This document shows, piece after piece, positions 1 to 64,000 of a stretch of 64,000 nucleotides of DNA (positions within the stretch are counted from its first letter, which is position 1; every line of letters starts with the position of its first letter). The notes beneath the pieces were generated by a model, which was given only the letters and a program-made list of their open reading frames with translations, did no database searches and was not told the DNA's origin. A program made the position numbers and the translations under genes. Source of the DNA: Desulfofundulus salinus (lineage in GTDB: Bacteria > Bacillota > Desulfotomaculia > Desulfotomaculales > Desulfovirgulaceae); contig NZ_RBWE01000001.1 in NCBI RefSeq assembly GCF_003627965.1, forward strand, positions 1,783,382-1,847,381. Reading direction: 5' to 3'.

Positions 1-197
1 ATGCCTTGGAAAACGTCCATGTCTGGTATGGGCGTTAGCCTCCCAGAGGGCAAAAATGTTTACAACGCAAATAGCTCTAACTTTAAAAATCTTGACAGCT
101 GCCAGTGTTTCTCGTATATTAGTAATTGCTGAAAGGCCAAGAGATGAACAACGTGAACAAAAAATGTTGCCTTAATAGATGAATGAAAATTACCCCC

Positions 198-226
198 TTG
201 TCAGGTATCCCGGAATATGTTATAAT
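198..226 (+). promoter_or_regulatory. Sigma-A promoter of tRNA-Leu
   Basis: TTGTCA at 198-203 and a perfect TATAAT at 221-226 are separated by 17 bases, 20 bases upstream of the tRNA-Leu gene. The boxes match a housekeeping promoter, and no other gene lies between it and the tRNA. Confidence 0.85.
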
Positions 227-246
227 AGCAGTTGTCAGTAAGACGT

Positions 247-333
247 GCGGCAGTGGCGGAATTGGCAGACGCGCAAGATTCAGGTTCTTGTGGGCGTACG
301 CCCGTGGGGGTTCAAGTCCCTTCTGCCGCACCA
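247..333 (+). tRNA. tRNA-Leu (anticodon CAG)
   Basis: The acceptor stem GCGGCAG (247-253) pairs with CTGCCGC (323-329), followed by A and an encoded CCA. The anticodon stem CAAGA/TCTTG encloses TTCAGGT, giving anticodon CAG. A long variable arm, as expected for class II leucine tRNA, sits before the T-arm with loop TTCAAGT. It has its own promoter and terminator. Confidence 0.95.
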
Positions 334-351
334 AGCTCAGTTAAATCAAGG

Positions 352-381
352 CTTCCAGAGGTTTTCTCTGGAAGTTTTTTT
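352..381 (+). terminator. Intrinsic terminator after tRNA-Leu
   Basis: A 9-bp inverted repeat, CTTCCAGAG (352-360) and CTCTGGAAG (366-374), is followed directly by a run of seven T. This is a classical rho-independent terminator. Confidence 0.9.
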
Positions 382-479
382 GTTTTTCACCATTCCTCAT
401 GATACTTTTATATATTATAGCTATATTACGGTTATATTAGGGCACATATAACACACATAAGATAAACTGATTGTCAAGC

Positions 480-522
480 GTCAGTGACTTTGTCAGTGAA
501 ATTCGTCAGTGAAAATGTCACT
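480..522. repeat. Three short GTCAGTGA repeats
   Basis: GTCAGTGA occurs at 480-487, 492-499 and 505-512, 12-13 bases apart. A partial inverted copy, TGTCACT, follows at 516-522. The array lies just before the IS66 remnant in an otherwise gene-free stretch (382-545). Function is unknown; it could be a protein-binding array or debris of the insertion. Confidence 0.5.
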
Positions 523-545
523 CAGACACATTACTTATCTCATTC

Positions 546-734
546 ATCGCCCGGGCCAGCGCTATTACTTACAGCATCATAGAAACGGCAAAGGAGAATG
601 GGTTGAATCCTTTCCAGTACCTCAGCTATCTTTTTGAAAAACTTCCCAACCTGGACCCTAAAGACAGTAACGCCCTGGATCAGTTACTCCCCTGGTCCGA
701 TTCGCTGCCCCCTGTGTGCAGGGTTAATAAATAA
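546..734 (+). pseudogene. IS66-family transposase, C-terminal remnant
   Basis: An open stretch without its own start encodes a peptide containing SIIETAKENGLNPFQYL, then YLFEKLPN and LLPW, ending at TAA (732-734). This resembles the conserved C-terminal domain of IS66 TnpC transposases. Only about the last 60 residues of a protein of roughly 500 remain, and nothing upstream continues it, so the rest has been deleted. Recognition is from remembered family motifs; no alignment was run. Confidence 0.8.
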
Positions 735-785
735 GCCAGATTATGTCCCCACCTGATTGCAAGGTGGGGTTTATTTTACGCTTAC
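546..785 (+). mobile_element. IS66-family element, right-end remnant
   Basis: This covers the transposase tail plus its 3' flank. The flank ends in a sequence whose reverse complement starts GTAAGCGTAAAATAAACC, at about 761-785. GTAA-starting inverted repeats are typical of IS66 elements, so 785 is the likely right end. The left end and most of the element are absent. Confidence 0.65.
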
Positions 786-1442
786 TTTTTCGGGGCCAAA
801 CATGCGGAAACACTCTTCGATCATTTCCACCAAATGTTAACCCTTTCGGTGAAAAATGCTGCCCAAAATGGCATCAGGCTTTTCGTCGCTGTCGGCATTC
901 ACCCCATGGGGACACCGGTAGACTGGCCCAGGGTGATCGACGCCCTTCCAAACTACCTGAAGATGAGTGATGTCATTGGTTTAGGAGAAATCGGCCTGCA
1001 TGAGGGGAGTCGACGAGAGCAGGACGTCCTCAGGGAGCAATTGAAAGTAGCCAAGGAATACAGGGTGCCGGTAATCATTCATACCCCGCCACAGGACAGG
1101 GTGGAAATAACCAATAAGACGATTGAAATTGCCGCCGCCGTCGGGATGGAACCCGGAAAAGTGATCATCGACCACGCTGATTTGGACATTATTGACCTAA
1201 TCGAGGACTTCGGGGCCATTCCCGGGCTCACTATTCGCCAGAAAGGGCTTACTCCCCATCTATTGCTGAACCACCTGGAACGTTTCCAACGAGGTGTTCT
1301 GAACAGCGATTACAGCAATCTCAAACCCAACGATCCCCTGAGCGTTCCAAAGGCTGTGCGGTATCTGGAACTGAACGGGGCTCCTCCGGAAATCATTGCT
1401 CGGATTGCGAGGTACAATGCTGAAGAGTTGTTCGGTATTTAG
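786..1442 (+). pseudogene. TatD-like metal-dependent hydrolase, N-terminally truncated
   Basis: The 202-residue reading from ATG 834 resembles TatD/amidohydrolase-type TIM-barrel enzymes: AVGIHPMG, then GLGEIGLH with the glutamate ligand region, VIIHTPP with a histidine ligand and IIDHADLD. The frame stays open upstream to about 789, with no start codon or ribosome binding site before the IS66 end at 785. The metal-binding HxH at the N-terminus of such enzymes is missing. The simplest reading is that the insertion removed the 5' part of the gene. A short expressed form from ATG 834 cannot be excluded but would probably be inactive. Confidence 0.75.
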
Positions 1443-1486
1443 ACAACCAGGGGTATGACCTAATTCACGGAGGAGGGGAGGAGAGT

Positions 1487-1813
1487 ATGTGTACCAAAAA
1501 TGAGCAGGAGGAACTTCTTGATTTAAAAATCCTTGCCTACCTCAAAAAGCTGGGGCCGGAATATGCAAAACTTCTGGCGATACGGCTGGGTTTATCCCTG
1601 GAAGAAAGCATAGAGCGACTCCGAAGGTTGGCAGCCAGAGGACTAATTAAGCGAGTAGAAGGAAGAATAGTTAAATATTACCACCGCAGACGGAAAAGCG
1701 TTAAGCACCGGAATCACACCTATTATGATCTCACAAGGGAAGGAGAACTTCTCTTAAGAGAGGCCAGGGGGAAAGTGGATATTCATATTGATATCGAGTA
1801 CCCTAGCAGGTAA
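1487..1813 (+). CDS. Small winged-helix DNA-binding protein (DUF2250-like)
   Basis: This 108-residue protein has a predicted winged helix: a helical N-terminus (LLDLKILAYLKKLGPEYAKL), a recognition-helix region (LSLEESIERLRRLAARGLI) and a basic wing (KYYHRRRKSVKHRNH) ending in YYDLTREGELLL. The pattern is that of MarR/ArsR-like regulators, and it recalls the DUF2250 proteins found in archaea and sulfate reducers. The RBS GGAGGGGAGG lies just upstream of ATG 1487. No ligand-binding domain is visible. Its target is unknown; the next downstream gene is broken. Confidence 0.65.
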   Translation: MCTKNEQEELLDLKILAYLKKLGPEYAKLLAIRLGLSLEESIERLRRLAARGLIKRVEGRIVKYYHRRRKSVKHRNHTYYDLTREGELLLREARGKVDIHIDIEYPSR

Positions 1814-2150
1814 GACGGTCTTTGGCGATTCCGGTCGTAAGCTGCTTGAGGACGTGCCCGCTTTTGAGGCGCTTTCTCTCCTGCGGTGCAGGGCCTGCGG
1901 GTGCTGGTGGACGACAGGTTGGTGCTTCCCCACGCGGTGGAAGAAGTTTCGAACTACTTCGAGGGCACATGTCTCGCCCAGGCGGCCTTCTCCCACGACT
2001 GCGGCAAGATAAGCTGGCCGTCCTGCCTGGTGGACAAGAGGGTGCTGGACGAAGAGAACTGCAGGCTGGTCCATGCGCACCCCATAGCCGGGGCGCACTA
2101 CCTCCGCGAGTACTGCAAAGTGCAGAGAGCTGTTATCCTCGCTAACAAAG
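1806..2150 (+). pseudogene. HD-GYP-type phosphohydrolase fragment, frameshifted
   Basis: Two reading frames together resemble an HD-GYP protein. One frame from about 1806 encodes GKTVFGDSGRKLLED. After a shift near 1880, another frame gives GLRVLVDDR and then AFSHDCGKISWPSCLVDK and HAHPIAGAHYL. The latter match the HD...GKI...P...HP.xGA signature of HD-GYP cyclic-di-GMP phosphodiesterases. The fragment is too short for the domain, lacks the GYP part and has no start with RBS, so it is a decayed gene. Confidence 0.6.
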
Positions 2151-2230
2151 GGTCCTCTTTTGCACAAAATAATGCTAATCCCAGGGGGGCCAAGATTACA
2201 CCGTTATTTCATTATTCCAGATGTTACTGA

Positions 2231-2578
2231 AAACCAGGGTCTTAGCTATGCGGAAGCTTTTTCTAATAACTATTGTTAAATTATAAAAGTTAGAAGGGGC
2301 AGATAATTTTAATTTTTTTATTTTTAGGCAGGAATTGTAGCTATAATGCTGAATTACTGCAATTATTAAGAATAATTATACTCACCCCCGGGAGTCTCAA
2401 AGAACAAGCATCGGATCATCTAGCAAGGAAATTGCAAGTAACCCCAGAAGAAGCAAAACAGGAAAGATGTAATTCCTGGCAATAATGCCGTTCGGAAAGG
2501 GTGGGAGGGAAGGGGAAGGTCCAGGAAGCAGTAAAGGTGGGATAAAAAAGAAATTGTATTAAAGGAGTCAGATGCAAA
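2231..2578. other. Gene-free region before the HdrC/SdhA-like operon
   Basis: No convincing ORF, RNA or repeat is seen in these 348 bases. The stretch is AT-rich at 2260-2380 and contains a TATAAT at 2342-2347 without a clear -35 box at the usual distance. It probably carries the operon promoter. A ribosome binding site (AAAGGAG, around 2561) precedes the first gene. Confidence 0.5.
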
Positions 2579-2980
2579 ATGGCTATGGTTCTCTCAAGCA
2601 AAATTAGCCGGGAGCTAGTTGAGCGTATCAAAGAGATAAGCGGGCAAAATCCCAATCTCTGCATGCAATGCGGGACCTGCAGCGCAGGATGTACGGGCAG
2701 AGAGTTTATGGATTTTCTACCCCGCCAGGTCATGCGCATGATTCAACTGGGAAACGCCAAAGCATTGAACTTTAAGTCCATCTGGATATGCAGCACTTGT
2801 TTAATTTGCACCGCCCGCTGCCCCCGGGGTATAGATATTGCCCGGTTAATGGAAGCTCTGCGGGTAATTAACCTGCGCCAGGGCAGGGAAGTACTAGTTG
2901 CCGAAAAAATTCCGTTAGAATTGCTCACTCAGGTTCCTCAGATGGCTTTAACCAGTGGTTTTCGCAAGTTAAGCGCGTAA
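2579..2980 (+). CDS. HdrC-like 4Fe-4S protein
   Basis: This 133-residue electron carrier has two classical 4Fe-4S motifs, CxxCxxCxxxC at Cys28/31/34/38 and CxxCxxCxxxCP at Cys71/74/77/81. The spacing is typical of the C subunit of heterodisulfide reductase. No membrane segment is visible, so it should be cytosolic. It opens a tight four-gene operon with HdrB-, SdhB- and SdhA-like proteins (gap of 15 bases to the next gene). Its inferred role is passing electrons between the CCG-domain subunit and the flavoprotein side of a thiol:fumarate-reductase-like complex. Confidence 0.85.
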   Translation: MAMVLSSKISRELVERIKEISGQNPNLCMQCGTCSAGCTGREFMDFLPRQVMRMIQLGNAKALNFKSIWICSTCLICTARCPRGIDIARLMEALRVINLRQGREVLVAEKIPLELLTQVPQMALTSGFRKLSA

Positions 2981-2995
2981 AAAGGGGGGATAAGG

Positions 2996-3859
2996 ATGAG
3001 GATCCCATATTTTCCAGGATGCACTCTACACAGCAAAGCAAAGGGGCTGGATTATTCTACCCGGGGCTCCCTGGCCGCTTTAGGCATCGAATTAACTGAA
3101 CTGCCTCAATGGACCTGCTGCGGCACGGTATTTCCCCTGGCCCAGGACAATTACATCGGCATGGTCGCGGCGGCACGCATTTTAGCCAATGCGGCCAAAG
3201 AAGAAGGGGGCAAGCTCGTTACGGTTTGCTCCTTCTGTTATCACGTACTAAAAAGGGTCAATTATGTTATAAAAAACAATCTTGAGGCCAGAACAAAACT
3301 AAATGATTATTTAGAAGAAAATTACACCGGGGAAATTGAACCCGTCCACCCACTGGAAATCTGCAAGGAAGACGTGGGGTTTAATGTGATAAGGGACAAA
3401 GCAGCAAGGAGCCTGAAGGGCCTTAAAGTAGCCTGTTATTATGGTTGTATGCTTGTCCGGCCGGCTTCGGAAATGAATTTCGACGATCCGGAAAATCCTA
3501 CCATCATGGAAGAACTGGTTAGCGCCCTGGGTGCGGAGGTGGTAGAATACCCCAACAAGACAACCTGTTGCGGATCCTATCAGGTACTGCATGATAACGC
3601 TTTGGTGATGCAAAGGGTAGAGGATATACTCAACTCTGCCACTGCCAAGGGAGCGGAAGCAATTATCACCAGTTGTCCTCTTTGCCAGTTTAACCTGGAC
3701 TGGTTGCAGGAAAAAATCCTGCAGGAGAACGCCGGTTTTCAAAAAATCCCCGTTTTGTATTTTACCCAGCTTTTGGGTTTAGCTCTGGAACTTCCCCAGG
3801 AAAGCCTTGGGCTGGATCAGCACTATGTAGATCCCAGACCTTTACTGGTGGGAGCGTAG
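2996..3859 (+). CDS. HdrB-like subunit with two CCG domains
   Basis: The 287-residue protein carries two cysteine-rich CCG domains: Cys9, CC41-42 and CSFC78-81, then Cys147/151, CC191-192 and CPLC227-230. In HdrB of methanogens these ligate noncubane 4Fe-4S clusters that reduce a disulfide. Both domains look complete. The gene starts with ATG behind a GGGGGGATAAGG ribosome binding site and lies between the HdrC-like and SdhB-like genes. In methanogen thiol:fumarate reductase the CCG domains are fused to the iron-sulfur subunit; here they are separate. The true disulfide substrate in this bacterium is not known. Confidence 0.85.
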   Translation: MRIPYFPGCTLHSKAKGLDYSTRGSLAALGIELTELPQWTCCGTVFPLAQDNYIGMVAAARILANAAKEEGGKLVTVCSFCYHVLKRVNYVIKNNLEARTKLNDYLEENYTGEIEPVHPLEICKEDVGFNVIRDKAARSLKGLKVACYYGCMLVRPASEMNFDDPENPTIMEELVSALGAEVVEYPNKTTCCGSYQVLHDNALVMQRVEDILNSATAKGAEAIITSCPLCQFNLDWLQEKILQENAGFQKIPVLYFTQLLGLALELPQESLGLDQHYVDPRPLLVGA

Positions 3860-3884
3860 ATTTGCCTTGAAGGAGGAAAGAGTT

Positions 3885-4568
3885 ATGGTCGAAGAAAGAG
3901 AAATGGTAAACATATACATTATGGGTAAACATTATAAGGTACCCTATGGCCTGACGATTATGAAAGCCATGGAATACGCCGGTTACCGTTTTATCCGGGG
4001 CTGCGGCTGCCGGGGAGGTTTTTGCGGTGCCTGTGGTACAGTTTACCGCAAACCGGGGGATTTCAGGCTGAAAGTAGGCCTGGCCTGTCAAACCATGGTG
4101 GAAGACAACATGTATTTGACCCAGATCCCCTTTTACCCGGCCAATAAAGCCACCTATAACCTTGAGGAACTCACTCCTACCCTGGCCACATTGCTGCGGC
4201 ATTACCCCGAATTGACCCGCTGCCTTGGTTGCAACCAGTGTACCAGGATCTGTCCCCAGGAACTATCGGTAATGGACTATATCGCCGCGGCCCAGCGGGG
4301 AGACATCACCAAAGTGGCCAACTTATCCTTCGACTGCATTATGTGCGGTTTATGTGCTTCCCGCTGTCCCGCTGAAATCGTACAGTATAATGTGGCCATT
4401 CTGGCTCGCCGGCTTTATGGCCGCCATATTGCCCCACCGGCCCAACACCTGGCCAAACGGGTAGAAGAAATTAAGGCCGGAAAGTTTGATGAAGAACTGG
4501 ACAGGCTGATGAAGATGGATAAAGAGGAATTACAAAAGCTATATAACGCCCGGGATATTGAACCCTAA
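3885..4568 (+). CDS. SdhB/FrdB-like iron-sulfur subunit
   Basis: The 227-residue protein has an N-terminal 2Fe-2S ferredoxin-type domain with Cys40/42/47/50 and Cys68. Two 4Fe-4S motifs follow at Cys113/116/119/123 and Cys151/154/157/161. This is the SdhB/FrdB plan but with two cubanes, as in TfrB. ATG 3885 is chosen over the in-frame TTG at 3867 because AAGGAGGAAAG sits between them. It lies 25 bases after the HdrB-like gene and just before the flavoprotein gene, so the four products probably form one complex. Confidence 0.85.
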   Translation: MVEEREMVNIYIMGKHYKVPYGLTIMKAMEYAGYRFIRGCGCRGGFCGACGTVYRKPGDFRLKVGLACQTMVEDNMYLTQIPFYPANKATYNLEELTPTLATLLRHYPELTRCLGCNQCTRICPQELSVMDYIAAAQRGDITKVANLSFDCIMCGLCASRCPAEIVQYNVAILARRLYGRHIAPPAQHLAKRVEEIKAGKFDEELDRLMKMDKEELQKLYNARDIEP

Positions 4569-4583
4569 GGAAGGTGAAATAAT

Positions 4584-6185
4584 ATGTATACTCAGGAAAT
4601 GCTGGAAGCTATTAAACTCGTGGAACAGACCAGGGAACGGCGTTTAAAGGAAACTTTCCCCCGTCTGAAACCGGAAGAGAAAGAAAATCTTTTGCGTTCC
4701 TACCATCCGGACTATATGCCCGAAGCCACCAGACCGGTAAAGGTAGGCCCCAACAAAGGCGATAAATTTACCCACGAACATGCCGACCTGCTGGAAAGCC
4801 GCAGCATGCTTGATCCCGATACTTTTTCCCTGGACAACATAGATTTCGACGTGGATGTCCTGGTTATTGGCGGTGGCGGAGCCGGTACATCGGCAGCGCT
4901 TTTAGCCCACGAAGCGGGAGCCAGCGTACTGATCGCTACCAAGTTGCGCCACGGCGATGCCAACACCATGATGGCTGAAGGAGGCATCCAGGCAGCAGAC
5001 AAAGAAAACGACTCCCCGGCCATCCACTACCTTGACGTGATGGGCGGCGGAGGTTATTATAATATCCCCGAACTGGTCGCCGCTTTAGTAAAAGACGCAC
5101 CTCTGTGCATCCAGTGGTTGGAAAGCCTGGGCTGCATGTTCAGCAAATTCCCCGACGGCACCATGCATACCATTCATGGCGGGGGCACCTCCCGCAAACG
5201 CATGCACTTTGCCCATGACTATTCAGGCGCGGAGATTATGCGCACCCTGCGGGATGAGGCGCGTAACCGGGGTATTCCCGTTATTGAATTTTCCCCGGCC
5301 GTGGAGCTAATTATTGATGAATACGGGCAGTGTGCCGGAGCTGTACTGTACAATCTAGAAACCGAACAGTACCTGGTGGTAAGGGCAAAAACAGTGATTA
5401 TTGCCACCGGCGGTTCCGGCCGCCTGCACATTGGCGGTTTCCCCACCACCAACCACTACGGTGCCACGGCGGACGGCATTGTCATGGCTTACCGGGCAGG
5501 GGCAAAGTTAATTTATCTTGACGCCACCCAGTTCCACCCGACGGGCGTGGCCTTTCCCGAACAAATCGTCGGGCAACTGGTAACCGAAAAGGTGCGGGGT
5601 CTCGGCGCCCAGCTGGTTAACGCGGAAGGTGAGCAATTTGTCTACCCGTTGGAAACCAGGGATGCGGTTTCATCGGCAATCATCCGGGAATGTAAAGAAC
5701 GGAAGAAAGGAATAACCACGCCCAGCGGCATGCATGGCGTGTGGCTTGATTCCCCCATGATCGATATCATCCACGGCAAGGGCACGGTGGAAAAAGAGCT
5801 GCCGGCCATGTTTCGCCAGTATAAACGTTTCAATATAAATATGGCCGAACAACCCATCCTGGTTTACCCAACTCTTCACTACCAAAATGGCGGCATTTTG
5901 ATTAACGACCGGGCCGAAACAAGCATCCCCAATCTCTACGTGGCCGGCGAAGCATCCGGGGGAGTACACGGGCGCAACCGGCTTATGGGCAACTCCCTGC
6001 TGGATATCATCGTGTTTGGCCGCCGGGCCGGTATGAATGCCGCCGAAAGGGCAAAAAGCGTAAAATTAGGCAGGCTTACCCTCGATCACGTCAAACGCTA
6101 CCATGAGGAACTGCGGAAAGAAGGTCTTGGCCAGAAGGTCGCCCCGATTTTACTCCCGGACTATCGCGGTAAAATCAGTGGTTAG
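4584..6185 (+). CDS. SdhA/FrdA/TfrA-like flavoprotein
   Basis: This 533-residue FAD protein belongs to the succinate dehydrogenase/fumarate reductase flavoprotein family. The dinucleotide-binding motif VLVIGGGGAGTSAA lies near residue 93. The FAD-linked core shows MMAEGGIQAA and a HPTG motif (near residue 316), and the C-terminal FAD site is GEASGGVHGRNRLMGNSLLD. In the family the HPTG region binds the dicarboxylate. No membrane anchor gene follows; a terminator does. With the HdrBC-like partners, a soluble thiol:fumarate reductase or a related succinate-oxidising enzyme is the best inference. Other FAD-dependent substrates remain possible. Confidence 0.85.
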   Translation: MYTQEMLEAIKLVEQTRERRLKETFPRLKPEEKENLLRSYHPDYMPEATRPVKVGPNKGDKFTHEHADLLESRSMLDPDTFSLDNIDFDVDVLVIGGGGAGTSAALLAHEAGASVLIATKLRHGDANTMMAEGGIQAADKENDSPAIHYLDVMGGGGYYNIPELVAALVKDAPLCIQWLESLGCMFSKFPDGTMHTIHGGGTSRKRMHFAHDYSGAEIMRTLRDEARNRGIPVIEFSPAVELIIDEYGQCAGAVLYNLETEQYLVVRAKTVIIATGGSGRLHIGGFPTTNHYGATADGIVMAYRAGAKLIYLDATQFHPTGVAFPEQIVGQLVTEKVRGLGAQLVNAEGEQFVYPLETRDAVSSAIIRECKERKKGITTPSGMHGVWLDSPMIDIIHGKGTVEKELPAMFRQYKRFNINMAEQPILVYPTLHYQNGGILINDRAETSIPNLYVAGEASGGVHGRNRLMGNSLLDIIVFGRRAGMNAAERAKSVKLGRLTLDHVKRYHEELRKEGLGQKVAPILLPDYRGKISG

Positions 6186-6205
6186 CAATTACTGTGAAAA
6201 TGGGG

Positions 6206-6242
6206 AAAGGCTTTGGGGATAATACCCAAAGCCTTTTATTTT
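6206..6242 (+). terminator. Intrinsic terminator of the HdrCB-SdhBA operon
   Basis: AAAGGCTTTGGG (6206-6217) pairs with CCCAAAGCCTTT (6225-6236) over a 7-base loop, followed by TATTTTTC. Confidence 0.9.
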
Positions 6243-6245
6243 TCA

Positions 6246-6440
6246 ATGAAGATGCAATAGCAAAAATTGCAGTAGTCGGCCGTACCGCTCAGTCCCGGGC
6301 TTTTAGCCCCGGGTCAAGCGCATACCAGGCATTTCGCGGCACCCGCCAGTCCATTTCAGCTACGCCGGATTTTTAGCTGGCCCTCGCCTCTGTCGTCCGC
6401 CCAAGCAGCAAGACTTTGTCCGCTATTTTTTCGTAAATCC
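6246..6440. other. GC-rich intergenic stretch with a hairpin
   Basis: No supported gene is seen here. The stretch contains CCCGGGCT and AGCCCCGGG around 6295-6312, separated by a T-run loop, and a C-rich tract. It lies between the terminator of one operon and the end of the opposite-strand gene 6443-6679. It resembles dispersed noncoding repeat material, but no second copy occurs in this window. Confidence 0.3.
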
Positions 6441-6442
6441 GA

Positions 6443-6679
6443 CTAAGACCGGGGTGGATCCAGTTGTTGCTGCACCTGCTGGAGCAGATCCCCCACCCGG
6501 GCGTTTAATTGTTGCAATTGGCTAAACTGCTGGGACAGGTGCGGCTGGGATGCAGCCAACTGGCTGAGCATTACTCCTATTTCATAGGCGGCTTTCTGTG
6601 CTTCCCGAACATGAAAGGACATCTGTTGCCTTTGGATGCCAGGGTTGGGGCGGTTGTCCAAAAAGTCCAACCAGGTCAC
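6443..6679 (-). CDS. Hypothetical glutamine-rich helical protein
   Basis: The 78-residue protein starts with WLDFLDNRPNPG, followed by a long predicted helix rich in Q, A and L (QLAASQPHLSQQFSQLQQL) that could form a coiled coil. GTG 6679 is chosen because the ribosome binding site AAGGAGG (about 6689-6695) is well spaced for it; the in-frame TTG at 6688 touches that site. No family is recognised. It is a single gene reading away from rtcB. The regular amphipathic pattern makes it likely to be real. Confidence 0.55.
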   Translation of the reverse strand: MTWLDFLDNRPNPGIQRQQMSFHVREAQKAAYEIGVMLSQLAASQPHLSQQFSQLQQLNARVGDLLQQVQQQLDPPRS

Positions 6680-6850
6680 GGCTAACAACCTCCTTATAGC
6701 AATTGCCTTTTACCGGCGCGGACTAAAATATTTCCCCTTAAAGTATGTACAATCAAACAAACTCTATCCTAAAAAATCCTCAAAAAACCCTCCTGGCTTT
6801 TTATGGGAGTCCATGTTATAATATGTTCTGTCGCCGGCGAGGTGAGGACA

Positions 6851-8005
6851 ATGAAGGTTATCACAACCGAAAGGCTACCCATTAAGATTTGGGCCCGGGA
6901 GGTGGAAGAGGGCGCCCTGGAACAGGCCCGGCACCTGGCCAATCACCCGTATGCCCGCCATCACATTGCCCTGATGCCCGACGTCCACCAGGGTTACGGC
7001 ATGCCTATCGGGGGAGTGCTGGCCACGGAAGGGGTAATCATCCCTAACGCCGTAGGGGTGGACGTGGGGTGCGGGGTGCAGGCAGTAAGAACCAACCAGA
7101 CGGTGGAAGCCGTCCGGCCCCGTTTAAGGGATATCCTAAACCAGATCCAGCGGGCCATTCCCACCGGCTTCAACCATCATAAAAAACCTCAAAGCAGCCC
7201 CCTTTTTCATCGCGCTCCAGACGTACCGGTAATCCGGGATGAACTGGAAAACGCCAGGTACCAGCTGGGTACGCTGGGCGGCGGAAACCACTTTATCGAA
7301 ATCCAAAGGGACGACCAGGATTATGTATGGATCATGCTGCATTCCGGTTCCCGGAACTTTGGTAAAAAAGTGGCCGATTATTATAACCGCCTGGCCATAA
7401 ACTTAAATGAGAGGTATGGTTCCCCCGTACCCCGGGAATGGCAACTGGCTTATTTGCCTTTAGGTACCCAGGAAGGACAAAATTACCTGGCAGCCATGCA
7501 GTATTGCCTGGAATTTGCCCGGGAAAACCGGGCCCATATGATGAGAGTAATCCTGGAAATCTGCCATTCCCTGCTACCCGATTTTGCCTGGGGCGAAGAA
7601 CTGGACGTGCATCATAATTACGCCTCTTTAGAAAAGCACTTTGGCCAACAGGTAATGGTACACCGCAAGGGGGCCGTGCGGGCGGTAGGGGACGTAATCG
7701 TACCCGGGTCCATGGGCAGCCCGTCTTACATCTGCCGCGGCCTGGCCAACCGGGAAAGTTTTGCCAGCTGTTCCCATGGGGCAGGGCGGGTAATGGGTCG
7801 CAATGAAGCCCGCCGGCGCATACCCGTGGAAAAAGTCATTAAAGAAATGCAGACCCTGGGGGTCGAGCTATTTAAGGCCAAAAAGGGGGACCTGGCGGAA
7901 GAATGCCGCCAGGCCTACAAAGATATTGATCAGGTAATGGAAGACCAAAAGGATCTGGTGGAGATCAAGATCAGGTTACAGCCCCTGGGAGTAGTCAAAG
8001 GTTAA
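6851..8005 (+). CDS. rtcB: RNA-splicing ligase RtcB
   Basis: The 384-residue protein matches RtcB, the GTP- and manganese-dependent ligase joining 2',3'-cyclic phosphate (or 3'-phosphate) RNA ends to 5'-OH ends. Visible motifs are DVHQGYGMPIGGVLAT, DVGCGVQAVRTN (metal-binding Asp/Cys), GGGNHF, HSGSRNFG, HHNYA and CSHGAGR with the histidine that accepts GMP. ATG 6851 is preferred over the upstream ATG 6803 because it follows GAGGTGAGG and begins with the usual MKVITTERLPIKIW. Length is slightly short of the E. coli enzyme but the core is complete. No RtcA (RNA cyclase) lies nearby. Confidence 0.95.
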   Translation: MKVITTERLPIKIWAREVEEGALEQARHLANHPYARHHIALMPDVHQGYGMPIGGVLATEGVIIPNAVGVDVGCGVQAVRTNQTVEAVRPRLRDILNQIQRAIPTGFNHHKKPQSSPLFHRAPDVPVIRDELENARYQLGTLGGGNHFIEIQRDDQDYVWIMLHSGSRNFGKKVADYYNRLAINLNERYGSPVPREWQLAYLPLGTQEGQNYLAAMQYCLEFARENRAHMMRVILEICHSLLPDFAWGEELDVHHNYASLEKHFGQQVMVHRKGAVRAVGDVIVPGSMGSPSYICRGLANRESFASCSHGAGRVMGRNEARRRIPVEKVIKEMQTLGVELFKAKKGDLAEECRQAYKDIDQVMEDQKDLVEIKIRLQPLGVVKG

Positions 8006-8054
8006 TCACCCGCGTTCAGCAACCATTGGCGGATATCACAAGCGACCAACAGTG

Positions 8055-8090
8055 AAAGAGCTTCAGACGCCGTAGTCTGTAGCTCTTTTT
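8055..8090. terminator. Terminator between rtcB and the ferredoxin gene
   Basis: AAAGAGCTTCAGAC (8055-8068) pairs with GTCTGTAGCTCTTT (8075-8088) with one mismatch, followed by T residues on the plus strand. The A-run on the left lets it act on the opposite strand too, for the convergent ferredoxin gene. Confidence 0.85.
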
Positions 8091-8104
8091 CTAATCCTTA
8101 TGCG

Positions 8105-8314
8105 TTAAGGATTGGGCACTCTGCTGATTGCCCCTGCCGGGCAGGCACGGTAACAACGACCGCAGCGGGTACAGTTGTCCAGGTTAATATTGTAGTGTAC
8201 CGTATCGTCAATATAAATGCCGCCATCCCGACATTCCAATTCACACGCCGCACAGGACATGCAAAGCTCCTGGTTAATCTGGTAGTTAAACTTAAACTTC
8301 TTTGGTTCTGCCAA
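8105..8314 (-). CDS. Two-cluster 4Fe-4S ferredoxin
   Basis: The 69-residue protein has two 4Fe-4S motifs: CMSCAACELEC (CxxCxxCxxxC, with C in place of the usual CP) and CTRCGRCYRACP. This is the bacterial 2[4Fe-4S] ferredoxin fold, with N-terminal extension AEPKKFKFNY. The start is TTG 8314 behind AAAGGGGG. It probably serves as a low-potential soluble electron carrier; which of the nearby oxidoreductases it serves cannot be told. It stands alone and converges on rtcB. Confidence 0.85.
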   Translation of the reverse strand: MAEPKKFKFNYQINQELCMSCAACELECRDGGIYIDDTVHYNINLDNCTRCGRCYRACPAGAISRVPNP

Positions 8315-8447
8315 GAAAAACCCCCTTTAACAAAACATTGTATATACCCTTTCTACAGCCCGGGAAAAATTCCTCTCAAAGTTTTTAAAATAAAATACAT
8401 TACGGCAAGACAAAATACTAACAAAAAACTTAAAAGGAGGGCTTATT

Positions 8448-8597
8448 TTGATCAGAAGACGCATTCAGGGGGTAGTCCGTCGGTACCGCATACCAGGCTC
8501 CACCAACACCGGATACCGGCCGGTATGGGATATGGGGTACGCAGCGGAACACAAAAAAAGAACACGTATTTCTGGCGTTAACAGGCCCAGTGTCTAA
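8448..8597 (+). CDS. Short basic peptide, hypothetical
   Basis: A 49-residue ORF starts at TTG 8448, five bases after AAAGGAGGGC, an excellent ribosome binding site. The peptide is strongly basic at the start (IRRRIQGVVRRYRIPG) and at KKRTR. No family is recognised. The strong RBS is the main support, since TTG starts are common here. A weak inverted repeat, GGGAAG/CTTCCC (8607-8624), followed by a T-rich stretch lies after the stop and could end the transcript. Confidence 0.4.
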   Translation: MIRRRIQGVVRRYRIPGSTNTGYRPVWDMGYAAEHKKRTRISGVNRPSV

Positions 8598-8737
8598 CTG
8601 CCAGCAGGGAAGTTAACTCTTCCCGGGAGCCTCCTTCTTTTGTTTTATCCCAATTTGAACCGGCCTTTAAAAAATTTAAAAAACAAGTGGGTTTCAGCTC
8701 TAGTCGCTGAAACCCTCACTACGTTGGCTTTTATGCT

Positions 8738-8813
8738 TGGTGGGCCATGAGGGACTCGAACCCCCAACCTGACGATTAAGAGTCGCCTGCTCTACCAGTT
8801 GAGCTAATGGCCC
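8738..8813 (-). tRNA. tRNA-Lys (anticodon CTT)
   Basis: On the minus strand, acceptor GGGCCAT pairs with ATGGCCC, followed by A and CCA. The anticodon stem GGCGA/TCGTC encloses CTCTTAA, giving anticodon CTT. The T-loop is TTCGAGT. It is the distal gene of a two-tRNA unit; tRNA-Pro is immediately upstream with no gap. Confidence 0.93.
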
Positions 8814-8891
8814 TGGTCGGGATGGAGGGATTTGAACCCCCGGCCTCTTGCTCCCAAGGCAAGCGCGCTAACCAAACTGCGCCACATCCCG
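8814..8891 (-). tRNA. tRNA-Pro (anticodon TGG)
   Basis: On the minus strand, acceptor CGGGATG pairs with CATCCCG, followed by A and CCA; the C1-G72 pair is typical of bacterial tRNA-Pro. The anticodon loop CTTGGGA gives TGG. The T-loop is TTCAAAT. A TATAAT box lies about 20 bases upstream on the same strand (around 8910). Confidence 0.93.
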
Positions 8892-8971
8892 CTAATGATA
8901 CAAGCCTAATTATAACGATAACAAACTTAATTATAATCTCCCCTGCTGCCGTCGTCAAGGGTGCCGGGGCC

Positions 8972-9070
8972 AAAAAAAAGTCCAGCTTTGCGCTGGACGG
9001 GGAGAGATAGAACTCACCAAAGCGGAGTATTCCTAGTATCTCCCGGCAAAGTCTTTAATATACCTATTGA
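8972..9070 (-). ncRNA. Candidate structured small RNA with its own terminator
   Basis: Read on the minus strand, a TATATT box (about 9058) precedes a roughly 90-base segment. It folds through a GGGAGATA/TATCTCTCCC-type stem (about 9001-9044) with an inner ACTC/GAGT stem. It ends in a perfect intrinsic terminator: GTCCAGC (8992-8998) and GCTGGAC (8980-8986) followed by eight T (8972-8979). There is no ORF in it. I do not recognise the family; it lacks the SRP, 6S and common riboswitch signatures I know. It could instead be the leader of the tRNA-Pro/Lys unit ended by an attenuator. Confidence 0.45.
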
Positions 9071-9165
9071 AGTAAAAAGTTACAAAAAATTTATCCCTAA
9101 ATAACTACCCACACGTGTTATACTTGGTAATAATCACCGAATAACTTTTCAAGGAGGTCGACCAC

Positions 9166-9507
9166 ATGTTTAAAACAGCCGAAAGGTTAATCCTGGCCGG
9201 CATTGGTGCCCTGGCTTTGACCACCGAAAAGGCAGAAAAAATGATCAATGAGCTGGCGGAAAGGGGACAAATGAGCAAAGAAGAGGCACGCAATTTTTTG
9301 CAGGAACTAATTGCCAAAGGGGAGGAGGAAAAGGCCAACCTTGCGAAAACCCTGCGCCGGGAGATTTCCCAGCTAAGGGAGGATCTGGGCCTGGTTACCA
9401 GGGCGGAAATAGAGGAACTGAAAAACAGAGTCGCCCGCCTGGAAGAGCAACTGGCACAGAAGCAAAACGAGACCCCAGCTCAGGATACCGGTAACGATAA
9501 AATATAA
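9166..9507 (+). CDS. Phasin-family / PhaF-like coiled-coil protein
   Basis: The 113-residue protein has a short hydrophobic N-terminal segment (LILAGIGALALTTEKAEKM) followed by long charged helices. It ends with the leucine-zipper-like REISQLREDLGLVTRAEIE and LKNRVARLEEQLAQ. This is the architecture of the small polyhydroxyalkanoate granule/regulator family (COG3937-type) found widely in Desulfotomaculum relatives, where its role is unproven. The RBS CAAGGAGG precedes ATG 9166. It is a single gene; no PHA synthase is seen in the window, so a granule role is not supported by context. Confidence 0.7.
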   Translation: MFKTAERLILAGIGALALTTEKAEKMINELAERGQMSKEEARNFLQELIAKGEEEKANLAKTLRREISQLREDLGLVTRAEIEELKNRVARLEEQLAQKQNETPAQDTGNDKI

Positions 9508-9704
9508 GCTGCATGAGTCCAAAATTTTTCTTTTGTCAGCAGGAAAATTTATAGCCACGTCGAAAATGTAACTTCAAAATTTTAAAAATATAAAGATGAA
9601 GCAGGAATTATCCCCGGTTTTGTAGAAAAAACATTCAGTTACCTTATAGCTACAGCCCAGTAGATGGAAAAAGTATTTATGAAATACGCCCGAGGTGAAA
9701 CGCA

Positions 9705-10466
9705 ATGAAGCTGGCCATCTCCGGAAAGGGCGGTGTCGGTAAAACCACCATTGCTGCTGCACTGGTCAAGTCCTTTGCGGAAACCTACCAAACCGTCTAT
9801 GCCATTGACGCCGATCCCGACGCCTGTCTGGCCGCCGCTATAGGGATACCCGAAGAGGTTGCCACCGGGTTAAAACCCCTCGTGGAAATGCGGGATCTCA
9901 TCCGGGCCAAAACCGGAGACGGTGCCTTTTATACTCTTAACCCGCAAGTAAATGATTTGCTGGACAATTATTGCTATCAGCATAAAAACATCAAGTTTAT
10001 CCGCATGGGCGGGATTAAAAAAGGCGGTTCGGAATGTTACTGCCGCGAAAATACCTTCCTTAACGCCGTGATTTCTTCGTTGCTTCTGGATAACAATGAA
10101 GTGGTAATCATGGATATGGGGGCCGGCATCGAACACCTGTCCCGTGGAACAGCTAAAGGGGTAGACCTGATGCTGGTGGTGGTAGAACCAAGCCGCAACA
10201 GCATAAATACCGCGCACCTGGTCAAGCGGTTGGCTGCTGACCTGGGAATCCGCAAAGTAAGGATCATTGGCAATAAAATCCGCACCCCGCGGGAAAAGGA
10301 GTATATAGAACAAAATTTTTCACCGGAAGAGATACTGGGTTTCATCGAGTTCAACAACGAAATCTGGGAAAAAGCTATGGAACCGAACTCAGATGTAGGG
10401 GGAGAACTTTTAGCAGGCATGAGGGAGGTTCGCGAAAAAATACTGGGAGAGGCGGGTGATCGGTAA
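9705..10466 (+). CDS. cooC: CooC-type nickel-insertion ATPase
   Basis: The 253-residue P-loop ATPase of the MinD/NifH fold begins with GKGGVGKTT (Walker A, deviant type). It carries CYC near residue 113, matching the CxC motif that binds nickel in CooC proteins, and DMGAGIEHLSRG as the switch/Walker B region. CooC matures the nickel sites of carbon monoxide dehydrogenase and acetyl-CoA synthase. It starts the acs region, 245 bases before acsA. A second, only moderately similar copy lies at 16559-17317, suggesting a division of labour between C-cluster and A-cluster maturation; that split is inference. Confidence 0.9.
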   Translation: MKLAISGKGGVGKTTIAAALVKSFAETYQTVYAIDADPDACLAAAIGIPEEVATGLKPLVEMRDLIRAKTGDGAFYTLNPQVNDLLDNYCYQHKNIKFIRMGGIKKGGSECYCRENTFLNAVISSLLLDNNEVVIMDMGAGIEHLSRGTAKGVDLMLVVVEPSRNSINTAHLVKRLAADLGIRKVRIIGNKIRTPREKEYIEQNFSPEEILGFIEFNNEIWEKAMEPNSDVGGELLAGMREVREKILGEAGDR

Positions 10467-10711
10467 GCGCCGGGGAGAGGAGAAGAGTTGCATTTTACTA
10501 TCTTAATTTGCCATCCCTGTCTAAAGGGTGGGTAAAGCTTATTGACCCGGGCACCAACCATACAGAATGCCGGAAAAACTCAAGTAAGTAGAGAGAACCA
10601 CTGGTTGAAAGGGAGAATTCCAGCCGCAAGAGGATAAATCCCAGGAGCTACACATAATTGCTAAAACTTAACTCGTAACCAGCTAATTTTTTAGCTAAGG
10701 AGGTTAAAGCA

Positions 10712-12727
10712 ATGCCAAGGTTTAGAGATCCCAGCCATACCTGCCGGCCCTCGGATGTCCCCCGGGTTGTTGATCCGAAGGTAATAAAAAGGTCTATAGA
10801 CCCGGCAGTGTTAGAAATGATCGATGTAGCCAAGGAAAGGGGGGTTATTACCACCTTTGACCGGGCGGTAGCACAGCAACCCCAATGTCAATTTGGCTAC
10901 AAAGGAATTTGCTGCCGGTTTTGTATGATGGGTCCCTGCCGGATCAAAGCAGACGAAGGCCCCGCCAGCAAAGGAATTTGCGGTGCTTCCGTGTGGACAG
11001 TTGTAGCCCGTAGTGTAGGCTTAATGCTCCTTACCGGTGCCGCATCCCACAGCGAACATGCCAGCCATATGGCCCATACGCTCCTGGAATGCGCCGAGGG
11101 ACATGCTCCAGACTATAGCGTCAAGGATCCCGACAAGTTACGCCGCATCGCCAAACGCATTGGTATCCAAACAGATGGCAAGGACGACAGGACCCTGGCC
11201 AAGGAAGTGGCCGAAGCAGCCCTGGCCGACTACAGCCGGTTAAAGGGCTTTGGTGAGTCCACCTGGGTAAAAACTACCATTACCCCGGGACGGCTGGAAA
11301 AATTCCGCACCCATAACATTATGCCCAGCGGTGTTTATAATACCATTTCCGAACTGGTCAGCCAAGCACACATTGGCATGGATAACGACCCGGTTAACAT
11401 TATCTTCAGCGCCCTGCGGGTAGCGCTGGCCGACTATACAGGGATGCACGTGGGTACCGACCTTTCCGACGTGCTCTTTGGCACCCCCAAACCGGTAGTC
11501 AGTGAAGCCAACATGGCAGTAATTGACCCGGCCAAGGTAAACATTGTCCTCCACGGCCACAACCCGATTCTCTCCGACATTATTGTCCAGGCCGCCAGGG
11601 AAATGGAAGATGAAGCCAGGACCGCGGGAGCCGCGGGCATCAACCTGATGGGCATCTGCTGTACCGGCAACGAGGTGCTCATGCGTCACGGTGTACCCCT
11701 GGTCACTTCCTTTGCTTCCCAGGAACTGGCCATTACCACCGGAGCCATCGACGCCATGGTTGTGGACGTCCAGTGCATCATGCCGTCCATCCGCACCGTT
11801 GCCGAGTGCTTCCACACAGTGATCATCACTACTTCGCCCATTGCTAAAATACCTGGTTCCTATTACCTCGACTACCAGACCACCAAGGCCTTAGAAAACG
11901 CCAAGCAGGCCATCCGGACAGCTATAGACGCCTTCAAACAACGGGATGCCAATAAAGTACACATTCCCAATGTGAAGAACAAAGTGGTTGCCGGCTGGAG
12001 TTTGGAAGCCCTTTACGATTTGTTCCGGACTGTGGAGCCGGATAACCCCGTCAAAGCACTCACCGACGCCATTTTAAGTGGAGAGCTCAAAGGAGTAGCT
12101 CTGCTGGCGGGCTGCAACAACCTGAAACGGTTCCAGGACGACAGCCATATCACCATTGCCAAGGAAATGATTAAAAACGATGTCTTTACCGTAGCCACCG
12201 GTTGTGCCGCCCAGGGCTGTGCCAAGCTGGGGCTACTGGCTCCCGAAGCTATGGAATTTGCCGGCGAAGGGCTGAAGAAATTCCTGGCCCGGATCAGTGA
12301 AAAGGCCAACCTGAGCACGCCACTGCCGCCCATCTTCCACATGGGTTCCTGCGTAGACAACACCCGGGCCTCCGACCTGCTCATGGACATGGCCAACACG
12401 CTGGGCGTGGATACCCCGAAGGTGCCTTTCGTCGCCTCCGCCCCCGAGGCCATGAGCGGCAAGGCAGTGGCCATCGGTTCCTGGTTTGTAGCCATGGGCG
12501 TGCCGGTACACGTAGGCTCCATGCCGCCAGTAGAAGGTAGCGATCTCATTTACAGCATCCTTACCCAGGTAGCCAGCGATGTGTACGGCGGTTACTTCAT
12601 CTTTGAAATGGATCCCAGCGTGGCCGCCCAAAAGATGCTTAGCGCTTTAGAATATCGTACCTGGAAACTGGACGTGCACCGCAAAGTGGCCGAGGACTTT
12701 GAAACCGCCCTGTGCCAGAACTATTAA
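10712..12727 (+). CDS. acsA: Carbon monoxide dehydrogenase catalytic subunit
   Basis: The 671-residue protein is the beta subunit of CODH/ACS (CooS/AcsA), which interconverts CO2 and CO at a Ni-Fe-S C-cluster. The N-terminal cysteines in CQFGYKGICCRFCMMGPCRI correspond to the D- and B-cluster ligands. Further conserved stretches are ASHSEHASHM, NLMGICCTGNE, AGCNNLK, TGCAAQGCAK and MGSCVDNTR. Length is as expected. RBS AAGGAGG precedes the ATG. It lies 28 bases upstream of acsB, so the two subunits are co-translated as in acetogens. Confidence 0.97.
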   Translation: MPRFRDPSHTCRPSDVPRVVDPKVIKRSIDPAVLEMIDVAKERGVITTFDRAVAQQPQCQFGYKGICCRFCMMGPCRIKADEGPASKGICGASVWTVVARSVGLMLLTGAASHSEHASHMAHTLLECAEGHAPDYSVKDPDKLRRIAKRIGIQTDGKDDRTLAKEVAEAALADYSRLKGFGESTWVKTTITPGRLEKFRTHNIMPSGVYNTISELVSQAHIGMDNDPVNIIFSALRVALADYTGMHVGTDLSDVLFGTPKPVVSEANMAVIDPAKVNIVLHGHNPILSDIIVQAAREMEDEARTAGAAGINLMGICCTGNEVLMRHGVPLVTSFASQELAITTGAIDAMVVDVQCIMPSIRTVAECFHTVIITTSPIAKIPGSYYLDYQTTKALENAKQAIRTAIDAFKQRDANKVHIPNVKNKVVAGWSLEALYDLFRTVEPDNPVKALTDAILSGELKGVALLAGCNNLKRFQDDSHITIAKEMIKNDVFTVATGCAAQGCAKLGLLAPEAMEFAGEGLKKFLARISEKANLSTPLPPIFHMGSCVDNTRASDLLMDMANTLGVDTPKVPFVASAPEAMSGKAVAIGSWFVAMGVPVHVGSMPPVEGSDLIYSILTQVASDVYGGYFIFEMDPSVAAQKMLSALEYRTWKLDVHRKVAEDFETALCQNY

Positions 12728-12755
12728 TGAGCCAGGACGAAAGGAGGAAACCAGC

Positions 12756-14957
12756 ATGTCCGAGCAAATTAACTTTGACCAGATCTTCGAAGGTGTGATC
12801 GAGCCGGGCAAAGAACCCAAGCGGCTCTTCAAAGAAGCTTATGAAGGGGCCATCACGGCGGTAAGCTATGCCGAGATACTGCTCAATCAGGCCATTCGCA
12901 CCTACGGGCCGGACCACCCGGTAGGCTATCCCGATACGGCGTACTACCTGCCGGTCATTCGCTGTTTAAGCGGCGAAGAAATCAAGACCTTGGGCGATAT
13001 GGTTCCGGTCTTGAACCGGGTCAGGGCCCAGTTTAAAGAAGACTTCCGTGATTTTACCAATGCCCGGCTGGCTGGTGAGGCCACCTGGTATGCTGCGGAA
13101 ATTATCGAAGCCATACGTTACCTAAAACATACCCCGGAAAACCCCCTGCACGTTCCACCCTGGACCGGCTTTATCGGCGACCCGGTGGTGCGCCAGTACG
13201 GCACCAAGATGGTGGACTGGACCATCCCCGGCGAAGCGGTAATCATCGGGCGGGCGAAAGATAGCAAAGCCGCCAAGAAGATCGTGGACAGCTTCATGGC
13301 CAAGGGCCTGATGCTCTTCTTATGCGATGAAATCATCGAGCAGCTGCTGGAGGAAGGCGTCAAGCTGGGGGTGGACTACATCGCCTATCCCCTGGGCAAC
13401 TTCACCCAGGTGGTCCATGCGGCCAACTACGCCCTGCGGGCCGGCATGATGTTCGGGGGCATTAAGCCGGGCTTGAGGGATGCCCAGCGGGATTACCAGC
13501 GCCGCCGGGTACTGGCCTTCATCCTCTACCTGGGCGAACACGACATGGTCAAAACCGCCGCGGCCTTGGGAGCCATCAACGTGGGCTTCCCGGTCATAAC
13601 CGACCAGCCCCTGCCTGAAGACAAACAGATCAAAGACTGGTTTATCTCCGAACCCGACTATGACAAAATCGTTCAGACCTGCCTGGAAGTGCGGGGCATC
13701 AAGATTACCGCCATTGACATCGACGTACCCATTACTGTTGGCCCGGCCTTCGAAGGTGAGTCCATCCGTAAGAAAGACATGTACGTGGAATTCGGCGGCA
13801 CCAGAACTCCCAGCTTTGAGCTGGTGCGCATGGTCGGTCCGGACGAAATTGAAGACGGTAAGATTGAAGTCATCGGTCCGGACATTGATACCGTGGAGCC
13901 CGGCAGTGCCATGCCGCTGGGCATTGTGGTGGACATTTACGGCCGCAAGATGCAGGAGGACTTCGAACCCGTGCTGGAGCGGCGCATTCACTACTTCATT
14001 AACTACGGCGAAGGCTTGTGGCACGTAGCCCAGAGGGACATCATGTGGGTACGCATCAGTAAAGACGCCTACTCCAAGGGATTCCGCCTGCGACACATCG
14101 GCGATATCCTCTACGCCAAATTCAAAGCGGAATTCCCGTCCATCGTGGACCGGGTGCAAGTAACCATTTACACAGATGAGCAAAAAGTGCTGGAAATGCG
14201 GGAAATAGCCCGGCAATACTATAAGAAACGGGACGATCGCTTAAAGCAGCTGCGGGATGAAACCGTGGACACCTTCTACTCCTGCACGCTGTGCCAGTCC
14301 TTCGCTCCTACCCACGTATGCGTGATTGCCCCCGAGCGGGTGGGTCTGTGTGGGGCCGTGAGCTGGCTGGATGCCAAGGCCGCCTATGAAATTAACCCTC
14401 ACGGATCCAACCAGCCCATTCCAAAGGAGGGATTGATTGACCCGGTCAAGGGGCAGTGGAAATCCTTCAACGACTTTGTTTACGCCAACTCCCAGCGGAC
14501 CATTCAGGCGGTCAATTTCTACACCATCATGGAATATCCCATGACCTCCTGCGGCTGCTTCGAGTGCATCCTGGCCATGGTGCCGGAGTGCAACGGCTTC
14601 ATGGTGGTCAACCGGGAACACAGTGGCATGACTCCCTCGGGGATGACCTTCTCCACCATGGCTGGCACCATTGGCGGCGGTGCCCAGATGCCCGGGTTCA
14701 TGGGAATTGGTAAGTCATACCTGGCTTCCCGCAAGTTTGTCCCGGCCGACGGAGGCCTGGCCCGGCTGGTGTGGATGCCCAAGGCCTTAAAGGAACAGCT
14801 GCGGCCGCAACTGGAAGAAGCAGCGGAGGAGGCTGGGCTGGGCAGAGACTTTGTGGATAAGATTGCCGATGAAACTGTGGGCACCAGCGGCGAAGAGATA
14901 CTGCCCTTCCTGGAGGAGAAGGGGCATCCGGCCCTCACCCTGCCGCCGCTACTTTAA
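12756..14957 (+). CDS. acsB: Acetyl-CoA synthase subunit of CODH/ACS
   Basis: The 733-residue alpha subunit joins a methyl group, CO and CoA at the Ni-Ni-Fe4S4 A-cluster. The A-cluster cysteines are visible in CTLCQSFAPTHVC with following GLCGA and in the CGC motif of TSCGCFECI. The region before them contains the GFIGDPVVRQYG domain typical of bacterial AcsB. ATG 12756 is chosen over the upstream in-frame ATG 12699 because AAAGGAGG lies at 12740-12747 and the earlier start would overlap acsA. Length equals that of the Moorella enzyme. A strong hairpin without T-run follows before acsC. Confidence 0.97.
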   Translation: MSEQINFDQIFEGVIEPGKEPKRLFKEAYEGAITAVSYAEILLNQAIRTYGPDHPVGYPDTAYYLPVIRCLSGEEIKTLGDMVPVLNRVRAQFKEDFRDFTNARLAGEATWYAAEIIEAIRYLKHTPENPLHVPPWTGFIGDPVVRQYGTKMVDWTIPGEAVIIGRAKDSKAAKKIVDSFMAKGLMLFLCDEIIEQLLEEGVKLGVDYIAYPLGNFTQVVHAANYALRAGMMFGGIKPGLRDAQRDYQRRRVLAFILYLGEHDMVKTAAALGAINVGFPVITDQPLPEDKQIKDWFISEPDYDKIVQTCLEVRGIKITAIDIDVPITVGPAFEGESIRKKDMYVEFGGTRTPSFELVRMVGPDEIEDGKIEVIGPDIDTVEPGSAMPLGIVVDIYGRKMQEDFEPVLERRIHYFINYGEGLWHVAQRDIMWVRISKDAYSKGFRLRHIGDILYAKFKAEFPSIVDRVQVTIYTDEQKVLEMREIARQYYKKRDDRLKQLRDETVDTFYSCTLCQSFAPTHVCVIAPERVGLCGAVSWLDAKAAYEINPHGSNQPIPKEGLIDPVKGQWKSFNDFVYANSQRTIQAVNFYTIMEYPMTSCGCFECILAMVPECNGFMVVNREHSGMTPSGMTFSTMAGTIGGGAQMPGFMGIGKSYLASRKFVPADGGLARLVWMPKALKEQLRPQLEEAAEEAGLGRDFVDKIADETVGTSGEEILPFLEEKGHPALTLPPLL

Positions 14958-15005
14958 GCAGTTTTAATCGCGCACCCAATTAGGATGTGGTAATGTGTAT
15001 ATTCT

Positions 15006-15034
15006 GGAGGACACCTGTCTGTCAGGTGTCCTCC
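15006..15034 (+). promoter_or_regulatory. Perfect 12-bp hairpin between acsB and acsC
   Basis: GGAGGACACCTG (15006-15017) and CAGGTGTCCTCC (15023-15034) pair without mismatch around TCTGT. There is no T-run, so it is not a classical terminator. It may be a processing or stability element adjusting acsB versus acsC message levels, or a protein-binding site. Confidence 0.6.
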
Positions 15035-15076
15035 GGATATGTGTTACTTAAAGTTACGAGAAAGGAGATAAGGAGA

Positions 15077-16414
15077 ATGGGTTTAACAGGTTTAGAGATT
15101 TTTAAGCAACTGCCGAAAACCAACTGTAAGGATTGTGGTCATCCGACCTGTCTGGCCTTTGCCATGGCCATGGCTTCCGGCAAAGCCAGTCTAGAGCAAT
15201 GCCCCCACGTAAGCGAAGCAGCAAAGGAAGCCCTGGGCGCTGCTTCCGCTCCGCCGGTAGCCCTAGTCAAAATTGGCACCGGGGAAAAGGAGCTGCAGTT
15301 GGGTAACGAAACCGTACTCTTCCGTCACGACAAGCGTTTTGAACATCCCACAGGTATTGCCATCGCTGTGAGCGATACCGCCACCAAAGAAGAAATTGCT
15401 TCCCTTGTAGGCCAGATCAATAAGCTGGTCTTTGACCGGGTCGGACAGCTCCACAGTGTGAACCTGGTAGCCGTCATAAATGATTCCGGTGATGCGGAAA
15501 AGTTTGCCGCGGCAGTAAAGGAAGCTGCAGCCAACACCGAATATCCCCTGATCCTGATCACCGAAAACACGTCGGCCATGGAAAAGGCCCTGGAGGTAGT
15601 GGGCAGCAAAAAGCCGCTGCTCTGCGGGGCTACCCCTGCCAACTACGAAGGCATGACCGCACTGGCTAAGAAGTATGAGGCCCCCATGGTGGTTAAAGGA
15701 GCCGACCTCAATGGACTGGCCGAGTTAGTGGAAAAGGTAGTGGCCCTGGGTCACAAACAACTGATTCTGGATTCGGGCGCCCGGGAAGTCCATAAGGTCC
15801 TGGCCGACCAGACCCAGATCCGCCGCCAGGCTTTGAAGCGTTTCCGTCCCTTTGGCTACCCCACCATTACCTTTGTTACCAACGAAGATCCCATCCAGGC
15901 CGTGGCCGACGCCGCAGTGTACATTTGTAAGTATGCGGGAATTGTGGTGCTTCAAACGGCCGATCCGGCAGACATTTTGCCGCTAATCACTTTGCGCCTG
16001 AACATTTACACCGACCCGCAAAAACCAATCGCCGTGGAATCCAAGATTTACGAGATTGGTAATCCCGGTCCCGATTCCCCGGTTTACATCACCACCAACT
16101 TTTCCCTTACCTATTTCTGTGTGGCTGGAGACGTGGAAGCCAGCCGCGTACCGGGTTACATTCTCCCCGTAGATACCGACGGCATTTCCGTCCTGACTGC
16201 GTGGGCGGCCGGAAAGTTCACCCCCGAGAAGATTACAGAGATGCTCAAAAACTCCGGCATTGCCGAAAAGGTATCCCATCGCAAGGTAATCATCCCCGGG
16301 GGCGTGGCCGTGCTGAGCGGCAAGCTCCAGGAACTCTCCGGTTGGGAAGTACTGGTGGGGCCGCGGGAATCTTCCGGCATTCCTTCCTTCCTGAAGCAAC
16401 GCTGGAATGTCTAG
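15077..16414 (+). CDS. acsC: Corrinoid iron-sulfur protein large subunit
   Basis: The 445-residue gamma subunit of the corrinoid iron-sulfur protein shuttles the methyl group between methyl-THF and AcsB. The N-terminal TNCKDCGHPTCLAFA...C holds the 4Fe-4S cluster that reactivates Co(II). The rest is the TIM-barrel and the cobalamin-binding C-terminus with GGVAVLSGKLQ. ATG 15077 is preferred since it follows AAAGGAGATAAGGAG and gives the usual MGLTGLEIFKQLPKTN start. The 30-residue upstream extension would read through the intergenic hairpin. Confidence 0.96.
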   Translation: MGLTGLEIFKQLPKTNCKDCGHPTCLAFAMAMASGKASLEQCPHVSEAAKEALGAASAPPVALVKIGTGEKELQLGNETVLFRHDKRFEHPTGIAIAVSDTATKEEIASLVGQINKLVFDRVGQLHSVNLVAVINDSGDAEKFAAAVKEAAANTEYPLILITENTSAMEKALEVVGSKKPLLCGATPANYEGMTALAKKYEAPMVVKGADLNGLAELVEKVVALGHKQLILDSGAREVHKVLADQTQIRRQALKRFRPFGYPTITFVTNEDPIQAVADAAVYICKYAGIVVLQTADPADILPLITLRLNIYTDPQKPIAVESKIYEIGNPGPDSPVYITTNFSLTYFCVAGDVEASRVPGYILPVDTDGISVLTAWAAGKFTPEKITEMLKNSGIAEKVSHRKVIIPGGVAVLSGKLQELSGWEVLVGPRESSGIPSFLKQRWNV

Positions 16415-16435
16415 CCCGGACCGGTTAGCCGGGCT
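16413..16435 (+). promoter_or_regulatory. Hairpin between acsC and the second cooC
   Basis: AGCCCGG (16413-16419), overlapping the acsC stop, pairs with CCGGGCT (16429-16435). No T-run follows. Like the acsB-acsC hairpin, it may set relative message stability within the operon. Confidence 0.45.
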
Positions 16436-16558
16436 CTGGCGGTAAACCGTGGCTGGTCGGGCGCTTCACTGTGTGGGCACTGCCTGGTAAAAAGTTACCG
16501 CTCTTGCTACCCGACCTGAACAAACGGAACAATAATCACCAGAAGGGAAGTGGTACTC

Positions 16559-17317
16559 ATGGCCTTTACCATCGCCATCGCCGGTAAAGGTGGAACGGGT
16601 AAGACCACGCTGGCCGCCCTTTTAATTAGACAGCTGATCCAGGCAGGTAAGGGGCCCATCCTGGCCGTGGATGCCGACGCCAATGCAAACCTGCACGAAG
16701 CACTGGGTATCGAGGTGGAAGATACCATCGCGGATGTTATGGCCCGGATCAACAACAACCTGGAACCGCTACCGGCAGGCATGACCAAAGACCAGTACGT
16801 AGCCTTCCGGGTGCACCAGTCTTTAGCCGAAGGAGATGAAGTGGATCTCCTGGTAATGGGAGGTCCCGAAGGGCCGGGTTGTTATTGCTACGTCAATAAT
16901 CTGGTGCGGGGCTTCATGCAGGAATTGAGTAACAATTATGCCTATGTGGTAATGGACAACGAAGCGGGGTTGGAACATCTGAGCCGGCGTACCACGCAGA
17001 ATGTGGACATTCTCCTTGTGACCAGCGACGCCAGCGCGCGGGGTATCCGCTCGGCTGGCCGGGTAAAAGAACTGGTAGAATCCCTGGCCCTGGAGATCAA
17101 AAAAATGTACCTGGTGGTAACCAAAGTCGCCGATGGCTCAGTGGAAGCCCTGCAGGACGAAATCCAGAAAACCGGCCTGGAGTTAATAGGCGCTGTTCCG
17201 CGGGATGAGCAGGTTTTCCAGTATGACCTGCAAGGCAAGCCACTGGTCGAGCTACCCGACGATTCCCTGGTAGTGGCTGCCGTTACGGAGATAATGCGTA
17301 AAACAGCCATCCTCTAA
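16559..17317 (+). CDS. acsF: CooC/AcsF-type maturation ATPase
   Basis: The 252-residue P-loop protein starts AFTIAIAGKGGTGKTTLAAL (Walker A). It has GPGCYCYVNN, containing the nickel-binding CxC motif, and DNEAGLEHLSRR. ATG 16559 is chosen over GTG 16550 because the site AAGGGA is too near the GTG. Its place between acsC and acsD matches the AcsF/CooC position in bacterial acs clusters, where it is thought to activate the A-cluster. The upstream cooC at 9705-10466 differs in the segment before the CxC, so the two are paralogues rather than a recent duplication. Confidence 0.88.
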   Translation: MAFTIAIAGKGGTGKTTLAALLIRQLIQAGKGPILAVDADANANLHEALGIEVEDTIADVMARINNNLEPLPAGMTKDQYVAFRVHQSLAEGDEVDLLVMGGPEGPGCYCYVNNLVRGFMQELSNNYAYVVMDNEAGLEHLSRRTTQNVDILLVTSDASARGIRSAGRVKELVESLALEIKKMYLVVTKVADGSVEALQDEIQKTGLELIGAVPRDEQVFQYDLQGKPLVELPDDSLVVAAVTEIMRKTAIL

Positions 17318-17358
17318 TTTCATACACTTACTTATCTAAAGAGAAAGGAGCGTCTATC

Positions 17359-18309
17359 ATGGCCGTTACCATAGCCAAAGAAAGATGGACCAACAAGGTT
17401 GCAGAAGTGGTTTTAGGAACCGAGCCGAACATCGTTAAAATCGGGGGCGAGAGTACCCTGCCCTTCCTGCACTTCGAAGGAGAAATGCCCAACCGGCCTG
17501 CGGTGGCCCTGGAAGTCTGGGACATGGAACCCACCAGCTGGCCGGAAATTCTGACCAGCGCCTACGCCGGTGTATTAAACGACCCCGTGGCGTGGGCGAA
17601 AAAGTGCGTGGAATACGGGGCGGACCTGGTCTGCCTGACCCTGGTCAGTGCCCATCCGGATAATAAAAACACAAGCCCGGAGGAATGCGCCCAGGTGGCC
17701 AAGGCGGTGGCCGACGCTGTAAACGTGCCCTTGATCATCCTTGGCTGCGGTGTGGAAGAAAAAGACGCCCAGGTGCTGGAAAAAGTGGCCGAGGCCCTGT
17801 CCGGCCGGAACTTCCTCCTGGGTTGTGCCACGCAGGAGAACTACAAAACTATTACCGCTGCCTGCATGGTGCACGGTCACAACATCATTGCTTCCAGCCC
17901 CCTGGACATCAACCTGGAAAAGCAGCTGAACATATTAATTACGGAAATGAACCTGGCCGCCAACCGCATTGTCATTGACCCCTCGGTGGGCGCCCTGGGT
18001 TACGGTATTGAATACGCCTATTCCATCATGGAACGGACCCGCATCGGTGCCCTTACGGGCGATAAAATGATGGCCATGCCGGTCATCTGCCTGCTGGGCC
18101 AGGAAGTCTGGAAAACCAAGGAAGCGAAGAGCACCACGGAGGAGACTCCGGAATGGGGAAGCCAGGAGCGCCGGACCATCCTGTGGGAAGTAATCACTGC
18201 CGTGGCCTTTGCTCAGGCGGGCGGGTCCCTGTTTGTCATGCGGCATCCCGAATCCCTCAAACAATTCCGGGCCCACATTGACAAATTGATGCAGCCCAAT
18301 GCCTATTAA
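17359..18309 (+). CDS. acsD: Corrinoid iron-sulfur protein small subunit
   Basis: The 316-residue delta subunit pairs with AcsC. Conserved regions include KIGGESTLPFLHFEGE near the start, GADLVCLTLVSAHPD, CGVEEKDAQVLEKVAEAL, IDPSVGALGYGIEYAYS and PVICLLGQEVWKTKEAK. The fold is a TIM barrel that cradles the cobalamin from the other side. RBS AAAGGAG precedes ATG 17359, and it is 41 bases after the second cooC. Length fits the family. Confidence 0.96.
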   Translation: MAVTIAKERWTNKVAEVVLGTEPNIVKIGGESTLPFLHFEGEMPNRPAVALEVWDMEPTSWPEILTSAYAGVLNDPVAWAKKCVEYGADLVCLTLVSAHPDNKNTSPEECAQVAKAVADAVNVPLIILGCGVEEKDAQVLEKVAEALSGRNFLLGCATQENYKTITAACMVHGHNIIASSPLDINLEKQLNILITEMNLAANRIVIDPSVGALGYGIEYAYSIMERTRIGALTGDKMMAMPVICLLGQEVWKTKEAKSTTEETPEWGSQERRTILWEVITAVAFAQAGGSLFVMRHPESLKQFRAHIDKLMQPNAY

Positions 18310-18339
18310 TAAAAAAAATAAAAGGAAGGTGTCAAAAAT

Positions 18340-19134
18340 ATGATCCTCATTGGCGAGCGGATCAATGGTATGTTTAAGGATATCCGGGAAGCCATTTTAA
18401 ACAAAGACCCGGAACCCATCCGTTATTGGGCCAAACGCCAGTATGAAAACTGCGCCGCTTACCTGGACATTAACACCGGCCCCACCGTGGACCCCAAGGA
18501 CCAGCCGGCGGTAATGGAGTGGCTGGTGAAGGTTGCCCAGGAAACCGTGCCTCTGCCCTGCTGCATTGACTCAACCAACCCGGAAGCCATCGAGGCCGGG
18601 TTGGCCGTACACAAGGGCAAGGCCATGATCAACTCTACCAGTGCCGACCAGTGGAAGATGGACATTTATTTCCCCATGGCCAAGAAATATAATGCCGCCA
18701 TCATTGGTCTGGCCATGAATGAAAAGGGCGTACCCAAGAGTGCGGCCGACCGGGTAGCCCTGGCCATGGAAATTGTGGTTAATGCCGACGCCCATGGCAT
18801 CCCCATGGAAGACCTGTATATTGATCCCCTGATGCTGCCCTGTAACGTGGCCCAGGACCACGGACCCGAGGTACTGGAAGCCATCCGCCAGATCAAGACT
18901 CTGGCCGATCCGCCGCCCCGGACCACCCTGGGCCTGAGCAACACCTCCCAGCGCTGCACCAACCGTCACCTGCTCAACCGGACCTTCCTGATTATGTGCA
19001 TGGCTGTGGGATTGGATTCGGCTATCGCCGACCTGGAAGACCAGGAATTGCTGGATGCCGTGGCTGGCGCCAACATCCTCCTGAATAAGGACATTTATTG
19101 CGACTCCTTCTTAAAGACCTTCAGACAGCGGTAA
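18340..19134 (+). CDS. acsE: Methyl-THF:corrinoid protein methyltransferase
   Basis: The 264-residue enzyme moves the methyl group of methyltetrahydrofolate to Co(I) of AcsCD. It starts with ILIGERINGMFKDI and contains the pterin-binding TIM-barrel motifs AYLDINTGPTVDP, CIDSTNPEAIEAGL, INSTS and DPLMLPCNV. The end, LNKDIYCDSFLKTFRQR, also fits the family. It is the last gene of the acs operon and is followed by a strong terminator. Confidence 0.96.
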   Translation: MILIGERINGMFKDIREAILNKDPEPIRYWAKRQYENCAAYLDINTGPTVDPKDQPAVMEWLVKVAQETVPLPCCIDSTNPEAIEAGLAVHKGKAMINSTSADQWKMDIYFPMAKKYNAAIIGLAMNEKGVPKSAADRVALAMEIVVNADAHGIPMEDLYIDPLMLPCNVAQDHGPEVLEAIRQIKTLADPPPRTTLGLSNTSQRCTNRHLLNRTFLIMCMAVGLDSAIADLEDQELLDAVAGANILLNKDIYCDSFLKTFRQR

Positions 19135-19148
19135 GGGCACGGCCTCAA

Positions 19149-19195
19149 AAGGGGAAAGCGGTCGCTCGCAGGCCGTTTTCCCCTTGGTTTGTTTT
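19149..19195 (+). terminator. Terminator of the acs operon
   Basis: AAGGGGAAAGCGG (19149-19161) pairs with CCGTTTTCCCCTT (19173-19185), with one G-U pair, followed by GGTTTGTTTTC. Confidence 0.88.
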
Positions 19196-19343
19196 CAAAA
19201 ATTTTTAAGGACAATTGCAGGATTTGCAAGGTCTATGGACGAATTATATTAACTGGCATTCACAAGGGCTACACGAGCTGAAGGTAATCTAAAACAAAAG
19301 TCGCAACACGCTCTTTATTTTGTTCTTTTCGGGAGGGGATATA

Positions 19344-21353
19344 GTGCCTAGGATTGGCGTCTACATCTGCCATTGTGGCGAGAATATCGCCGGTGCTGTG
19401 AATGTGGAAGAGGTGAGAAAATACGCCGAGAAGCTCCCCGGGGTAGTCCTTGCACGGAACTATCTTTTCATGTGTTCGGATCCGGGCCAGGAATTAATCA
19501 AGCAGGATATTAAGAACGGCCTCATTGACCGGGTGGTGGTGGCAGCCTGTACTCCCCGCACACACGAACCGATCTTCCGCAAGGCGGTGGAGGACGGGGG
19601 GCTCAACAAGTACCTCCTCGAAATGGCGAACATCCGTGACCAGGATAGCTGGCCACATTGGCAAGACAAGGAGAGAGCCACCGCAAAAGCAAAGAAACTG
19701 GTTGCCAGCGCCGTAGCGAAGGCCGCTTTCCTGGAGCCGCTGGAGGACAGATTTGTGGAAGTAACGCGTGCATCGCTGGTCGTTGGCGGTGGCGTCGCCG
19801 GAATGTTTGCCGCGCTCGATCTGGCCAATATGGGCTATAAGGTCTACCTGGTGGAGAAAAGCCCCTCCGTTGGGGGCAACATGGCCAAGCTCGATAAGAC
19901 TTTCCCCACCAATGACTGTTCAGCCTGTATCCTAACTCCCATCATGGTGCAGGTGGGAACCCATCCGAATATTGAACTTCTAACTTACTCCGAAGTGGAA
20001 TCCGTCGAAGGATCCGTCGGCAACTTCAAAGTGAAGGTAAGAAAGAAACAGACGTATATTGACTGGGATAAGTGTACTGGATGCGGCGATTGCGTGAATG
20101 CCTGCCCGGCCAAGGTGCCCAACGAGTTCAATGAGGGCATGGATAACCGCAAGGCTATTTATATTGAGTTTCCGCAGGCAGTACCGAAACGGGCGGTTGT
20201 AGATATTGAGCACTGCCTTAACTGCGCGAAACGTATTATCGGTACCCAGCCGAGGACCCATTCCAAGACTGGCGAGCCCATCCTTGCCCCGTGTGAGAAA
20301 GCATGCAAAACCGGTGCGTGTGACCGTTCAAGGGCGTATAACCCCGAAGGCGAGATCGTCGAGCTCAACGTGGGCACCATCATCGTGGCTGCCGGTTACA
20401 AGGTGATGGACAAAGCGCCGTTCAAAGAGTATTCGCCGCAATCACCCAACGTTATCACGGCCATGCAACTTGAGCGTATCCTGTCGGCAACCGGTCCCAC
20501 GGAAGGCCAATTGAAACGCCCGTCGGACGGTGAAAAGCCCAAAACCATCGCCTTCATCTCTTGTGTTGGCAGCCGGGATAAGAGATACCATACCTATTGC
20601 TCCAAGGTCTGCTGCATGTACATGCTCAAGGAAGCCCGGTTGATCAAGGAGAAGTACCCTCACATTGATATTTACATTTTCTTTATTGACGTGCGAACCG
20701 GCGGTAAAGACTTCGAGGAGTACTACAACTACTGCCGTGATCTTGGCATCAAGATGCTTCGCGGCCGTGTCGGGGCGGTAGACGAGTTGCCAGGCGATAG
20801 GTTAAGGGTGCGCGCCTACGACGTTGACCTGGGTGCGCCCGTAGAATTGGAGGCCGACCTGGTGGTCCTGGCCACGGCTATCGAGCCTGCTCCGGACCTC
20901 GAAGAACTTGGCCGGAAGCTGGGTATCACATGCGGCAGCGAAGGTTTCATGAAGGAGTTGCACACCAAGCTCTATCCGGTAGAAACGTCAGTGAAGGGTA
21001 TTTACATCGCCGGGTGTACACAGGGCCCCAAAGACATTCCCGAATCGGTGTCACAAGCACGGGCTGCTTCTTCAGCGGCCGCAGTACCCCTCACCTTAGG
21101 AAAGGTAATTGTGGAGCCGCTGATTTCGGAAGTGAACCAGAGGAAGTGCACCGGCTGCGGTACTTGCGTGCAACTGTGTCCGTACTCGGCCATCAGCCTG
21201 GTGGAGGATAAAGGAAGGCTGCGGTCCAAAATTGACGAAGCCCTGTGTGCCGGCTGCGGCGTATGTGCAGCGGCTTGCCCGTCGGGAGTCATCACGTTGC
21301 ACGGCTTCACCAACGCCCAGATCCACGCACAAATTAAAGCTTTAGCCTGCTGA
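19344..21353 (+). CDS. hdrA: HdrA-type flavoprotein (Hdr-Flx complex)
   Basis: The 669-residue protein is a single-module HdrA, the FAD subunit proposed to bifurcate electrons. It has the N-terminal IGVYICHCG domain, an FAD-binding VVGGGVAGMFAALDLA, and the adjoining FPTNDCSACI. Insert ferredoxin motifs include CTGCGDCVNACP, and the C-terminal 2[4Fe-4S] domain has CTGCGTCVQLCP and CAGCGVCAAACP. GTG 19344 is chosen because of GGGAGGGG upstream and the usual start PRIGVYICHCG. HdrC, HdrB, MvhD and Flx genes follow, so it should be the flavin core of an HdrABC-FlxABCD complex. Confidence 0.9.
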   Translation: MPRIGVYICHCGENIAGAVNVEEVRKYAEKLPGVVLARNYLFMCSDPGQELIKQDIKNGLIDRVVVAACTPRTHEPIFRKAVEDGGLNKYLLEMANIRDQDSWPHWQDKERATAKAKKLVASAVAKAAFLEPLEDRFVEVTRASLVVGGGVAGMFAALDLANMGYKVYLVEKSPSVGGNMAKLDKTFPTNDCSACILTPIMVQVGTHPNIELLTYSEVESVEGSVGNFKVKVRKKQTYIDWDKCTGCGDCVNACPAKVPNEFNEGMDNRKAIYIEFPQAVPKRAVVDIEHCLNCAKRIIGTQPRTHSKTGEPILAPCEKACKTGACDRSRAYNPEGEIVELNVGTIIVAAGYKVMDKAPFKEYSPQSPNVITAMQLERILSATGPTEGQLKRPSDGEKPKTIAFISCVGSRDKRYHTYCSKVCCMYMLKEARLIKEKYPHIDIYIFFIDVRTGGKDFEEYYNYCRDLGIKMLRGRVGAVDELPGDRLRVRAYDVDLGAPVELEADLVVLATAIEPAPDLEELGRKLGITCGSEGFMKELHTKLYPVETSVKGIYIAGCTQGPKDIPESVSQARAASSAAAVPLTLGKVIVEPLISEVNQRKCTGCGTCVQLCPYSAISLVEDKGRLRSKIDEALCAGCGVCAAACPSGVITLHGFTNAQIHAQIKALAC

Positions 21354-21370
21354 GTTCGGGGGTGGTACGA

Positions 21371-21943
21371 GTGTCTAGCGATCAAGTAGCAACGGGGGTA
21401 ATCAACCTCTCTGAAGGCGATTCCAGTCTAGCTAATGAAATAAAAGAGTTAGGCGGCGAGGAATTGATGGAATGCATCCAGTGCGCCAAATGCGCCGCCG
21501 CCTGCCCTATGGTGCTGGCTGGCTTTCCCTTTTTCAACAAGCGGATTATTCAAGCGATTTTCCTGGGGTTGCGTGACGCACTGCTGGACGATTCATCCAT
21601 TTGGGCCTGTCAGTCCTGCAATCGCTGCACCGAAGTATGTCCGCGGGAGGTTAACCCCTTTGAGATCATTCAAGCCATGCGGCGAGTGGCGATAAGGGAG
21701 TTTGCCCTGCCTACCCTTTCCATTGAAGGTCTTAAGTCCCTTTACGATACCGGCCATGCCGTTTATCTGGCGGGAGCCGGAAACACGCGGGCAAAAGTTG
21801 GTCTGCCGGAAAAGCCGCCTTCCACGGTCGCGAACCCGGAAGCTTTGAAAGAGCTGCAGGCGGTCATACGAAAAACAGCCCTGGCCGACCTGGGAATTAT
21901 CCCCATGGACGAGTCCGGCGTAAAGGAAACTTGTGAGGTGTAG
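21371..21943 (+). CDS. hdrC: HdrC subunit
   Basis: The 190-residue iron-sulfur protein has CIQCAKCAAACP and CQSCNRCTEVCP, the two 4Fe-4S motifs of HdrC, inside a helical protein. Its inferred job is wiring HdrA to HdrB. GTG 21371 is preferred to GTG 21362 because of spacing to GGGGGTGG. It begins 17 bases after hdrA and is followed by hdrB after three bases. Confidence 0.87.
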   Translation: MSSDQVATGVINLSEGDSSLANEIKELGGEELMECIQCAKCAAACPMVLAGFPFFNKRIIQAIFLGLRDALLDDSSIWACQSCNRCTEVCPREVNPFEIIQAMRRVAIREFALPTLSIEGLKSLYDTGHAVYLAGAGNTRAKVGLPEKPPSTVANPEALKELQAVIRKTALADLGIIPMDESGVKETCEV

Positions 21944-21946
21944 CCA

Positions 21947-22840
21947 ATGAAGGTAGGTTTTTTTGTCGGCTGCAACACGGCGTTTAATAGACCGGATTTA
22001 GAGCAGGCGGTACGGTATGCGTTCCCGGCACTCGGGATTGAACTGGACAACCTTGAAGGACAGTCATGTTGTCCCAGTTGGGGGACGATGCCCTCCGTAG
22101 ACGTGGTGGGCTGGTGTGCCGTAGGAGCTAGAAACCACACCATAGCTGAGGAAAAAGGCCTGGATATAGTCACCGTGTGCGGCAGCTGTTACGGTAGCCT
22201 GGCTGAATCAAAGTACAAGATGGATACCCACCCGGAGATAAAGGCCCAGGTCAACGAGATTCTTAAGGATATTGGCAGGGAATATAAGGGAACCAGCAAT
22301 GTCAGGCTCGCTTTCTATTATCTATACCATGAGCTTGGGCCTGACAAGATTAAAGAGGCCGTTAAACATAAACTCGACGGCCTTACAGTGGCCCTTCAGC
22401 CCGGCTGCCACACCCTCTGGCCAAGCAAAGTTTACTATGATAAGGAAGAAGATCCCTTCCACCCCAAGGTGCTTAAGGAAATGTGTGAGGCCTTGGGCGC
22501 TACAGTTGGTCATTATACCCGCTTAATCGACTGTTGTGGTATGGGTGCTATGCGGAGCACCGACATGGAAAAATCCTTAAAGCTTGTTGAGAAAAAGCTT
22601 ATCTCCATGAAAAACGAGGTTAATCCCGACCTGATCGTGACCGGTTGCAGTTCCTGCTTGATCCAGTTCGACACAGCCCAGGAACTCCTGCGTAGCGGCA
22701 AGAAGATTAATTTCGAGATTCCTGTCCTCCACATCATGCAGGTCCTGGCGTTATGCCTGGGAGCCGATCCGGAGCGGGTTACCGGTCTGGCGAAAACGGA
22801 TGTAAGACGCGTTGTAAACAGGATTTTGGAAGGATTATAA
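21947..22840 (+). CDS. hdrB: HdrB subunit with two CCG domains
   Basis: The 297-residue protein has the HdrB pattern. The first CCG domain has GCN near residue 6, SCCPSWG near residue 45 and CGSCYGS. The second has QPGCHTLWPSK, DCCGMGAMR and TGCSSCLIQFD. These cysteines ligate the two noncubane clusters that reduce a disulfide in the methanogen enzyme. The natural disulfide partner in bacteria is unsettled; DsrC-like proteins or small thiols have been proposed for Hdr-Flx systems. It sits between hdrC and the selenoprotein mvhD-like gene. Confidence 0.87.
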   Translation: MKVGFFVGCNTAFNRPDLEQAVRYAFPALGIELDNLEGQSCCPSWGTMPSVDVVGWCAVGARNHTIAEEKGLDIVTVCGSCYGSLAESKYKMDTHPEIKAQVNEILKDIGREYKGTSNVRLAFYYLYHELGPDKIKEAVKHKLDGLTVALQPGCHTLWPSKVYYDKEEDPFHPKVLKEMCEALGATVGHYTRLIDCCGMGAMRSTDMEKSLKLVEKKLISMKNEVNPDLIVTGCSSCLIQFDTAQELLRSGKKINFEIPVLHIMQVLALCLGADPERVTGLAKTDVRRVVNRILEGL

Positions 22841-22914
22841 AAGACCATCTTGGCCTTTAACTGTTAACTTTTCTCAGCTCTCTGGCTTTCTTTGGGTAGT
22901 GAAAGGAGTGAAAA

Positions 22915-23373
22915 ATGGTAATGCGGACAGAGTTTGAACCAAAAATTATTGCCTTTTTATGTAACTGGTGCAGTTACGCAGGTGCAGACCTTGCCGGGTC
23001 TCTCAGGTTCCAGTACCCCCCGAATGTGACGATCATCAGGGTGCCCTGCTCTGGAAGGGTTTCTCCGTTATTTATACTGAAGGCCCTTTTTGCCGGCGCT
23101 GACGGCGTGCTGGTAGGCGGGTGACATCCCGGAGACTGCCACTATGGTAGTGGCAATTATAATGCTGAACGGCGCACCAAGATCACCCAGCGGCTTTTAG
23201 ATTCACTGGGAATTGAGCGGGAGCGGCTCCGGTTGGCCTGGATTTCCGCTTCGGAAGGGGCCAAGTTTGCCGAGACGGTAAGAGATTTCACTACTCAGCT
23301 ACAGGAGTTGGGTCCCAACCCGTTGCGTGTCACGGATGGCCAGGAGAAAGGGAATGAAGGAACCGTGGTTTAA
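22915..23373 (+). CDS. flxD: MvhD/FlxD-like iron-sulfur subunit, selenoprotein (TGA = Sec)
   Basis: Read through one in-frame TGA (23122-23124), this gives a 152-residue MvhD-family protein. The first part has [26 protein letters not shown] and PCSGR. The TGA falls in VGG-U-HPGDCHY, exactly where MvhD proteins have cysteine in GGCH.GDCHY. After it the frame continues without stops through NYNAERR to TAA 23371-23373. A perfect hairpin (23137-23155) begins 12 bases after the TGA. MvhD passes electrons from a donor (hydrogenase or Flx) to HdrA. Start ATG 22915 has AAAGGAG. A sequencing error or pseudogene is less likely because both halves are intact and conserved. Confidence 0.85.
23122..23155 (+). 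promoter_or_regulatory. Predicted SECIS element for the first MvhD
   Basis: After TGA 23122-23124, TGCCACTA (23137-23144) and TAGTGGCA (23148-23155) form an 8-bp perfect stem closed by TGG, with GGT at the tip. Bacterial SECIS hairpins lie directly after the UGA inside the coding region and carry an exposed G-U in the apical loop that SelB contacts. Position and tip fit. Confidence 0.7.
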
Positions 23374-23559
23374 CAAGATCCTTTGTAAGGGCTAAGGAAA
23401 GGCACCTACAAACAAGTTGTCAGTCTCGCCCAAAGCTCCTTAATGCAGGAGGGAAGATTAAAGCCATGGAAAGGAAATCTAGAGGCAAACGGAGTACTTA
23501 CCTCGGTCAAGGAACCGAGTCCCAATAAAGGTCGGGTCGAGAAGGCGGGGTGTTATAAA

Positions 23560-24522
23560 ATGAGCGAATTAACCAGGGCAATTCAAGAAACGGCACAAAA
23601 GCTTCTGCAAAACAGGGAAGTTGAACTAGTGGTGGGTTTTGCAGAGGGGAGCCTCCCTTTGCGCAATACCCCCTGCTTTGTTCGCCAACCAGAGGAGGCA
23701 CAAAAGCTGGTCTGGGGTTACGGCTGTGAAAACAACCTGGCTAACTACCTCCGCAAGAGGCCAGAAAAGGTGGCCGTGGTAGCTAAGGGTTGTGATAGCC
23801 GCTCCATAGTAGAGCTTATAAAAGAAAACCAGATCGACCGCGATAAACTGGTGGTTATTGGTGTACCTTGCCGGGGCATGATTGACCGCAAGAAAGTAAC
23901 CCACTTGCTGGCAGGAAAGGAGCTGCTGGAAGCAGAAGTAAGGGACGGCCAGGTCGTATTAAAAGGAAAAGAATTTAACGAAACTGTTCCCCTTGAACAA
24001 TTGCTTTACGATACCTGTTTAACCTGCCAACACCCCAACCCGGTGTTGTTCGACATCATGATGGGCGAACCAGTTCCGGTGAAAGAAACCGAATGTTTTG
24101 CCGACGTAGCAAACTTTGAAACAAAAGCACCGGCGGAAAAGCGGGCATATCTCATGCAGGAACTGTCCCGTTGTATTCGATGCTATGCCTGCCGGCAGGC
24201 CTGCCCCATGTGCTTCTGCGAAGAATGCTTTGTCGATTGCTCTATGCCCCAGTGGCTTAGCAAGTCATCCCTGAATGTTCAGGATAACGTCTTCTTCCAG
24301 GCCGTAAGGGCACTTCACCTGGCCGGGCGCTGCGTGGACTGTGGAGCATGCGACCGTGCCTGCCCCATGGGCATTGATTTGCGCACCTTAACCCGCAAAA
24401 TGGTGAAGGATGTTCAGGAGCTGTTTGGTTATACCGCCGGGGTCAGCTTGGATCAAAAACCTCCGCTAGCTGCACCAATTAATACAACAAGCCCGGCCAC
24501 TTGTAATCAAGACGGGAGGTGA
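23560..24522 (+). CDS. flxC: FlxC-like / FrhB-type iron-sulfur protein
   Basis: The 320-residue protein combines an N-terminal region of the coenzyme F420 hydrogenase/dehydrogenase beta type (VVAKGCDSRSIVELI, VIGVPCRGMID, CLTCQHPNP) with two 4Fe-4S motifs, CIRCYACRQACP and CVDCGACDRACP. A cysteine cluster CFCEECFVDC lies between them. ATG 23560 is chosen since the upstream 39 residues from 23443 have no RBS and look noncoding. It lies between the Sec-MvhD gene and flxB and probably belongs to the FlxABCD NADH-oxidising unit. The letter B or C is assigned by analogy only. Confidence 0.72.
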   Translation: MSELTRAIQETAQKLLQNREVELVVGFAEGSLPLRNTPCFVRQPEEAQKLVWGYGCENNLANYLRKRPEKVAVVAKGCDSRSIVELIKENQIDRDKLVVIGVPCRGMIDRKKVTHLLAGKELLEAEVRDGQVVLKGKEFNETVPLEQLLYDTCLTCQHPNPVLFDIMMGEPVPVKETECFADVANFETKAPAEKRAYLMQELSRCIRCYACRQACPMCFCEECFVDCSMPQWLSKSSLNVQDNVFFQAVRALHLAGRCVDCGACDRACPMGIDLRTLTRKMVKDVQELFGYTAGVSLDQKPPLAAPINTTSPATCNQDGR

Positions 24523-24526
24523 GAGA

Positions 24527-25552
24527 GTGTTGCTTGTAAATAAAGGCCAGTTTACCGATTGGCTCAATCAGTTAATACAGGTTTATCAGGTATATGCCCC
24601 TGTAAAAGAGGATGACTATTTCTGCTTTAAAAAAATTAACTCTGGCGACCAGGCAACCTTGAATTATACCAACTCCAAGGTTCCCCCCAAAGAAGTTCTC
24701 TTTCCACGTTCGGAAAAACTCTTCTGCTATCGCTGTGAAAACGATGGCGTTCAATTAACAGAACAAATTGATGAAAGCAAAAAAATTATCGTTGGCTTAA
24801 GGCCCTGCGACGCCAAAAGCTTTCTCCTTCTGGACGGCGTCTTTAACAGTGACAAATATCATGATCCTTACTACCTGATAAGAAGAAACAATACCGTACT
24901 GGTAGGTCTTGGGTGTAATCAACCGGCAGCCACCTGCTTTTGCACTTCCCTGGGCGGGGGTCCTTTTGCCACCGAAGGCCTGGACCTCTTGCTGGTGGAC
25001 ATCGGTGACCGATACGTGGTGGAGGTGCTGACGGACAGGGGTCGAGAATTGCTTTCCGGAATGGAGCTGCCCGCCGCCAACCAGGAGGCGCAGGAAGCCG
25101 CCCGAATAGTGAAGGAAGGTGCGGCGCTCTCTACCCAAGTTAATCTGGAAGGGCTAAAGTCCAAGTTGGATGTTATTTTCTATGACCCCATCTGGGACCT
25201 GATCCATGAGAAGTGCCTGGGGTGTGCCGCCTGTACTTACACCTGTCCCACGTGCCACTGCTTTGACATCGTAGACGAGGCTGAGGGGAACGAAGGCTGC
25301 CGGATACGCAATTGGGATGCCTGCATGTTCCCGCTCTTTACCCTTCACGGTTCCGGCCACAACCCCCGTCCGACGGGTAAGGAACGGTTCCGGCAACGGG
25401 TCATGCATAAATTCAAGTACTTCGTGGACAATTTTAACGCCATAGCCTGTGTAGGCTGCGGCAGGTGCATTATAAACTGCCCTGTTAATCTGGACATCCG
25501 GGAAGTGTTAGCGGAGATCCAGGGTTCGGAAGTGAGGTCTGATAAGCAATGA
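24527..25552 (+). CDS. flxB: FlxB-like / AsrA-type 4Fe-4S protein
   Basis: The 341-residue protein resembles the iron-sulfur subunit of anaerobic sulfite reductase (AsrA) and FlxB. It has an N-terminal domain with GLRPCDAKSF, then two ferredoxin motifs CLGCAACTYTCPTCHC and CVGCGRCIINCP. Start is GTG 24527 behind GGGAGGTG. Its stop overlaps the next start (ATGA), so it is translationally coupled to the FAD/NAD subunit. Role: carry electrons between the FlxA flavin and FlxD/HdrA. No sulfite reductase catalytic subunit (AsrC) follows, which favours Flx over Asr. Confidence 0.75.
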   Translation: MLLVNKGQFTDWLNQLIQVYQVYAPVKEDDYFCFKKINSGDQATLNYTNSKVPPKEVLFPRSEKLFCYRCENDGVQLTEQIDESKKIIVGLRPCDAKSFLLLDGVFNSDKYHDPYYLIRRNNTVLVGLGCNQPAATCFCTSLGGGPFATEGLDLLLVDIGDRYVVEVLTDRGRELLSGMELPAANQEAQEAARIVKEGAALSTQVNLEGLKSKLDVIFYDPIWDLIHEKCLGCAACTYTCPTCHCFDIVDEAEGNEGCRIRNWDACMFPLFTLHGSGHNPRPTGKERFRQRVMHKFKYFVDNFNAIACVGCGRCIINCPVNLDIREVLAEIQGSEVRSDKQ

Positions 25553-26388
25553 AAAACCCCTATCTTCCACTTCCCATGCGGCTGGTTAAAAACTTTGTGG
25601 AAACCGAAGATAAGCTTATTCATACCTTTACCCTGGAGTTCCTAAATGAAGAAGACGAGAAGTCATTCCAATATTTACCCGGCCAATTTGCCGAGGTATC
25701 CGTATTTGGTGTAGGTGAAGCTCCCTTCGGCATTGCCTCTTCGCCCACAGAACCCGGGCACCTGAAGTTCTCGGTGGCCAAAGTAGGTGTGGTGACCACA
25801 ACCCTACACCAACTCCCTGAAGGCACCATCCTGGGTGTGCGGGGACCGCTGGGAAACAACTATCCCATAGAGGAGTTTAAGGGCAAGAACCTGGTAGTAA
25901 TTGGCGGTGGCTTTGCCTTCACCACATTAAGATCGCTGATTACCTACATTCTCCATCCCGACCACAGGGGAGACTACGGAGAACTGACGGTAATTTATGG
26001 CGCCCGGAATCCTGGCCTCTTGCTCTACAAGGACGAGCTGGCCGAATGGGAAAAGCGTTCGGACATTAATCTGGTCTGCACCATTGACCGCCCGGTAGAA
26101 GGATGGAGCGGCCGGGTGGGTTTTGTACCGGCAGTAACCAAGGAAGTAGCTCCCAGCGCGGAAAATGCGTACGCGGTAATTTGCGGCCCACCGGTGATGA
26201 TTAAGTTCACCATGCCGGTGCTCGAGGAACTGGGCTTTCCCTCCGAGCGGATCATCATGTCCCTGGAAAACCGCATGAAATGCGGCATCGGCATGTGCGG
26301 TCGGTGTAACGTGGGCAATAAATACGTCTGTAAAGATGGTCCGGTCTTTACCCGGGCACAACTTAACCAGTTGCCTAACGAATACTAA
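25549..26388 (+). CDS. flxA: FlxA-like FAD/NAD-binding oxidoreductase
   Basis: The 279-residue ferredoxin-reductase-type protein has an FAD-binding half (LPGQFAEVSVFGVGEAPFGI), an NAD-binding half (VVIGGGFAFTTLRSL, ICGPPVMIKF) and a C-terminal 2Fe-2S site, CGIGMCGRCNVG...C. This is the PyrK/AsrB/FlxA plan. In FlxABCD-HdrABC of sulfate reducers it oxidises NADH, and HdrA splits the electrons between ferredoxin and a disulfide. It ends the Flx gene run and is followed by a large hairpin. Confidence 0.82.
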   Translation: MKNPYLPLPMRLVKNFVETEDKLIHTFTLEFLNEEDEKSFQYLPGQFAEVSVFGVGEAPFGIASSPTEPGHLKFSVAKVGVVTTTLHQLPEGTILGVRGPLGNNYPIEEFKGKNLVVIGGGFAFTTLRSLITYILHPDHRGDYGELTVIYGARNPGLLLYKDELAEWEKRSDINLVCTIDRPVEGWSGRVGFVPAVTKEVAPSAENAYAVICGPPVMIKFTMPVLEELGFPSERIIMSLENRMKCGIGMCGRCNVGNKYVCKDGPVFTRAQLNQLPNEY

Positions 26389-26398
26389 AAAGATAAAA

Positions 26399-26455
26399 AC
26401 AACCCCCGGCTTGCGCCGGCTTAAAGGTAAGACCGGCGCAAGGCCGCAGGGTTGT
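26399..26455 (+). promoter_or_regulatory. Long intercistronic hairpin after flxA
   Basis: ACAACCC (26399-26405) pairs with GGGTTGT (26449-26455). Inside it GGCTTGCGCCGG (26408-26419) pairs with CCGGCGCAAGgCC (26433-26445). There is no T-run. It could be a partial terminator or an RNA-stability element separating the Hdr-Flx and Hdr-Met gene groups. Confidence 0.6.
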
Positions 26456-26502
26456 GTATGTGGGATGGTCAATCAAAAAGCCCTAGAGGGGAGGATTCCC
26501 AA

Positions 26503-27726
26503 ATGAATGCCATCGTGGCCGCTGAACTGGATCCCACTTTTCGGGACGAGTTAGCGGAAAAGATGAAAAGTTTGGACTTTGCCAACTGTTTAGCCTGCGG
26601 TATGTGTACCGCTGGCTGTGCCTTCTCCGACCTGCACCCGGATAACGATCCCCGCAAAATGCTGCGCAAAGTAATCCTGGGCATGCGGGAGGAACTTTTA
26701 AAAGACCCCTTTATCTGGTACTGCACCATGTGTGAACGGTGCACCGTGGAGTGTCCCATGTGCGTAAATATTGCCGCCGTTACCAGGGCCATTCGCGGCA
26801 ATTTCCGCACCGATTCACCCGGTTTCCTCCAAAAGGTAGTTGACGACACCATCAGGTCCGGCAACCAGATGGATGTACAGCCCGATGAATACATGGAAAC
26901 ACTGGAGTGGCTCCAGGAAGAACTGCAGGCTGAACTGGGTGATCCTGATTATCACATTCCTATTGATGTGGAGGGAGCCGACTTCCTCTTTGGCTTCAAC
27001 GCCCGGGAGGTGAAGTATTACCCCAACGAATTGCAAAACATCCTGAAGATTTTCTATGCCGCCGGTGCCAATTATACCTTGAGCTCCCAAAAGTGGGATG
27101 CTACCAACTTGGCCCTTTTCAGTGGTAAGGACGAAGATTTCTGGAAAATCACTGAACCAATGCTTCAGGAAGTGGTACGGCTAAAGGCCAAGGAATTGGT
27201 TGTTACCGAATGCGGCCACGCCTTCCGTTCTGTACGCTGGGGTTACCGCACCTTCTGGAAGGGACCGCAGTTCCCCATCCGCAGCATTCTGGAGGTCCTG
27301 GACGAGTGGATCCAGCAAGGGCGGATTAAGCTGGACCCCACCAAGAACCCCGAACCGGTCACTCTCCATGATCCCTGCAACCTGGTGCGCAAGGAAGGGG
27401 TAGTAGAACCGCAGCGCCGGGTATTAAAGGCTGCAGTAATGGACTTCCGGGAAATGTTTCCCAACGGCAGGTGGAATTATTGCTGCGGTGCCGGAGGCGG
27501 TGCCCTGGCCATGCCTGAATATACCGAACAGCGCTTAATCAAGGGCAAGCGCAAAGTGGACCAGCTTTTGGCCACAGGAGCTAAAATTGTGGCTATTCCC
27601 TGCCACAACTGCATGGACCAGTTCAACGACCTCAACAAACATTACAAGCTGGGCATGAAGATGGAACATATCTGTAGCATTGTTGAAAGAGCCTTGATTA
27701 TGCCCGAAAAAAAGCCCAAAGTTTAG
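26503..27726 (+). CDS. HdrD/DsrK-like fused HdrC-HdrB protein
   Basis: The 407-residue protein joins an HdrC-type half (CLACGMCTAGC, CTMCERCTVECP) to an HdrB-type half, as in HdrD, DsrK and HmeD. The first CCG domain looks degenerate (VTECGHAFR). The second is complete (HDPCNLVRK, NYCCGAGGG, IPCHNC), suggesting a single noncubane cluster. ATG 26503 has GAGGGGAGGA upstream. It precedes the double HdrA, MvhD, MetV and MetF, so it probably supplies the HdrBC function of that complex. Use of a DsrC-like or other disulfide is inference. Confidence 0.8.
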   Translation: MNAIVAAELDPTFRDELAEKMKSLDFANCLACGMCTAGCAFSDLHPDNDPRKMLRKVILGMREELLKDPFIWYCTMCERCTVECPMCVNIAAVTRAIRGNFRTDSPGFLQKVVDDTIRSGNQMDVQPDEYMETLEWLQEELQAELGDPDYHIPIDVEGADFLFGFNAREVKYYPNELQNILKIFYAAGANYTLSSQKWDATNLALFSGKDEDFWKITEPMLQEVVRLKAKELVVTECGHAFRSVRWGYRTFWKGPQFPIRSILEVLDEWIQQGRIKLDPTKNPEPVTLHDPCNLVRKEGVVEPQRRVLKAAVMDFREMFPNGRWNYCCGAGGGALAMPEYTEQRLIKGKRKVDQLLATGAKIVAIPCHNCMDQFNDLNKHYKLGMKMEHICSIVERALIMPEKKPKV

Positions 27727-27834
27727 ACCACGCCGAATACACCTACCTCTGCCCCCGGCAAAGTTAACCCCTGGGCCGGCCTGCAGGGGTGAGTATTACC
27801 ACCTCCATTTTCGAAAGGACGGATGTGATGTTCA

Positions 27835-30800
27835 ATGAGCGTTAACAAAGCAGGGTCGGTACTGGTGGTGGGAGCGGGTATCGCCGGCATCCAGGCCTCC
27901 CTGGATCTTGCCGAATCGGGCTATTTGGTCTACCTGGTGGAAAGTTCTCCGGCCATTGGCGGCACCATGCCCATGCTGGATAAAACCTTTCCCACCAACG
28001 ACTGTTCCATGTGCATCCTTTCCCCCAAGCTGGTGGAATGCGGCCGTCACCTGAATATCAAAACCTACACCTGCGCCGACGTGGTGGACGTGCAGGGCGA
28101 ACCGGGGAATTTTACCGTAATCATCCGTCAACGCCCCCGATACGTCGATGTGGATAAATGTAAGGGATGTGGCGACTGCGCCGAGGCCTGCCCCATTGAT
28201 GTCCCTTCGGAGTTCGACCAGGGGATCAGGGAGCGCAAGGCCATTTATAAACCTTACGCCCAGGCCTTTCCCAATGCCTATATCATTGATAAGGAAAACT
28301 GCATCGAGTGCGGTGCCTGCGAGGAAGCCTGTCAGGCCGGCGCCATAGACCATTCCATGGAAGAGGAAACCATTGAGCTGAATGTGGGGGCCGTGGTCCT
28401 CTGCCCGGGATTTCAGAAATTTGACCCCTCCCAACTGACCTATTATGGTTACGGTAAATATCCCAATGTTTTGACCAGTTTGGAATTTGAACGGATTCTA
28501 AGCGCTTCCGGTCCCTTCCAGGGACATCTGGTCAGACCCTATGACAAAAAAGAACCCCGGCGCATTGCCTGGATTCAGTGCGTGGGGTCCCGTAACTGCC
28601 GGATAGACCACGGTTACTGCTCCTCGGTGTGCTGCATGTATGCCATCAAGGAAGCGGTCATCGCCAGGGAACACAGCAAAGAGCCCCTGGAAACCACTAT
28701 CTTTTACATGGACATGCGCACCTATGGCAAGGGTTTTGAGAAGTACTACAACCGGGCCAAGGACGAACAAGGGGTTAGGTTCATCCGTTCACGGGTTTAT
28801 GAAATTTCGGAAGTGGAAGACGAAAGCAAAAATTTGCGCATTCGCTATGCCGAGGAAAACGGCACCATCTGTGAAGAGGAGTTTGATCTGGTTGTACTGT
28901 CCGTTGGCCTTGAACCCTCCCCGGGCGCCATGGAATTGTGCCGGAAGCTGGGGCTTACACTGAACAAGTACGGATTTGCGGAACCCGCCCCCCTTACCGG
29001 TGTAGGGACAAATAAACCGGGTATTTTCGTAGCCGGCGCCTTCAGCGCACCCAAAGACATCCCGGAAACGGTGATGCAGGCCAGTGCTGCCGCCGGCGCT
29101 TCGGCCAGCCTCCTGGCGGAAGCCCGTGGTACCCTGGTGAAGGAAAAGGAATTTCCGCCGGAAAAGGACGTCAGCGGGCAGACACCGCGTATTGGTGTCT
29201 TTGTCTGCCACTGCGGTGTGAACATTGGCAGTGTGGTCAATGTGCCCGAAGTGGTGGAAATGGCCAAGAATCTGCCCAACGTGGTTTATGCCGGCGAATA
29301 TCTCTATGCGTGCTCCCAGGACAGCCAGGCAGCCATCAAACAGATCATTGAAGAATACGGCCTGAACCGGGTGGTGGTTGCCTCGTGCAGTCCGCGAACC
29401 CACAAGCCCCTTTTCCAGGAAACCGTCCGGGAAGCCGGATTAAACCGGGCACTGTTTGAAATGGCCAACATCCGTGACCAGTGCTCCTGGGTACACATGC
29501 ATGAACCTGATAAGGCCACGGAAAAAGCCAAGGACCTGGTAAAAATGGTGGTAGCCAAGGCTGCCCTCCTGGAGCCGATTCCCCAGGTCGCGGCCGGCGT
29601 GACCAAAGCCGCCCTGGTCATTGGCGGCGGCGTATCGGGTATGACCAGTACCCTTTCATTGGCCGATTTGGGTTACCGGGTACACCTGGTGGAAAAAGAG
29701 CAGCAATTGGGCGGAGTGGCCCGGCGCATCAGGCACGGGTTAAAGGGTGAGGAGGTTCCTGCCTTCTTAAACGATCTTGTGGCCAAAGTAATGTCCCACC
29801 CCAACATCGAGGTTCACGCAGGCACAGAAGTTCAAGCCGTGGCCGGTTATGTGGGCAATTTCGTCACCACCCTGACAAACGGCAAGGAACTGCAACATGG
29901 CGTGGCTATTATCGCCACGGGCGGTGTGGAATATAAACCCACGGAATATCTTTATGACGAAAGTGACCGGGTATTTACCCAGCTGGAGCTGGAAGAAGCC
30001 CTGGCAGCGGGAGACCCGCGCATTGAGAACGCCAAGACATTTGTGCTCATCCAGTGCGTCGGCTCCCGGGAACCCGAGCGCCCCTACTGCAGCCGGGTAT
30101 GCTGCGGCAAGTCCGTCAAGCTGGCCTTAAAGCTTAAGGAAAAGAATCCCGCAGCCAACGTATTCGTGCTCTACCGGGACATCCGTACCTATGGTTTCCT
30201 GGAGGACTATTACCAGGAAGCTCGCCGCAAGGGCGTGTTCTTCATCCGTTACAATCTTGAAAACAAGCCGCTGGTTGAAAAGGGAGACAGCTCGCTTAAG
30301 GTTACCGTAACCGACCACGTCCTGGGTGTACCGGTAGTCATTGAGGCCGATGTAATCGGACTGGCGGCGGCCATCGTGGCTCCTGAAAGCAACCGCCAGC
30401 TGAGCCAGCTCTTTAAAGTGCCTTTGAACGAAGACGGCTTCTTCCTGGAAGCCCACATGAAGTTACGGCCGGTGGACTTCACTTCTGAGGGTATTTTCAT
30501 GGCCGGTTTGGCCCATGGACCGAAAAACCTGGAGGAAAACATTGCCCAGGCCAAAGCAGCGGCGGGTAGGGCATCTACCATTCTCGGGAAAGACCACCTG
30601 GAATCCCACGGTGTGGTAGCGGTGGTGCAACAAGATAAATGCGCCGCCTGTCTGACGTGTGTAAGGCTCTGTCCCTACAATGCGCCTAAAATTAGAAATT
30701 ACGCTGCCGAGATTGAACCATTACTCTGCCAGGGCTGCGGCACCTGCGCCGGAGAATGCCCCAACAAGGCCATCACCCTCCAGGGTTATAAAGACCATAT

Positions 30801-30840
30801 GCAAATGTCCATGAGCAAAGCTTTATTCAGGGAGGTGTAA
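27835..30840 (+). CDS. hdrA: Double-module HdrA flavoprotein (Hdr-Met complex)
   Basis: The 1001-residue protein is two HdrA-like modules in tandem. Module 1 (about 1-440) has VVGAGIAGIQASLDLA, FPTNDCSMCI and ferredoxin motifs CKGCGDCAEACP and CIECGACEEACQ. Module 2 (about 450-1001) starts again with IGVFVCHCGVNIG, has a second FAD motif VIGGGVSGMTSTLSLA, and ends with CAACLTCVRLCP and CQGCGTCAGECP. Such long HdrA forms occur next to MetFV in acetogens. Two FAD sites could allow flavin-based bifurcation during methylene-THF reduction, which is not proven. ATG 27835; the mvhD-like gene starts four bases after its stop. Confidence 0.88.
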   Translation: MSVNKAGSVLVVGAGIAGIQASLDLAESGYLVYLVESSPAIGGTMPMLDKTFPTNDCSMCILSPKLVECGRHLNIKTYTCADVVDVQGEPGNFTVIIRQRPRYVDVDKCKGCGDCAEACPIDVPSEFDQGIRERKAIYKPYAQAFPNAYIIDKENCIECGACEEACQAGAIDHSMEEETIELNVGAVVLCPGFQKFDPSQLTYYGYGKYPNVLTSLEFERILSASGPFQGHLVRPYDKKEPRRIAWIQCVGSRNCRIDHGYCSSVCCMYAIKEAVIAREHSKEPLETTIFYMDMRTYGKGFEKYYNRAKDEQGVRFIRSRVYEISEVEDESKNLRIRYAEENGTICEEEFDLVVLSVGLEPSPGAMELCRKLGLTLNKYGFAEPAPLTGVGTNKPGIFVAGAFSAPKDIPETVMQASAAAGASASLLAEARGTLVKEKEFPPEKDVSGQTPRIGVFVCHCGVNIGSVVNVPEVVEMAKNLPNVVYAGEYLYACSQDSQAAIKQIIEEYGLNRVVVASCSPRTHKPLFQETVREAGLNRALFEMANIRDQCSWVHMHEPDKATEKAKDLVKMVVAKAALLEPIPQVAAGVTKAALVIGGGVSGMTSTLSLADLGYRVHLVEKEQQLGGVARRIRHGLKGEEVPAFLNDLVAKVMSHPNIEVHAGTEVQAVAGYVGNFVTTLTNGKELQHGVAIIATGGVEYKPTEYLYDESDRVFTQLELEEALAAGDPRIENAKTFVLIQCVGSREPERPYCSRVCCGKSVKLALKLKEKNPAANVFVLYRDIRTYGFLEDYYQEARRKGVFFIRYNLENKPLVEKGDSSLKVTVTDHVLGVPVVIEADVIGLAAAIVAPESNRQLSQLFKVPLNEDGFFLEAHMKLRPVDFTSEGIFMAGLAHGPKNLEENIAQAKAAAGRASTILGKDHLESHGVVAVVQQDKCAACLTCVRLCPYNAPKIRNYAAEIEPLLCQGCGTCAGECPNKAITLQGYKDHMQMSMSKALFREV

Positions 30841-30843
30841 CCA

Positions 30844-31293
30844 GTGGGGGAATTTGAGCCTAAAATCGTAGCATTTTGTTGCCACTACTGAGCCTACTCC
30901 GCAGCGGACCTGGCAGGTTCGATGCGACTGCAATATTCTCCAAACATTCGCATTGTCGAAATGCCCTGCTCGGGCACCATCGATCACCGGGTGCTCCTGC
31001 AGGCCTTTGAAGATGGCGCCGACGGCGTGTTTGTTGCCGGCTGCATGGAAGGCGACTGTCACTTCCAAAAAGGAAACTATCGCGCCAAAAAGCGGGTAAA
31101 TGCGGTTAAAAAACTGCTCGATGAAATTGGAGTGGGTGGCGAACGCCTGGAAATGTACAACCTTTCGGCGGCCATGGGACCCCGTTTTGCGGAAATAGCC
31201 AACGAGATGAGCGAACGTATCCGCCGTCTGGGCCCCAGTCCCCTTAAAAAACAAAGTGCAGGGACCACGGAGAAAGAAGGTGACGTGGCATGA
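30844..31293 (+). CDS. mvhD: MvhD-like iron-sulfur subunit, selenoprotein (TGA = Sec)
   Basis: From GTG 30844 (RBS GGAGGTG overlapping the hdrA end) the frame runs through one TGA at 30889-30891 to TGA 31291-31293, giving 149 residues. The start reads EPKIVAFCCHY-U-AYSAADLAG. The family has cysteine there (NWCSYxGAD). The later site has AGCMEGDCH with a normal cysteine. The part after the TGA is intact. The only ATG after the TGA (30922) would remove the N-terminal cysteines and has no RBS. Role: electron transfer to the double HdrA of the MetFV complex. The stop overlaps the metV start (ATGA). Confidence 0.85.
30889..30926 (+). promoter_or_regulatory. Predicted SECIS element for the second MvhD
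   Basis: After TGA 30889-30891, ACCT (30908-30911) and AGGT (30915-30918) close a GGC tip. Outer CGCA (30901-30903 with the preceding C) and TGCG (30923-30926) extend the stem across an internal loop. The tip G residues lie about 24 bases from the UGA, close to the spacing in the first MvhD copy. The stem is weaker than the first. Confidence 0.5.
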
Positions 31294-31961
31294 TCATAGC
31301 ACAACAAAAGCCAATTAAAGATATTGCCGCAATGATTGCCGACTGCAAAAAGGTCCTCCTGGTTGGCTGTGCCGGTTGTGTTACCGTCTGTCTGTCGGGG
31401 GGCGAGAAAGAAACCGAAGTTTTGGCTTCATCCCTGCGCATCATGCGCCGGTTACAGGGCAACCCACTGGAAACAGTTACCTATACCGCCACCAGGCAGT
31501 GCGACCCGGAATACATTGAGGCCCTGGAAAATCTGGTTAAAGACGTCGATGCCGTAGTTTCCCTTGCCTGTGGAGTGGGCGTACAGTACATCGCCGAGCG
31601 GTTTCATGACAAGTGGGTGGTACCTGCCCAGAACACCATGTTTGTGGGTGGTTCCACGGCCCACGGCGTGTGGGAAGAAAGGTGCGGTCTTTGCGGCGAC
31701 TGCATCCTCCACCGCACCGGCGGTATCTGCCCCATTATCCGCTGCTCCAAGAGCATCTTAAACGGTCCCTGTGGCGGCTCCCAGTACGGCAAGTGCGAGA
31801 TCAGCAAGGATGTGGACTGTGCCTGGCAACTGATCTACGACCGCATGAAAGTTCTGGGCAAGCTGGACAAATTGCTTGAAATTCAACCACCCAAGGATTG
31901 GTCCAAGTCCCGTGACGGAGGGCCGCGTAAAGCCATCAGGGAGGATGTGATGATCGGGTGA
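31290..31961 (+). CDS. metV: MetV, methylene-THF reductase partner
   Basis: The 223-residue cysteine-rich protein has VGCAGCVTVCLSGGEKE near the start, LACGVGVQYIAE in the middle and a C-terminal set CGLCGDCILHRTGGICP...C with NGPCGGSQYGKCE. This is the MetV family that partners MetF in acetogens and binds zinc and/or 4Fe-4S clusters. It overlaps both neighbours (ATGA with mvhD, GTGA with metF), so the three are translated in step. It links the Hdr electron chain to the reductase. Confidence 0.88.
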   Translation: MIIAQQKPIKDIAAMIADCKKVLLVGCAGCVTVCLSGGEKETEVLASSLRIMRRLQGNPLETVTYTATRQCDPEYIEALENLVKDVDAVVSLACGVGVQYIAERFHDKWVVPAQNTMFVGGSTAHGVWEERCGLCGDCILHRTGGICPIIRCSKSILNGPCGGSQYGKCEISKDVDCAWQLIYDRMKVLGKLDKLLEIQPPKDWSKSRDGGPRKAIREDVMIG

Positions 31962-32881
31962 AAACAGAAAGCAAACTGCAAAAGCTCCTTGACAGCGGCC
32001 ACTTTGCGGTGACTGCGGAAATCGGGCCGCCCAAGCATGCGTCCGCCCATGGTATCCGCCACCATGCCCACATGTTGAAGGACTACGTGGATGCAACCAA
32101 TATTACCGATTGCCAGACGGCCATCGTACGGCTCTCCAGCATTGCTTCCGCCGTGCATATCCTTGATTGCGGCCTGGAACCAATTGTGCAAATGACCTGC
32201 CGGGACAGAAACCGCATTGCCATCCAAAGCGATTTGCTAGGTGCCTACAGCCTGGGGGTCCGGAACCTGCTCTGCTTGTCGGGCGACCATCAGAAGTTTG
32301 GCAACGAACCCTCAGCTAAAAACGTCTACGATATTGACTCCATACAACTAATCTATTTGATGCGCCGCATGCGGGATGAAAAGCTTTTCTTCTCCGGCGA
32401 ACCCATCAAAGAGCATGAACCCCGCTTCTTCATTGGAGCGGTGGCCAACCCCTTTGCGGATCCCTTTGAGTTCCGGGTGGCCCGGCTGGAGAAAAAAGTG
32501 GAGGCCGGGGCGGAGTTTATCCAGACCCAATGTATTTTTGATATGGAGCGTTTTGAGCGCTTCATGGAAATGGTCCGGGAGAGGGGCATTCACGAACGGG
32601 TACACATCCTGGCCGGGGTCACCCCACTGAAAAGCTGGCGGGCGGCAAAATACCTGCAAACCAGCGTCTCGGGCATGATTGTACCCGATGATGTCGTGGA
32701 AAGGCTGAAAAAAGCAGAAGATCCTAAGCGGGAAGGAATTGAGATCTGCATCGAGCAAATCAAGCATATTCGCAACATTCCCGGCGTACACGGCGTACAC
32801 ATCATGGCCATTGCCTGGGAAGAAGTGGTGCCGGAAATCGTGGAACGGTCCGGTCTTTTCCCGCGGCCCAAAGTGGAATAA
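31958..32881 (+). CDS. metF: 5,10-methylenetetrahydrofolate reductase
   Basis: The 307-residue TIM-barrel enzyme reduces methylene-THF to methyl-THF, the substrate of AcsE. Family features are VTAEIGPPKH at the start, NITDCQTAIVRLSS, LLCLSGDHQ (folate/FMN region), GAVANPF and EAGAEFIQTQCIFD. GTG 31958 overlaps the metV stop. Being encoded with MetV, MvhD and Hdr proteins rather than alone suggests a multi-subunit reductase as in Moorella. The end of the operon is marked by a terminator. Confidence 0.93.
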   Translation: MKTESKLQKLLDSGHFAVTAEIGPPKHASAHGIRHHAHMLKDYVDATNITDCQTAIVRLSSIASAVHILDCGLEPIVQMTCRDRNRIAIQSDLLGAYSLGVRNLLCLSGDHQKFGNEPSAKNVYDIDSIQLIYLMRRMRDEKLFFSGEPIKEHEPRFFIGAVANPFADPFEFRVARLEKKVEAGAEFIQTQCIFDMERFERFMEMVRERGIHERVHILAGVTPLKSWRAAKYLQTSVSGMIVPDDVVERLKKAEDPKREGIEICIEQIKHIRNIPGVHGVHIMAIAWEEVVPEIVERSGLFPRPKVE

Positions 32882-32891
32882 GAGAAAACTA

Positions 32892-32925
32892 AACCCCCGC
32901 ATAATGAGCGGGGGTTCTTTATTGT
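32892..32925 (+). terminator. Terminator of the metF operon
   Basis: AACCCCCGC (32892-32900) pairs with GCGGGGGTT (32908-32916), followed by CTTTATTGTTTC. It lies between convergent metF and gap and may serve the plus strand mainly. Confidence 0.85.
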
Positions 32926-32964
32926 TTCACCGGAAAAGCCTGTCGTTCCAGGGAAAATACTAAC

Positions 32965-34059
<1,095 letters not shown>

Positions 34060-34268
34060 TTAAAATAACATAACCTGCTCTTTACGGGCAATAGTTAGTC
34101 CGGAATCCAGAATTACCCGTCAATTTTCCTTAAAATTGATATATTGCGTGCACTTTCCGTTTGATGAAAGGATAAAGGGTATCTTATAGCGAATATTAAT
34201 ATGCAAAAAAATTAAATTAACACGGGCATTGCTTTATTTGTATGCCCTTTAATGAGGAGGTCTGCCAT

Positions 34269-34580
34269 ATGATTTTAACCACCACTCCAAACGTGGAAGG
34301 AAAAAATTTTAGCTTATCTGGGTATCCTGGCCGGAGAGGCAATCATGGGTGCCAATATAGTGCGGAATTTGTTTGCTGCCATTACCGATATTGTGGGCGG
34401 GCGTTCCGGCGCTTATGAGGCCAAACTCTCCCAGGCCCGCCAGATTGTCCTGGAGAAAATGGCCACCAGGCCCGCCGCTTAGAGGCCAACGCGGTGGTCG
34501 GTATTGACCTTGATTATGAAGTAATCCGGGAAGGCATGCTCATGGTCACCGCCAGTGATACAACCGTCCAAGTTGCTTAA
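34269..34580 (+). pseudogene. YbjQ (UPF0145) family gene, frameshifted
   Basis: A good RBS (GAGGAGG) and ATG 34269 open a frame reading [12 protein letters not shown]. The YbjQ pattern then continues in another frame as [19 protein letters not shown], after a run of six A where the frame is lost. The middle reads [19 protein letters not shown], and the end ([26 protein letters not shown]) needs a second shift near 34460. All parts of the about 105-residue protein are recognisable but in different frames. Either it is a recent pseudogene or the sequence has two errors here. Confidence 0.8.
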
Positions 34581-34681
34581 AAAAGTTAGCGATGATTAGT
34601 AAGATGTGCTAAAATATTATTAGCTTTGTGCTTGGCTAGAAAGATTGAGCGCTATGGTTTTTTAAAAAAAGGAGTGGTCCT

Positions 34682-35215
34682 ATGTCCCGCAACGTTTTAA
34701 TGGTCATAGACATGCTCAAGGATTTCATCGACACCGACGGCGCCCTGAATTGTGGCGAAAAAGGGAGGGAAATTGTACCCTTTGTAGTGGAAAAGGTAAA
34801 AGAGTTCATGGCCCAAAAGGAGCCAGTAATCTTTGTCATGGATGCCCATGACCCCGAAGATCCGGAATTCTCCCGTTTCCCCGTCCACTGCGTTTACGGC
34901 ACCCCGGGAGCAGGGCTCATTGATGAACTTGCTTCACTGGTGGAGGAATACCCTTTTGCCATCAAGATGCCGAAAACCCGTTTCAGCGGCTTTTTCCGTA
35001 CTAATTTAAACAAAATCCTGGAAGATCTTAATCCGGCTGCAGTTCACGTTGTGGGGGTTTGCACCAATATCTGCGTCCTGTATACGGTGGAAGAACTGCG
35101 CAACCGGGACTACCGGACGGTGGTGTATACCCAAGGGGTGGCCAGCTTCGATGAGGAAGCCCACCGGTGGGCGCTAAAACAAATGGAAACAGTTTTAGGA
35201 GCGGAGATTGCTTAA
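34682..35215 (+). CDS. Isochorismatase-family cysteine hydrolase
   Basis: The 177-residue protein has the nicotinamidase/isochorismatase fold. Asp10 lies in VLMVIDMLKDF. A lysine lies in KMPKTRFSGF near residue 95. The nucleophile cysteine lies in VVGVCTNICVLYT near residue 123-127. Asp54 and His56 in MDAHDP fit the metal site of nicotinamidases. Nicotinamide deamidation for NAD salvage is a fair guess but other amides are possible. The next gene starts immediately after its stop (TAAATG), so the two form an operon. Confidence 0.8.
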   Translation: MSRNVLMVIDMLKDFIDTDGALNCGEKGREIVPFVVEKVKEFMAQKEPVIFVMDAHDPEDPEFSRFPVHCVYGTPGAGLIDELASLVEEYPFAIKMPKTRFSGFFRTNLNKILEDLNPAAVHVVGVCTNICVLYTVEELRNRDYRTVVYTQGVASFDEEAHRWALKQMETVLGAEIA

Positions 35216-36067
35216 ATGAAACCCCTTTTGGACTACCACGTCCACCCCGGCTATTCTATAGATGCCGAAGATCACAGCATTTTGGAATACTGCCAGCAGG
35301 CCCTGAACCTGGGGTTAAGGGAGATTTGTTTTACCCCCCACCTGGAAGTGGACCCGGTACGGCGCCGGCTGGACTGGTTCGTACGGTTAAATGGAAGGCT
35401 TCACCCCATGGAGGATTTAAGCTGGCTTGATCATTATTTCCGGGACATTGAAAAAGCCCGTAGCCAGCTGCATGACCGGGAACTGAAAATAAAGGCTGGT
35501 TTAGAAGTTGGCTATGAACGGGGCTATGAGAAAACCATTGAAAAAATTTTAAACAATTATCCCTTTGATTATGTACTGGGTTCCATCCATTGCCTTGAAC
35601 ATCAATCCATATCCTCCTGGGAGGAAAGCCGGATCTACTTCTCCTCCCACACTGTGGAAGAGGCGTGTGGCGAATACTTTCAAGTCTTAAAGGAAGCCGT
35701 GGAAAGCAACCTCTTTGACTGTATCGGTCACCTGGATCTTTATCGACGCCACGGAGAACGCCTCCTGGGTACAGCCCTGGGAAGTGCCCATAAAGGAATG
35801 GTCGAACCGATTCTCAAGGAAATAGCACGGCGAAATATGGGGCTGGAAGTAAACACCTCCAGTCTGCGGCGGGGACTGACCGAATTTCATCCCAGCCGGG
35901 AAATTCTTTTAAAGGCCCGGGAATGTGGAGTCAAAATATTCACCGTGGGCTCCGATGCTCACCGGCTTTCTGAGTTGGGAGCATATACAAACCAGGCGGT
36001 GTTAATGTTAGAAGAACTGGGGCTTGCGGTGCACACCTTTACTTCTCGTCAACCTTGCCCCCTTTAA
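35216..36067 (+). CDS. PHP-domain phosphatase, HisJ-like
   Basis: The 283-residue protein has the PHP metal-site signature: LDYHVHPGYSIDAEDH (HxH...D), CFTPHLE, AGLEVGYERGY (Glu ligand), GSIHCL, CIGHLDL and GSDAHRLSELG. This matches histidinol-phosphatases of the HisK/HisJ type, which dephosphorylate histidinol phosphate with several metal ions. No his genes are nearby, so the substrate is unproven. It is translationally adjacent to the cysteine hydrolase. Confidence 0.8.
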   Translation: MKPLLDYHVHPGYSIDAEDHSILEYCQQALNLGLREICFTPHLEVDPVRRRLDWFVRLNGRLHPMEDLSWLDHYFRDIEKARSQLHDRELKIKAGLEVGYERGYEKTIEKILNNYPFDYVLGSIHCLEHQSISSWEESRIYFSSHTVEEACGEYFQVLKEAVESNLFDCIGHLDLYRRHGERLLGTALGSAHKGMVEPILKEIARRNMGLEVNTSSLRRGLTEFHPSREILLKARECGVKIFTVGSDAHRLSELGAYTNQAVLMLEELGLAVHTFTSRQPCPL

Positions 36068-36135
36068 CGGTTTTTTTTGCCTGGACAAACTTCCTCCCTT
36101 ACCATAAAATATTCACTAAGCGGGGGAGGAAGAGC

Positions 36136-36912
36136 ATGATGAATGGCAGAACGGTGAAAAGATACCGGGAGGGGAACATTACCGCTGCCTTTGGTGCCGA
36201 CCTGTTGCTCCAGGGCACTACCACCATCCCGAATCTTTTACTCCGTTTGTACCGTCACCTTGATATAACCGACGAAGAAATGATCCTTCTCATTCAGCTT
36301 CTCCGGTTGCAGGTAGAGGAAAAGAACCTGTTTCCTTCCGCCTCCACCCTGGCCGCATGCACGGCCCAGGATGTAACCCGGGTGCAACAAAACCTGAACA
36401 GGTTAATAGAAAAGGAAGTTCTGGCCGTAACCCAGTATTATGACGAAAGAAAAGATCAGATCCTCAGTGGATATGACTTTGAACCGCTGTTGGAAAAGCT
36501 CTCGGAGATCTGGGCCAGCATCAGGGTCAAGGAAATTGAACGTACCCGCAGCCTGCTGGAAAAAAGGCCTTTAGAGACAACGGCGCAAGAATTTGCCCTG
36601 ATCATCCGGGCCTTTGAACAGGAATTCGGGCGGCCTGTTTCCCCCATGGAGGTCGAACAGATCCGCCAGTGGGCCGAGGAACTGGACCACACGCTGGTTT
36701 TGGAAGCTTTACGCCGGGCCGTCCTGATGGGCAAGCATAATTTTAAGTATATCGATAGTATTATTCTGGAATGGAAAAAGAACAACCTGCGTACCGTCGA
36801 GGAAATAAACGCCTATGACGCACAATTTAAGAAACGGCGTTCAGGTAAGCAACTTTCCTCCAAGGTGGATGACCGGAAGAAAGCACTTTTGAAAACGCTA
36901 TACCTCAGTTAA
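36136..36912 (+). CDS. dnaD: DnaD-like replication protein
   Basis: The 258-residue protein has an N-terminal winged-helix half (LLLRLYRHLDITDEEMILLI, LAACTAQDVTRVQQNLNRLI) and a C-terminal DnaD domain (FEQEFGRPVSPMEVEQIRQW, HTLVLEALRRAVL and the YID..ILEWKKNN motif). DnaD helps remodel DNA during initiation and restart in Firmicutes. ATG 36136 is chosen because GGGGGAGGA lies just before it; the frame open from 36055 has no RBS. The DnaI-like loader gene follows after 19 bases, a usual pairing. Confidence 0.85.
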   Translation: MMNGRTVKRYREGNITAAFGADLLLQGTTTIPNLLLRLYRHLDITDEEMILLIQLLRLQVEEKNLFPSASTLAACTAQDVTRVQQNLNRLIEKEVLAVTQYYDERKDQILSGYDFEPLLEKLSEIWASIRVKEIERTRSLLEKRPLETTAQEFALIIRAFEQEFGRPVSPMEVEQIRQWAEELDHTLVLEALRRAVLMGKHNFKYIDSIILEWKKNNLRTVEEINAYDAQFKKRRSGKQLSSKVDDRKKALLKTLYLS

Positions 36913-36931
36913 TTAGAAAGGATGCCGGCCA

Positions 36932-37672
36932 GTGAAGGCCTGTCCTGTATGTGAAGATCGGGGTGTGGTGATTAAAAACAATGTAGCAGTTCCCTGCCCG
37001 TGTAACAAGCAGAGGGCACTGGTCAACCGTTTTAAAGAAGCAGGGTTACCGGAAGGCTTGCGTTACCACACCTTTGACAAATTTAACTTTAAGTATTACT
37101 CGCGATTGCGAGTAGATGCGGAACGCAAGCTGACCTATTATGAGTCGGCCCGGCGTACTTTCCAGGCAGCCCAGGACTTCGTGAATAATTTTAAAAACGA
37201 CCGGCATATTGACGGTTTGTTGATTACCGGCCCAGTAGGCAGTGGAAAGACATTCCTGGCCGCCTGCATAGCCAACGCCCTGTTGGAAGCAGAAGTGCTC
37301 CTACTGTTTGTGGTCGTACCGGACTTGCTGGACCGCCTGCGTTCAACTTATGACCAGAACCGCCAGGGTGGAGATTATTCGGAAAAGGATCTCATGGATG
37401 CCGCAAGGGAAGTACCCCTTTTGTTTTTAGACGATCTGGGTGCCCATAATTATACCGAGTGGACCAAAAATAAACTTTATTCGATCTTAAATTACCGCGT
37501 CAACCATCGCCTCCCCGTAATCATTACCACCAACATCAGCCTGGAAGATTTGGGCGAATATTTAGGAGAAAGAACCACTTCCCGTATTTGCCAGATGTGC
37601 TGGCCTTACCGGTTACCGGTTGAAGATGACATTCGCATGGTCCAGCGCAGGGAAAGGCTCCGGGAAGGTTAA
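36932..37672 (+). CDS. DnaC/DnaI-like helicase-loader ATPase
   Basis: The 246-residue AAA+ protein starts with a CPVCEDRGVV...CPC zinc-binding segment. It has Walker A GPVGSGKTFLA (near residue 99), Walker B LLFLDDLGAH, and sensor stretches IITTNISLEDLGEYLGERTTSRI. These fit DnaC/DnaI/IstB-type loaders that place DnaB helicase on DNA. GTG 36932 follows GAAAGGATG. With the DnaD-like gene it forms a primosome pair on the chromosome, distinct from the mobile-element helicase at 60066. Confidence 0.88.
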   Translation: MKACPVCEDRGVVIKNNVAVPCPCNKQRALVNRFKEAGLPEGLRYHTFDKFNFKYYSRLRVDAERKLTYYESARRTFQAAQDFVNNFKNDRHIDGLLITGPVGSGKTFLAACIANALLEAEVLLLFVVVPDLLDRLRSTYDQNRQGGDYSEKDLMDAAREVPLLFLDDLGAHNYTEWTKNKLYSILNYRVNHRLPVIITTNISLEDLGEYLGERTTSRICQMCWPYRLPVEDDIRMVQRRERLREG

Positions 37673-37689
37673 AAACTAAATATATGCGG

Positions 37690-37945
37690 GGCAGGTCCTC
37701 AAAGGGGATAATAGGGAAGACCGGGGAGCAGGTGGATCCTGTTTAAGCCGGCGCGGTCCCGCCACTGTAACCGGGGAGGAACCCGCAAAGTGCCACTGGC
37801 CCAGCACTCACTGATGAGCTGCTACATCCGATGGTATGCTTGTTCAGCAGTGAAAATATAACAGCATGGTTTAACCGATGTCACTGGTGAGTGCTGGACC
37901 GGGAAGGCGCGGGCATCCAAAGATCCGGGAGCCAGGAGACCTGCC
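37690..37945 (+). promoter_or_regulatory. Cobalamin riboswitch with a long inserted arm
   Basis: The aptamer is bounded by a perfect P1: GGCAGGT (37690-37696) and ACCTGCC (37939-37945). Core features are AAAGGGGATAATAGGGAA, the CGCCACTGTAACC segment (around 37754-37769) and the B12 box AGCCAGGAGACCTGCC (37930-37945). Between them an extra arm begins with CCAGCACTCAC (37801-37811), pairing with GTGAGTGCTGG (37887-37897). It encloses about 75 bases, making the element longer than usual. It lies upstream of the cobalamin synthesis operon and a terminator, so adenosyl- or aquocobalamin should switch transcription off. Confidence 0.93.
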
Positions 37946-38041
37946 TGCCCCTTTCACTGGAACATGCCCTTTCCTAAAGGGTAAAGCCAGTGGTAGGCCT
38001 TTCTATCTTCGCGCGAAAGATAGCAGGCGTAAAGACTCTCC

Positions 38042-38074
38042 ACACGCCCCTACTTTTGCCGGGCGTGTTTTTTT
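38042..38074 (+). terminator. Riboswitch-controlled terminator before cbiD
   Basis: ACACGCCC (38042-38049) pairs with GGGCGTGT (38061-38068), followed by TTTTTTC. It lies 97 bases after the B12 box and 15 bases before the cbiD start, as expected for a transcriptional expression platform. Another stem, CTATCTT/AAGATAG around 38003-38022, lies between and may take part in the switch. Confidence 0.88.
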
Positions 38075-38088
38075 CAGGGGGAAACAAG

Positions 38089-39192
38089 GTGGCTAAGCCT
38101 TTACGTAACGGAATAACGACAGGAGCCTGTGCCGCTGCGGCTGCCCGGGCTGCCACGGAGTTGCTTTTTCACGGCACAAAACCTGCTCAGGTCATTTTGG
38201 TCAACCCCATGGGACAGTCCTTAACGGTACCCATCCACCAGGTAGAGGCAATAGCCGGCGGCACCAGGGCGGTGGTGATCAAAGACGGAGGAGATGATCC
38301 CGACGTTACCCACGGTCTGCCCGTTGTGGTCGAGGCCCGCCCCGCCCCAGACGGAATTCGCCTTCACGGAGGTCCTGGTGTAGGGCGGGTAACCAAACCG
38401 GGGCTGGCGTTGGCCGTAGGCGAGCCCGCCATTAACCCTGTTCCCCGGCAAATGATTAAGGAGGCTGTGGCCGCCGTTCTCCCTCCCGGACGGGGAGTGG
38501 AACTAATGATCAGCGTACCCGGGGGAGAATTGATAGCCAGGCGCACCCTGAACCCCCGCCTGGGGATTGTGGGGGGTATATCCATCCTGGGAACTACGGG
38601 TATAGTCCGGCCCATGTCCGAGGAAGCGTTTAAGGATTCCCTGCTCCCCCTTCTGGACATGGCCAGGGCGGCAGGCTTCCACCAGGTCGTCCTTACTCCG
38701 GGGCACATGGGCGCCCGGATAGCGGTGGAGGGATACGGATTTCCCGCCGAAGCCGTGGTGGAGATGAGCAATTTCGTAGGTTTTATGCTGGAAAGCTGTG
38801 TGGAAAAAGGCTTCTCCGGCGTGTTGCTCTGGGGGCACCACGGCAAGCTTTTAAAGGTAGCCGCCGGCATTTTTCATACCCACAGCCGCGTTGCCGACGC
38901 CCGGCGGGAAACCCTGGCCAGTCACGTTGCCCTGATGGGTGGTGAACGGGATCTGATCGCAAGCATTATGGAAACCGGCACCATTGAAAGTGTGGTTGAG
39001 TTGCTGGCGGAACACAATTTCCTGTCTGTTTACCACCAGCTGGCTTGCCGGGCCAGCCAGCGGGCCATGGAGTACGTCCACCACCGTTTAAAGGTGGGGA
39101 CAGTCCTTTTGACCCTGGACGGCAAAATCCTCGGTTGGGACCGTCAGGCACAGGAAATCGGGAGGGCGCTGGGATGCCGCGAATTAGGGTAA
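38089..39192 (+). CDS. cbiD: Cobalt-precorrin-5B C1-methyltransferase CbiD
   Basis: The 367-residue CbiD methylates C1 of the ring in anaerobic cobalamin synthesis. It shows LRNGITTGACAAAAARAA at the start, IKDGGDDPDVTHG, SVPGGELIARRTLNPRLGI and GILGTTGIVRPMSEEA-type motifs, with GHHGKLLKVAAGIFHTHS late in the protein. GTG 38089 is taken as start. The frame is open further upstream to 37990 but that would cross the terminator. It is first in a ten-gene cbi operon and overlaps cbiE. Confidence 0.93.
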   Translation: MAKPLRNGITTGACAAAAARAATELLFHGTKPAQVILVNPMGQSLTVPIHQVEAIAGGTRAVVIKDGGDDPDVTHGLPVVVEARPAPDGIRLHGGPGVGRVTKPGLALAVGEPAINPVPRQMIKEAVAAVLPPGRGVELMISVPGGELIARRTLNPRLGIVGGISILGTTGIVRPMSEEAFKDSLLPLLDMARAAGFHQVVLTPGHMGARIAVEGYGFPAEAVVEMSNFVGFMLESCVEKGFSGVLLWGHHGKLLKVAAGIFHTHSRVADARRETLASHVALMGGERDLIASIMETGTIESVVELLAEHNFLSVYHQLACRASQRAMEYVHHRLKVGTVLLTLDGKILGWDRQAQEIGRALGCRELG

Positions 39193-39836
39193 TTGGCGTA
39201 GGACCGGGTAACCTGGATTATCTCACCCCTGCCGCCCAAAGAGCTTTGGCCAGCGCCCGGGTACTGGTAGGCGGCCAGCGCCACCTGGTCTATCTGGCCC
39301 GAGAGGAACAGAAAACTTTTGTAATTAAAAATAATCTTGCGGCCATGGTGGATTTCATCCGCTCACACCGGGAGGAAGGGGTAGCCGTTTTAGCTTCAGG
39401 AGATCCTGGACTGTACGGAATCTTGAATTACCTGCGCCAACATTTTACCCCGGAGGAACTGGAGGTCATCCCCGGAATCAGTTCGGTACAACTGGCCTTT
39501 GCCCGCCTGGCCATACCCTGGCATGATGCACTGATCTTGAGTGCCCACGGAAGACCTGCCGGCGACCTGGTTAACCTGATGCGCCACCATGGGAAGGTAG
39601 CCCTCCTCACCGGCCCGGGAGCTCCACCCAACCACATCGCCAGCCTGCTCGTGAAGGCGGAAATGGCTGATCGAAAAGTTTTTTGTTGTTGCAACCTGGG
39701 TTATCCAGAGGAGGAAATCCTGGAAACCACACCCGGTAAACTGGCCCGCCGGGACTTTTCCGGGCAAAGTTATTGCGTCATGGTGATCATTGATGAAAAA
39801 AGCTTGGACATATGTAACCCCGGGGATTCCCGATGA
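39174..39836 (+). CDS. cbiE: Cobalt-precorrin-7 C5-methyltransferase CbiE
   Basis: The 220-residue SAM-dependent tetrapyrrole methylase has the N-terminal RVIGVGPGNLDYLTPAA, ASGDPGLYG for SAM/substrate binding and IPGISSVQLAFARLAIPW. In many organisms CbiE is fused or paired with CbiT; here it is followed by a separate cbiT. ATG 39174 lies inside the end of cbiD. Together CbiE and CbiT methylate C5 and C15 and remove the C12 carboxylate. Confidence 0.92.
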   Translation: MPRIRVIGVGPGNLDYLTPAAQRALASARVLVGGQRHLVYLAREEQKTFVIKNNLAAMVDFIRSHREEGVAVLASGDPGLYGILNYLRQHFTPEELEVIPGISSVQLAFARLAIPWHDALILSAHGRPAGDLVNLMRHHGKVALLTGPGAPPNHIASLLVKAEMADRKVFCCCNLGYPEEEILETTPGKLARRDFSGQSYCVMVIIDEKSLDICNPGDSR

Positions 39837-40398
39837 CCTGTTTATCCGGGGGAGTGTCCCCATGACCAAAGAAGAAATTCGCGCCGTCACCCTGGCCAAG
39901 GCCCGGCTGGCCCCGGGCCAGGTGGTGTGGGATATTGGCAGTGGCACCGGCTCTATTGCTATCGAAGCAGCCCGGCTAATCGGTGACGGCATCGTTTATG
40001 CCGTAGAGCAAAAGCCCGCGGCACTGGAGCTGATCCGGGAAAACATGCGTCGCTTTGGCCAGAAGAACATCCAGGTGGTGGACGGCCGTGCCCCTGAGGC
40101 ACTGCTCCCGCTCCCGCCCCCCCACCGGGTCTTCATCGGCGGCTCGGGCGGCCAGTTAGGGGAGATAGTCCAGTTGCTGGCGGAAAGGCTTGCTCCGGGG
40201 GCAAGACTGGTCATCAACGCCCTGACCCTGGAAACACTAACCCGGGCCCTCACTTTGCTAGGCCCTCCCTGGGAAAAAGAGGTGGTGCAGGTTTCCGTAA
40301 CCCGCACGGTATCCCGGGGCCATTATCATCTGATGCATGCTTTAAACCCTGTGTGGATCATCACTGCCCAAAAGGAGGGGGATGAGGGTGTTGGGTAA
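39793..40398 (+). CDS. cbiT: Cobalt-precorrin-6B C15-methyltransferase (decarboxylating) CbiT
   Basis: The 201-residue class I methyltransferase starts with the substrate segment PGIPDDLFIRGSVPMTKEEI typical of CbiT. Next comes the SAM motif VWDIGSGTGSIAIEAA, then VYAVEQKP and FIGGSGG. It overlaps cbiE by 44 bases in another frame and ends inside cbiL, so the operon is tightly coupled. The start is ATG 39793; TTG 39790 is immediately before it. Confidence 0.92.
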   Translation: MKKAWTYVTPGIPDDLFIRGSVPMTKEEIRAVTLAKARLAPGQVVWDIGSGTGSIAIEAARLIGDGIVYAVEQKPAALELIRENMRRFGQKNIQVVDGRAPEALLPLPPPHRVFIGGSGGQLGEIVQLLAERLAPGARLVINALTLETLTRALTLLGPPWEKEVVQVSVTRTVSRGHYHLMHALNPVWIITAQKEGDEGVG

Positions 40399-41098
40399 GT
40401 TTTATGGCATCGGTGTTGGTCCCGGAGATCCGGAGCTGCTTACCCTAAAGGCCTACCGTGTTTTACAGGAAGTGGATGTAGTGTGTGTACCCAAATCGGC
40501 CGCCGACCGGGAAAGCCTGGCCCTGTCCATTATCAACAAGGCTATCAAGCGCCAGTTTACAACCCTGGAGTTATCCTTTCCCATGTCCCGGGATCACCAA
40601 ATACTCGAACAGCACTGGGCCATGGCCGGTGAAAGGGTGGCCCAACTGGTACGAGAGGGGCAAAAGGTAGCCTTTGTCACCATCGGTGACCCGATGTTTT
40701 ACAGCACCTATGGTTACGTCCGGGCTTACCTGCAAAAAAATTATCCCGACCTGCCCGTAGAAACCATTCCGGGGATCACCGCCATGAGTGCCTGTGCGGC
40801 CGCGTTGGAAGAACCACTGGCCATAGGGGAAGAAAGCCTGGTCGTAATACCAGCGGCCTATAACCTAAAGCGCCTGGAAGAGGTGCTGGACAGCTTTGAC
40901 AACGTAGTGCTCATGAAGGTAAACCGTTATTTCGATCGGGTACTGGAACTCTTACGGGAAAAGGGTTTAACCGAACGGGCCGCCCTGGTGAGCCGCTGCG
41001 GTTATCCCGATCAAATGGTAAGCCGGAAGATCACCGATCTGGCCGGACAGAAGCTTGATTACATGTCTATCCTGGTCATCCGCAAGGGAGGCCGTTAA
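40382..41098 (+). CDS. cbiL: Cobalt-precorrin-2 C20-methyltransferase CbiL
   Basis: The 238-residue tetrapyrrole methylase has FYGIGVGPGDPELLTLKAYR at the start. TIGDPMFYSTYGYVR and IPGITAMSACAAALEEPLA follow, with the CbiL/CobI-type CVPKSAADRES near residue 36. It methylates C20 of cobalt-factor II or precorrin-2, the first ring-specific step after cobalt insertion. Start ATG 40382 overlaps the end of cbiT with RBS AAAGGAGGGG just upstream. Confidence 0.92.
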   Translation: MRVLGKFYGIGVGPGDPELLTLKAYRVLQEVDVVCVPKSAADRESLALSIINKAIKRQFTTLELSFPMSRDHQILEQHWAMAGERVAQLVREGQKVAFVTIGDPMFYSTYGYVRAYLQKNYPDLPVETIPGITAMSACAAALEEPLAIGEESLVVIPAAYNLKRLEEVLDSFDNVVLMKVNRYFDRVLELLREKGLTERAALVSRCGYPDQMVSRKITDLAGQKLDYMSILVIRKGGR

Positions 41099-41114
41099 CA
41101 AGGGGGACGCAGAA

Positions 41115-41870
41115 GTGATTTACTTTATAGGTGCCGGACCGGGGGATCCCGAATTGATTACCGTTAAGGGAGCAAAATTGCTGCAGGAGGCTGATGTGGT
41201 CATTTATGCCGGCTCCCTGGTTAATCCGAAAATACTGGAATATTGCCGCCCCGGAGTAGAGATATACAACAGCGCCACCATGACCCGGGATGAGGTGCTG
41301 GCCGTAATGCGCCGGGCACACCAGGAGCAATTAACTGTAGCCCGGGTACATACCGGCGACCCCGCTTTGTACGGGGCCATCCAGGAACAGATGGATGCCC
41401 TGGCAGCCCTGGGCATACCTTTTAAGGTTGTGCCGGGAGTGAGCTCCTTTCTAGCTGCTGCAGCCGCCATCCCCCACGAACTGACCCTGCCGGGGGTAAC
41501 CCAGACCGTGATCCTTACCCGGCTGGAAGGGCGCACCCCGGTACCCGAGCGGGAAAAACTAAGGGAACTGGCCCGCCACAAAAGCACCATGTGCATCTTT
41601 CTTTCCGTACACCAGATGAATCAGGTGGTTGAAGAACTGCTTGCCGGAGGTTATACCCCCCAAACCCCGGTGCTGGTAGTGGAAAAGGCCTCCTGGCCCG
41701 AGGAACGGTTGTTACGGGGTACGCTGGCCGATATCGTTGATCAAGTCAAGGAAGCGGGCATCACCCGCACCGCCCTGGTGCTGGTGGGAGATGTTTTCAA
41801 CTCCCCCTACCAGTTGTCGCAGCTCTATGACCCCCAATTCTGCCATGGTTACCGGAGTAGCAGTACATGA
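41115..41870 (+). CDS. cbiF: Cobalt-precorrin-4 C11-methyltransferase CbiF
   Basis: The 251-residue methylase starts IYFIGAGPGDPELITVKGAK and has VIYAGSLV, RVHTGDPALYGAIQEQMD and VPGVSSFLAAAAAI, with ILTRLEGRTPVPE and LSVHQMNQVVEEL. These are the CbiF/CobM hallmarks. GTG 41115 is the first start in frame with a nearby site (AGGGGGACGCAGAA). The stop overlaps the cbiG start by four bases. Confidence 0.93.
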   Translation: MIYFIGAGPGDPELITVKGAKLLQEADVVIYAGSLVNPKILEYCRPGVEIYNSATMTRDEVLAVMRRAHQEQLTVARVHTGDPALYGAIQEQMDALAALGIPFKVVPGVSSFLAAAAAIPHELTLPGVTQTVILTRLEGRTPVPEREKLRELARHKSTMCIFLSVHQMNQVVEELLAGGYTPQTPVLVVEKASWPEERLLRGTLADIVDQVKEAGITRTALVLVGDVFNSPYQLSQLYDPQFCHGYRSSST

Positions 41871-42949
41871 ACATTGCCGTATTCGCCATTACCAAAAACG
41901 GTATTGACCTGGCAGCAAAGGTATCCCGGCATTTACAGCAAGCAGGGCACCAGGTGCGCATGTTCAGGCCCGCCCGTTTCCCGGGGAAGGGGGAACCCTT
42001 TACCGGTCCGGTGTCCCGGGTGGTGGCGGAGGAATTCTACCGGTGCCAGGGACTGGTCTTTATCATGGCCCTGGGCATTGTGGTGAGATTGCTTGCTCCC
42101 CTGGTCAGGGATAAGCGCTCCGATCCGGCTGTAGTGGTCATGGATGAAAGGGGACAGTTCGTAATCAGCACTCTAAGCGGTCATCTGGGAGGAGCCAATG
42201 AGCTGGCCCAACAGCTGGCCGGGGCTCTCCAGGCAGTGCCGGTGATCACCACCGCCACCGATGTACACGGCCTGCCCGCGGTGGACGTCCTGGCCCGCAA
42301 ATATGACTTGTCCATGGAACCATTCACCGCAGTAAAACAGGTGAATGCCGCCCTGGTAAACGGCGAGACGGTCACCCTTTGCAGCGAACCGCTCCTCCCT
42401 CTCACCCAAACCCCGGGCCTCCGGTTAATCCCGTGGGAAGACTTGCCCGCCACCCGGCCGCAAGGGTGGCTGGTGGTAATCACCAACCGCGTGCTGTCGT
42501 TGCCCCATGAAAAGACCCTTTTCCTGAGGCCACGGAACCTGGTAGCTGGAATGGGCTGCCGCAGGGAAGCGGCCCCGGAAAGGGTGAGGCAGGCTCTGTT
42601 CCACGCCCTGGAGCTTGCCCGGCGCAGCCCCGCCAGCCTGCGGGCACTGGCGACGGTGGACTTGCGGGCACAGGAACGGGGTTTGCAGTTGGTTGCCCGG
42701 GAGATGGATATCCCCCTGTTCAGTTTCACGAGAGAACAAATTCGCTCCATTTTTACCCAAAAACCCAGCCTTCATTATTCATCCTTTGTCCAGGAAAAAA
42801 TAGGAGTTGGTGGTGTATGCGAACCGGTTGCCCTGCTGGCAGCTGCCCCCCAGGCCAAACTGATTCTCCCCAAAACCAGCTGGGAGGGCGTGACGGTAGC
42901 CTTAGCCGAGGAAAGCTATGGGTGGTGGGAACGGGGCCGGGAAGTATAG
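41867..42949 (+). CDS. cbiG: Cobalt-precorrin-5A hydrolase CbiG
   Basis: The 360-residue CbiG opens the delta-lactone and releases the C20-derived acetaldehyde, the ring-contraction step special to the anaerobic route. It has an N-terminal domain (AVFAITKNGIDLAAKVSRHL, FIMALGIVVRLLAPL, STLSGHLGGANELAQQLA) and a C-terminal CobE-like domain (LVAGMGCRREAAPERVRQAL, LATVDLRAQERGL, GVGGVCEPVALLAA). Both halves are present. The 3' end overlaps cbiH. Confidence 0.93.
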   Translation: MNIAVFAITKNGIDLAAKVSRHLQQAGHQVRMFRPARFPGKGEPFTGPVSRVVAEEFYRCQGLVFIMALGIVVRLLAPLVRDKRSDPAVVVMDERGQFVISTLSGHLGGANELAQQLAGALQAVPVITTATDVHGLPAVDVLARKYDLSMEPFTAVKQVNAALVNGETVTLCSEPLLPLTQTPGLRLIPWEDLPATRPQGWLVVITNRVLSLPHEKTLFLRPRNLVAGMGCRREAAPERVRQALFHALELARRSPASLRALATVDLRAQERGLQLVAREMDIPLFSFTREQIRSIFTQKPSLHYSSFVQEKIGVGGVCEPVALLAAAPQAKLILPKTSWEGVTVALAEESYGWWERGREV

Positions 42950-43644
42950 AACATTTAAGTCCAAGGGCATTGAAGGCCCTGCAGGAAGCCGACGTAATTG
43001 CCGGGTACAAAACCTATATTGAACTCATTGCCCCCATAGTGGAAGGGAAAGATATCATCAGTACCGGTATGACCCGGGAAGTTGAGCGCTGCCGCGCGGC
43101 CATTCAGCGGGCCAGGGAAGGACAGAAAGTAGCCCTGGTATCCAGCGGAGACCCCGGGGTTTACGGTATGGCCGGACTGGCTCTGGAGCTCTTACACCGG
43201 GAAAATCTACTCGACCAGGTCGAGGTGGAGATCACCCCCGGCATCACCTCCGCTAACGCTGCAGCCGCTCTTCTGGGCGCACCATTGATGCACGACTTTG
43301 TGGTGGTGAGCTTAAGCGACCTCCTGACTCCCTGGGAAGTAATTGAAAAAAGACTGGCCCTGGCCGCCCAGGGAGACTTTGTGGTGGTTTTGTATAACCC
43401 GGCCAGCCACAAAAGAACATCCCAAATCAGCCGGGCCAGGGAGCTCCTGCTCCAGCATAAAAAGGCCAGCACGCCAGTGGGGATTGTTCGCAAAGCTTAC
43501 CGGGACGGGGAAGAGGTGGTGGTTACGGATCTCGAACATATGCTGGACCACCCCATCGATATGTTTAGCATTGTGATCATTGGCAACAACCAGACCCAAA
43601 AGATGGGCAACTTTCTGGTTACACCCAGGGGATATGCCTTATGA
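42922..43644 (+). CDS. cbiH: Cobalt-factor III C17-methyltransferase CbiH
   Basis: The 240-residue protein makes the ring-contracting C17 methylation. It begins VGTGPGSIEHLSPRALKALQ, then VALVSSGDPGVYGMAGLALE, ITPGITSANAAAALLGAPLM and NPASHKRTSQISRA, with IVRKAYRDGE near the end. GTG 42922 is chosen because GAGGAAAG lies about seven bases upstream and it places the family start correctly, although it lies within cbiG. The longer upstream frame has no start with RBS. Confidence 0.92.
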   Translation: MVGTGPGSIEHLSPRALKALQEADVIAGYKTYIELIAPIVEGKDIISTGMTREVERCRAAIQRAREGQKVALVSSGDPGVYGMAGLALELLHRENLLDQVEVEITPGITSANAAAALLGAPLMHDFVVVSLSDLLTPWEVIEKRLALAAQGDFVVVLYNPASHKRTSQISRARELLLQHKKASTPVGIVRKAYRDGEEVVVTDLEHMLDHPIDMFSIVIIGNNQTQKMGNFLVTPRGYAL

Positions 43645-44408
43645 TTCTGGTCTTGAGCGGCACCGCCGACGGACGCCTGATTGTACAGGACCTGGTAGCC
43701 AGCGGTTACACCGTGCTGGCCTCGGCAGCTACGCCGTACGGCGGAGAACTGCTGGCCCGGCACGGCGCCGAGATCATTACCGGCCCCCTTACCCTGGACG
43801 ATATGGTTGCCCTGATAAAAAAACGCCGCATTGAGCTTTTAGTTGATGCCACCCACCCCTACGCCCAGCGGGTCTCGGAAATTGCCCGCCAGGCCTGTGC
43901 CCAAACACAAATCCCTTACCTGCGCTACCAGCGGGGGGAAAGCAATTTGCCCCGGCACCCCTTGATCCATTGTACCGCCGGTTATGAGGAAGCAGCTCAA
44001 CAAGCCGCGCGTTTGGGAAAGGTAATTTTTCTTACCACGGGCAGCAAAACTCTGGATATCTTTTTAACTGCCGCCCGCCGGCATGGATGCCGCCTGGTGG
44101 TACGGGTACTCCCCGAACCTGCGGTAATCCAGCGCTGCCGACAGCTGGGACTGAACCCCGCCGATATTGTAGCCATGCAGGGCCCCTTTAGCCTGGAACT
44201 GAATCGCGCCCTGTTCAAACAATATGGGGCCGAGGTAGTAGTCACCAAAAACAGCGGGATCGTGGGGGGTACAGATACCAAGATAGCGGCGGCACTGGAA
44301 CTGACCCTGCCGGTGGTGGTGATTAACCGGCCCCAGGAGCAGGCCGGAGCAATAACCACTCGTGAAGAACTCCTGGAGAAAATCCGTCAAAAGAAAGGAT
44401 GTTCATGA
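43641..44408 (+). CDS. cbiJ: Cobalt-precorrin-6A reductase CbiJ
   Basis: The 255-residue NAD(P)H-dependent reductase has ILVLSGTADGRLIVQDLVA at the start, LVDATHPYAQRVSEIA, and a later VAMQGPFSLELNRALFKQY and VVTKNSGIVGGTDTKIAAA. These are the CbiJ/CobK signatures. The ATG overlaps the cbiH stop (ATGA). In the pathway it acts between CbiD and the CbiE/T pair. Confidence 0.92.
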   Translation: MILVLSGTADGRLIVQDLVASGYTVLASAATPYGGELLARHGAEIITGPLTLDDMVALIKKRRIELLVDATHPYAQRVSEIARQACAQTQIPYLRYQRGESNLPRHPLIHCTAGYEEAAQQAARLGKVIFLTTGSKTLDIFLTAARRHGCRLVVRVLPEPAVIQRCRQLGLNPADIVAMQGPFSLELNRALFKQYGAEVVVTKNSGIVGGTDTKIAAALELTLPVVVINRPQEQAGAITTREELLEKIRQKKGCS

Positions 44409-44797
44409 TCATGAAGACGGGTATAATTCTTTTGAGCCACGGCAGTCGCCTCCCGGAAGCCCAGGCTACCCTGCATCTTTTAAAGGAGCTGGTAGCCCAG
44501 GAAAGCTCCTATGATCTGGTGGAGGGGGCCTCCTTACAATTCAACCAGCCGGACTTACCGGCAGCTCTGGCTACCATGGCGGCCAGGGGAATGAAGCGGG
44601 TTGTAGTTGTACCCCTGTTCCTGTCGCAGGGGGTGCATATGAAAGAGGACATACCGGAAATTCTGGCCAGGGAGAGGACCCGTTATCCGCACATGGATAT
44701 TGTTATGACCGCTAATATCGGCGCCCACCGCAAATTGGCCGAGATCATCATGGAACGGATCCGGGAGGTAAGTGACCAGCATGCAATTAATTACTGA
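44405..44797 (+). CDS. cbiX: Short sirohydrochlorin cobaltochelatase CbiX
   Basis: The 130-residue chelatase is of the short CbiX type, functioning as a homodimer. It has ILLSHGSRLPEAQATLHLL with the metal-binding histidine, LQFNQPDLPAALATMAARG, and VVVPLFLSQGVHMKEDIPEI with the second histidine. It inserts cobalt into sirohydrochlorin at the entry of the anaerobic route. ATG 44405 overlaps the cbiJ stop (ATGA); an alternative is ATG 44411. Confidence 0.88.
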   Translation: MIMKTGIILLSHGSRLPEAQATLHLLKELVAQESSYDLVEGASLQFNQPDLPAALATMAARGMKRVVVVPLFLSQGVHMKEDIPEILARERTRYPHMDIVMTANIGAHRKLAEIIMERIREVSDQHAINY

Positions 44798-45401
44798 CCC
44801 CAGGGCCATTGAGGAGCAGAGCATGCGCATTATTGAGGACCATTTACCCGACCTGGCCATGCTGCCGGCAGGGGAAAGGGCCATTGTCAAGCGAGTGGTG
44901 CACACCACCGGCGATCTTTCCTGCGCCCAGTTCATACGTTTTCACCCCCGGGCCGTGGAAAGTGGTTTAAGTGCCCTCAGGGCGGGCAGACCCATCCTCA
45001 CCGATGTCAACATGGTTCGCAGCGGCTTGATTAAAGATCGCCTGACAGCCCTGGGGGTGGCAGTAGATTGTTTGATTAACCATCCGGAGGTAGTTACCCG
45101 CGCCCGGGCCAGGGGAACTACCCGGGCCATGGTAGCCATGGAACTGGGCGCCCCCCAAATAGAAGGGGGTATCATTGCCATTGGCAACGCCCCTACGGCG
45201 CTTTTCACCCTGTGCCGGTTGATCTCTACCGGACGGGCCAAACCGGCCCTCGTAGTGGGAACACCCGTGGGTTTCGTGGGCGCGGCCGAATCCAAAGAAG
45301 AATTAATATCCCTTGATATTCCTTATATCACCATGACCGGCACCAGAGGGGGCAGCACCATTGCCGCGGCAGTGATTAATGCCCTTTTGCTCATGGCTTA
45401 A
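44781..45401 (+). CDS. cbiC: Cobalt-precorrin-8 methylmutase CbiC
   Basis: The 206-residue CbiC shifts a methyl group from C11 to C12 to make cobyrinate. Motifs are IEEQSMRIIE near the start, VVHTTGDLSCAQFIRF with the catalytic histidine, DVNMVRSGL, AIGNAPTALFTLCRLI and GTPVGFVGAAESKE, ending GTRGGSTIAAAVINALLL. ATG 44781 is preferred although GTG 44772 is also in frame. It is the last gene of the operon; cbiA, cbiB/P and later cobalamin genes are not in the window. Confidence 0.92.
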   Translation: MQLITDPRAIEEQSMRIIEDHLPDLAMLPAGERAIVKRVVHTTGDLSCAQFIRFHPRAVESGLSALRAGRPILTDVNMVRSGLIKDRLTALGVAVDCLINHPEVVTRARARGTTRAMVAMELGAPQIEGGIIAIGNAPTALFTLCRLISTGRAKPALVVGTPVGFVGAAESKEELISLDIPYITMTGTRGGSTIAAAVINALLLMA

Positions 45402-45493
45402 GCTTTGGAAACTTTCAATGTCAAAAAATGATGCCCGTGTATAATTCCTCCCCGGCCTGTTTAAAATAGTATGTGGCCGGAAAGGAGGACACA

Positions 45494-46183
45494 ATGGGCA
45501 GTAAACTAACCAGATATGCTGGCGTGGTTACCTTTTTTCTTGTGTTAACCTGGGTTGCGGCCGGAAAACAGGTAGAAGCCAGCACATCTTGGGGTAGTGG
45601 CAGCGACCTGACCCACTACAGATATATGCTTTGCTATACCGTCAGGCCAGGAGATACCCTGTACGATATAGCCAGAGCTTACGATGTACCCCTGACTAAA
45701 CTGATGGATACCAATAAACTAAAGGACACCATCATCAGGCCTGGTGATGTATTGCTGGTACCGGACCGGGTCAGCGACAACGTCCCGGCAGTACTTTCCC
45801 GCGGAGGTATTTCCCGGGAGGATTTGATGCTCCTGGCCAGGTTAATCCACGCCGAAGCCCGGGGGGAAAGCTTCACCGGTCAAGTGGCCGTGGGGGCAGT
45901 AATCCTCAACCGGGTAGCCAGTCCAGGCTTTCCCAAAACCATCCGGGAAGTAATTTTTCAGAAAGATAGTAACGTCTTTCAGTTTTCCCCGGTGGAGGAC
46001 GGCTCCATCTACCTGGAACCGGATGAAACGGCCATTAATGCTGCTCTGGAGGCTCTGGCGGGGCGGGATCCGACCAACGGAGCTTTGTTCTTCTATAACC
46101 CCCGTACTGCCACGGACCGCTGGATCCGTACCCTGCCGGTGGTCACTCGCATCGGTAACCATGTGTTCGCTACCAAAGCCTAA
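45494..46183 (+). CDS. LysM plus SleB-type spore-cortex/cell-wall hydrolase
   Basis: The 229-residue exported protein has a signal segment (about 8-28, YAGVVTFFLVLTWVAAG). A LysM domain follows (about 47-91, CYTVRPGDTLYDIARAYDVP...LLVP). The rest is a Hydrolase_2/SleB-like domain (from about 105, ARLIHAEARGESFTGQVAVG with the catalytic glutamate, AVILNRVASPGFPKTIREVI, and FFYNPRTATDRWI). The family degrades cortex peptidoglycan during germination, so the host probably sporulates. RBS AAAGGAGG precedes ATG 45494. A TATAAT lies at 45440-45445 with no clear -35 partner. Confidence 0.85.
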   Translation: MGSKLTRYAGVVTFFLVLTWVAAGKQVEASTSWGSGSDLTHYRYMLCYTVRPGDTLYDIARAYDVPLTKLMDTNKLKDTIIRPGDVLLVPDRVSDNVPAVLSRGGISREDLMLLARLIHAEARGESFTGQVAVGAVILNRVASPGFPKTIREVIFQKDSNVFQFSPVEDGSIYLEPDETAINAALEALAGRDPTNGALFFYNPRTATDRWIRTLPVVTRIGNHVFATKA

Positions 46184-46212
46184 AAAAGAGCCGGCCGTTA
46201 GACCGGCTCTTT
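46182..46212. terminator. Bidirectional terminator
   Basis: AAAGAGCCGG (46185-46194) pairs with CCGGCTCTTT (46203-46212) between convergent genes. The A-run on the left acts as a T-run for the minus strand; the right side has TTT followed by C. It overlaps the last codons of the opposite gene. Confidence 0.75.
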
Positions 46213-47034
46213 CCCCCGTGGGAAAGACAACTCCCGCACCAGGATGTTTACGGACTTGACCACCAGGCCGGTCATCTCCTCCACCCGCCTTTTCACCGCC
46301 TCCTGGATTTCCCGACCCACCTGGTTTAACACGGAACCATAGTGTAAAACTGGGTGCACCTCAATAACTACCCCGTCCACATTCCTCTGTACGGTCACCC
46401 GCCCGGCACTTTTTACTCCCGGCACTTCTTCCGCAGCCCGGGATACAATAGCCACCAGAGCGCTGGTGGTAATGGTCAGTTTACCATAATAGGTAAAGGT
46501 AGGACGCACCACCGATTGTTCCAACCAGCTGCGCTTACCCTGCGGACCTTTACGACCCAGAAAAATCCTTAAGGAATCGGCAAATATATCCGGAAATCTT
46601 TTTTTGACCTCCACCGTGGGGGCGGGAATGACATGTTTACTGTACCGGACGCGCATGGTCAGGGCCTGACGGATTTCCCGGGGAGAAGCTATTTCTTCAA
46701 TGGAAATGACCCGGGAAACCGGGGGCAGGTCCAACCGGGCGGTAATTTTTTCCACCATCCCCACCGAAGTGCCCAGGATTAAAACCCGGGACGGTTTTAC
46801 CTTTTCCAACACCGCCCGGGCCTGCCGGGCGTGCTCTTCGTCCATGAAAAGGGCAGCCTTAATGGCTCCAATACGGGTTGACTGTCGTTTTGCCGATATA
46901 CCCCCAAGAATTCGATTGCCTTTAATCAAAAGACCGTCGTCAATGATCAATTCCGCGCCACATTCATGAGCGGTAGCAATGGCCCGGAAACTCTTCCCGG
47001 TACCGCTGGGACCTACCAGGGCGTAAACTTCCAC
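46198..47034 (-). CDS. P-loop protein with C-terminal Asp23 domain
   Basis: The 278-residue protein starts with EVYALVGPSGTGKSFRAIA, a Walker A P-loop, followed by an ATPase-like body (RVLILGTSVGMVEKITARL). The last about 100 residues resemble the Asp23/YloU alkaline-shock family: GKLTITTSALVAIVSRAAEE, PGVKSAGRVTVQ, and VNILVRELSF. Asp23 proteins usually stand alone and associate with the envelope; fusion to a P-loop is uncommon. GTG 47034 is chosen because of GGAGGG at 47041-47046; ATG 47079 is an alternative. Function unknown. Confidence 0.7.
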   Translation of the reverse strand: MEVYALVGPSGTGKSFRAIATAHECGAELIIDDGLLIKGNRILGGISAKRQSTRIGAIKAALFMDEEHARQARAVLEKVKPSRVLILGTSVGMVEKITARLDLPPVSRVISIEEIASPREIRQALTMRVRYSKHVIPAPTVEVKKRFPDIFADSLRIFLGRKGPQGKRSWLEQSVVRPTFTYYGKLTITTSALVAIVSRAAEEVPGVKSAGRVTVQRNVDGVVIEVHPVLHYGSVLNQVGREIQEAVKRRVEEMTGLVVKSVNILVRELSFPRGKEPV

Positions 47035-47217
47035 GTTGTTCCCTCCAAAATAACGTGAAAAGGACATTTCTACGTACATAGACCACTTTCCTTTTTTTCA
47101 GAGTCAAATTAGCAGTAGATGCGCCAGGTTAAAATGGGATAAAATACTATATCAATTGGAAGTATCTCCATTTTTAAAAACAAAAGGCCATGGGGCCTTC
47201 CCTGGGAGTGCCTGAGA

Positions 47218-49224
47218 ATGAAAAAAATGCTTTTGCTGCTCCTCATTGTAGCGGGCCTGCTTGCCGGATGTACGAGCCTGGCCCTACCGCCTGAATTACC
47301 CACCCCTTCGAAAGTATTTGATGCCCAGGGGCGACTGATTGCCACCCTTTCTCCCCAAAAGCGTATACCGGTACCCTTAAAAGACATCTCCCCCAACATG
47401 CAGCAGGCCATAGTGGCTATTGAAGATGCCCGCTTTTACCAGCACCACGGTATTGACCCGGTAGGCCTTTTGCGCGCACTATATCATAATATTCGGGCAG
47501 GGAAAATAGTGGAGGGGGGGAGCACCATCACCCAGCAACTGGCCAAAAACATGTTCCTGGGCCCTGAACGGACCGCCAGGCGCAAAATAAAGGAATTGTG
47601 GTTAACCATCCAGCTGGAAAGGCGTTATAGTAAACAGGAAATACTGCAGATGTATTTGAACCAGATTTATTTTGGCCAGGGGGCCTACGGCATTGAAATG
47701 GCCGCCCGAACCTATTTTGACAAGTCAGCCCGGGAACTGGATCTGGGTGAGAGCGCCATGCTGGCTGGAATTGTTCGGGCACCCAGCCTGTATAACCCGG
47801 CCACCAATTTGAACGGCGCCAGGGAAAGGCAATCACTGGTTCTCCAGCGCATGGTGGAACTGGGCATGATTACTCCTGAAGAGGCCAGGGAAGCCAGGCA
47901 GAAGCCCCTGCACCCCCAAAACCGGCTGGCCGGGCAAACCCGCGCCGCTTACTTTGTAGCTGAAATAGTGAAATACCTGCAGGAAAAATTCCCCGACCAA
48001 CCGGACCTGGCTTATACGGGCGGGCTGCATATACACACCACACTGGATTTGGATGTACAAGAGGCGGCAGAAAAAACGTTCCAGGAGAACTTTGCGCAAC
48101 AGGACCCGGCACTGGAAGGAGCCCTGGTGGCCTATGATCCCCGAACCGGTCATGTCAAAGCCATGATTGGAGGCAAAGACTTCAGCCGGTCCCAGTTTAA
48201 CCGGGCCCTGGCCAGAAATCAGCCGGGCTCGGCCTTTAAACCTTTTCTTTATGCCGCCGCCATCGACCGGGGCTACACGGCAGCCACCACCCTGGAGTGC
48301 AAACCGGTGAGCTACGAAATACCGGGCCAACCACCTTACCAGCCGCGGGATTTTAACGGGGGCTATCATAACCGGCCCTTTACCCTTAAAGAGGCCCTCT
48401 ACACATCGGATAATGTGGTGGCTGTGGAACTGAACAACCGCCTGGGGCCGCAGACCCTGGTCGCATACGCCCGGCGTATGGGGATTGAGAGCCCCCTGAG
48501 GCCTTACCTTTCTCTGGCCCTGGGCACCTCGGAGGTGACTCCGCTGGAAATGGTCCGGGCCTATGGCCCCCTGGCCAATGGAGGTGTACTGGCCAGACCT
48601 TTCCTGATCACCAAAATCCTGGACCAAAAGGGCAGGGTACTGGAAGAAAACAGCCCTCAACTACAACAGGTGCTTGACCCTAAGACAGCCTATATTGTTA
48701 CCGACATGCTGAAAGGAGTGCTCCAACCGGGAGGCACGGCGGCAGCGGCCGGCGCCCTCCTGGACCGGCCGGCGGCGGGGAAAACCGGAACCACCGCCCA
48801 TTTCCGGGATGCCTGGTTTGTCGGTTATACTCCGCAACTGGTAACCGCCGTGTATATCGGTTACGATGATAAGTCGAGATCGGTGGGGGCCACCGGAGGT
48901 CAGCTGGCCGCCCCGCTCTGGGCCAAGTTCATGGCCGCGGCTTTACGGGATGAACCTGAGGATGATTTCCCCGTACCCGAAGACATTATCTTTGTCGACA
49001 TTTGCGCCGATGATGGACTGCGGGCCACCCCTTTCAGTTCCCGGGTGATTAAGGCAGCCTTTGTGAAAGGCACGGAACCAACCCTCCCCAGTTTCTGGGG
49101 CAGCACCACCCCCTGGGGTTTAAAACTGCGGGATCTGCTGCAACAGGACGTGAACTTTTTACCGGAAGAATTATGGAAAACCTTAAAGGATCTGGACCCT
49201 GGTATGGAGAAAAAGAATCATTGA
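47218..49224 (+). CDS. Penicillin-binding protein 1A-type, with lipobox
   Basis: The 668-residue bifunctional peptidoglycan synthase has a glycosyltransferase domain (about 45-215: AIVAIEDARFYQHHGIDPVG, GGSTITQQLAKNMFLG, ILQMYLNQIYFGQGAYG). A transpeptidase domain follows (about 300-600: PGSAFKPFLYAAAIDRG with SxxK, SDN, and KTGTTAHFRDAW). The start MKKMLLLLLIVAGLLAGCTS fits a lipoprotein signal with LAGC lipobox, where PBP1A normally has a plain membrane anchor. No RBS is evident before ATG 47218, and it is a single gene. Confidence 0.9.
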   Translation: MKKMLLLLLIVAGLLAGCTSLALPPELPTPSKVFDAQGRLIATLSPQKRIPVPLKDISPNMQQAIVAIEDARFYQHHGIDPVGLLRALYHNIRAGKIVEGGSTITQQLAKNMFLGPERTARRKIKELWLTIQLERRYSKQEILQMYLNQIYFGQGAYGIEMAARTYFDKSARELDLGESAMLAGIVRAPSLYNPATNLNGARERQSLVLQRMVELGMITPEEAREARQKPLHPQNRLAGQTRAAYFVAEIVKYLQEKFPDQPDLAYTGGLHIHTTLDLDVQEAAEKTFQENFAQQDPALEGALVAYDPRTGHVKAMIGGKDFSRSQFNRALARNQPGSAFKPFLYAAAIDRGYTAATTLECKPVSYEIPGQPPYQPRDFNGGYHNRPFTLKEALYTSDNVVAVELNNRLGPQTLVAYARRMGIESPLRPYLSLALGTSEVTPLEMVRAYGPLANGGVLARPFLITKILDQKGRVLEENSPQLQQVLDPKTAYIVTDMLKGVLQPGGTAAAAGALLDRPAAGKTGTTAHFRDAWFVGYTPQLVTAVYIGYDDKSRSVGATGGQLAAPLWAKFMAAALRDEPEDDFPVPEDIIFVDICADDGLRATPFSSRVIKAAFVKGTEPTLPSFWGSTTPWGLKLRDLLQQDVNFLPEELWKTLKDLDPGMEKKNH

Positions 49225-49250
49225 GGCAATAACGCCGCACAGTACAAGGG

Positions 49251-49691
49251 GTGGAAATCTTGTCCCGGGAATTTGCCGTCGCCATAGGTAAACAGTTCCG
49301 TCTCAACGAGCAAGAGGTTGCCCTGTTGGGTAAGAATATCCGGCAGCTATCCCGCCTGGAACGGCGTACCTATTTTGAGCAATTAAAACCAAGGGAAAGG
49401 GAGTTCAAACTCTTCCTGAAGGAAAAGTACGCCCTCCTGGATGAAGGAGGACGGCAGAAATGGATGGACACCACCGTGCAAAGCCTCCTGGAAAAAGGAG
49501 GCGACCCGGACCTGGCCGACAGCCTGGTTATGGATGTGATCGGCCGGTTACAGGTCTACAAGAGTTTGCGGGAAAGGGCAGAAAACGAAGGCATTCGGCT
49601 TAAGGCCCTGACAAATTTTGGCGGACTTTCCATGGTTCTTTTTCTGGTGGTAATCATTACAGCCGTCGTTCTGTACCTGACCGGCCGCTAA
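49251..49691 (+). CDS. Hypothetical C-tail-anchored protein
   Basis: The 146-residue protein is mostly charged helices (FRLNEQEVALLGKNIRQL, RLERRTYFEQLKPRERE) with one hydrophobic segment at the C-terminus (about 124-143, LSMVLFLVVIITAVVLYL). This suggests a tail-anchored membrane protein facing the cytoplasm. GTG 49251 or TTG 49260 could start it. It lies 26 bases after the PBP gene and probably shares its transcript. No family recognised. Confidence 0.6.
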   Translation: MEILSREFAVAIGKQFRLNEQEVALLGKNIRQLSRLERRTYFEQLKPREREFKLFLKEKYALLDEGGRQKWMDTTVQSLLEKGGDPDLADSLVMDVIGRLQVYKSLRERAENEGIRLKALTNFGGLSMVLFLVVIITAVVLYLTGR

Positions 49692-49712
49692 AAACCCTGA
49701 CGAGGTGGGACT

Positions 49713-50360
49713 ATGGGTAATCAGGTTAACGCCTTTAGTGAAGCAGTGCGGAACTTCGCATCCCTGGCCAGCGAACCGGAAGCCGTGGTTTTACGCACCG
49801 GTGCCTCCTTTGATAGCCAAAGAAAAATTTTCTTATTATCCTATTTGGGACAGATTTACGAAATTGATCTCGCCGGCAATGTGCAAAGGCAGGGCTCCCC
49901 CGGAGCAGTACCCTACAACGACCGCACCCTGATTCTACAATACCTGTGCTCGGCCAGCGGTTTGCCGCCCCGGGGGCACTGGTTGTCCTTCCTGGAATTA
50001 CCCGATGGCGCCCACCACAATGCGCCCTTCCACACCGACGCCCTTAACCCCCTGGCGGAAGCCTTTGGCACCAGGCTGGAGGATTTTCACCGGGCCACCA
50101 GGCATCTGGGAGGCGAACCCCTGAATGTGGGAGATGCGGGTGCTAAAATCCCGGCCCTGCCCAAACTGCCTCTGGCCGTCACCATCTGGGCCGGCGACGA
50201 GGAATTCCCGCCCCGGGCCAACATTCTTTTTGACGCCGTAGCCCCCACCCATTTAACCACCGCCGCCCTCTGGGTACTGGGTGTAGAACTGACCCACAGG
50301 CTTATAGCCTTCATCCAACCGGCACGGCAGGCCGTGGATTGGCTCGGGAAAAGCCCTTGA
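49713..50360 (+). CDS. DUF3786-family protein
   Basis: The 215-residue protein resembles DUF3786 proteins of anaerobes. It shows LLSYLGQIYEIDLAGNV, ILQYLCSASGLPPRGHWLSF, LPLAVTIWAGDEEFPPRANI and LFDAVAPTHLTTAALWVLG. Some family members occur near corrinoid or CODH genes, but no function is known. RBS GAGGTGG precedes ATG 49713. It is the last host gene before the tRNA-Pro locus and the integrated element. Its stop overlaps the -35 box of the next promoter. Confidence 0.65.
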   Translation: MGNQVNAFSEAVRNFASLASEPEAVVLRTGASFDSQRKIFLLSYLGQIYEIDLAGNVQRQGSPGAVPYNDRTLILQYLCSASGLPPRGHWLSFLELPDGAHHNAPFHTDALNPLAEAFGTRLEDFHRATRHLGGEPLNVGDAGAKIPALPKLPLAVTIWAGDEEFPPRANILFDAVAPTHLTTAALWVLGVELTHRLIAFIQPARQAVDWLGKSP

Positions 50361-50385
50361 CTTTTTGTAAACCTTATAGGATAAT
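50357..50385 (+). promoter_or_regulatory. Promoter of the tRNA-Pro locus
   Basis: TTGACT (50357-50362) and GATAAT (50380-50385) are exactly 17 bases apart, 12 bases before the first tRNA-like sequence. The promoter is good although the first tRNA gene looks decayed. Confidence 0.75.
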
Positions 50386-50397
50386 ATTCTTTGCGGG

Positions 50398-50480
50398 CGG
50401 GATGTAGCTCAGTTTGGCTAGAGCGCACGGTTCGGGACCGTGAGGTCGCAGGTGCGTTCTCACGCATAATACCCGCTACA
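50398..50480 (+). pseudogene. Degenerate tRNA-Pro (CGG) copy
   Basis: The D-arm and anticodon arm (CACGG, TTCGGGA, CCGTG; anticodon CGG) are intact and match the next tRNA for 32 bases without change (50419-50450). Beyond this the T-arm is lost (no TTCRA loop), the acceptor stem can pair only CGGG/CCCG, and no CCA follows. It is preceded by a sound promoter. It is either a decayed duplicate or a tRNA fragment left by integration events. Confidence 0.7.
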
Positions 50481-50507
50481 TCATTAAAAAATCGTTTTGA
50501 TTACCGT

Positions 50508-50584
50508 CGGGGCATAGCTCAGTTTGGTAGAGCGCACGGTTCGGGACCGTGAGGTCGCACGTTCAAGTCGTGTTGCCCCGACCA
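50508..50584 (+). tRNA. tRNA-Pro (anticodon CGG)
   Basis: Acceptor CGGGGCA (50508-50514) pairs with TGCCCCG (50574-50580), then A and CCA. C1-G72 fits bacterial tRNA-Pro. Anticodon loop TTCGGGA gives CGG and the T-loop is TTCAAGT. It lies seven bases from the end of a serine recombinase gene and is the probable attachment locus of the element. Confidence 0.93.
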
Positions 50585-50590
50585 TTTTAT

Positions 50591-52276
50591 TTAGAAAAAC
50601 ATTACCTTATCGGTGGAGTATACCGGGTAGATCTCCCGGGTGAAAAACTTACCGTCCAGGGTTAGGTGGTCCTCATGCACGAGGATCTTTTTTATTACCG
50701 CCCGCAGGGCCGCCCGGCGTTCCACCATGTCCAGCTCGGCCCAGGCCTCCGCCAGGTTCTGTATGGTAGCCTGGTAGGTGTCAATGTCGGCCAGGACATC
50801 CACCCCCGGATTATCCAGGGCGGCCAGCTTTCCCCTCAGTTCCTCTAAATCTGCCAGGTACTGCTTGTTCAGTCGGGCAAACTGTTCTGCACTGATGATC
50901 TGTTTCCGGTACCGGTCATCCTCAAGCTGGTGCAATGCCTGCTCCAGCTTTTTTATTTCCCTTTCGATCCGTTTACGGTCCAGCTTTGGCGCGGCCTCCC
51001 GGGCCAGGGTCAGGTACTGGGCCCGGATCTCCCGCCAGAAGTCCTCATCCTGGGCCAGGGTGAGCACCTCCGTAACAATCCGCTTTTCTACACTCTCCCC
51101 ATCCAGCATCTTTGAATCACAGGCCGCCGGGCCGCGCAGCTTGCGGATCTTGTTTATGTATCGGGGGGGATGATGCTGGTCCTGGGTTTTGACCTGGTAG
51201 GGTGCCCCGTTCCGGGCATCGAACACCAGCCCGGAAAGCAGGTGGGGACTGCTCTTTACCCGGCTGTGCCGGGCCTTGTCCGCCATTATTGCCCTCTGCA
51301 CCTGATTCCATAAGGGCACCGGCACAATAGGACAGGGGATGGCCCAGTAATCCCTTTGCCGGGCCTCCTGTATTTGCTTTTGGGCTTCCTCCGGGGTCAA
51401 CCCATGCTTGCGGACCAGGTAATCACCCCAGTTCTCGTATTCCACCCCATCCAGGATCACAGGCCCGTCTATCCGCTCACCCCCGTAATATAACCCGCTA
51501 CGCTGCAAGAGGCCTATATATTTAACGTTAGTAAGCACATAGGCCACGGACGTACCGTCCCACCACTCGCCGCCGGCAGGGGAGGGCACCGGACTGGAAA
51601 AGCCAAAGATCTCGGGGGAGTTGTGCAGCATCTTGACCAGCAGTTCCCGCCCGTATCCGGCGGCCCGTTTCTCAAAAAGGGCTAACACCACCCGGGCGGC
51701 CACGGGGTCATTCTCAAAGACCTTCTTTTCCGGGTTCCACCTGGCTCCGTAAAAATCCCGGCCACCATTAAATTTCCCCTTGGCTATATTGGCTTCCTGG
51801 CTGTCGGTAATCCACTCGCTTGTATCTTCAGAGTAAAATTGATTAATTACCCCGATCATATTGCGGAACATCCGGCCGGCCGGGGTGGAAGTATCTATGT
51901 CCTCCCGGACGGATACCACGTCACAGCCGGCCTCTTCAAACTTGTCCACCAGCTCCTGAAAATACTTCCGCCCAAACCGGGAAAACTTGTAGACCAGCAG
52001 TTTCTTGATCTTCCCCTGCCGGGCCAGCTCCAGAAGTTCCATCAGCCCTTTTCGCTTGCTGTAGTGGATCCTGAAAGCTGACTTATTCAGGTCATGCCTG
52101 ATATATTCCGGCGGGAGGATCCACCCCTTGCGCTCTGCATACCGGGTAAACTCTTTTTCCTGCATTTCCGGGCTGACCTTCTCTTCATCCCGTTCCACCC
52201 GGGAGCTGCGGACGTAGCCGCCGCAGACTATCGCCGGTTCTGGCATGGACACGGTTTTTCTGCTTGTCCTGGCCAT
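50591..52276 (-). CDS. Large serine recombinase (integrase)
   Basis: The 561-residue protein has the resolvase-type catalytic domain with the serine in GYVRSSRVERDEEKVS. The arginines are in KFSRFGRKY and STPAGRMFRNMIG. A recombinase domain follows (FYGARWNPEKKVFENDPVAA, TSVAYVLTNVKYIGLLQRSG), then a zinc-ribbon-like region with few cysteines and a coiled coil near the C-terminus (IEREIKKLEQALHQLEDD). ATG 52276 is preferred since GGGGAGGT is seven bases before it; ATG 52282 touches that site. It should catalyse integration and excision of the element. Confidence 0.92.
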   Translation of the reverse strand: MARTSRKTVSMPEPAIVCGGYVRSSRVERDEEKVSPEMQEKEFTRYAERKGWILPPEYIRHDLNKSAFRIHYSKRKGLMELLELARQGKIKKLLVYKFSRFGRKYFQELVDKFEEAGCDVVSVREDIDTSTPAGRMFRNMIGVINQFYSEDTSEWITDSQEANIAKGKFNGGRDFYGARWNPEKKVFENDPVAARVVLALFEKRAAGYGRELLVKMLHNSPEIFGFSSPVPSPAGGEWWDGTSVAYVLTNVKYIGLLQRSGLYYGGERIDGPVILDGVEYENWGDYLVRKHGLTPEEAQKQIQEARQRDYWAIPCPIVPVPLWNQVQRAIMADKARHSRVKSSPHLLSGLVFDARNGAPYQVKTQDQHHPPRYINKIRKLRGPAACDSKMLDGESVEKRIVTEVLTLAQDEDFWREIRAQYLTLAREAAPKLDRKRIEREIKKLEQALHQLEDDRYRKQIISAEQFARLNKQYLADLEELRGKLAALDNPGVDVLADIDTYQATIQNLAEAWAELDMVERRAALRAVIKKILVHEDHLTLDGKFFTREIYPVYSTDKVMFF

Positions 52277-52300
52277 CTCCATACCTCCCCAAAATAAATA

Positions 52301-52326
52301 GAGGCCCCCTTTTTTATAGGGGCCTC
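52301..52326. promoter_or_regulatory. Hairpin upstream of the recombinase gene
   Basis: GAGGCCCC (52301-52308) and GGGGCCTC (52319-52326) form an 8-bp perfect stem with a T-rich loop. It lies in the 5' leader of the recombinase gene and just after the ImmA gene on the minus strand. It may be a terminator-like boundary or part of an attachment region. Confidence 0.45.
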
Positions 52327-52396
52327 CTGGGCCTCGAAAAGGTTATGTATGGCTCTCTGGCGCTCACGGCGCTCTGGTGCTCTGGATATTGATATT

Positions 52397-53203
52397 CTAC
52401 GCAAAATCTGGTTTCCCTCTTTTCTCCCAGAAATTTATACCGAACCAATGCGACCAGGACTTTGCAAGGCTCTCATACAAGGATCCCCGCCCCTGTACCA
52501 GAGCAAGTAAAACCTGACCGTTTCTCCACTTTACGCAATATTCCATTGTCCCATCGGGTAACTCCCGCTCTACAAAATCGCCTGGACGTAAGCGACGGTA
52601 TTCATAAATCATAATATCTTTGAGTTTCTGGCTGGTATAATCAAAATCGTGCGTATAGTAAGCAAAGTATAATTTCCAGGGGTCATAAAGGAAAAAACCG
52701 CCATGATAGATTCGAAGTTCAACGATCCTTCTTATCACAGCTTCCATGCTGGCACCAAACGTTTTTTTCATTTCGTTAATAAGCCTTAAGGGGTGAGCAA
52801 ATCGCGTTGCCACCTGGAATACATGTGTTTCCGGCATCATCATTTCCACGGCAAATTGATCTGCTTGTGCCCTCTCCAGGGGGTCCTCTTCACCGGTAAT
52901 ATCTTCCCCCCATATCCGCAAAATTCCGATTTTATGTTCTAAAGCTAGGTGACCCAGCTCATGAAAGCCTCCAAAACGCTGGCTTTCCATGGGACGATTT
53001 GAATTTAGAAGGATGCGGATCTTTTGGAATGAAGGGCGGCAGTAGCATAGGGCAGTAGCTTCTGTGGGGAGGGGGTAGGGGTGAAACTCAATGGGGCGGT
53101 CAGTTATTTTTTCTTTGATATAATCTGCGAGAACACGGAGTGAGAGGGGGAAGGAGGGGTTAAGATCCTTGAGAATCATAATCACTGTAGCATGGGGGTC
53201 CAT
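52397..53203 (-). CDS. ImmA/IrrE-type metallopeptidase
   Basis: The 268-residue protein has the zinc protease motif HELGHLALEH and a downstream ligand region QADQFAVEMMMPE, the hallmarks of ImmA/IrrE (M78) peptidases. In ICEBs1 and phages, ImmA cleaves the ImmR repressor on DNA damage and so releases the element. ATG 53203 is chosen because GGAGG precedes it at five bases; the longer start at 53245 lacks an RBS. It is followed on the same strand by the recombinase and preceded by the repressor gene. Confidence 0.85.
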   Translation of the reverse strand: MDPHATVIMILKDLNPSFPLSLRVLADYIKEKITDRPIEFHPYPLPTEATALCYCRPSFQKIRILLNSNRPMESQRFGGFHELGHLALEHKIGILRIWGEDITGEEDPLERAQADQFAVEMMMPETHVFQVATRFAHPLRLINEMKKTFGASMEAVIRRIVELRIYHGGFFLYDPWKLYFAYYTHDFDYTSQKLKDIMIYEYRRLRPGDFVERELPDGTMEYCVKWRNGQVLLALVQGRGSLYESLAKSWSHWFGINFWEKRGKPDFA

Positions 53204-53295
53204 TTCTGCCTCCGTGATTATATACTTTTTGATATTTTTCGTCATTTGTAGAAAAAAACTTAGGCCCGTTACCTCTCAAATAGGTTGCAACGGGC

Positions 53296-53682
53296 CTAAT
53301 TTTCTGGCTCCTTACTTTTTATTTTTCTTTCCTGGGCCTCTATTTCCTCAATCCATTCGAGGGCCTTCAGGATTTGTTCTTTGCCCGCTTTGCTCAGGCG
53401 GCTTATACGGCCAAAAAGGAGCAGGGCTTCTTTGTCGGCATCTCCAGCAGGGGATTTTCGTGTAGGCAAGGTAGGAGGAGTGGGATCATCAGAAAGGCCA
53501 AGAAGCCAATCGATCGAAACCTGGTAATAATCGGCAAACATTTTAAGAGTATTATAGTCAGGCTTGCGCCTATTTACTTCATATTGAGCGTAGGTACTTC
53601 TAGACATATTAAAGATTTTTGCTAATTCTTCTTGCGTTAGTCCTTTTTTCTTTCGTAAAAAGGTAAGCCTTTCCCCAATCAT
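53296..53682 (-). CDS. ImmR/cI-like XRE repressor
   Basis: The 128-residue protein has an N-terminal HTH_XRE domain (ERLTFLRKKKGLTQEELAKIF, MSRSTYAQYEVNRRKPDYNT, LKMFADYYQVSIDWLLG) and a short C-terminal helix (RISRLSKAGKEQILKALEWI). It lacks the RecA-dependent peptidase domain, which fits control by the neighbouring ImmA. It lies divergent to the Cro-like gene across an array of operators. ATG 53682 fits the spacing from GCAGGAAG. Confidence 0.85.
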   Translation of the reverse strand: MIGERLTFLRKKKGLTQEELAKIFNMSRSTYAQYEVNRRKPDYNTLKMFADYYQVSIDWLLGLSDDPTPPTLPTRKSPAGDADKEALLLFGRISRLSKAGKEQILKALEWIEEIEAQERKIKSKEPEN

Positions 53683-53709
53683 CTTCATCACTTCCTGCTT
53701 TATATTATA

Positions 53710-53817
53710 GTCGCCATCCGCGACATTTAAAATATTTGTCGCGATTCTCATCAAAAAACTATTGACAGTCGCGTTACGCAACAGTATAATATGGGAAGCA
53801 GGGTCGCGTTTCGCAAC
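53710..53817. promoter_or_regulatory. Four 15-bp operators of the lysogeny switch
   Basis: Related sites: GTCGCCATCCGCGAC (53710-53724), GTCGCGATTCTCATC (53738-53752), GTCGCGTTACGCAAC (53768-53782) and GTCGCGTTTCGCAAC (53803-53817). They are partly palindromic (GTCGC...GCGAC or GCAAC) and 28 to 35 bases apart. The first sits just upstream of a minus-strand TATAAT (complement of 53704-53709) for the repressor gene. The third lies exactly between -35 and -10 of the plus promoter. The repressor and the Cro-like protein are the probable ligands. Confidence 0.8.
53762..53790 (+). promoter_or_regulatory. Consensus early promoter (PR-like)
   Basis: TTGACA (53762-53767) and TATAAT (53785-53790) with 17-base spacing match the sigma-A consensus exactly. 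It faces the Cro-like gene and the early region. An operator fills the spacer, so a bound repressor would block RNA polymerase. Confidence 0.92.
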
Positions 53818-53850
53818 AGTCACCTACTATACTTACAGGGGGTGAGGTAA

Positions 53851-54189
53851 TTGAAGCAGGATAAATCAAGAGGCTGGCTGGTAAAATATCGTGGAAATTT
53901 TACGCATCAACAAGTTGCTAATATGGCGGGCATAAGCCGTTCGTACTATACAGAAATTGAGTCGGGGTTAAAAAACCCAAGTGTTACTACAGCAAAAAAA
54001 ATAGCTATGGTGCTTGGTTTTGATTGGACCCTTTTTTTTAAAGATGATGGTTGCGAAACGCATCAAAACACCAACTCTAAACTGTGTGCTACCGGGACTG
54101 AGGGGGGGCTAAATTATAACATGCCCCCCGAGCGCAAAAGAAAGATATGTCCAGTCCTACAGGCATACATGATCGCAAACACTGTATAG
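53851..54189 (+). CDS. Cro-like XRE-family regulator
   Basis: The 112-residue protein starts with an HTH_XRE domain: THQQVANMAGISRSYYTEIE, SGLKNPSVTTAKKIAMVLGF and DWTLFF. The C-terminal 40 residues have no clear domain. TTG 53851 follows GGGGGTGAGG. It is the first gene of the early rightward transcript and diverges from the ImmR-like repressor, the usual place of Cro. A further operator-like site lies within its coding region at 54050-54064. Confidence 0.8.
   Translation: MKQDKSRGWLVKYRGNFTHQQVANMAGISRSYYTEIESGLKNPSVTTAKKIAMVLGFDWTLFFKDDGCETHQNTNSKLCATGTEGGLNYNMPPERKRKICPVLQAYMIANTV
54050..54064. promoter_or_regulatory. Fifth operator copy inside the cro-like gene
   Basis: GTTGCGAAACGCATC (54050-54064) is the inverted form of the operator motif (its complement reads GATGCGTTTCGCAAC, against GTCGCGTTTCGCAAC). 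It lies about 230 bases from the main array and could let the repressor loop DNA or act as a roadblock. Confidence 0.55.
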
Positions 54190-54380
54190 AGTCTCGCTGC
54201 AGGTAGTGGATAGGGGACGATTGTGCTGTTCCGTGGACTGGCCGGCTGGCTTGGGCTATTCTCCTGAAGCAGGTAAGACCAGAAGATAACTAGTTACTTA
54301 ATTATACTACTGGTACGGTACAAAATTTGGAGAAATCCCGCCCAGGGTTGCCGATGGGCGGGTCAAGTCAAGCTCTCTGA

Positions 54381-54989
54381 TCAGCTTATTTTATGAGCCC
54401 TTCTGATGAGGTTACCTAAATTGGTACGGTTCCAGAGTGCTACGTTTATTTCCTTAGCTTCTTCGATCATCTGGTCAGTGAAATATTGGTTCGTAATAAC
54501 GATGCTCCCGTGGCACCCGTACCACCGTTGGCCTCGGGTAACTTCGCCGAGCACGTTAACGCCAACTCTCCCGTAGTTTTGTAATTTCTTGGCTTGAATA
54601 GCGAACTTTCTTCCTTGTTGGTCAATTATTACAAGGTCGGCCCCGTGGTCCTTCATCTCCGGGGTCAGGAGAGTCTGATAACCCAGTTTTTGAAAGAGCT
54701 TTTCCAGGAACTCTTCAAACTCACGGCCAGACATACGGTCAATAACTTTAAGAGCAGCTTTCGGGTTGTGCCAGGGAAAGTCGTCATCATTGTAAGTTTT
54801 TTTACTCATCGGTTTATTGCTTGTTATTCTGACAGGTGGAAGATTAGTTTTCCTTGTTCGTCTTTTACTTAGTGCTCTTAATAAGTTTTCTAACTGGCTA
54901 AAGAGAAAAAGAATAACAATTAGCGGCCAGATTACTTTTATAATTTCCCACATGTATTTAAAAATTAACGTGACGTCAACAGTCTGCAA
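54381..54989 (-). CDS. Membrane-anchored Mrr-like restriction endonuclease
   Basis: The protein (about 202 residues from TTG 54989) has an N-terminal membrane segment (IIKVIWPLIVILFLFS) and a basic linker (SKRRTRKTN). A PD-(D/E)XK Mrr-type domain follows (MSGREFEEFLEKLFQKLGYQ, DHGADLVIID and FAIQAKK as the catalytic D...QxK). It ends IVITNQYFTDQMIEEAKEI, typical of the family. Mrr enzymes cut modified DNA. TTG 54989 has GGAGGG upstream; ATG 54953 is an alternative. A membrane-tethered nuclease in a mobile element suggests defence against incoming DNA, which is inference. Confidence 0.75.
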   Translation of the reverse strand: MQTVDVTLIFKYMWEIIKVIWPLIVILFLFSQLENLLRALSKRRTRKTNLPPVRITSNKPMSKKTYNDDDFPWHNPKAALKVIDRMSGREFEEFLEKLFQKLGYQTLLTPEMKDHGADLVIIDQQGRKFAIQAKKLQNYGRVGVNVLGEVTRGQRWYGCHGSIVITNQYFTDQMIEEAKEINVALWNRTNLGNLIRRAHKIS

Positions 54990-55082
54990 ACATCTTTTCC
55001 CTCCCCCCTCGGTCGAACTGGCAACCCCAACCAGCAAATTTCGACGCCGGGGGAGGGAAAACCTCCCAAAAGGCGGTGCGTT

Positions 55083-55241
55083 ATGGCTGATCTACGATGC
55101 CCCAAGTGCGGTAAGCTACTCCTTAAGTTTCAAGTACACGGGTCAATTACTCTTATCGTGAAATGCCCCAGGTGTAAAAACCTTTGTTCCCTATCTATGG
55201 AAGTAAGGGGGGAAACCCGTGACACAACAGGACAGGGCTGA
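55083..55241 (+). CDS. Com-like zinc-finger protein
   Basis: The 52-residue protein MADLRCPKCGKLLLK...VKCPRCKNLCSL has two CxxC pairs. It resembles the Com family of Mu-like phages, small zinc proteins that activate translation of a downstream methyltransferase gene. Here a C5 methyltransferase lies 1.9 kb downstream rather than adjacent. The gene lies just after a GGGAGG/CCTCCC hairpin in an otherwise short-ORF region. Confidence 0.6.
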   Translation: MADLRCPKCGKLLLKFQVHGSITLIVKCPRCKNLCSLSMEVRGETRDTTGQG

Positions 55242-55395
55242 CATGGAAACTTTCTGCCGGCTGATAGCGGTAGGGATACATAGGCGGTTGCAGCGGGAGG
55301 TGAAATCTAATGCCACGAAAAACGTGCTATATCTGCGGCCAGCACCCTCGGGTAAGGAAAAAGGATCCGTGGGGCAAGTGGCAGCGGGTAAGTGA
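55219..55395 (+). CDS. Possible small hypothetical protein
   Basis: A 58-residue frame from GTG 55219 has a fair ribosome binding site (AGGGGGG, six bases away). It overlaps the Com-like gene by 23 bases and the zinc-finger protein at 55310 by 86 bases. The sequence (DMETFCRLIAVGIHRRLQRE) looks helical at first but becomes low in structure in the overlap. It may be real only in its first half. Confidence 0.3.
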   Translation: MTQQDRADMETFCRLIAVGIHRRLQREVKSNATKNVLYLRPAPSGKEKGSVGQVAAGK

Positions 55396-55510
55396 CCTGC
55401 GACCGGCCGGAGGTGGCCGGTGGGTATGCTCCCGGTGTATAGCTGCTACTGTCAGGGGCACGGTGGCGCTTGCCCTGGGCCGGGAGGATGTGGTGGAGGT
55501 GATGGCTTAG
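55310..55510 (+). CDS. Small double-CxxC zinc-ribbon protein
   Basis: The 66-residue protein has CYICG near the start and CSRCIA near residue 41, spaced as a zinc ribbon, with basic residues between. RBS GGGAGGTG lies seven bases before the ATG. Such ribbons in phage-like elements may bind nucleic acid. No specific family recognised. Confidence 0.6.
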   Translation: MPRKTCYICGQHPRVRKKDPWGKWQRVSDLRPAGGGRWVCSRCIAATVRGTVALALGREDVVEVMA

Positions 55511-55566
55511 AAGTCACCTATCGACCCATATTTCTCGAAATTTAAAACCCAAGGGGGTAGTTGTTA

Positions 55567-55800
55567 ATGGGTGGAAGCTGTGATAAATACGTGCAGGCTG
55601 TGCAAGACATAGAGGCAGTAGCTTTCTGGAGGTATCACTGTGGTGCTGTGCCAGCAGCGCTGGTAAGCACTATACGCGATCGAGCTAGGGAAGACCATGA
55701 ATACGCCGAGCATATAGCGCGCCTGGTACGATCTGGGACGTATTTAGTGTCAAATGCAACACTGGCTCGTGTCATGTCTGAGATCATCCCAATGGCGTAA
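55567..55800 (+). CDS. Hypothetical helical protein
   Basis: The 77-residue protein is predicted mostly helical (KYVQAVQDIEAVAFWRYHCG, IRDRAREDHEYAEHIARLV). RBS AAGGGGG is nine bases before ATG 55567. It sits in a row of small same-strand genes. No known family. Confidence 0.5.
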   Translation: MGGSCDKYVQAVQDIEAVAFWRYHCGAVPAALVSTIRDRAREDHEYAEHIARLVRSGTYLVSNATLARVMSEIIPMA

Positions 55801-55844
55801 CACCTGGGCATTTGCCTAACCTCGCAAGAAAGAGGTCTAATGAG

Positions 55845-56165
55845 ATGATTTTATTCAAACCGGAGCATGTTCAGCCAATCATACGGGGCAAAAAGACCCA
55901 GACCCGGCGCACCGGCAAATGCCGGTGGCGCCCCGGGTCTATACACCAGGCCAAAACCGATTTTAAGAAGGGTAGTAAACCTTTTGCCTTGCTCCGCATT
56001 GTTTCCGTGCGCCAGGAGCGCTTGGGGGATATTTCGGAGGAAGATGCCAAGCGGGAAGGTTATCCGTCTATCGAGGCTTACAAAGAGGTTTTTAAGCGGA
56101 TATATGGATGGTGGGACCCGAACGAGCTGGTGTGGGTTGTAGACTTCGAGGTGGTATCGGTTTAA
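55845..56165 (+). CDS. ASCH-domain protein
   Basis: The 106-residue protein starts ILFKPEHVQPIIRGKKTQTR, the ASCH signature (hydrophobic start, then GxKxxTxR). It has FALLRIVSVRQERLGDISEED and EGYPSIEAYKEVFKRIYGWW, ending with the WVVDFE strand. ASCH domains have a PUA-like fold and bind or modify RNA or nucleosides. They are frequent in phage early regions. ATG 55845 is the best start; GAGGT lies about ten bases upstream. Confidence 0.8.
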   Translation: MILFKPEHVQPIIRGKKTQTRRTGKCRWRPGSIHQAKTDFKKGSKPFALLRIVSVRQERLGDISEEDAKREGYPSIEAYKEVFKRIYGWWDPNELVWVVDFEVVSV

Positions 56166-56196
56166 AGTGTATGTCCTGAGAAAAGAGGGTGTGAGT

Positions 56197-56382
56197 ATGG
56201 GACAGGTGTTTTTCCGTACAAAACAGGAAGCTGAAAAGTATGCCCGCTGGATTGCGGGCAGTGCCTGGAGGCATTGCTGCAAAGTTGAGCCAGCGGGATT
56301 CAACAAGAACAGTGGGTGGATACTTAGGATGTATGAGGTGGATAACCCTAAAGGGGGCGTAAGTTATGGCAAACATAGATGA
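56197..56382 (+). CDS. Small hypothetical protein
   Basis: The 61-residue protein (GQVFFRTKQEAEKYARWIAG start) contains CC and several aromatic residues and ends basic. It starts at ATG 56197 behind GAGGGTGTG and overlaps the next gene by 17 bases, so it is part of the same transcript. No family recognised. Confidence 0.5.
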   Translation: MGQVFFRTKQEAEKYARWIAGSAWRHCCKVEPAGFNKNSGWILRMYEVDNPKGGVSYGKHR

Positions 56383-56587
56383 TTTGCTTGGTAAGTTGGA
56401 AGTCCCCTGCCAGGCCTGCAAAGGTGAGGGATATATAGGCGGTGTTGACGATGATGGGATGATACATGAAAACGTATGTCCCGAGTGCAGGGGAAAGAAG
56501 TACATGCCGTCCGAAGTGGGCAGAAAATTGCTGGACTTTATTAGGAAGTATTTATGCGAGGAACAAAATTGCAGGTGGTGGCTGTAG
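56366..56587 (+). CDS. Small DnaJ-type zinc-finger protein
   Basis: The 73-residue protein has CQACKGEGYIGG and CPECRGKKYMP, the CxxCxGxG-like repeats of the DnaJ cysteine-rich domain, probably binding one zinc. The J domain is absent. The C-terminus is helical with a further CEEQNC pair. Such proteins are frequent in phage genomes with unknown role. Confidence 0.65.
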   Translation: MANIDDLLGKLEVPCQACKGEGYIGGVDDDGMIHENVCPECRGKKYMPSEVGRKLLDFIRKYLCEEQNCRWWL

Positions 56588-56683
56588 ATGAAGTTACTAC
56601 GTTACCTTATTAGTCAGCTAAGAAGGTACAGGTATAAGAAACACTGGAGAAAGAACTACTTCCGAGCAGGATACCTGATTTAG
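56588..56683 (+). CDS. Very short basic peptide
   Basis: A 31-residue ORF starts directly after the preceding stop. It is rich in K, R and Y (LRRYRYKKHWRKNYFRAGY). No ribosome binding site is clear, so translation would rely on coupling. It may be a filler ORF. Confidence 0.3.
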   Translation: MKLLRYLISQLRRYRYKKHWRKNYFRAGYLI

Positions 56684-56692
56684 GTGGTGCGT

Positions 56693-56926
56693 ATGCGTGT
56701 TGTCAATACCAGGCATTGCGAAAGGAGAATAGAGCAAAGGGGCATTAACCGACGCGGGCTTCGTGAGGCTATTTTAAGGGCCTATCGTCATGCCAGCAAA
56801 AACGATGTCAGCAAAACTATACGGCTGGAGCTTTCCGGTGCACATGAAGGGATAATTGCCGTGTGTGAGGTTGTTCCGGCGAAAATCAGGGTCATAACCG
56901 TCTACCGCGAGGGGATGCGAGCATGA
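56693..56926 (+). CDS. DUF4258-like protein
   Basis: The 77-residue protein has HCERRIEQRGINRRGLREAI near the start and IRVITVYREG at the end, the layout of DUF4258 and RelE-like folds (H..R...RGI helix followed by strands). Such proteins sometimes act as toxins, but no antitoxin gene is visible. ATG 56693 follows AGGTGG; the stop overlaps the next start. Confidence 0.55.
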   Translation: MRVVNTRHCERRIEQRGINRRGLREAILRAYRHASKNDVSKTIRLELSGAHEGIIAVCEVVPAKIRVITVYREGMRA

Positions 56927-57087
56927 CATCTATAAGAATAGGTATGCGTATGATACATATACCTACGGGGCGAGAAGTAGAAGTATATGCAGTTGAAGAT
57001 GGATATTTTGAGGTGATATGTGTACCAGACGGGGCAAGGTGGAGGTTGGCGTTTGAAAGTATAAAGGAGTTTTGCCTGTTGTACTGA
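56923..57087 (+). CDS. Small hypothetical protein
   Basis: The 54-residue protein is probably beta-rich (GREVEVYAVEDGYFEVICVP). It begins ATGA-overlapped with the preceding gene, which supports translation. The methyltransferase gene follows after 15 bases. No family recognised. Confidence 0.5.
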   Translation: MTSIRIGMRMIHIPTGREVEVYAVEDGYFEVICVPDGARWRLAFESIKEFCLLY

Positions 57088-57102
57088 TATTGGAGGTATA
57101 AA

Positions 57103-58638
57103 ATGAAAGAGTTTACGGTGTTGCATTTATTCTCGGGCATTGGAGGGGCAGCTTTAGGTTTCCAGCAGGCGGTATCGGAATATAAGGGCATGGTCGGCAG
57201 GTTTCGCACCCTGGCCGGTATCGACGTGGACCCGGAAGCCTGTCAGGATTTTCGGACCCTGACAGGAGCCCCGGCGGTGGAAATGGACCTGTTCTCACGG
57301 GCAGACTACATAGCTTTTCACGGTCACGAGCCGCCGGCAGATTGGCGGGAGGTTTCGGCGGAAGACCTGCTGGCAGCAACCGGGGGAGAATATCCTGACG
57401 TAGTTTTTCTCTCGCCCCCATGTAAAGGCTTTACCGGTCTACTTCCCGAGAAGGTCGCTATGTCAGAGAAATACCAGGCCTTGAACCGTTTGGTAGTACG
57501 GGGCTTGGCGCTGACCATGCAGGCCTTTGGAGAAGACCCGCCCTCAATCATCATGCTGGAAAATGTCCCCCGCATTACTTCCCGGGGGGAATGGCTTCTA
57601 AGACAAGTAAAACGCCTGTTACGTCGATATGGGTACGTGTTTCACGAGGGTTTTCACTGTTGCGGGGAAATTGGAGGGCTGGCGCAACGTAGAAAGAGGT
57701 ACCTGCTGATAGCAAGGCTGGAAAAAAAGATGACTGCGTTTGTATATCGGCCACCTTCCCGAAGGCTTAAAACAATCGGGGAAGTGTTGGGAAAGTTGCC
57801 CCTTCCTGACGACCCTTCTATGGGTCCGATGCATCGACTACCAAGACTCCAGTGGCGAACGTGGGTAAGGTTGGCCCTTATTCCACCCGGGGGAGACTGG
57901 CGGGATCTGGAGCATCTGGACTTTGAAAATCTCAGGCTCAAACATACACCACGCACAGGTGCTTACCAGGTTGCCATGTGGGACGAGCCATGCGGAACTG
58001 TTATCGGGAGTGCCCGGGTGCAGGGAAGCAACGGGGTTGCGGCAATAGCGGACCCGCGTGTTCCGGAAACCTGGCGAACAATAGCATTCAGGGTGGTGAG
58101 GTGGGAAGAACCGGGGCCATGTATCACAGGTGCCAGGTTTGGGAGTGGGGCGTTAGCCGTGGCAGACCCCCGATTGGGGTGTCGCCCTCGAAGTGGCAGC
58201 TATAAGGTCCAAGCATGGAACGAGCCTGCCGCTACGGTAATCGGTGCCGGGGACATCCATGCAGGGGCGGCCGCCGTGGCGGACCCACGCATTCCTACAG
58301 ACGACGAGCGCCCGAACCCGCCGCCGGTGATAATAGCCCTGGATGGCACCTGGCATCGGCCTCTTACTACCTTGGAGTTGGCGGTGCTCCAGGGGTTCCC
58401 GGCGGTTATGCCGGACGGCAGGCCGCTAACCTTGGTCGGGAAATCTGACGCACGCTGGCGGGAGCGAATAGGAAACGCCGTCCCCCCGCCGACGGCCCGG
58501 GCAATAGGGGAACAAATACTGTTGGCTTTGCTGGTAAGTTCCCAGGGTGAATGGGCTTTGGGGAACACAGGAGTATGGGTTGTTGGAAATAATACGGAAA
58601 GAATGAGCCTGTTCTCTAACGAGGGGGCCCGGTCATGA
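57103..58638 (+). CDS. DNA (cytosine-5-)-methyltransferase
   Basis: The 511-residue C5 methyltransferase shows motif I LHLFSGIGGAALGFQ and motif IV SPPCKGFTG with the catalytic cysteine. Motif VI is MLENVPRI, motif VIII AQRRKRYLLIA, and motif X RIGNAVPPPTARAIGEQI. The long middle contains repeated DPR segments (ADPRVPETWR, ADPRLGCRPR, ADPRIPTDDE), marking the target-recognition region. No cognate endonuclease adjoins it, so it is probably an orphan enzyme protecting the element. It overlaps the next ORF by four bases. Confidence 0.9.
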   Translation: MKEFTVLHLFSGIGGAALGFQQAVSEYKGMVGRFRTLAGIDVDPEACQDFRTLTGAPAVEMDLFSRADYIAFHGHEPPADWREVSAEDLLAATGGEYPDVVFLSPPCKGFTGLLPEKVAMSEKYQALNRLVVRGLALTMQAFGEDPPSIIMLENVPRITSRGEWLLRQVKRLLRRYGYVFHEGFHCCGEIGGLAQRRKRYLLIARLEKKMTAFVYRPPSRRLKTIGEVLGKLPLPDDPSMGPMHRLPRLQWRTWVRLALIPPGGDWRDLEHLDFENLRLKHTPRTGAYQVAMWDEPCGTVIGSARVQGSNGVAAIADPRVPETWRTIAFRVVRWEEPGPCITGARFGSGALAVADPRLGCRPRSGSYKVQAWNEPAATVIGAGDIHAGAAAVADPRIPTDDERPNPPPVIIALDGTWHRPLTTLELAVLQGFPAVMPDGRPLTLVGKSDARWRERIGNAVPPPTARAIGEQILLALLVSSQGEWALGNTGVWVVGNNTERMSLFSNEGARS

Positions 58639-58949
58639 CAACGGAAGAGTTTTTAACTTGGCTGGACAATTTGCAGGAGGAAATGGAAAGTGGGCTTTTG
58701 GAAGCGGGCTATAGTTACAGAGACATCGAGGATGCTAAAACTGCTATATTGGCTCTCACTTCCGAAGAAGAAAAAGAAGCAAGACAATCTCTTCTCTCCC
58801 GCTTCAAAAAGGAAAAACTTGCATTATTGTTTTACATGGTTGGCAGGATGGATGGCATGATAGACGGGTTTAAGCAGGGGTACAACGAAGCGTTATACAG
58901 GCAGGGTAACAAAAGAGGGGAGATTTATAAACATGAGGTTACACAATAG
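58635..58949 (+). CDS. Hypothetical helical protein
   Basis: The 104-residue acidic helical protein (EFLTWLDNLQEEMESGLLEA, MVGRMDGMIDGFKQGYNEAL) starts with an ATGA overlap from the methyltransferase and overlaps the initiator gene by 17 bases. Its position suggests a role in the replication module. No family recognised. Confidence 0.55.
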   Translation: MTTEEFLTWLDNLQEEMESGLLEAGYSYRDIEDAKTAILALTSEEEKEARQSLLSRFKKEKLALLFYMVGRMDGMIDGFKQGYNEALYRQGNKRGEIYKHEVTQ

Positions 58950-60066
58950 ACAAATAAAGGCATCTTTCTGGAATGATCCCGACCTGCTTCAGTGGCCAAG
59001 AGAAAAGCGGTGGTTTTATCTTGGCCTGGTACAGCTGGCCGACGACAGTGGCTGTCTGGAAAACTCTCCCTTTGCGTTTAAAATCCAACTCTTCCCCTCG
59101 CCACTCGATGCTGACATAACGGTTGAACTGCTTACACAGTGGCGTGATGAGCTTATACAAGCAGGTAAACTCATACCTTATGATGTTGGCGGCAAGCCGT
59201 ATCTGTATATAGCTAACTTCCACAAGCACCAGACACCGGACAAGCCCACGCCCCCGAGCAAGGCCAGCATTCCATTGCCGCCTTGGTTGGAGTGGGTAGA
59301 GGGGGAGAGCAGGAGGACCAGCCGGTACGTGGTCCGGGAAGAGTTGTTGCCTGTTTCACTAACTGATGACCATTGTCCAGGATATGTCCGGGACGTGTCC
59401 GGGACAAGTCCGGGACAGGTCCGGGTAGAACTGGAACCGGAACTGGAACTAAATAATACTTTCCTTACGGAAAGGGCGAACGCGCCTGACGGCGCGGCGG
59501 TGCCTGACGGCACTCGCCAGGGGGATTCTTTGCCTTTGCCAAACGAGGGCGAAAGCCAGGAAGAAATCACGCAAGAAGGAGACAGCGATGAGAAAACCCC
59601 TGTTATCCCTATCACGTCAACTGTTGAAAGTATCGTAATTCCTGCCGAAAATGGGGGCATTGACGAGAAAGTTACGCCCCTTAAACTCAAGAGAGCAAAA
59701 AACAAGGCCGACCCCAGGGTAAGGCATGTCCTGCGCTATTTCCAGGATACAGCGGTTAAACACATGGGCCTAACTCCCGTGATTGACTACGGGAAACACG
59801 GCAAGCTAATCAAGCAGCGCCTGGCTGCATTGGACCACGACCATGAGGACCCTGATGAATCACTGTCCGAAATGTGTCGACTGATAGACGCATTTTTTGA
59901 GACGGACGACCCCTTTGTGTCCCGGGCCGGCCGCACTATATCAGTGTTTCTTGCTGCCAACGTGTTCGAGAAACTGCGTCAAACGCTTGCCCGAGCACAA
60001 CCGCCAGTTAGTCAGCGAACATACGAGCGACCTGAGTTCTTAGATTGGGAAATCGGGGGTGCCTGA
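58933..60066 (+). CDS. Replication initiator-like protein (phage O / DnaD-type)
   Basis: The 377-residue protein has an N-terminal winged-helix-like half (ASFWNDPDLLQWPREKRWFY, ITVELLTQWRDELIQAGKLI, YLYIANFHKHQTPDKP). This matches phage replisome-organiser proteins. A low-complexity acidic linker follows (about 160-250), then a helical C-terminus (LRYFQDTAVKHMGL, LSEMCRLIDAFFETDDPF). The linker region holds five 11-bp DNA repeats, as in the lambda O gene whose origin lies inside it. It overlaps the helicase gene (TGATG). DNA binding is inferred from this arrangement. Confidence 0.78.
   Translation: MRLHNRQIKASFWNDPDLLQWPREKRWFYLGLVQLADDSGCLENSPFAFKIQLFPSPLDADITVELLTQWRDELIQAGKLIPYDVGGKPYLYIANFHKHQTPDKPTPPSKASIPLPPWLEWVEGESRRTSRYVVREELLPVSLTDDHCPGYVRDVSGTSPGQVRVELEPELELNNTFLTERANAPDGAAVPDGTRQGDSLPLPNEGESQEEITQEGDSDEKTPVIPITSTVESIVIPAENGGIDEKVTPLKLKRAKNKADPRVRHVLRYFQDTAVKHMGLTPVIDYGKHGKLIKQRLAALDHDHEDPDESLSEMCRLIDAFFETDDPFVSRAGRTISVFLAANVFEKLRQTLARAQPPVSQRTYERPEFLDWEIGGA
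59375..59429. repeat. Five 11-bp iterons inside the initiator gene
   Basis: Repeats start at 59375, 59386, 59397, 59408 and 59419, each based on GTCCGGGACRN: GTCCAGGATAT, GTCCGGGACGT, GTCCGGGACAA, GTCCGGGACAG and GTCCGGGTAGA. The 11-base period is not a multiple of three, so the protein is not repeated in step. This indicates conservation at DNA level. One helical turn of spacing fits binding of several initiator molecules on one face, as at an origin. Confidence 0.75.
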
Positions 60067-61451
60067 TGGGGAAAAGAGTGCCACCGCAGTCCATCGACGC
60101 GGAGCAGTACGTGCTTGGCTCCTGCTTGTTGAGTGCGGAAGTCGTGGACGCAGTGTCAGAGATCCTTACGTCGGATGACTTCTATCGTGCCGACCACAAG
60201 CAAATATTTCAAGCCATCCTTGACCTGTACCAGGCCGGTAAGCCCGTGGATTTAATATCGCTGACGGAGGAATTGAGGTCCCGGGGTGTGCTGGACAGGG
60301 TAGGCGGTGTCACCTATATAGCTTCCCTGCCAAATCATGTTGAAAGTCCTTTGCTGGCCAGACACCACGCCGAGTTGGTGAGGGAGAAGGCCATCCTGCG
60401 GGCGGTGCTTTCCAGGTGTCACCACCTGGTAGAGCGTATATATGCTGGCACCCTGGACGGCAAAGAGGCCATGCAGGACCTGCAAAGAGCAGCCCTGGAA
60501 TTGTCCGAACAGGATAAACAAAACGCGGGCCTGCAGCCAATTAGACCATTGCTTCAAGGTGCTGTGGCAGGTATCGAAGAGCGGTACAGGAACAAGGGCA
60601 AACTCCCAGGACTATCAACGGGTCTTGCTGACCTAGACAAGTTTACCGGGGGCTTGAGGAAGGGGGATTTAATCCTCATCGCCGCCCGGCCAAGTATGGG
60701 GAAGACCTCACTTTGTGACCAGATTGCTGTGGAGGTGGCAAGATCGGGCGGGGTTGTGGCCCTGTTCACCACCGAGGTCAGGGGTACCCGGGTGGCCGAA
60801 AAAATCATAATTCAGACAGCCAGGTTGAACGGCCACGCCATACGGATTGGCTACCTTGGGGAAAACGAGTGGTCGGGGGTATGTGATGCGTCAGCTAAAC
60901 TCAGCTCAATTAAGCTGTATGTGGACGACCACCCCCATCCAACACCGGCCCACATCCGCGCTCAGGTCCACAAGTTAAATGCCAAGCACGGGAGGGTTGA
61001 CTTGGTTGTGGTTGACTACATCGGCCAGCTGGACCCCGGGAAAAAGGTGGACACCCGGGTGAGGGAGTTGGCAGAAATCACGCGCTCCCTGAAAGCGATG
61101 GCGAAGGATTTTAACTGTCCCGTTATAGCGGCCAGCCAGCTCAATCGGGCCGTGGAAGCCCAGGGTGAAAAAAGGCCGACGCTTTCAGACCTGCGCGACA
61201 GTGGGGACCTTGAGCAGGATTCGGACCTGGTGTTGCTACTTTGGCGGCCAGAATTTTACAACCCGCTGGACAGGCCGGGCATGGCCGAAATAATAATAGC
61301 CAAGCAGCGGGAAGGTCCTACGGGCTCGATATGGGTGGCTTTCGTAAAAGAGCATACACGGTTTCACGACCTGGCTGGGGAGGCCGGGGAAGTTGCCGAC
61401 GCATTGCCCAAGAAAAGTAAAGCCGGAAAACGGAATTTAAAGCTAGTTTAG
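60066..61451 (+). CDS. DnaB-type replicative helicase
   Basis: The 461-residue SF4 helicase has the DnaB N-terminal domain (QSIDAEQYVLGSCLLS, YRADHKQIFQAILDLYQAGK) and the RecA-like domain. That domain shows Walker A IAARPSMGKTSL, Walker B LVVVDYIGQLD, and SQLNRAVEAQ followed by LSDLRDSGDLEQDSDLVLLL. The body is complete. ATG 60066 overlaps the initiator stop. Together with the initiator and iterons it forms a theta-type replication module, using host loader and polymerase. Confidence 0.92.
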   Translation: MGKRVPPQSIDAEQYVLGSCLLSAEVVDAVSEILTSDDFYRADHKQIFQAILDLYQAGKPVDLISLTEELRSRGVLDRVGGVTYIASLPNHVESPLLARHHAELVREKAILRAVLSRCHHLVERIYAGTLDGKEAMQDLQRAALELSEQDKQNAGLQPIRPLLQGAVAGIEERYRNKGKLPGLSTGLADLDKFTGGLRKGDLILIAARPSMGKTSLCDQIAVEVARSGGVVALFTTEVRGTRVAEKIIIQTARLNGHAIRIGYLGENEWSGVCDASAKLSSIKLYVDDHPHPTPAHIRAQVHKLNAKHGRVDLVVVDYIGQLDPGKKVDTRVRELAEITRSLKAMAKDFNCPVIAASQLNRAVEAQGEKRPTLSDLRDSGDLEQDSDLVLLLWRPEFYNPLDRPGMAEIIIAKQREGPTGSIWVAFVKEHTRFHDLAGEAGEVADALPKKSKAGKRNLKLV

Positions 61452-61461
61452 GTGGTGCTGT

Positions 61462-61737
61462 ATGCCTAAATATGCTGATGAGAATTTGCAAGAGGTGTGG
61501 AGGGGAATTCCCCTCCCCTCCACCCTCGCTGCTGCGCTAGATGTGATTTTAGGGCGAAAACAAGAGAACGGGGTGACCGGTACGATCTGGAAAAACCATA
61601 CGGGAGGTATAAGTGGTGAAAATGATACAACTCGAAGAAGCTATCAAGGACCAATACGCCCGCCGGGTTGCAAGGGCAATCGAGGCGGAGGACGCGGATG
61701 CCCTTGCCAGGGTAATACCGCACCACGTCATCTATGA
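61462..61737 (+). CDS. Uncertain small ORF
   Basis: A 91-residue frame starts at ATG 61462 with AGGTGGTG upstream. The first half (PKYADENLQEVWRGIPLPST, LAAALDVILG) looks protein-like. The second half, overlapping the next gene in another frame, is glycine/arginine-rich and resembles an antisense-type reading. Either the protein is short and its true end is hidden, or this is chance. Confidence 0.3.
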   Translation: MPKYADENLQEVWRGIPLPSTLAAALDVILGRKQENGVTGTIWKNHTGGISGENDTTRRSYQGPIRPPGCKGNRGGGRGCPCQGNTAPRHL

Positions 61738-61984
61738 GAAACCCGGGATGGCCCTTGAGATTCTGGGCAGGGCGGTAAATGTAGCAAGCTGTGAGACCTA
61801 CAGGTGGGTACGGCAATGGCTCCGCAATTCCGACAACGACTGCCTGCGGGCCAGGGGAGACAAACGATGGCAAGTGATGGTACTGCTGGAGGCCGTTTGC
61901 GAGAAGAATAACCATGAAAGGTCACTGGAGAGAAAGAAAAGGGATTATAGAGCAGGAGCAAAGTTAAGGTGGGGGAGGGTTTGA
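61616..61984 (+). CDS. Hypothetical protein
   Basis: The 122-residue protein is helical and charged (IQLEEAIKDQYARRVARAIE, ASCETYRWVRQWLRNSDND) with a basic tail (ERKKRDYRAGAKLRWGRV). GTG 61616 fits GGGAGGT at seven bases; GTG 61613 and ATG 61622 are also in frame. It ends at 61984, within four bases of the next start. No family recognised. Confidence 0.55.
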   Translation: MKMIQLEEAIKDQYARRVARAIEAEDADALARVIPHHVIYEKPGMALEILGRAVNVASCETYRWVRQWLRNSDNDCLRARGDKRWQVMVLLEAVCEKNNHERSLERKKRDYRAGAKLRWGRV

Positions 61985-62391
61985 CGGCATTGAGAAGTAC
62001 GGCCTGCATTGAAACTGCTGTGGAAAAATGCAGGGAGATCCTGCGGTGGAGTGCAAATCCTTTTAACAGTGTGTATCTAAACCCGCATAAGTATGACATT
62101 ATTACACTGGCCAGATGGGCCCAAAGTTACTGCAACAACCGGGCTTACATGCTGTTGTTGAGAACGGCGGAAATTACAGGCTATGAGCCGGTTCCTACTG
62201 AATTACTACACAGGCACATAGCCAAAGATGGTTATAAAAATCGCAGGGTAAGCATTGGGAAGAGTGCTTTTTACCTAATCAAACCTGATGAAATGAAACC
62301 AGGCTTAAAAAAGCGGTATAAAAAGTTTAAGGAGCTTATGGAACAGGTAATTATGGAGCTTCAAGCTAAAGCGGAATGTAAAGCGCGGTAA
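61981..62391 (+). CDS. Hypothetical protein
   Basis: The 136-residue protein is basic towards the C-terminus (MKPGLKKRYKKFKELMEQVI) and contains SVYLNPHKYDIITLARWAQS and ITGYEPVPTELLHRHIAKDG. The second stretch suggests a helical DNA-binding or replication accessory role. Start is uncertain: TTG 61981 or TTG 61990 after GGGGGAGGG. No family recognised. Confidence 0.5.
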   Translation: MTALRSTACIETAVEKCREILRWSANPFNSVYLNPHKYDIITLARWAQSYCNNRAYMLLLRTAEITGYEPVPTELLHRHIAKDGYKNRRVSIGKSAFYLIKPDEMKPGLKKRYKKFKELMEQVIMELQAKAECKAR

Positions 62392-62426
62392 AATAAAGCT
62401 CTGCTTAATATTTGGAGGGGTTGAAT

Positions 62427-62948
62427 ATGAAACGCGAGGATCCCTTCATGCTTGCAAACTACCGTTTTCTGCCGGCAAGGTTGAAGGAAAAGGTAAATCG
62501 ATTTATTAACCTCCTTGACCAGCCGTACCGCGACTTCGCTTCTAAAAGGTACGCCCAGGGGAAGTCAATGGCGGTGGTAGCCGAAGAAATGGGCTATGCC
62601 GAGAGGTCATTATACACTTTCCGGGAAAAGGTCATAACGCTGTGGATGCTGTACTGCGACCATGAGCGATTTGAAACCCACAAGCAGCGAATGATCGCCA
62701 TGATCCGCAGGCACAGCCCAATAAGCCACAGCCGGCTTCTCATGAACATGAACTTGAAGCGGTCAGGTTTAAGCATTGATGACTTCCTGGACCTTATTGA
62801 AATTCTTGTGGCCACGGGGGTAATAGACCGCGTTCTTGTTTCCCGGGATAACGGTAAGCTGGCACGGGTTTATTACTACCGGGGGGATTCACAGCATGAA
62901 TTTGTCAATAGTTTGTCCTGTTATGACAAAACAGCTATACACCTTTAA
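62427..62948 (+). CDS. Sigma-region-4-like HTH regulator
   Basis: The 173-residue protein has a helix-turn-helix resembling sigma-70 region 4 and ArpU-type phage late regulators (DQPYRDFASKRYAQGKSMAV, VAEEMGYAERSLYTFREKVI). A second winged-helix-like half follows (HSRLLMNMNLKRSGLSIDDF, LIEILVATGVIDRVLV). ATG 62427 has GGAGGGG. It sits between the replication module and the membrane-protein array, the place where phages keep the late activator. Its probable targets are promoters of that array. Confidence 0.65.
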   Translation: MKREDPFMLANYRFLPARLKEKVNRFINLLDQPYRDFASKRYAQGKSMAVVAEEMGYAERSLYTFREKVITLWMLYCDHERFETHKQRMIAMIRRHSPISHSRLLMNMNLKRSGLSIDDFLDLIEILVATGVIDRVLVSRDNGKLARVYYYRGDSQHEFVNSLSCYDKTAIHL

Positions 62949-62954
62949 AAGACA

Positions 62955-62970
62955 GGCGCCATACAGCGCC
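62955..62970 (+). terminator. Weak hairpin after the HTH regulator
   Basis: GGCGC (62955-62959) and GCGCC (62966-62970) form a short stem seven bases after the stop codon. Only a short AT-rich stretch follows. It may be a partial terminator. Confidence 0.35.
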
Positions 62971-63018
62971 TTAGTTAAATTAACCGCGATATTTCGCATA
63001 ATAGGGAGCATATTTCCT

Positions 63019-63047
63019 GCGGGAAAAGCTCATTGCGCTTTTCCCGC
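63019..63047. promoter_or_regulatory. Perfect 11-bp hairpin before the membrane-protein array
   Basis: GCGGGAAAAGC (63019-63029) pairs with GCTTTTCCCGC (63037-63047) around a 7-base loop. No T-run follows on the plus strand. It lies 36 bases before the first small membrane-protein gene and may stabilise the late transcript or be a regulator site. Confidence 0.6.
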
Positions 63048-63082
63048 TCATGTATCTAGAATCAGAATAGGGGATGATTAAC

Positions 63083-63238
63083 ATGAAATACCAGGTCCCC
63101 ACCCCTCACGGGGTCTTTGAAGTGCTGCAATCACTATCTTACGGGGACATGATCATAGCCGGCATACTGGTGGTTATTGCAGTAGTCCTTACGTTTAAAA
63201 CGCTCTATGACATAGCAGACCGGGAGGGGTACATCTGA
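63083..63238 (+). CDS. Tiny single-span membrane protein 1
   Basis: The 51-residue protein has a polar N-terminus (KYQVPTPHGVFEVLQSLSYG), one transmembrane segment (about 24-41, MIIAGILVVIAVVLTFK) and a charged tail (YDIADREGYI). GGGGATGATTAAC precedes the ATG. The stop overlaps the next start (TGATG), supporting translation. No family recognised. Confidence 0.6.
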   Translation: MKYQVPTPHGVFEVLQSLSYGDMIIAGILVVIAVVLTFKTLYDIADREGYI

Positions 63239-63363
63239 TGTGGACTGTCTTGGATGGTCACAGCCTGGCCGCGCTGTATGCGGTTCTCTTTTTAGGCCCC
63301 TTCGCGGCTGCCTACATGGTAAACAGGATGAAAGCCCTGTTCCGTTACCAGGGTTGGTGGTAA
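63238..63363 (+). CDS. Tiny single-span membrane protein 2
   Basis: The 41-residue protein has a hydrophobic stretch (LAALYAVLFLGPFAAAYM) and a basic aromatic tail (NRMKALFRYQGWW). It starts at ATG 63238 within the preceding stop, so it is translationally coupled. Too short for family assignment. Confidence 0.55.
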   Translation: MWTVLDGHSLAALYAVLFLGPFAAAYMVNRMKALFRYQGWW

Positions 63364-63366
63364 GAC

Positions 63367-63489
63367 ATGGATTATAACTTTTCTTCCTGTGTCCTGTGGT
63401 TTTTAAGCTGCCCGTGGATTATTAAGGCAGTTGCCCTGACTGCCCTTGGATTGTCCACAGCGGCTGTAGTCTTAAAACTGGGGGGTTGA
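63367..63489 (+). CDS. Tiny membrane protein 3
   Basis: The 40-residue protein is almost wholly hydrophobic (VLWFLSCPWIIKAVALTALG, LSTAAVVLKLGG) with two cysteines. It follows the previous stop after three bases and is followed by another small gene after four bases. It may span the membrane once or twice. Confidence 0.5.
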   Translation: MDYNFSSCVLWFLSCPWIIKAVALTALGLSTAAVVLKLGG

Positions 63490-63493
63490 GGGG

Positions 63494-63649
63494 ATGAGTT
63501 TTAACGTCGATATGAGTGAAGTTTACCGCCAGTTCGCCAACGTCTTCGGCAGCATGACCCCCTTGCTCTGGCCCTTTATCGGTGCATTGCTTGCTCTCTT
63601 CGTTTTCGGAGGTATAATCACGATCCTGCGGCACTACACCAGCAAGTAG
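63494..63649 (+). CDS. Tiny membrane protein 4 (paralogue family)
   Basis: The 51-residue protein starts MSFNVDMSEVYRQFANVFGS, then TPLLWPFIGALLALFVFGGI as a membrane segment, and a short basic tail (LRHYTSK). The plan (MS..., a Y or F-containing amphipathic helix, WP, hydrophobic core) is shared with the next two genes. RBS TTGAGGGG lies just upstream of the ATG. Confidence 0.65.
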   Translation: MSFNVDMSEVYRQFANVFGSMTPLLWPFIGALLALFVFGGIITILRHYTSK

Positions 63650-63658
63650 GCGGTAGCT

Positions 63659-63823
63659 ATGTCCTACCTCAATTACGATATAACCAAAATGTACCAGGCC
63701 ATAGCGGACACTATGGCCAGCATCTGGCCCATTGTGGCCCCGGCGTTCGCGATCATGCTTGCGACGATGGTGCTGGCCGGAATAGCCACGGTCCTCTACA
63801 AGTGGATTGACGAAAGGCGTTAA
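63659..63823 (+). CDS. Tiny membrane protein 5 (paralogue family)
   Basis: The 54-residue protein starts MSYLNYDITKMYQAIADTMA, then SIWPIVAPAFAIMLATMVLA as a membrane segment and a charged tail (YKWIDERR). It matches protein 4 in layout: MS, a tyrosine about residue 12, WP about residue 23-24, then a single span. A short TTAAGCC/GGCTTAA hairpin overlaps the stop. Confidence 0.65.
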   Translation: MSYLNYDITKMYQAIADTMASIWPIVAPAFAIMLATMVLAGIATVLYKWIDERR

Positions 63824-63837
63824 GCCTTCTGGCTTAA
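63820..63837 (+). promoter_or_regulatory. Hairpin between paralogues 5 and 6
   Basis: TTAAGCC (63820-63826) and GGCTTAA (63831-63837) pair around TTCT. No T-run follows. It precedes the gene with the strongest ribosome binding site of the array (AAAGGAGG) and may set its separate expression level. Confidence 0.5.
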
Positions 63838-63876
63838 ACATAGAAAGCCAACCCAACCTAAAAGGAGGTATTTTAG

Positions 63877-64000
63877 ATGAGTCTTAACATCGTTCCTGCT
63901 GACGTACTGGGTTACATCGGGGAGGTATTCAACGGCCTGTGGCCCATCCTGGCTATTGGCCTGGGCATCATGGCTGTCCCGATGCTGCTTGGCGCGGCCA
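63877..64000 (+). CDS. Tiny membrane protein 6, partial (paralogue family)
   Basis: The first 41 residues are visible: SLNIVPADVLGYIGEVFNGL, then WPILAIGLGIMAVPMLLGAA, running off the window. It shares the MS start, an aromatic helix and the WPI/WPF junction into the membrane segment with proteins 4 and 5. RBS AAAGGAGG is ideal, suggesting high expression, as would be expected of a major coat or pilin-like protein. That function is a guess. Confidence 0.65.
   Translation, partial: MSLNIVPADVLGYIGEVFNGLWPILAIGLGIMAVPMLLGAA

Follow-up and report, generated by a model that had tools for sequence, protein, structure and literature searches.

Two mvhD paralogues located 7.5 kb apart in a 64,000-nucleotide stretch of the Desulfofundulus salinus genome (the window) each possess a single in-frame UGA, at different cysteine positions of the family, which raises the question of whether both codons are read as selenocysteine (Sec) and, if so, what determines which of the two thiols carries the selenium. 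The sequence-only reading of the window had described a reciprocal arrangement, with Cys at an early position (site A) and Sec at a later position (site B) in copy 1 and Sec at A and Cys at B in copy 2, and this arrangement is borne out by the codons, the hairpins, and the corresponding columns of the homologues (Table 1).

Two mvhD genes in different gene neighbourhoods

Both proteins match PF02662 well above its curated cut-off of 22.3 bits (copy 1, 186 bits; copy 2, 175.9 bits) and, with the UGA codons read as Sec, each possesses the five thiols of the family as four Cys and one Sec. HdrA-like genes 5' of both copies place them beside HdrA, as for other members of the family. Several of the names given to neighbouring genes around the two copies are best matches that score under the curated cut-offs, and "Flx", for the genes 3' of copy 1, is a label carried over from the earlier reading. 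The start of copy 2 is placed at the GTG at 30844, with GGAGGT seven bases 5' of it, and the predicted protein shares 96% identity with its counterpart in D. thermosubterraneus. A standard-code ORF beginning at the ATG at 30922 was rejected as a truncation in favour of this GTG and its GGAGGT.

Table 1. Features of the two mvhD loci, in positions of the window
Feature	Position	Strand	Basis
HdrA-, HdrC-, and HdrB-like genes 5' of copy 1	19320..22840	+	best family matches, all under curated cut-offs
Shine-Dalgarno-like AAAGGAG ahead of copy 1	22902..22908	+	sequence
mvhD copy 1, predicted selenoprotein, Sec70 at site B, Cys19 at site A	22915..23373	+	ORF, profile, codons
Copy 1 start, ATG	22915		
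Copy 1 site A, codon 19, TGC (Cys), NWCSY	22969..22971	+	
Copy 1 site B, codon 70, TGA (predicted Sec), GGU-HPGDC	23122..23124	+	
Copy 1 SECIS-like hairpin, 8 bp stem, UGG loop	23137..23155	+	RNA folding; relatives
4Fe-4S protein, sulfhydrogenase-beta/AsrA-like, and NAD-binding gamma-like subunits 3' of copy 1	23443..26388	+	
HmcF/TmcB/DsrK-like CCG protein and 1001-aa HdrA-like protein 5' of copy 2	26452..30840	+	
Shine-Dalgarno GGAGGT ahead of copy 2	30831..30836	+	sequence
mvhD copy 2, predicted selenoprotein, Sec16 at site A, Cys67 at site B	30844..31293	+	ORF, profile, codons
Copy 2 site A, codon 16, TGA (predicted Sec), CHYU-AY	30889..30891	+	
Copy 2 SECIS-like hairpin, 7 bp inner stem, GGC loop	30905..30921	+	RNA folding; relatives
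Copy 2 site B, codon 67, Cys, AGCMEGDC	31042..31044	+	translation
MetV (DUF5981) and MetF (MTHFR) 3' of copy 2	31290..32881	+	

Probable decoding of the UGA codons

The genome encodes SelA and SelB, which adjoin each other, a tRNA-Sec (74.9 bits), and SelD, the gene for which itself contains one UGA. Alongside this complement of decoding genes, both mvhD copies possess the traits of bacterial selenoproteins, namely a UGA at a position where homologues have Cys and a 3' hairpin with a G in the loop (22 nt past the UGA in copy 1 and 21 nt in copy 2). Compared to shuffled sequences, the window hairpins were weakly better for copy 1 (z of -1.2 for 49 nt and -0.8 for 62 nt) and for copy 2 (z of -1.6 for 49 nt and -1.5 for 62 nt), and an Rfam scan of the window returned no SECIS match.

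A hairpin was scored among the relatives as a perfect stem with a loop G located 3' of the codon. Stems of at least 7 bp followed 103 of the 116 Sec codons at site B compared to 4 of the 119 Cys codons at this site in all-Cys proteins. In proteins with Sec at one site, such stems were present after the Cys codon of the other site in 1 of 61 cases for B and 13 of 116 for A. The contrast between Sec and Cys was weaker for site A, where stems of at least 6 bp followed 46 of 61 Sec codons compared to 23 of 119 Cys codons in all-Cys proteins; where B is Sec, such stems also followed 26 of the 116 Cys codons at A. By the same definition a stem of 6 bp was absent after 15 of 61 Sec-A codons and 8 of 116 Sec-B codons. 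Across the relatives, the hairpin accompanies whichever site is UGA rather than the site that is Cys in that protein.

Downstream of the UGA in copy 2, silent changes exceeded replacing ones in each of nine comparisons to nearer Sec relatives and each of three to Cys relatives; the comparison with L021 gave 49 silent to 9 replacing changes over 124 codons, and two more distant records gave 36 to 39 and 44 to 43. For codons 71–135 of copy 1, silent changes were in excess in five of eight comparisons, about even with replacing changes in one (14 to 13), and fewer in two (9 silent to 13 replacing and 16 to 20).

Due to the Sec machinery, the hairpins tied to UGA in relatives, and the mostly silent changes downstream of the UGA in copy 2, both UGAs in the window are most likely decoded as Sec. 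The standard-code ORFs do end or begin at the UGAs, as would be expected if one or both were true stops in genes that are broken or split, but this reading is so improbable as to be nearly negligible: the UGAs of 177 domains are confined to this pair of columns, the sequence of copy 2 past its UGA changes mostly at silent positions, and the hairpins, the Sec machinery, and the Shine-Dalgarno ahead of the GTG at 30844 all speak against it. As a caution for annotation, the standard code truncates or splits both genes.

Distribution of Sec sites across the family

A survey of homologues for Sec at either column, as the earlier reading had proposed, began with 390 profile matches, drawn from 80 loci of one homologue set, from loci of several genome searches, and from further stretches of sequence, and reduced to 327 distinct domains by dropping identical domains and those with >30 gaps. 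As UGA-bearing rows were fetched by preference, the proportions in the survey are not prevalences. Every in-frame UGA in this set (177 of 177) fell at one or other of two columns in a profile of 118, a placement that is therefore not due to chance, with 116 at B, 61 at A, and none at both. A pattern search for UGA at both sites found no case in 113 genomes of the same order, and no MvhD row with two TGA codons occurred among the matches listed in the genome searches.

The D. salinus genome has eight PF02662 matches, four without a TGA and four with one TGA, located at A in copy 2 and at B in copy 1 and two further loci (L001 and L003). The reciprocal pattern is not confined to D. salinus, with Sec-A and Sec-B paralogues co-occurring in 23 of at most 112 genomes. 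The underlying 115 genome handles include three that duplicate others in contig and coordinates (G123/G016, G160/G010, and G159/G112) and divide into 23 with both kinds, 7 with Sec-A only, 56 with Sec-B only, and 29 with neither among the genes read, a count that covers part of the mvhD genes of each genome and omits 43 of the 80 loci of one homologue set and the loci of a search of 297 genomes from one phylum. All six genomes of the genus (G000 and G061–G065) possess both Sec-A and Sec-B paralogues.

A five-thiol edge and the predicted cluster ligands

A structural model of copy 1, built from 40 sequences (pLDDT 93), superimposes on MvhD from the Hdr-Mvh complex of Methanothermococcus thermolithotrophicus (5odc_D; Z 24.4, rmsd 1.5 Å, 138 residues), which shares the fold and all five cysteines and differs in having Cys at all five positions of the aligned chain. 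The elements of the model are strand 11–16, helix 20–29, strand 38–43, helix 51–59, and strand 64–69, and the thiols at residues 16, 19, 45, 70, and 75 are located at or just past the ends of strands 1, 2, and 3, with a spacing of C1-x2-A-x25-C3-x(about 22)-B-x4-C5. As the superposition aligns without gaps, the equivalent residues of 5odc_D should be Cys13, Cys16, Cys42, Cys67, and Cys72. The model supports the closeness of sites A and B, which would share one edge of the fold with the other three thiols.

Conservation differs amongst the five positions. In the 327 domains, Cys is present at C1 in 320, at C3 in 325, and at C5 in all 327, and site B is occupied by Cys (209) or Sec (116), apart from two gaps. 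Site A is more varied (Cys 237, Sec 61, Asp 11, Ser 7, Gly 3, Ile 2, Thr 1, Ala 1, gap 4), with residues other than Cys or Sec in 25 domains. The other four Cys are kept in 22 of these (Asp 11, Ser 7, Gly 3, Thr 1), while in the remaining three C1 and B are also lost (L007 and L349) or C3 is lost (L008).

A [2Fe-2S] cluster has four ligands. Since four are needed and C1, C3, B, and C5 are the four that persist, these are most likely the cluster ligands, with A predicted to be a fifth thiol beside C1. The earlier reading had suggested that A and B form one functional pair in which either member can be Sec; the two do belong to the same five-cysteine set and either can be Sec, but they are not equivalent, with A substituted in 25 of 327 domains and B in none. 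Iron in the HdrA2 of M. acetivorans, an HdrA-MvhD fusion, fits a single Fe2S2 in the MvhD domain (PMC5296606), and the available portions of this paper and of PMC12350162, PMC6019823, and PMC12054007 name the [2Fe-2S] cluster and give no ligands.

The 11 Asp-type domains occur within open frames of 708–806 codons, and the one that was checked (L015) is an HdrA-like protein with an MvhD domain at its C terminus. Cys at A is retained in two further long frames (L327, 854 codons; L328, 825 codons), so length and the loss of A are separable. In the relatives with Asp or Ser at A, that residue could itself be a ligand.

Operon partners and the choice of site

The sequence-only reading had further raised the possibility that redox tuning differs between an Flx-facing and a Met-facing complex. 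The idea that the partner decides the site is not supported, as MetVF-linked MvhDs have Sec at A or at B depending on the genome. MetV and MetF follow mvhD in four such loci, two with Sec at A (L074 and L087) and two with Sec at B (L085 and L092). Two more with Sec at B (L097 and L240) adjoin sequence read as MetV-like, while L239, with Sec at A, belongs to a third context and adjoins sequence read as HdrA-, NuoE-, and NuoF-like. L001, with Sec at B, is also within an Flx-like cluster. The operon partner does not fix the Sec site.

These distributions bear on the idea that the sites are one equivalent pair and that the choice between them tunes the redox properties to an Flx or Met partner. 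The window itself agrees, with B in the Flx-like context and A in the MetVF context, as does L001, but in the MetVF-linked L085 and L092 the Sec is at B, L239 has Sec at A in the third context, and A is replaceable in the 327 domains where B is not, making this a very unlikely account of the two copies.

Repeated origins of selenocysteine

A FastTree phylogeny was constructed from 303 rows (307 were then available, of which four gappy rows were dropped) with columns A and B excluded, and parsimony was applied to the tree, for which the 11 Asp-type homologues served as the root; where states tied, that of the parent or Cys was chosen. At site A, parsimony reconstructs five gains of Sec, two losses to Cys, and one change from Sec to a non-Cys residue, and at site B, 17 gains and nine losses to Cys. 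There was no direct exchange of Sec between A and B on the tree. Branch supports near the A clades range from 58 to 96 and the counts of gains and losses are therefore rough. The pattern is suggestive of independent placements of selenium at two separate thiols about one cluster.

Many gains and losses would also be expected under neutral turnover, in which Sec and Cys swap with little effect and the site reflects history and where a SECIS hairpin fits. This alternative is further consistent with five Moorella records that have Cys at both sites (L033, L035, L037, L038, and L048) and with the observation that the site is not fixed by the partner. It is nonetheless somewhat unlikely, as Sec-A and Sec-B paralogues occur together in six of six genomes of the genus and domains with Sec at both sites number 0 among 177, compared to ~24 expected if the sites were independent (61 × 116 / 296), a comparison weakened by the kinship of the rows.

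Relation to described MvhD selenoproteins

The presence of Sec in MvhD/VhuD is established (PMC2933860, PMC9312934, PMC13188914, PMC2702500). In the available part of a review (PMC13188914), VhuD/MvhD is assigned a motif, CxxU, that is consistent with site A, and is listed with two Sec, in contrast to the single Sec per copy here, and some archaeal members are noted to have several. Against the NCBIfam model for VhuD (NF045873, cut-off 215), the two copies score 144.8 and 171.9 bits, below the cut-off, and neither is assigned to VhuD. An MvhD-like chain annotated as F420-non-reducing hydrogenase subunit delta (PDB 9sfi_K), from an entry that includes an HdrA chain, has the letter X exactly at A and B and so differs in having a non-standard letter, which may be Sec, at both sites together. 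The entry may be the Bam benzoyl-CoA reductase complex. A query resembling 9sfi_K matched in 265 of 297 genomes from one phylum, with a best identity of 59% among the matches listed and no close relative.

Desulfobacterium autotrophicum resembles D. salinus in possessing several Sec-containing MvhD paralogues in one sulfate reducer near hdr genes, with four (mvhD1, 2, 3, and 5) described, in the portion of the source available, with no statement of their sites (PMC2702500). The MetVF-HdrABC-MvhD of Moorella and Sporomusa, as presented in part of PMC9430772, is of the same operon type as copy 2, with the difference that the five Moorella MvhD records have Cys at both sites. The available portions of PMC11881835, PMC13119186, PMC11227280, PMC5736913, and PMC11385720 hold nothing on Sec at sites A or B, and the "two selenocysteine" of PMC3971608, in the text available, refers to formate dehydrogenases. 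In those parts of the MvhD/VhuD selenoprotein literature that were covered, both the presence of Sec in MvhD and the occurrence of two Sec in a single member are known, and no description was found of a single Sec at alternative sites in paralogues, which is apparently new.

Proposed role of selenium in MvhD

The observed codons, hairpins, Sec machinery, residue conservation, and repeated gains lead us to infer, as the probable explanation, that in MvhD selenoproteins site B ligates the cluster and site A provides a fifth thiol, with Sec gained repeatedly at either and with a likely benefit to electron entry into HdrA. Both genes would produce MvhD selenoproteins acting as the small [2Fe-2S] subunit that passes electrons to HdrA, and of the five thiols at one edge of the modelled fold, C1, C3, B, and C5 would hold the cluster and A would be next to C1. 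An all-Cys ancestral form would have gained Sec repeatedly, with B providing a selenolate that ligates the cluster or A a selenol beside it. Each gain would have come with a hairpin 3' of the UGA concerned, and no sampled bacterial domain has Sec at both sites. The probable benefit would be an entry of electrons into HdrA that is faster or more tolerant of oxidation. It is also conceivable, if improbable, that A takes part in a two-electron step that selenium at either member would speed, with the corollary that Sec at B would be a natural selenolate ligand of the [2Fe-2S] cluster.

If B is a ligand, as the favoured explanation of a cluster ligand and a neighbouring fifth thiol predicts, the Sec-B MvhDs would represent natural first-shell selenium on a [2Fe-2S] cluster, located where electrons enter a bifurcating enzyme, and the related Sec-A, Sec-B, and all-Cys MvhDs would provide a natural series for testing the role of selenium.

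Variant MvhD domains

Sequence comparison of the MvhD domains with Sec at site A identified a group (L239, L290, L316 and L318-L326) in which the motif 'HWU' occurs in place of 'HYU', and these proteins look like a distinct subfamily. In one of them, L239, the reading frame extends far beyond the MvhD domain and the neighbouring genes are different. Atypical residues also occurred at individual thiol positions, including a Ser in place of the middle cysteine C3 in L240, a Sec-B MvhD and the only one of the 177 Sec-bearing domains that lacks this cysteine. The Ser at site A of L054 would represent either an altered Sec codon or a sequencing error. Two MvhD-like proteins, L007 and L349, have kept C3 and C5 and lost both C1 and site B, and perhaps bind no cluster.

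Features of the D. salinus genome and of a copy 2 relative
Feature	Location	Remark
mvhD (L001)	C1:1883690-1884058	Sec at site B
mvhD (L003)	C1:2710711-2711079	Sec at site B
selD (L383)	G000 C1:840910-841833	one in-frame TGA
cobalamin riboswitch	window 37676-37962	109.3 bits
copy 2 relative	L054:3001-3417	Ser at site A; one residue shorter after site A

Predicted selenoprotein genes elsewhere in the genome

L001 lies in a second Flx-like cluster, with FrhB-like, Fer4 and NAD-binding subunits, and L003 adjoins an HdrA-like protein of 805 residues. The SelD of this genome is probably a selenoprotein as well.
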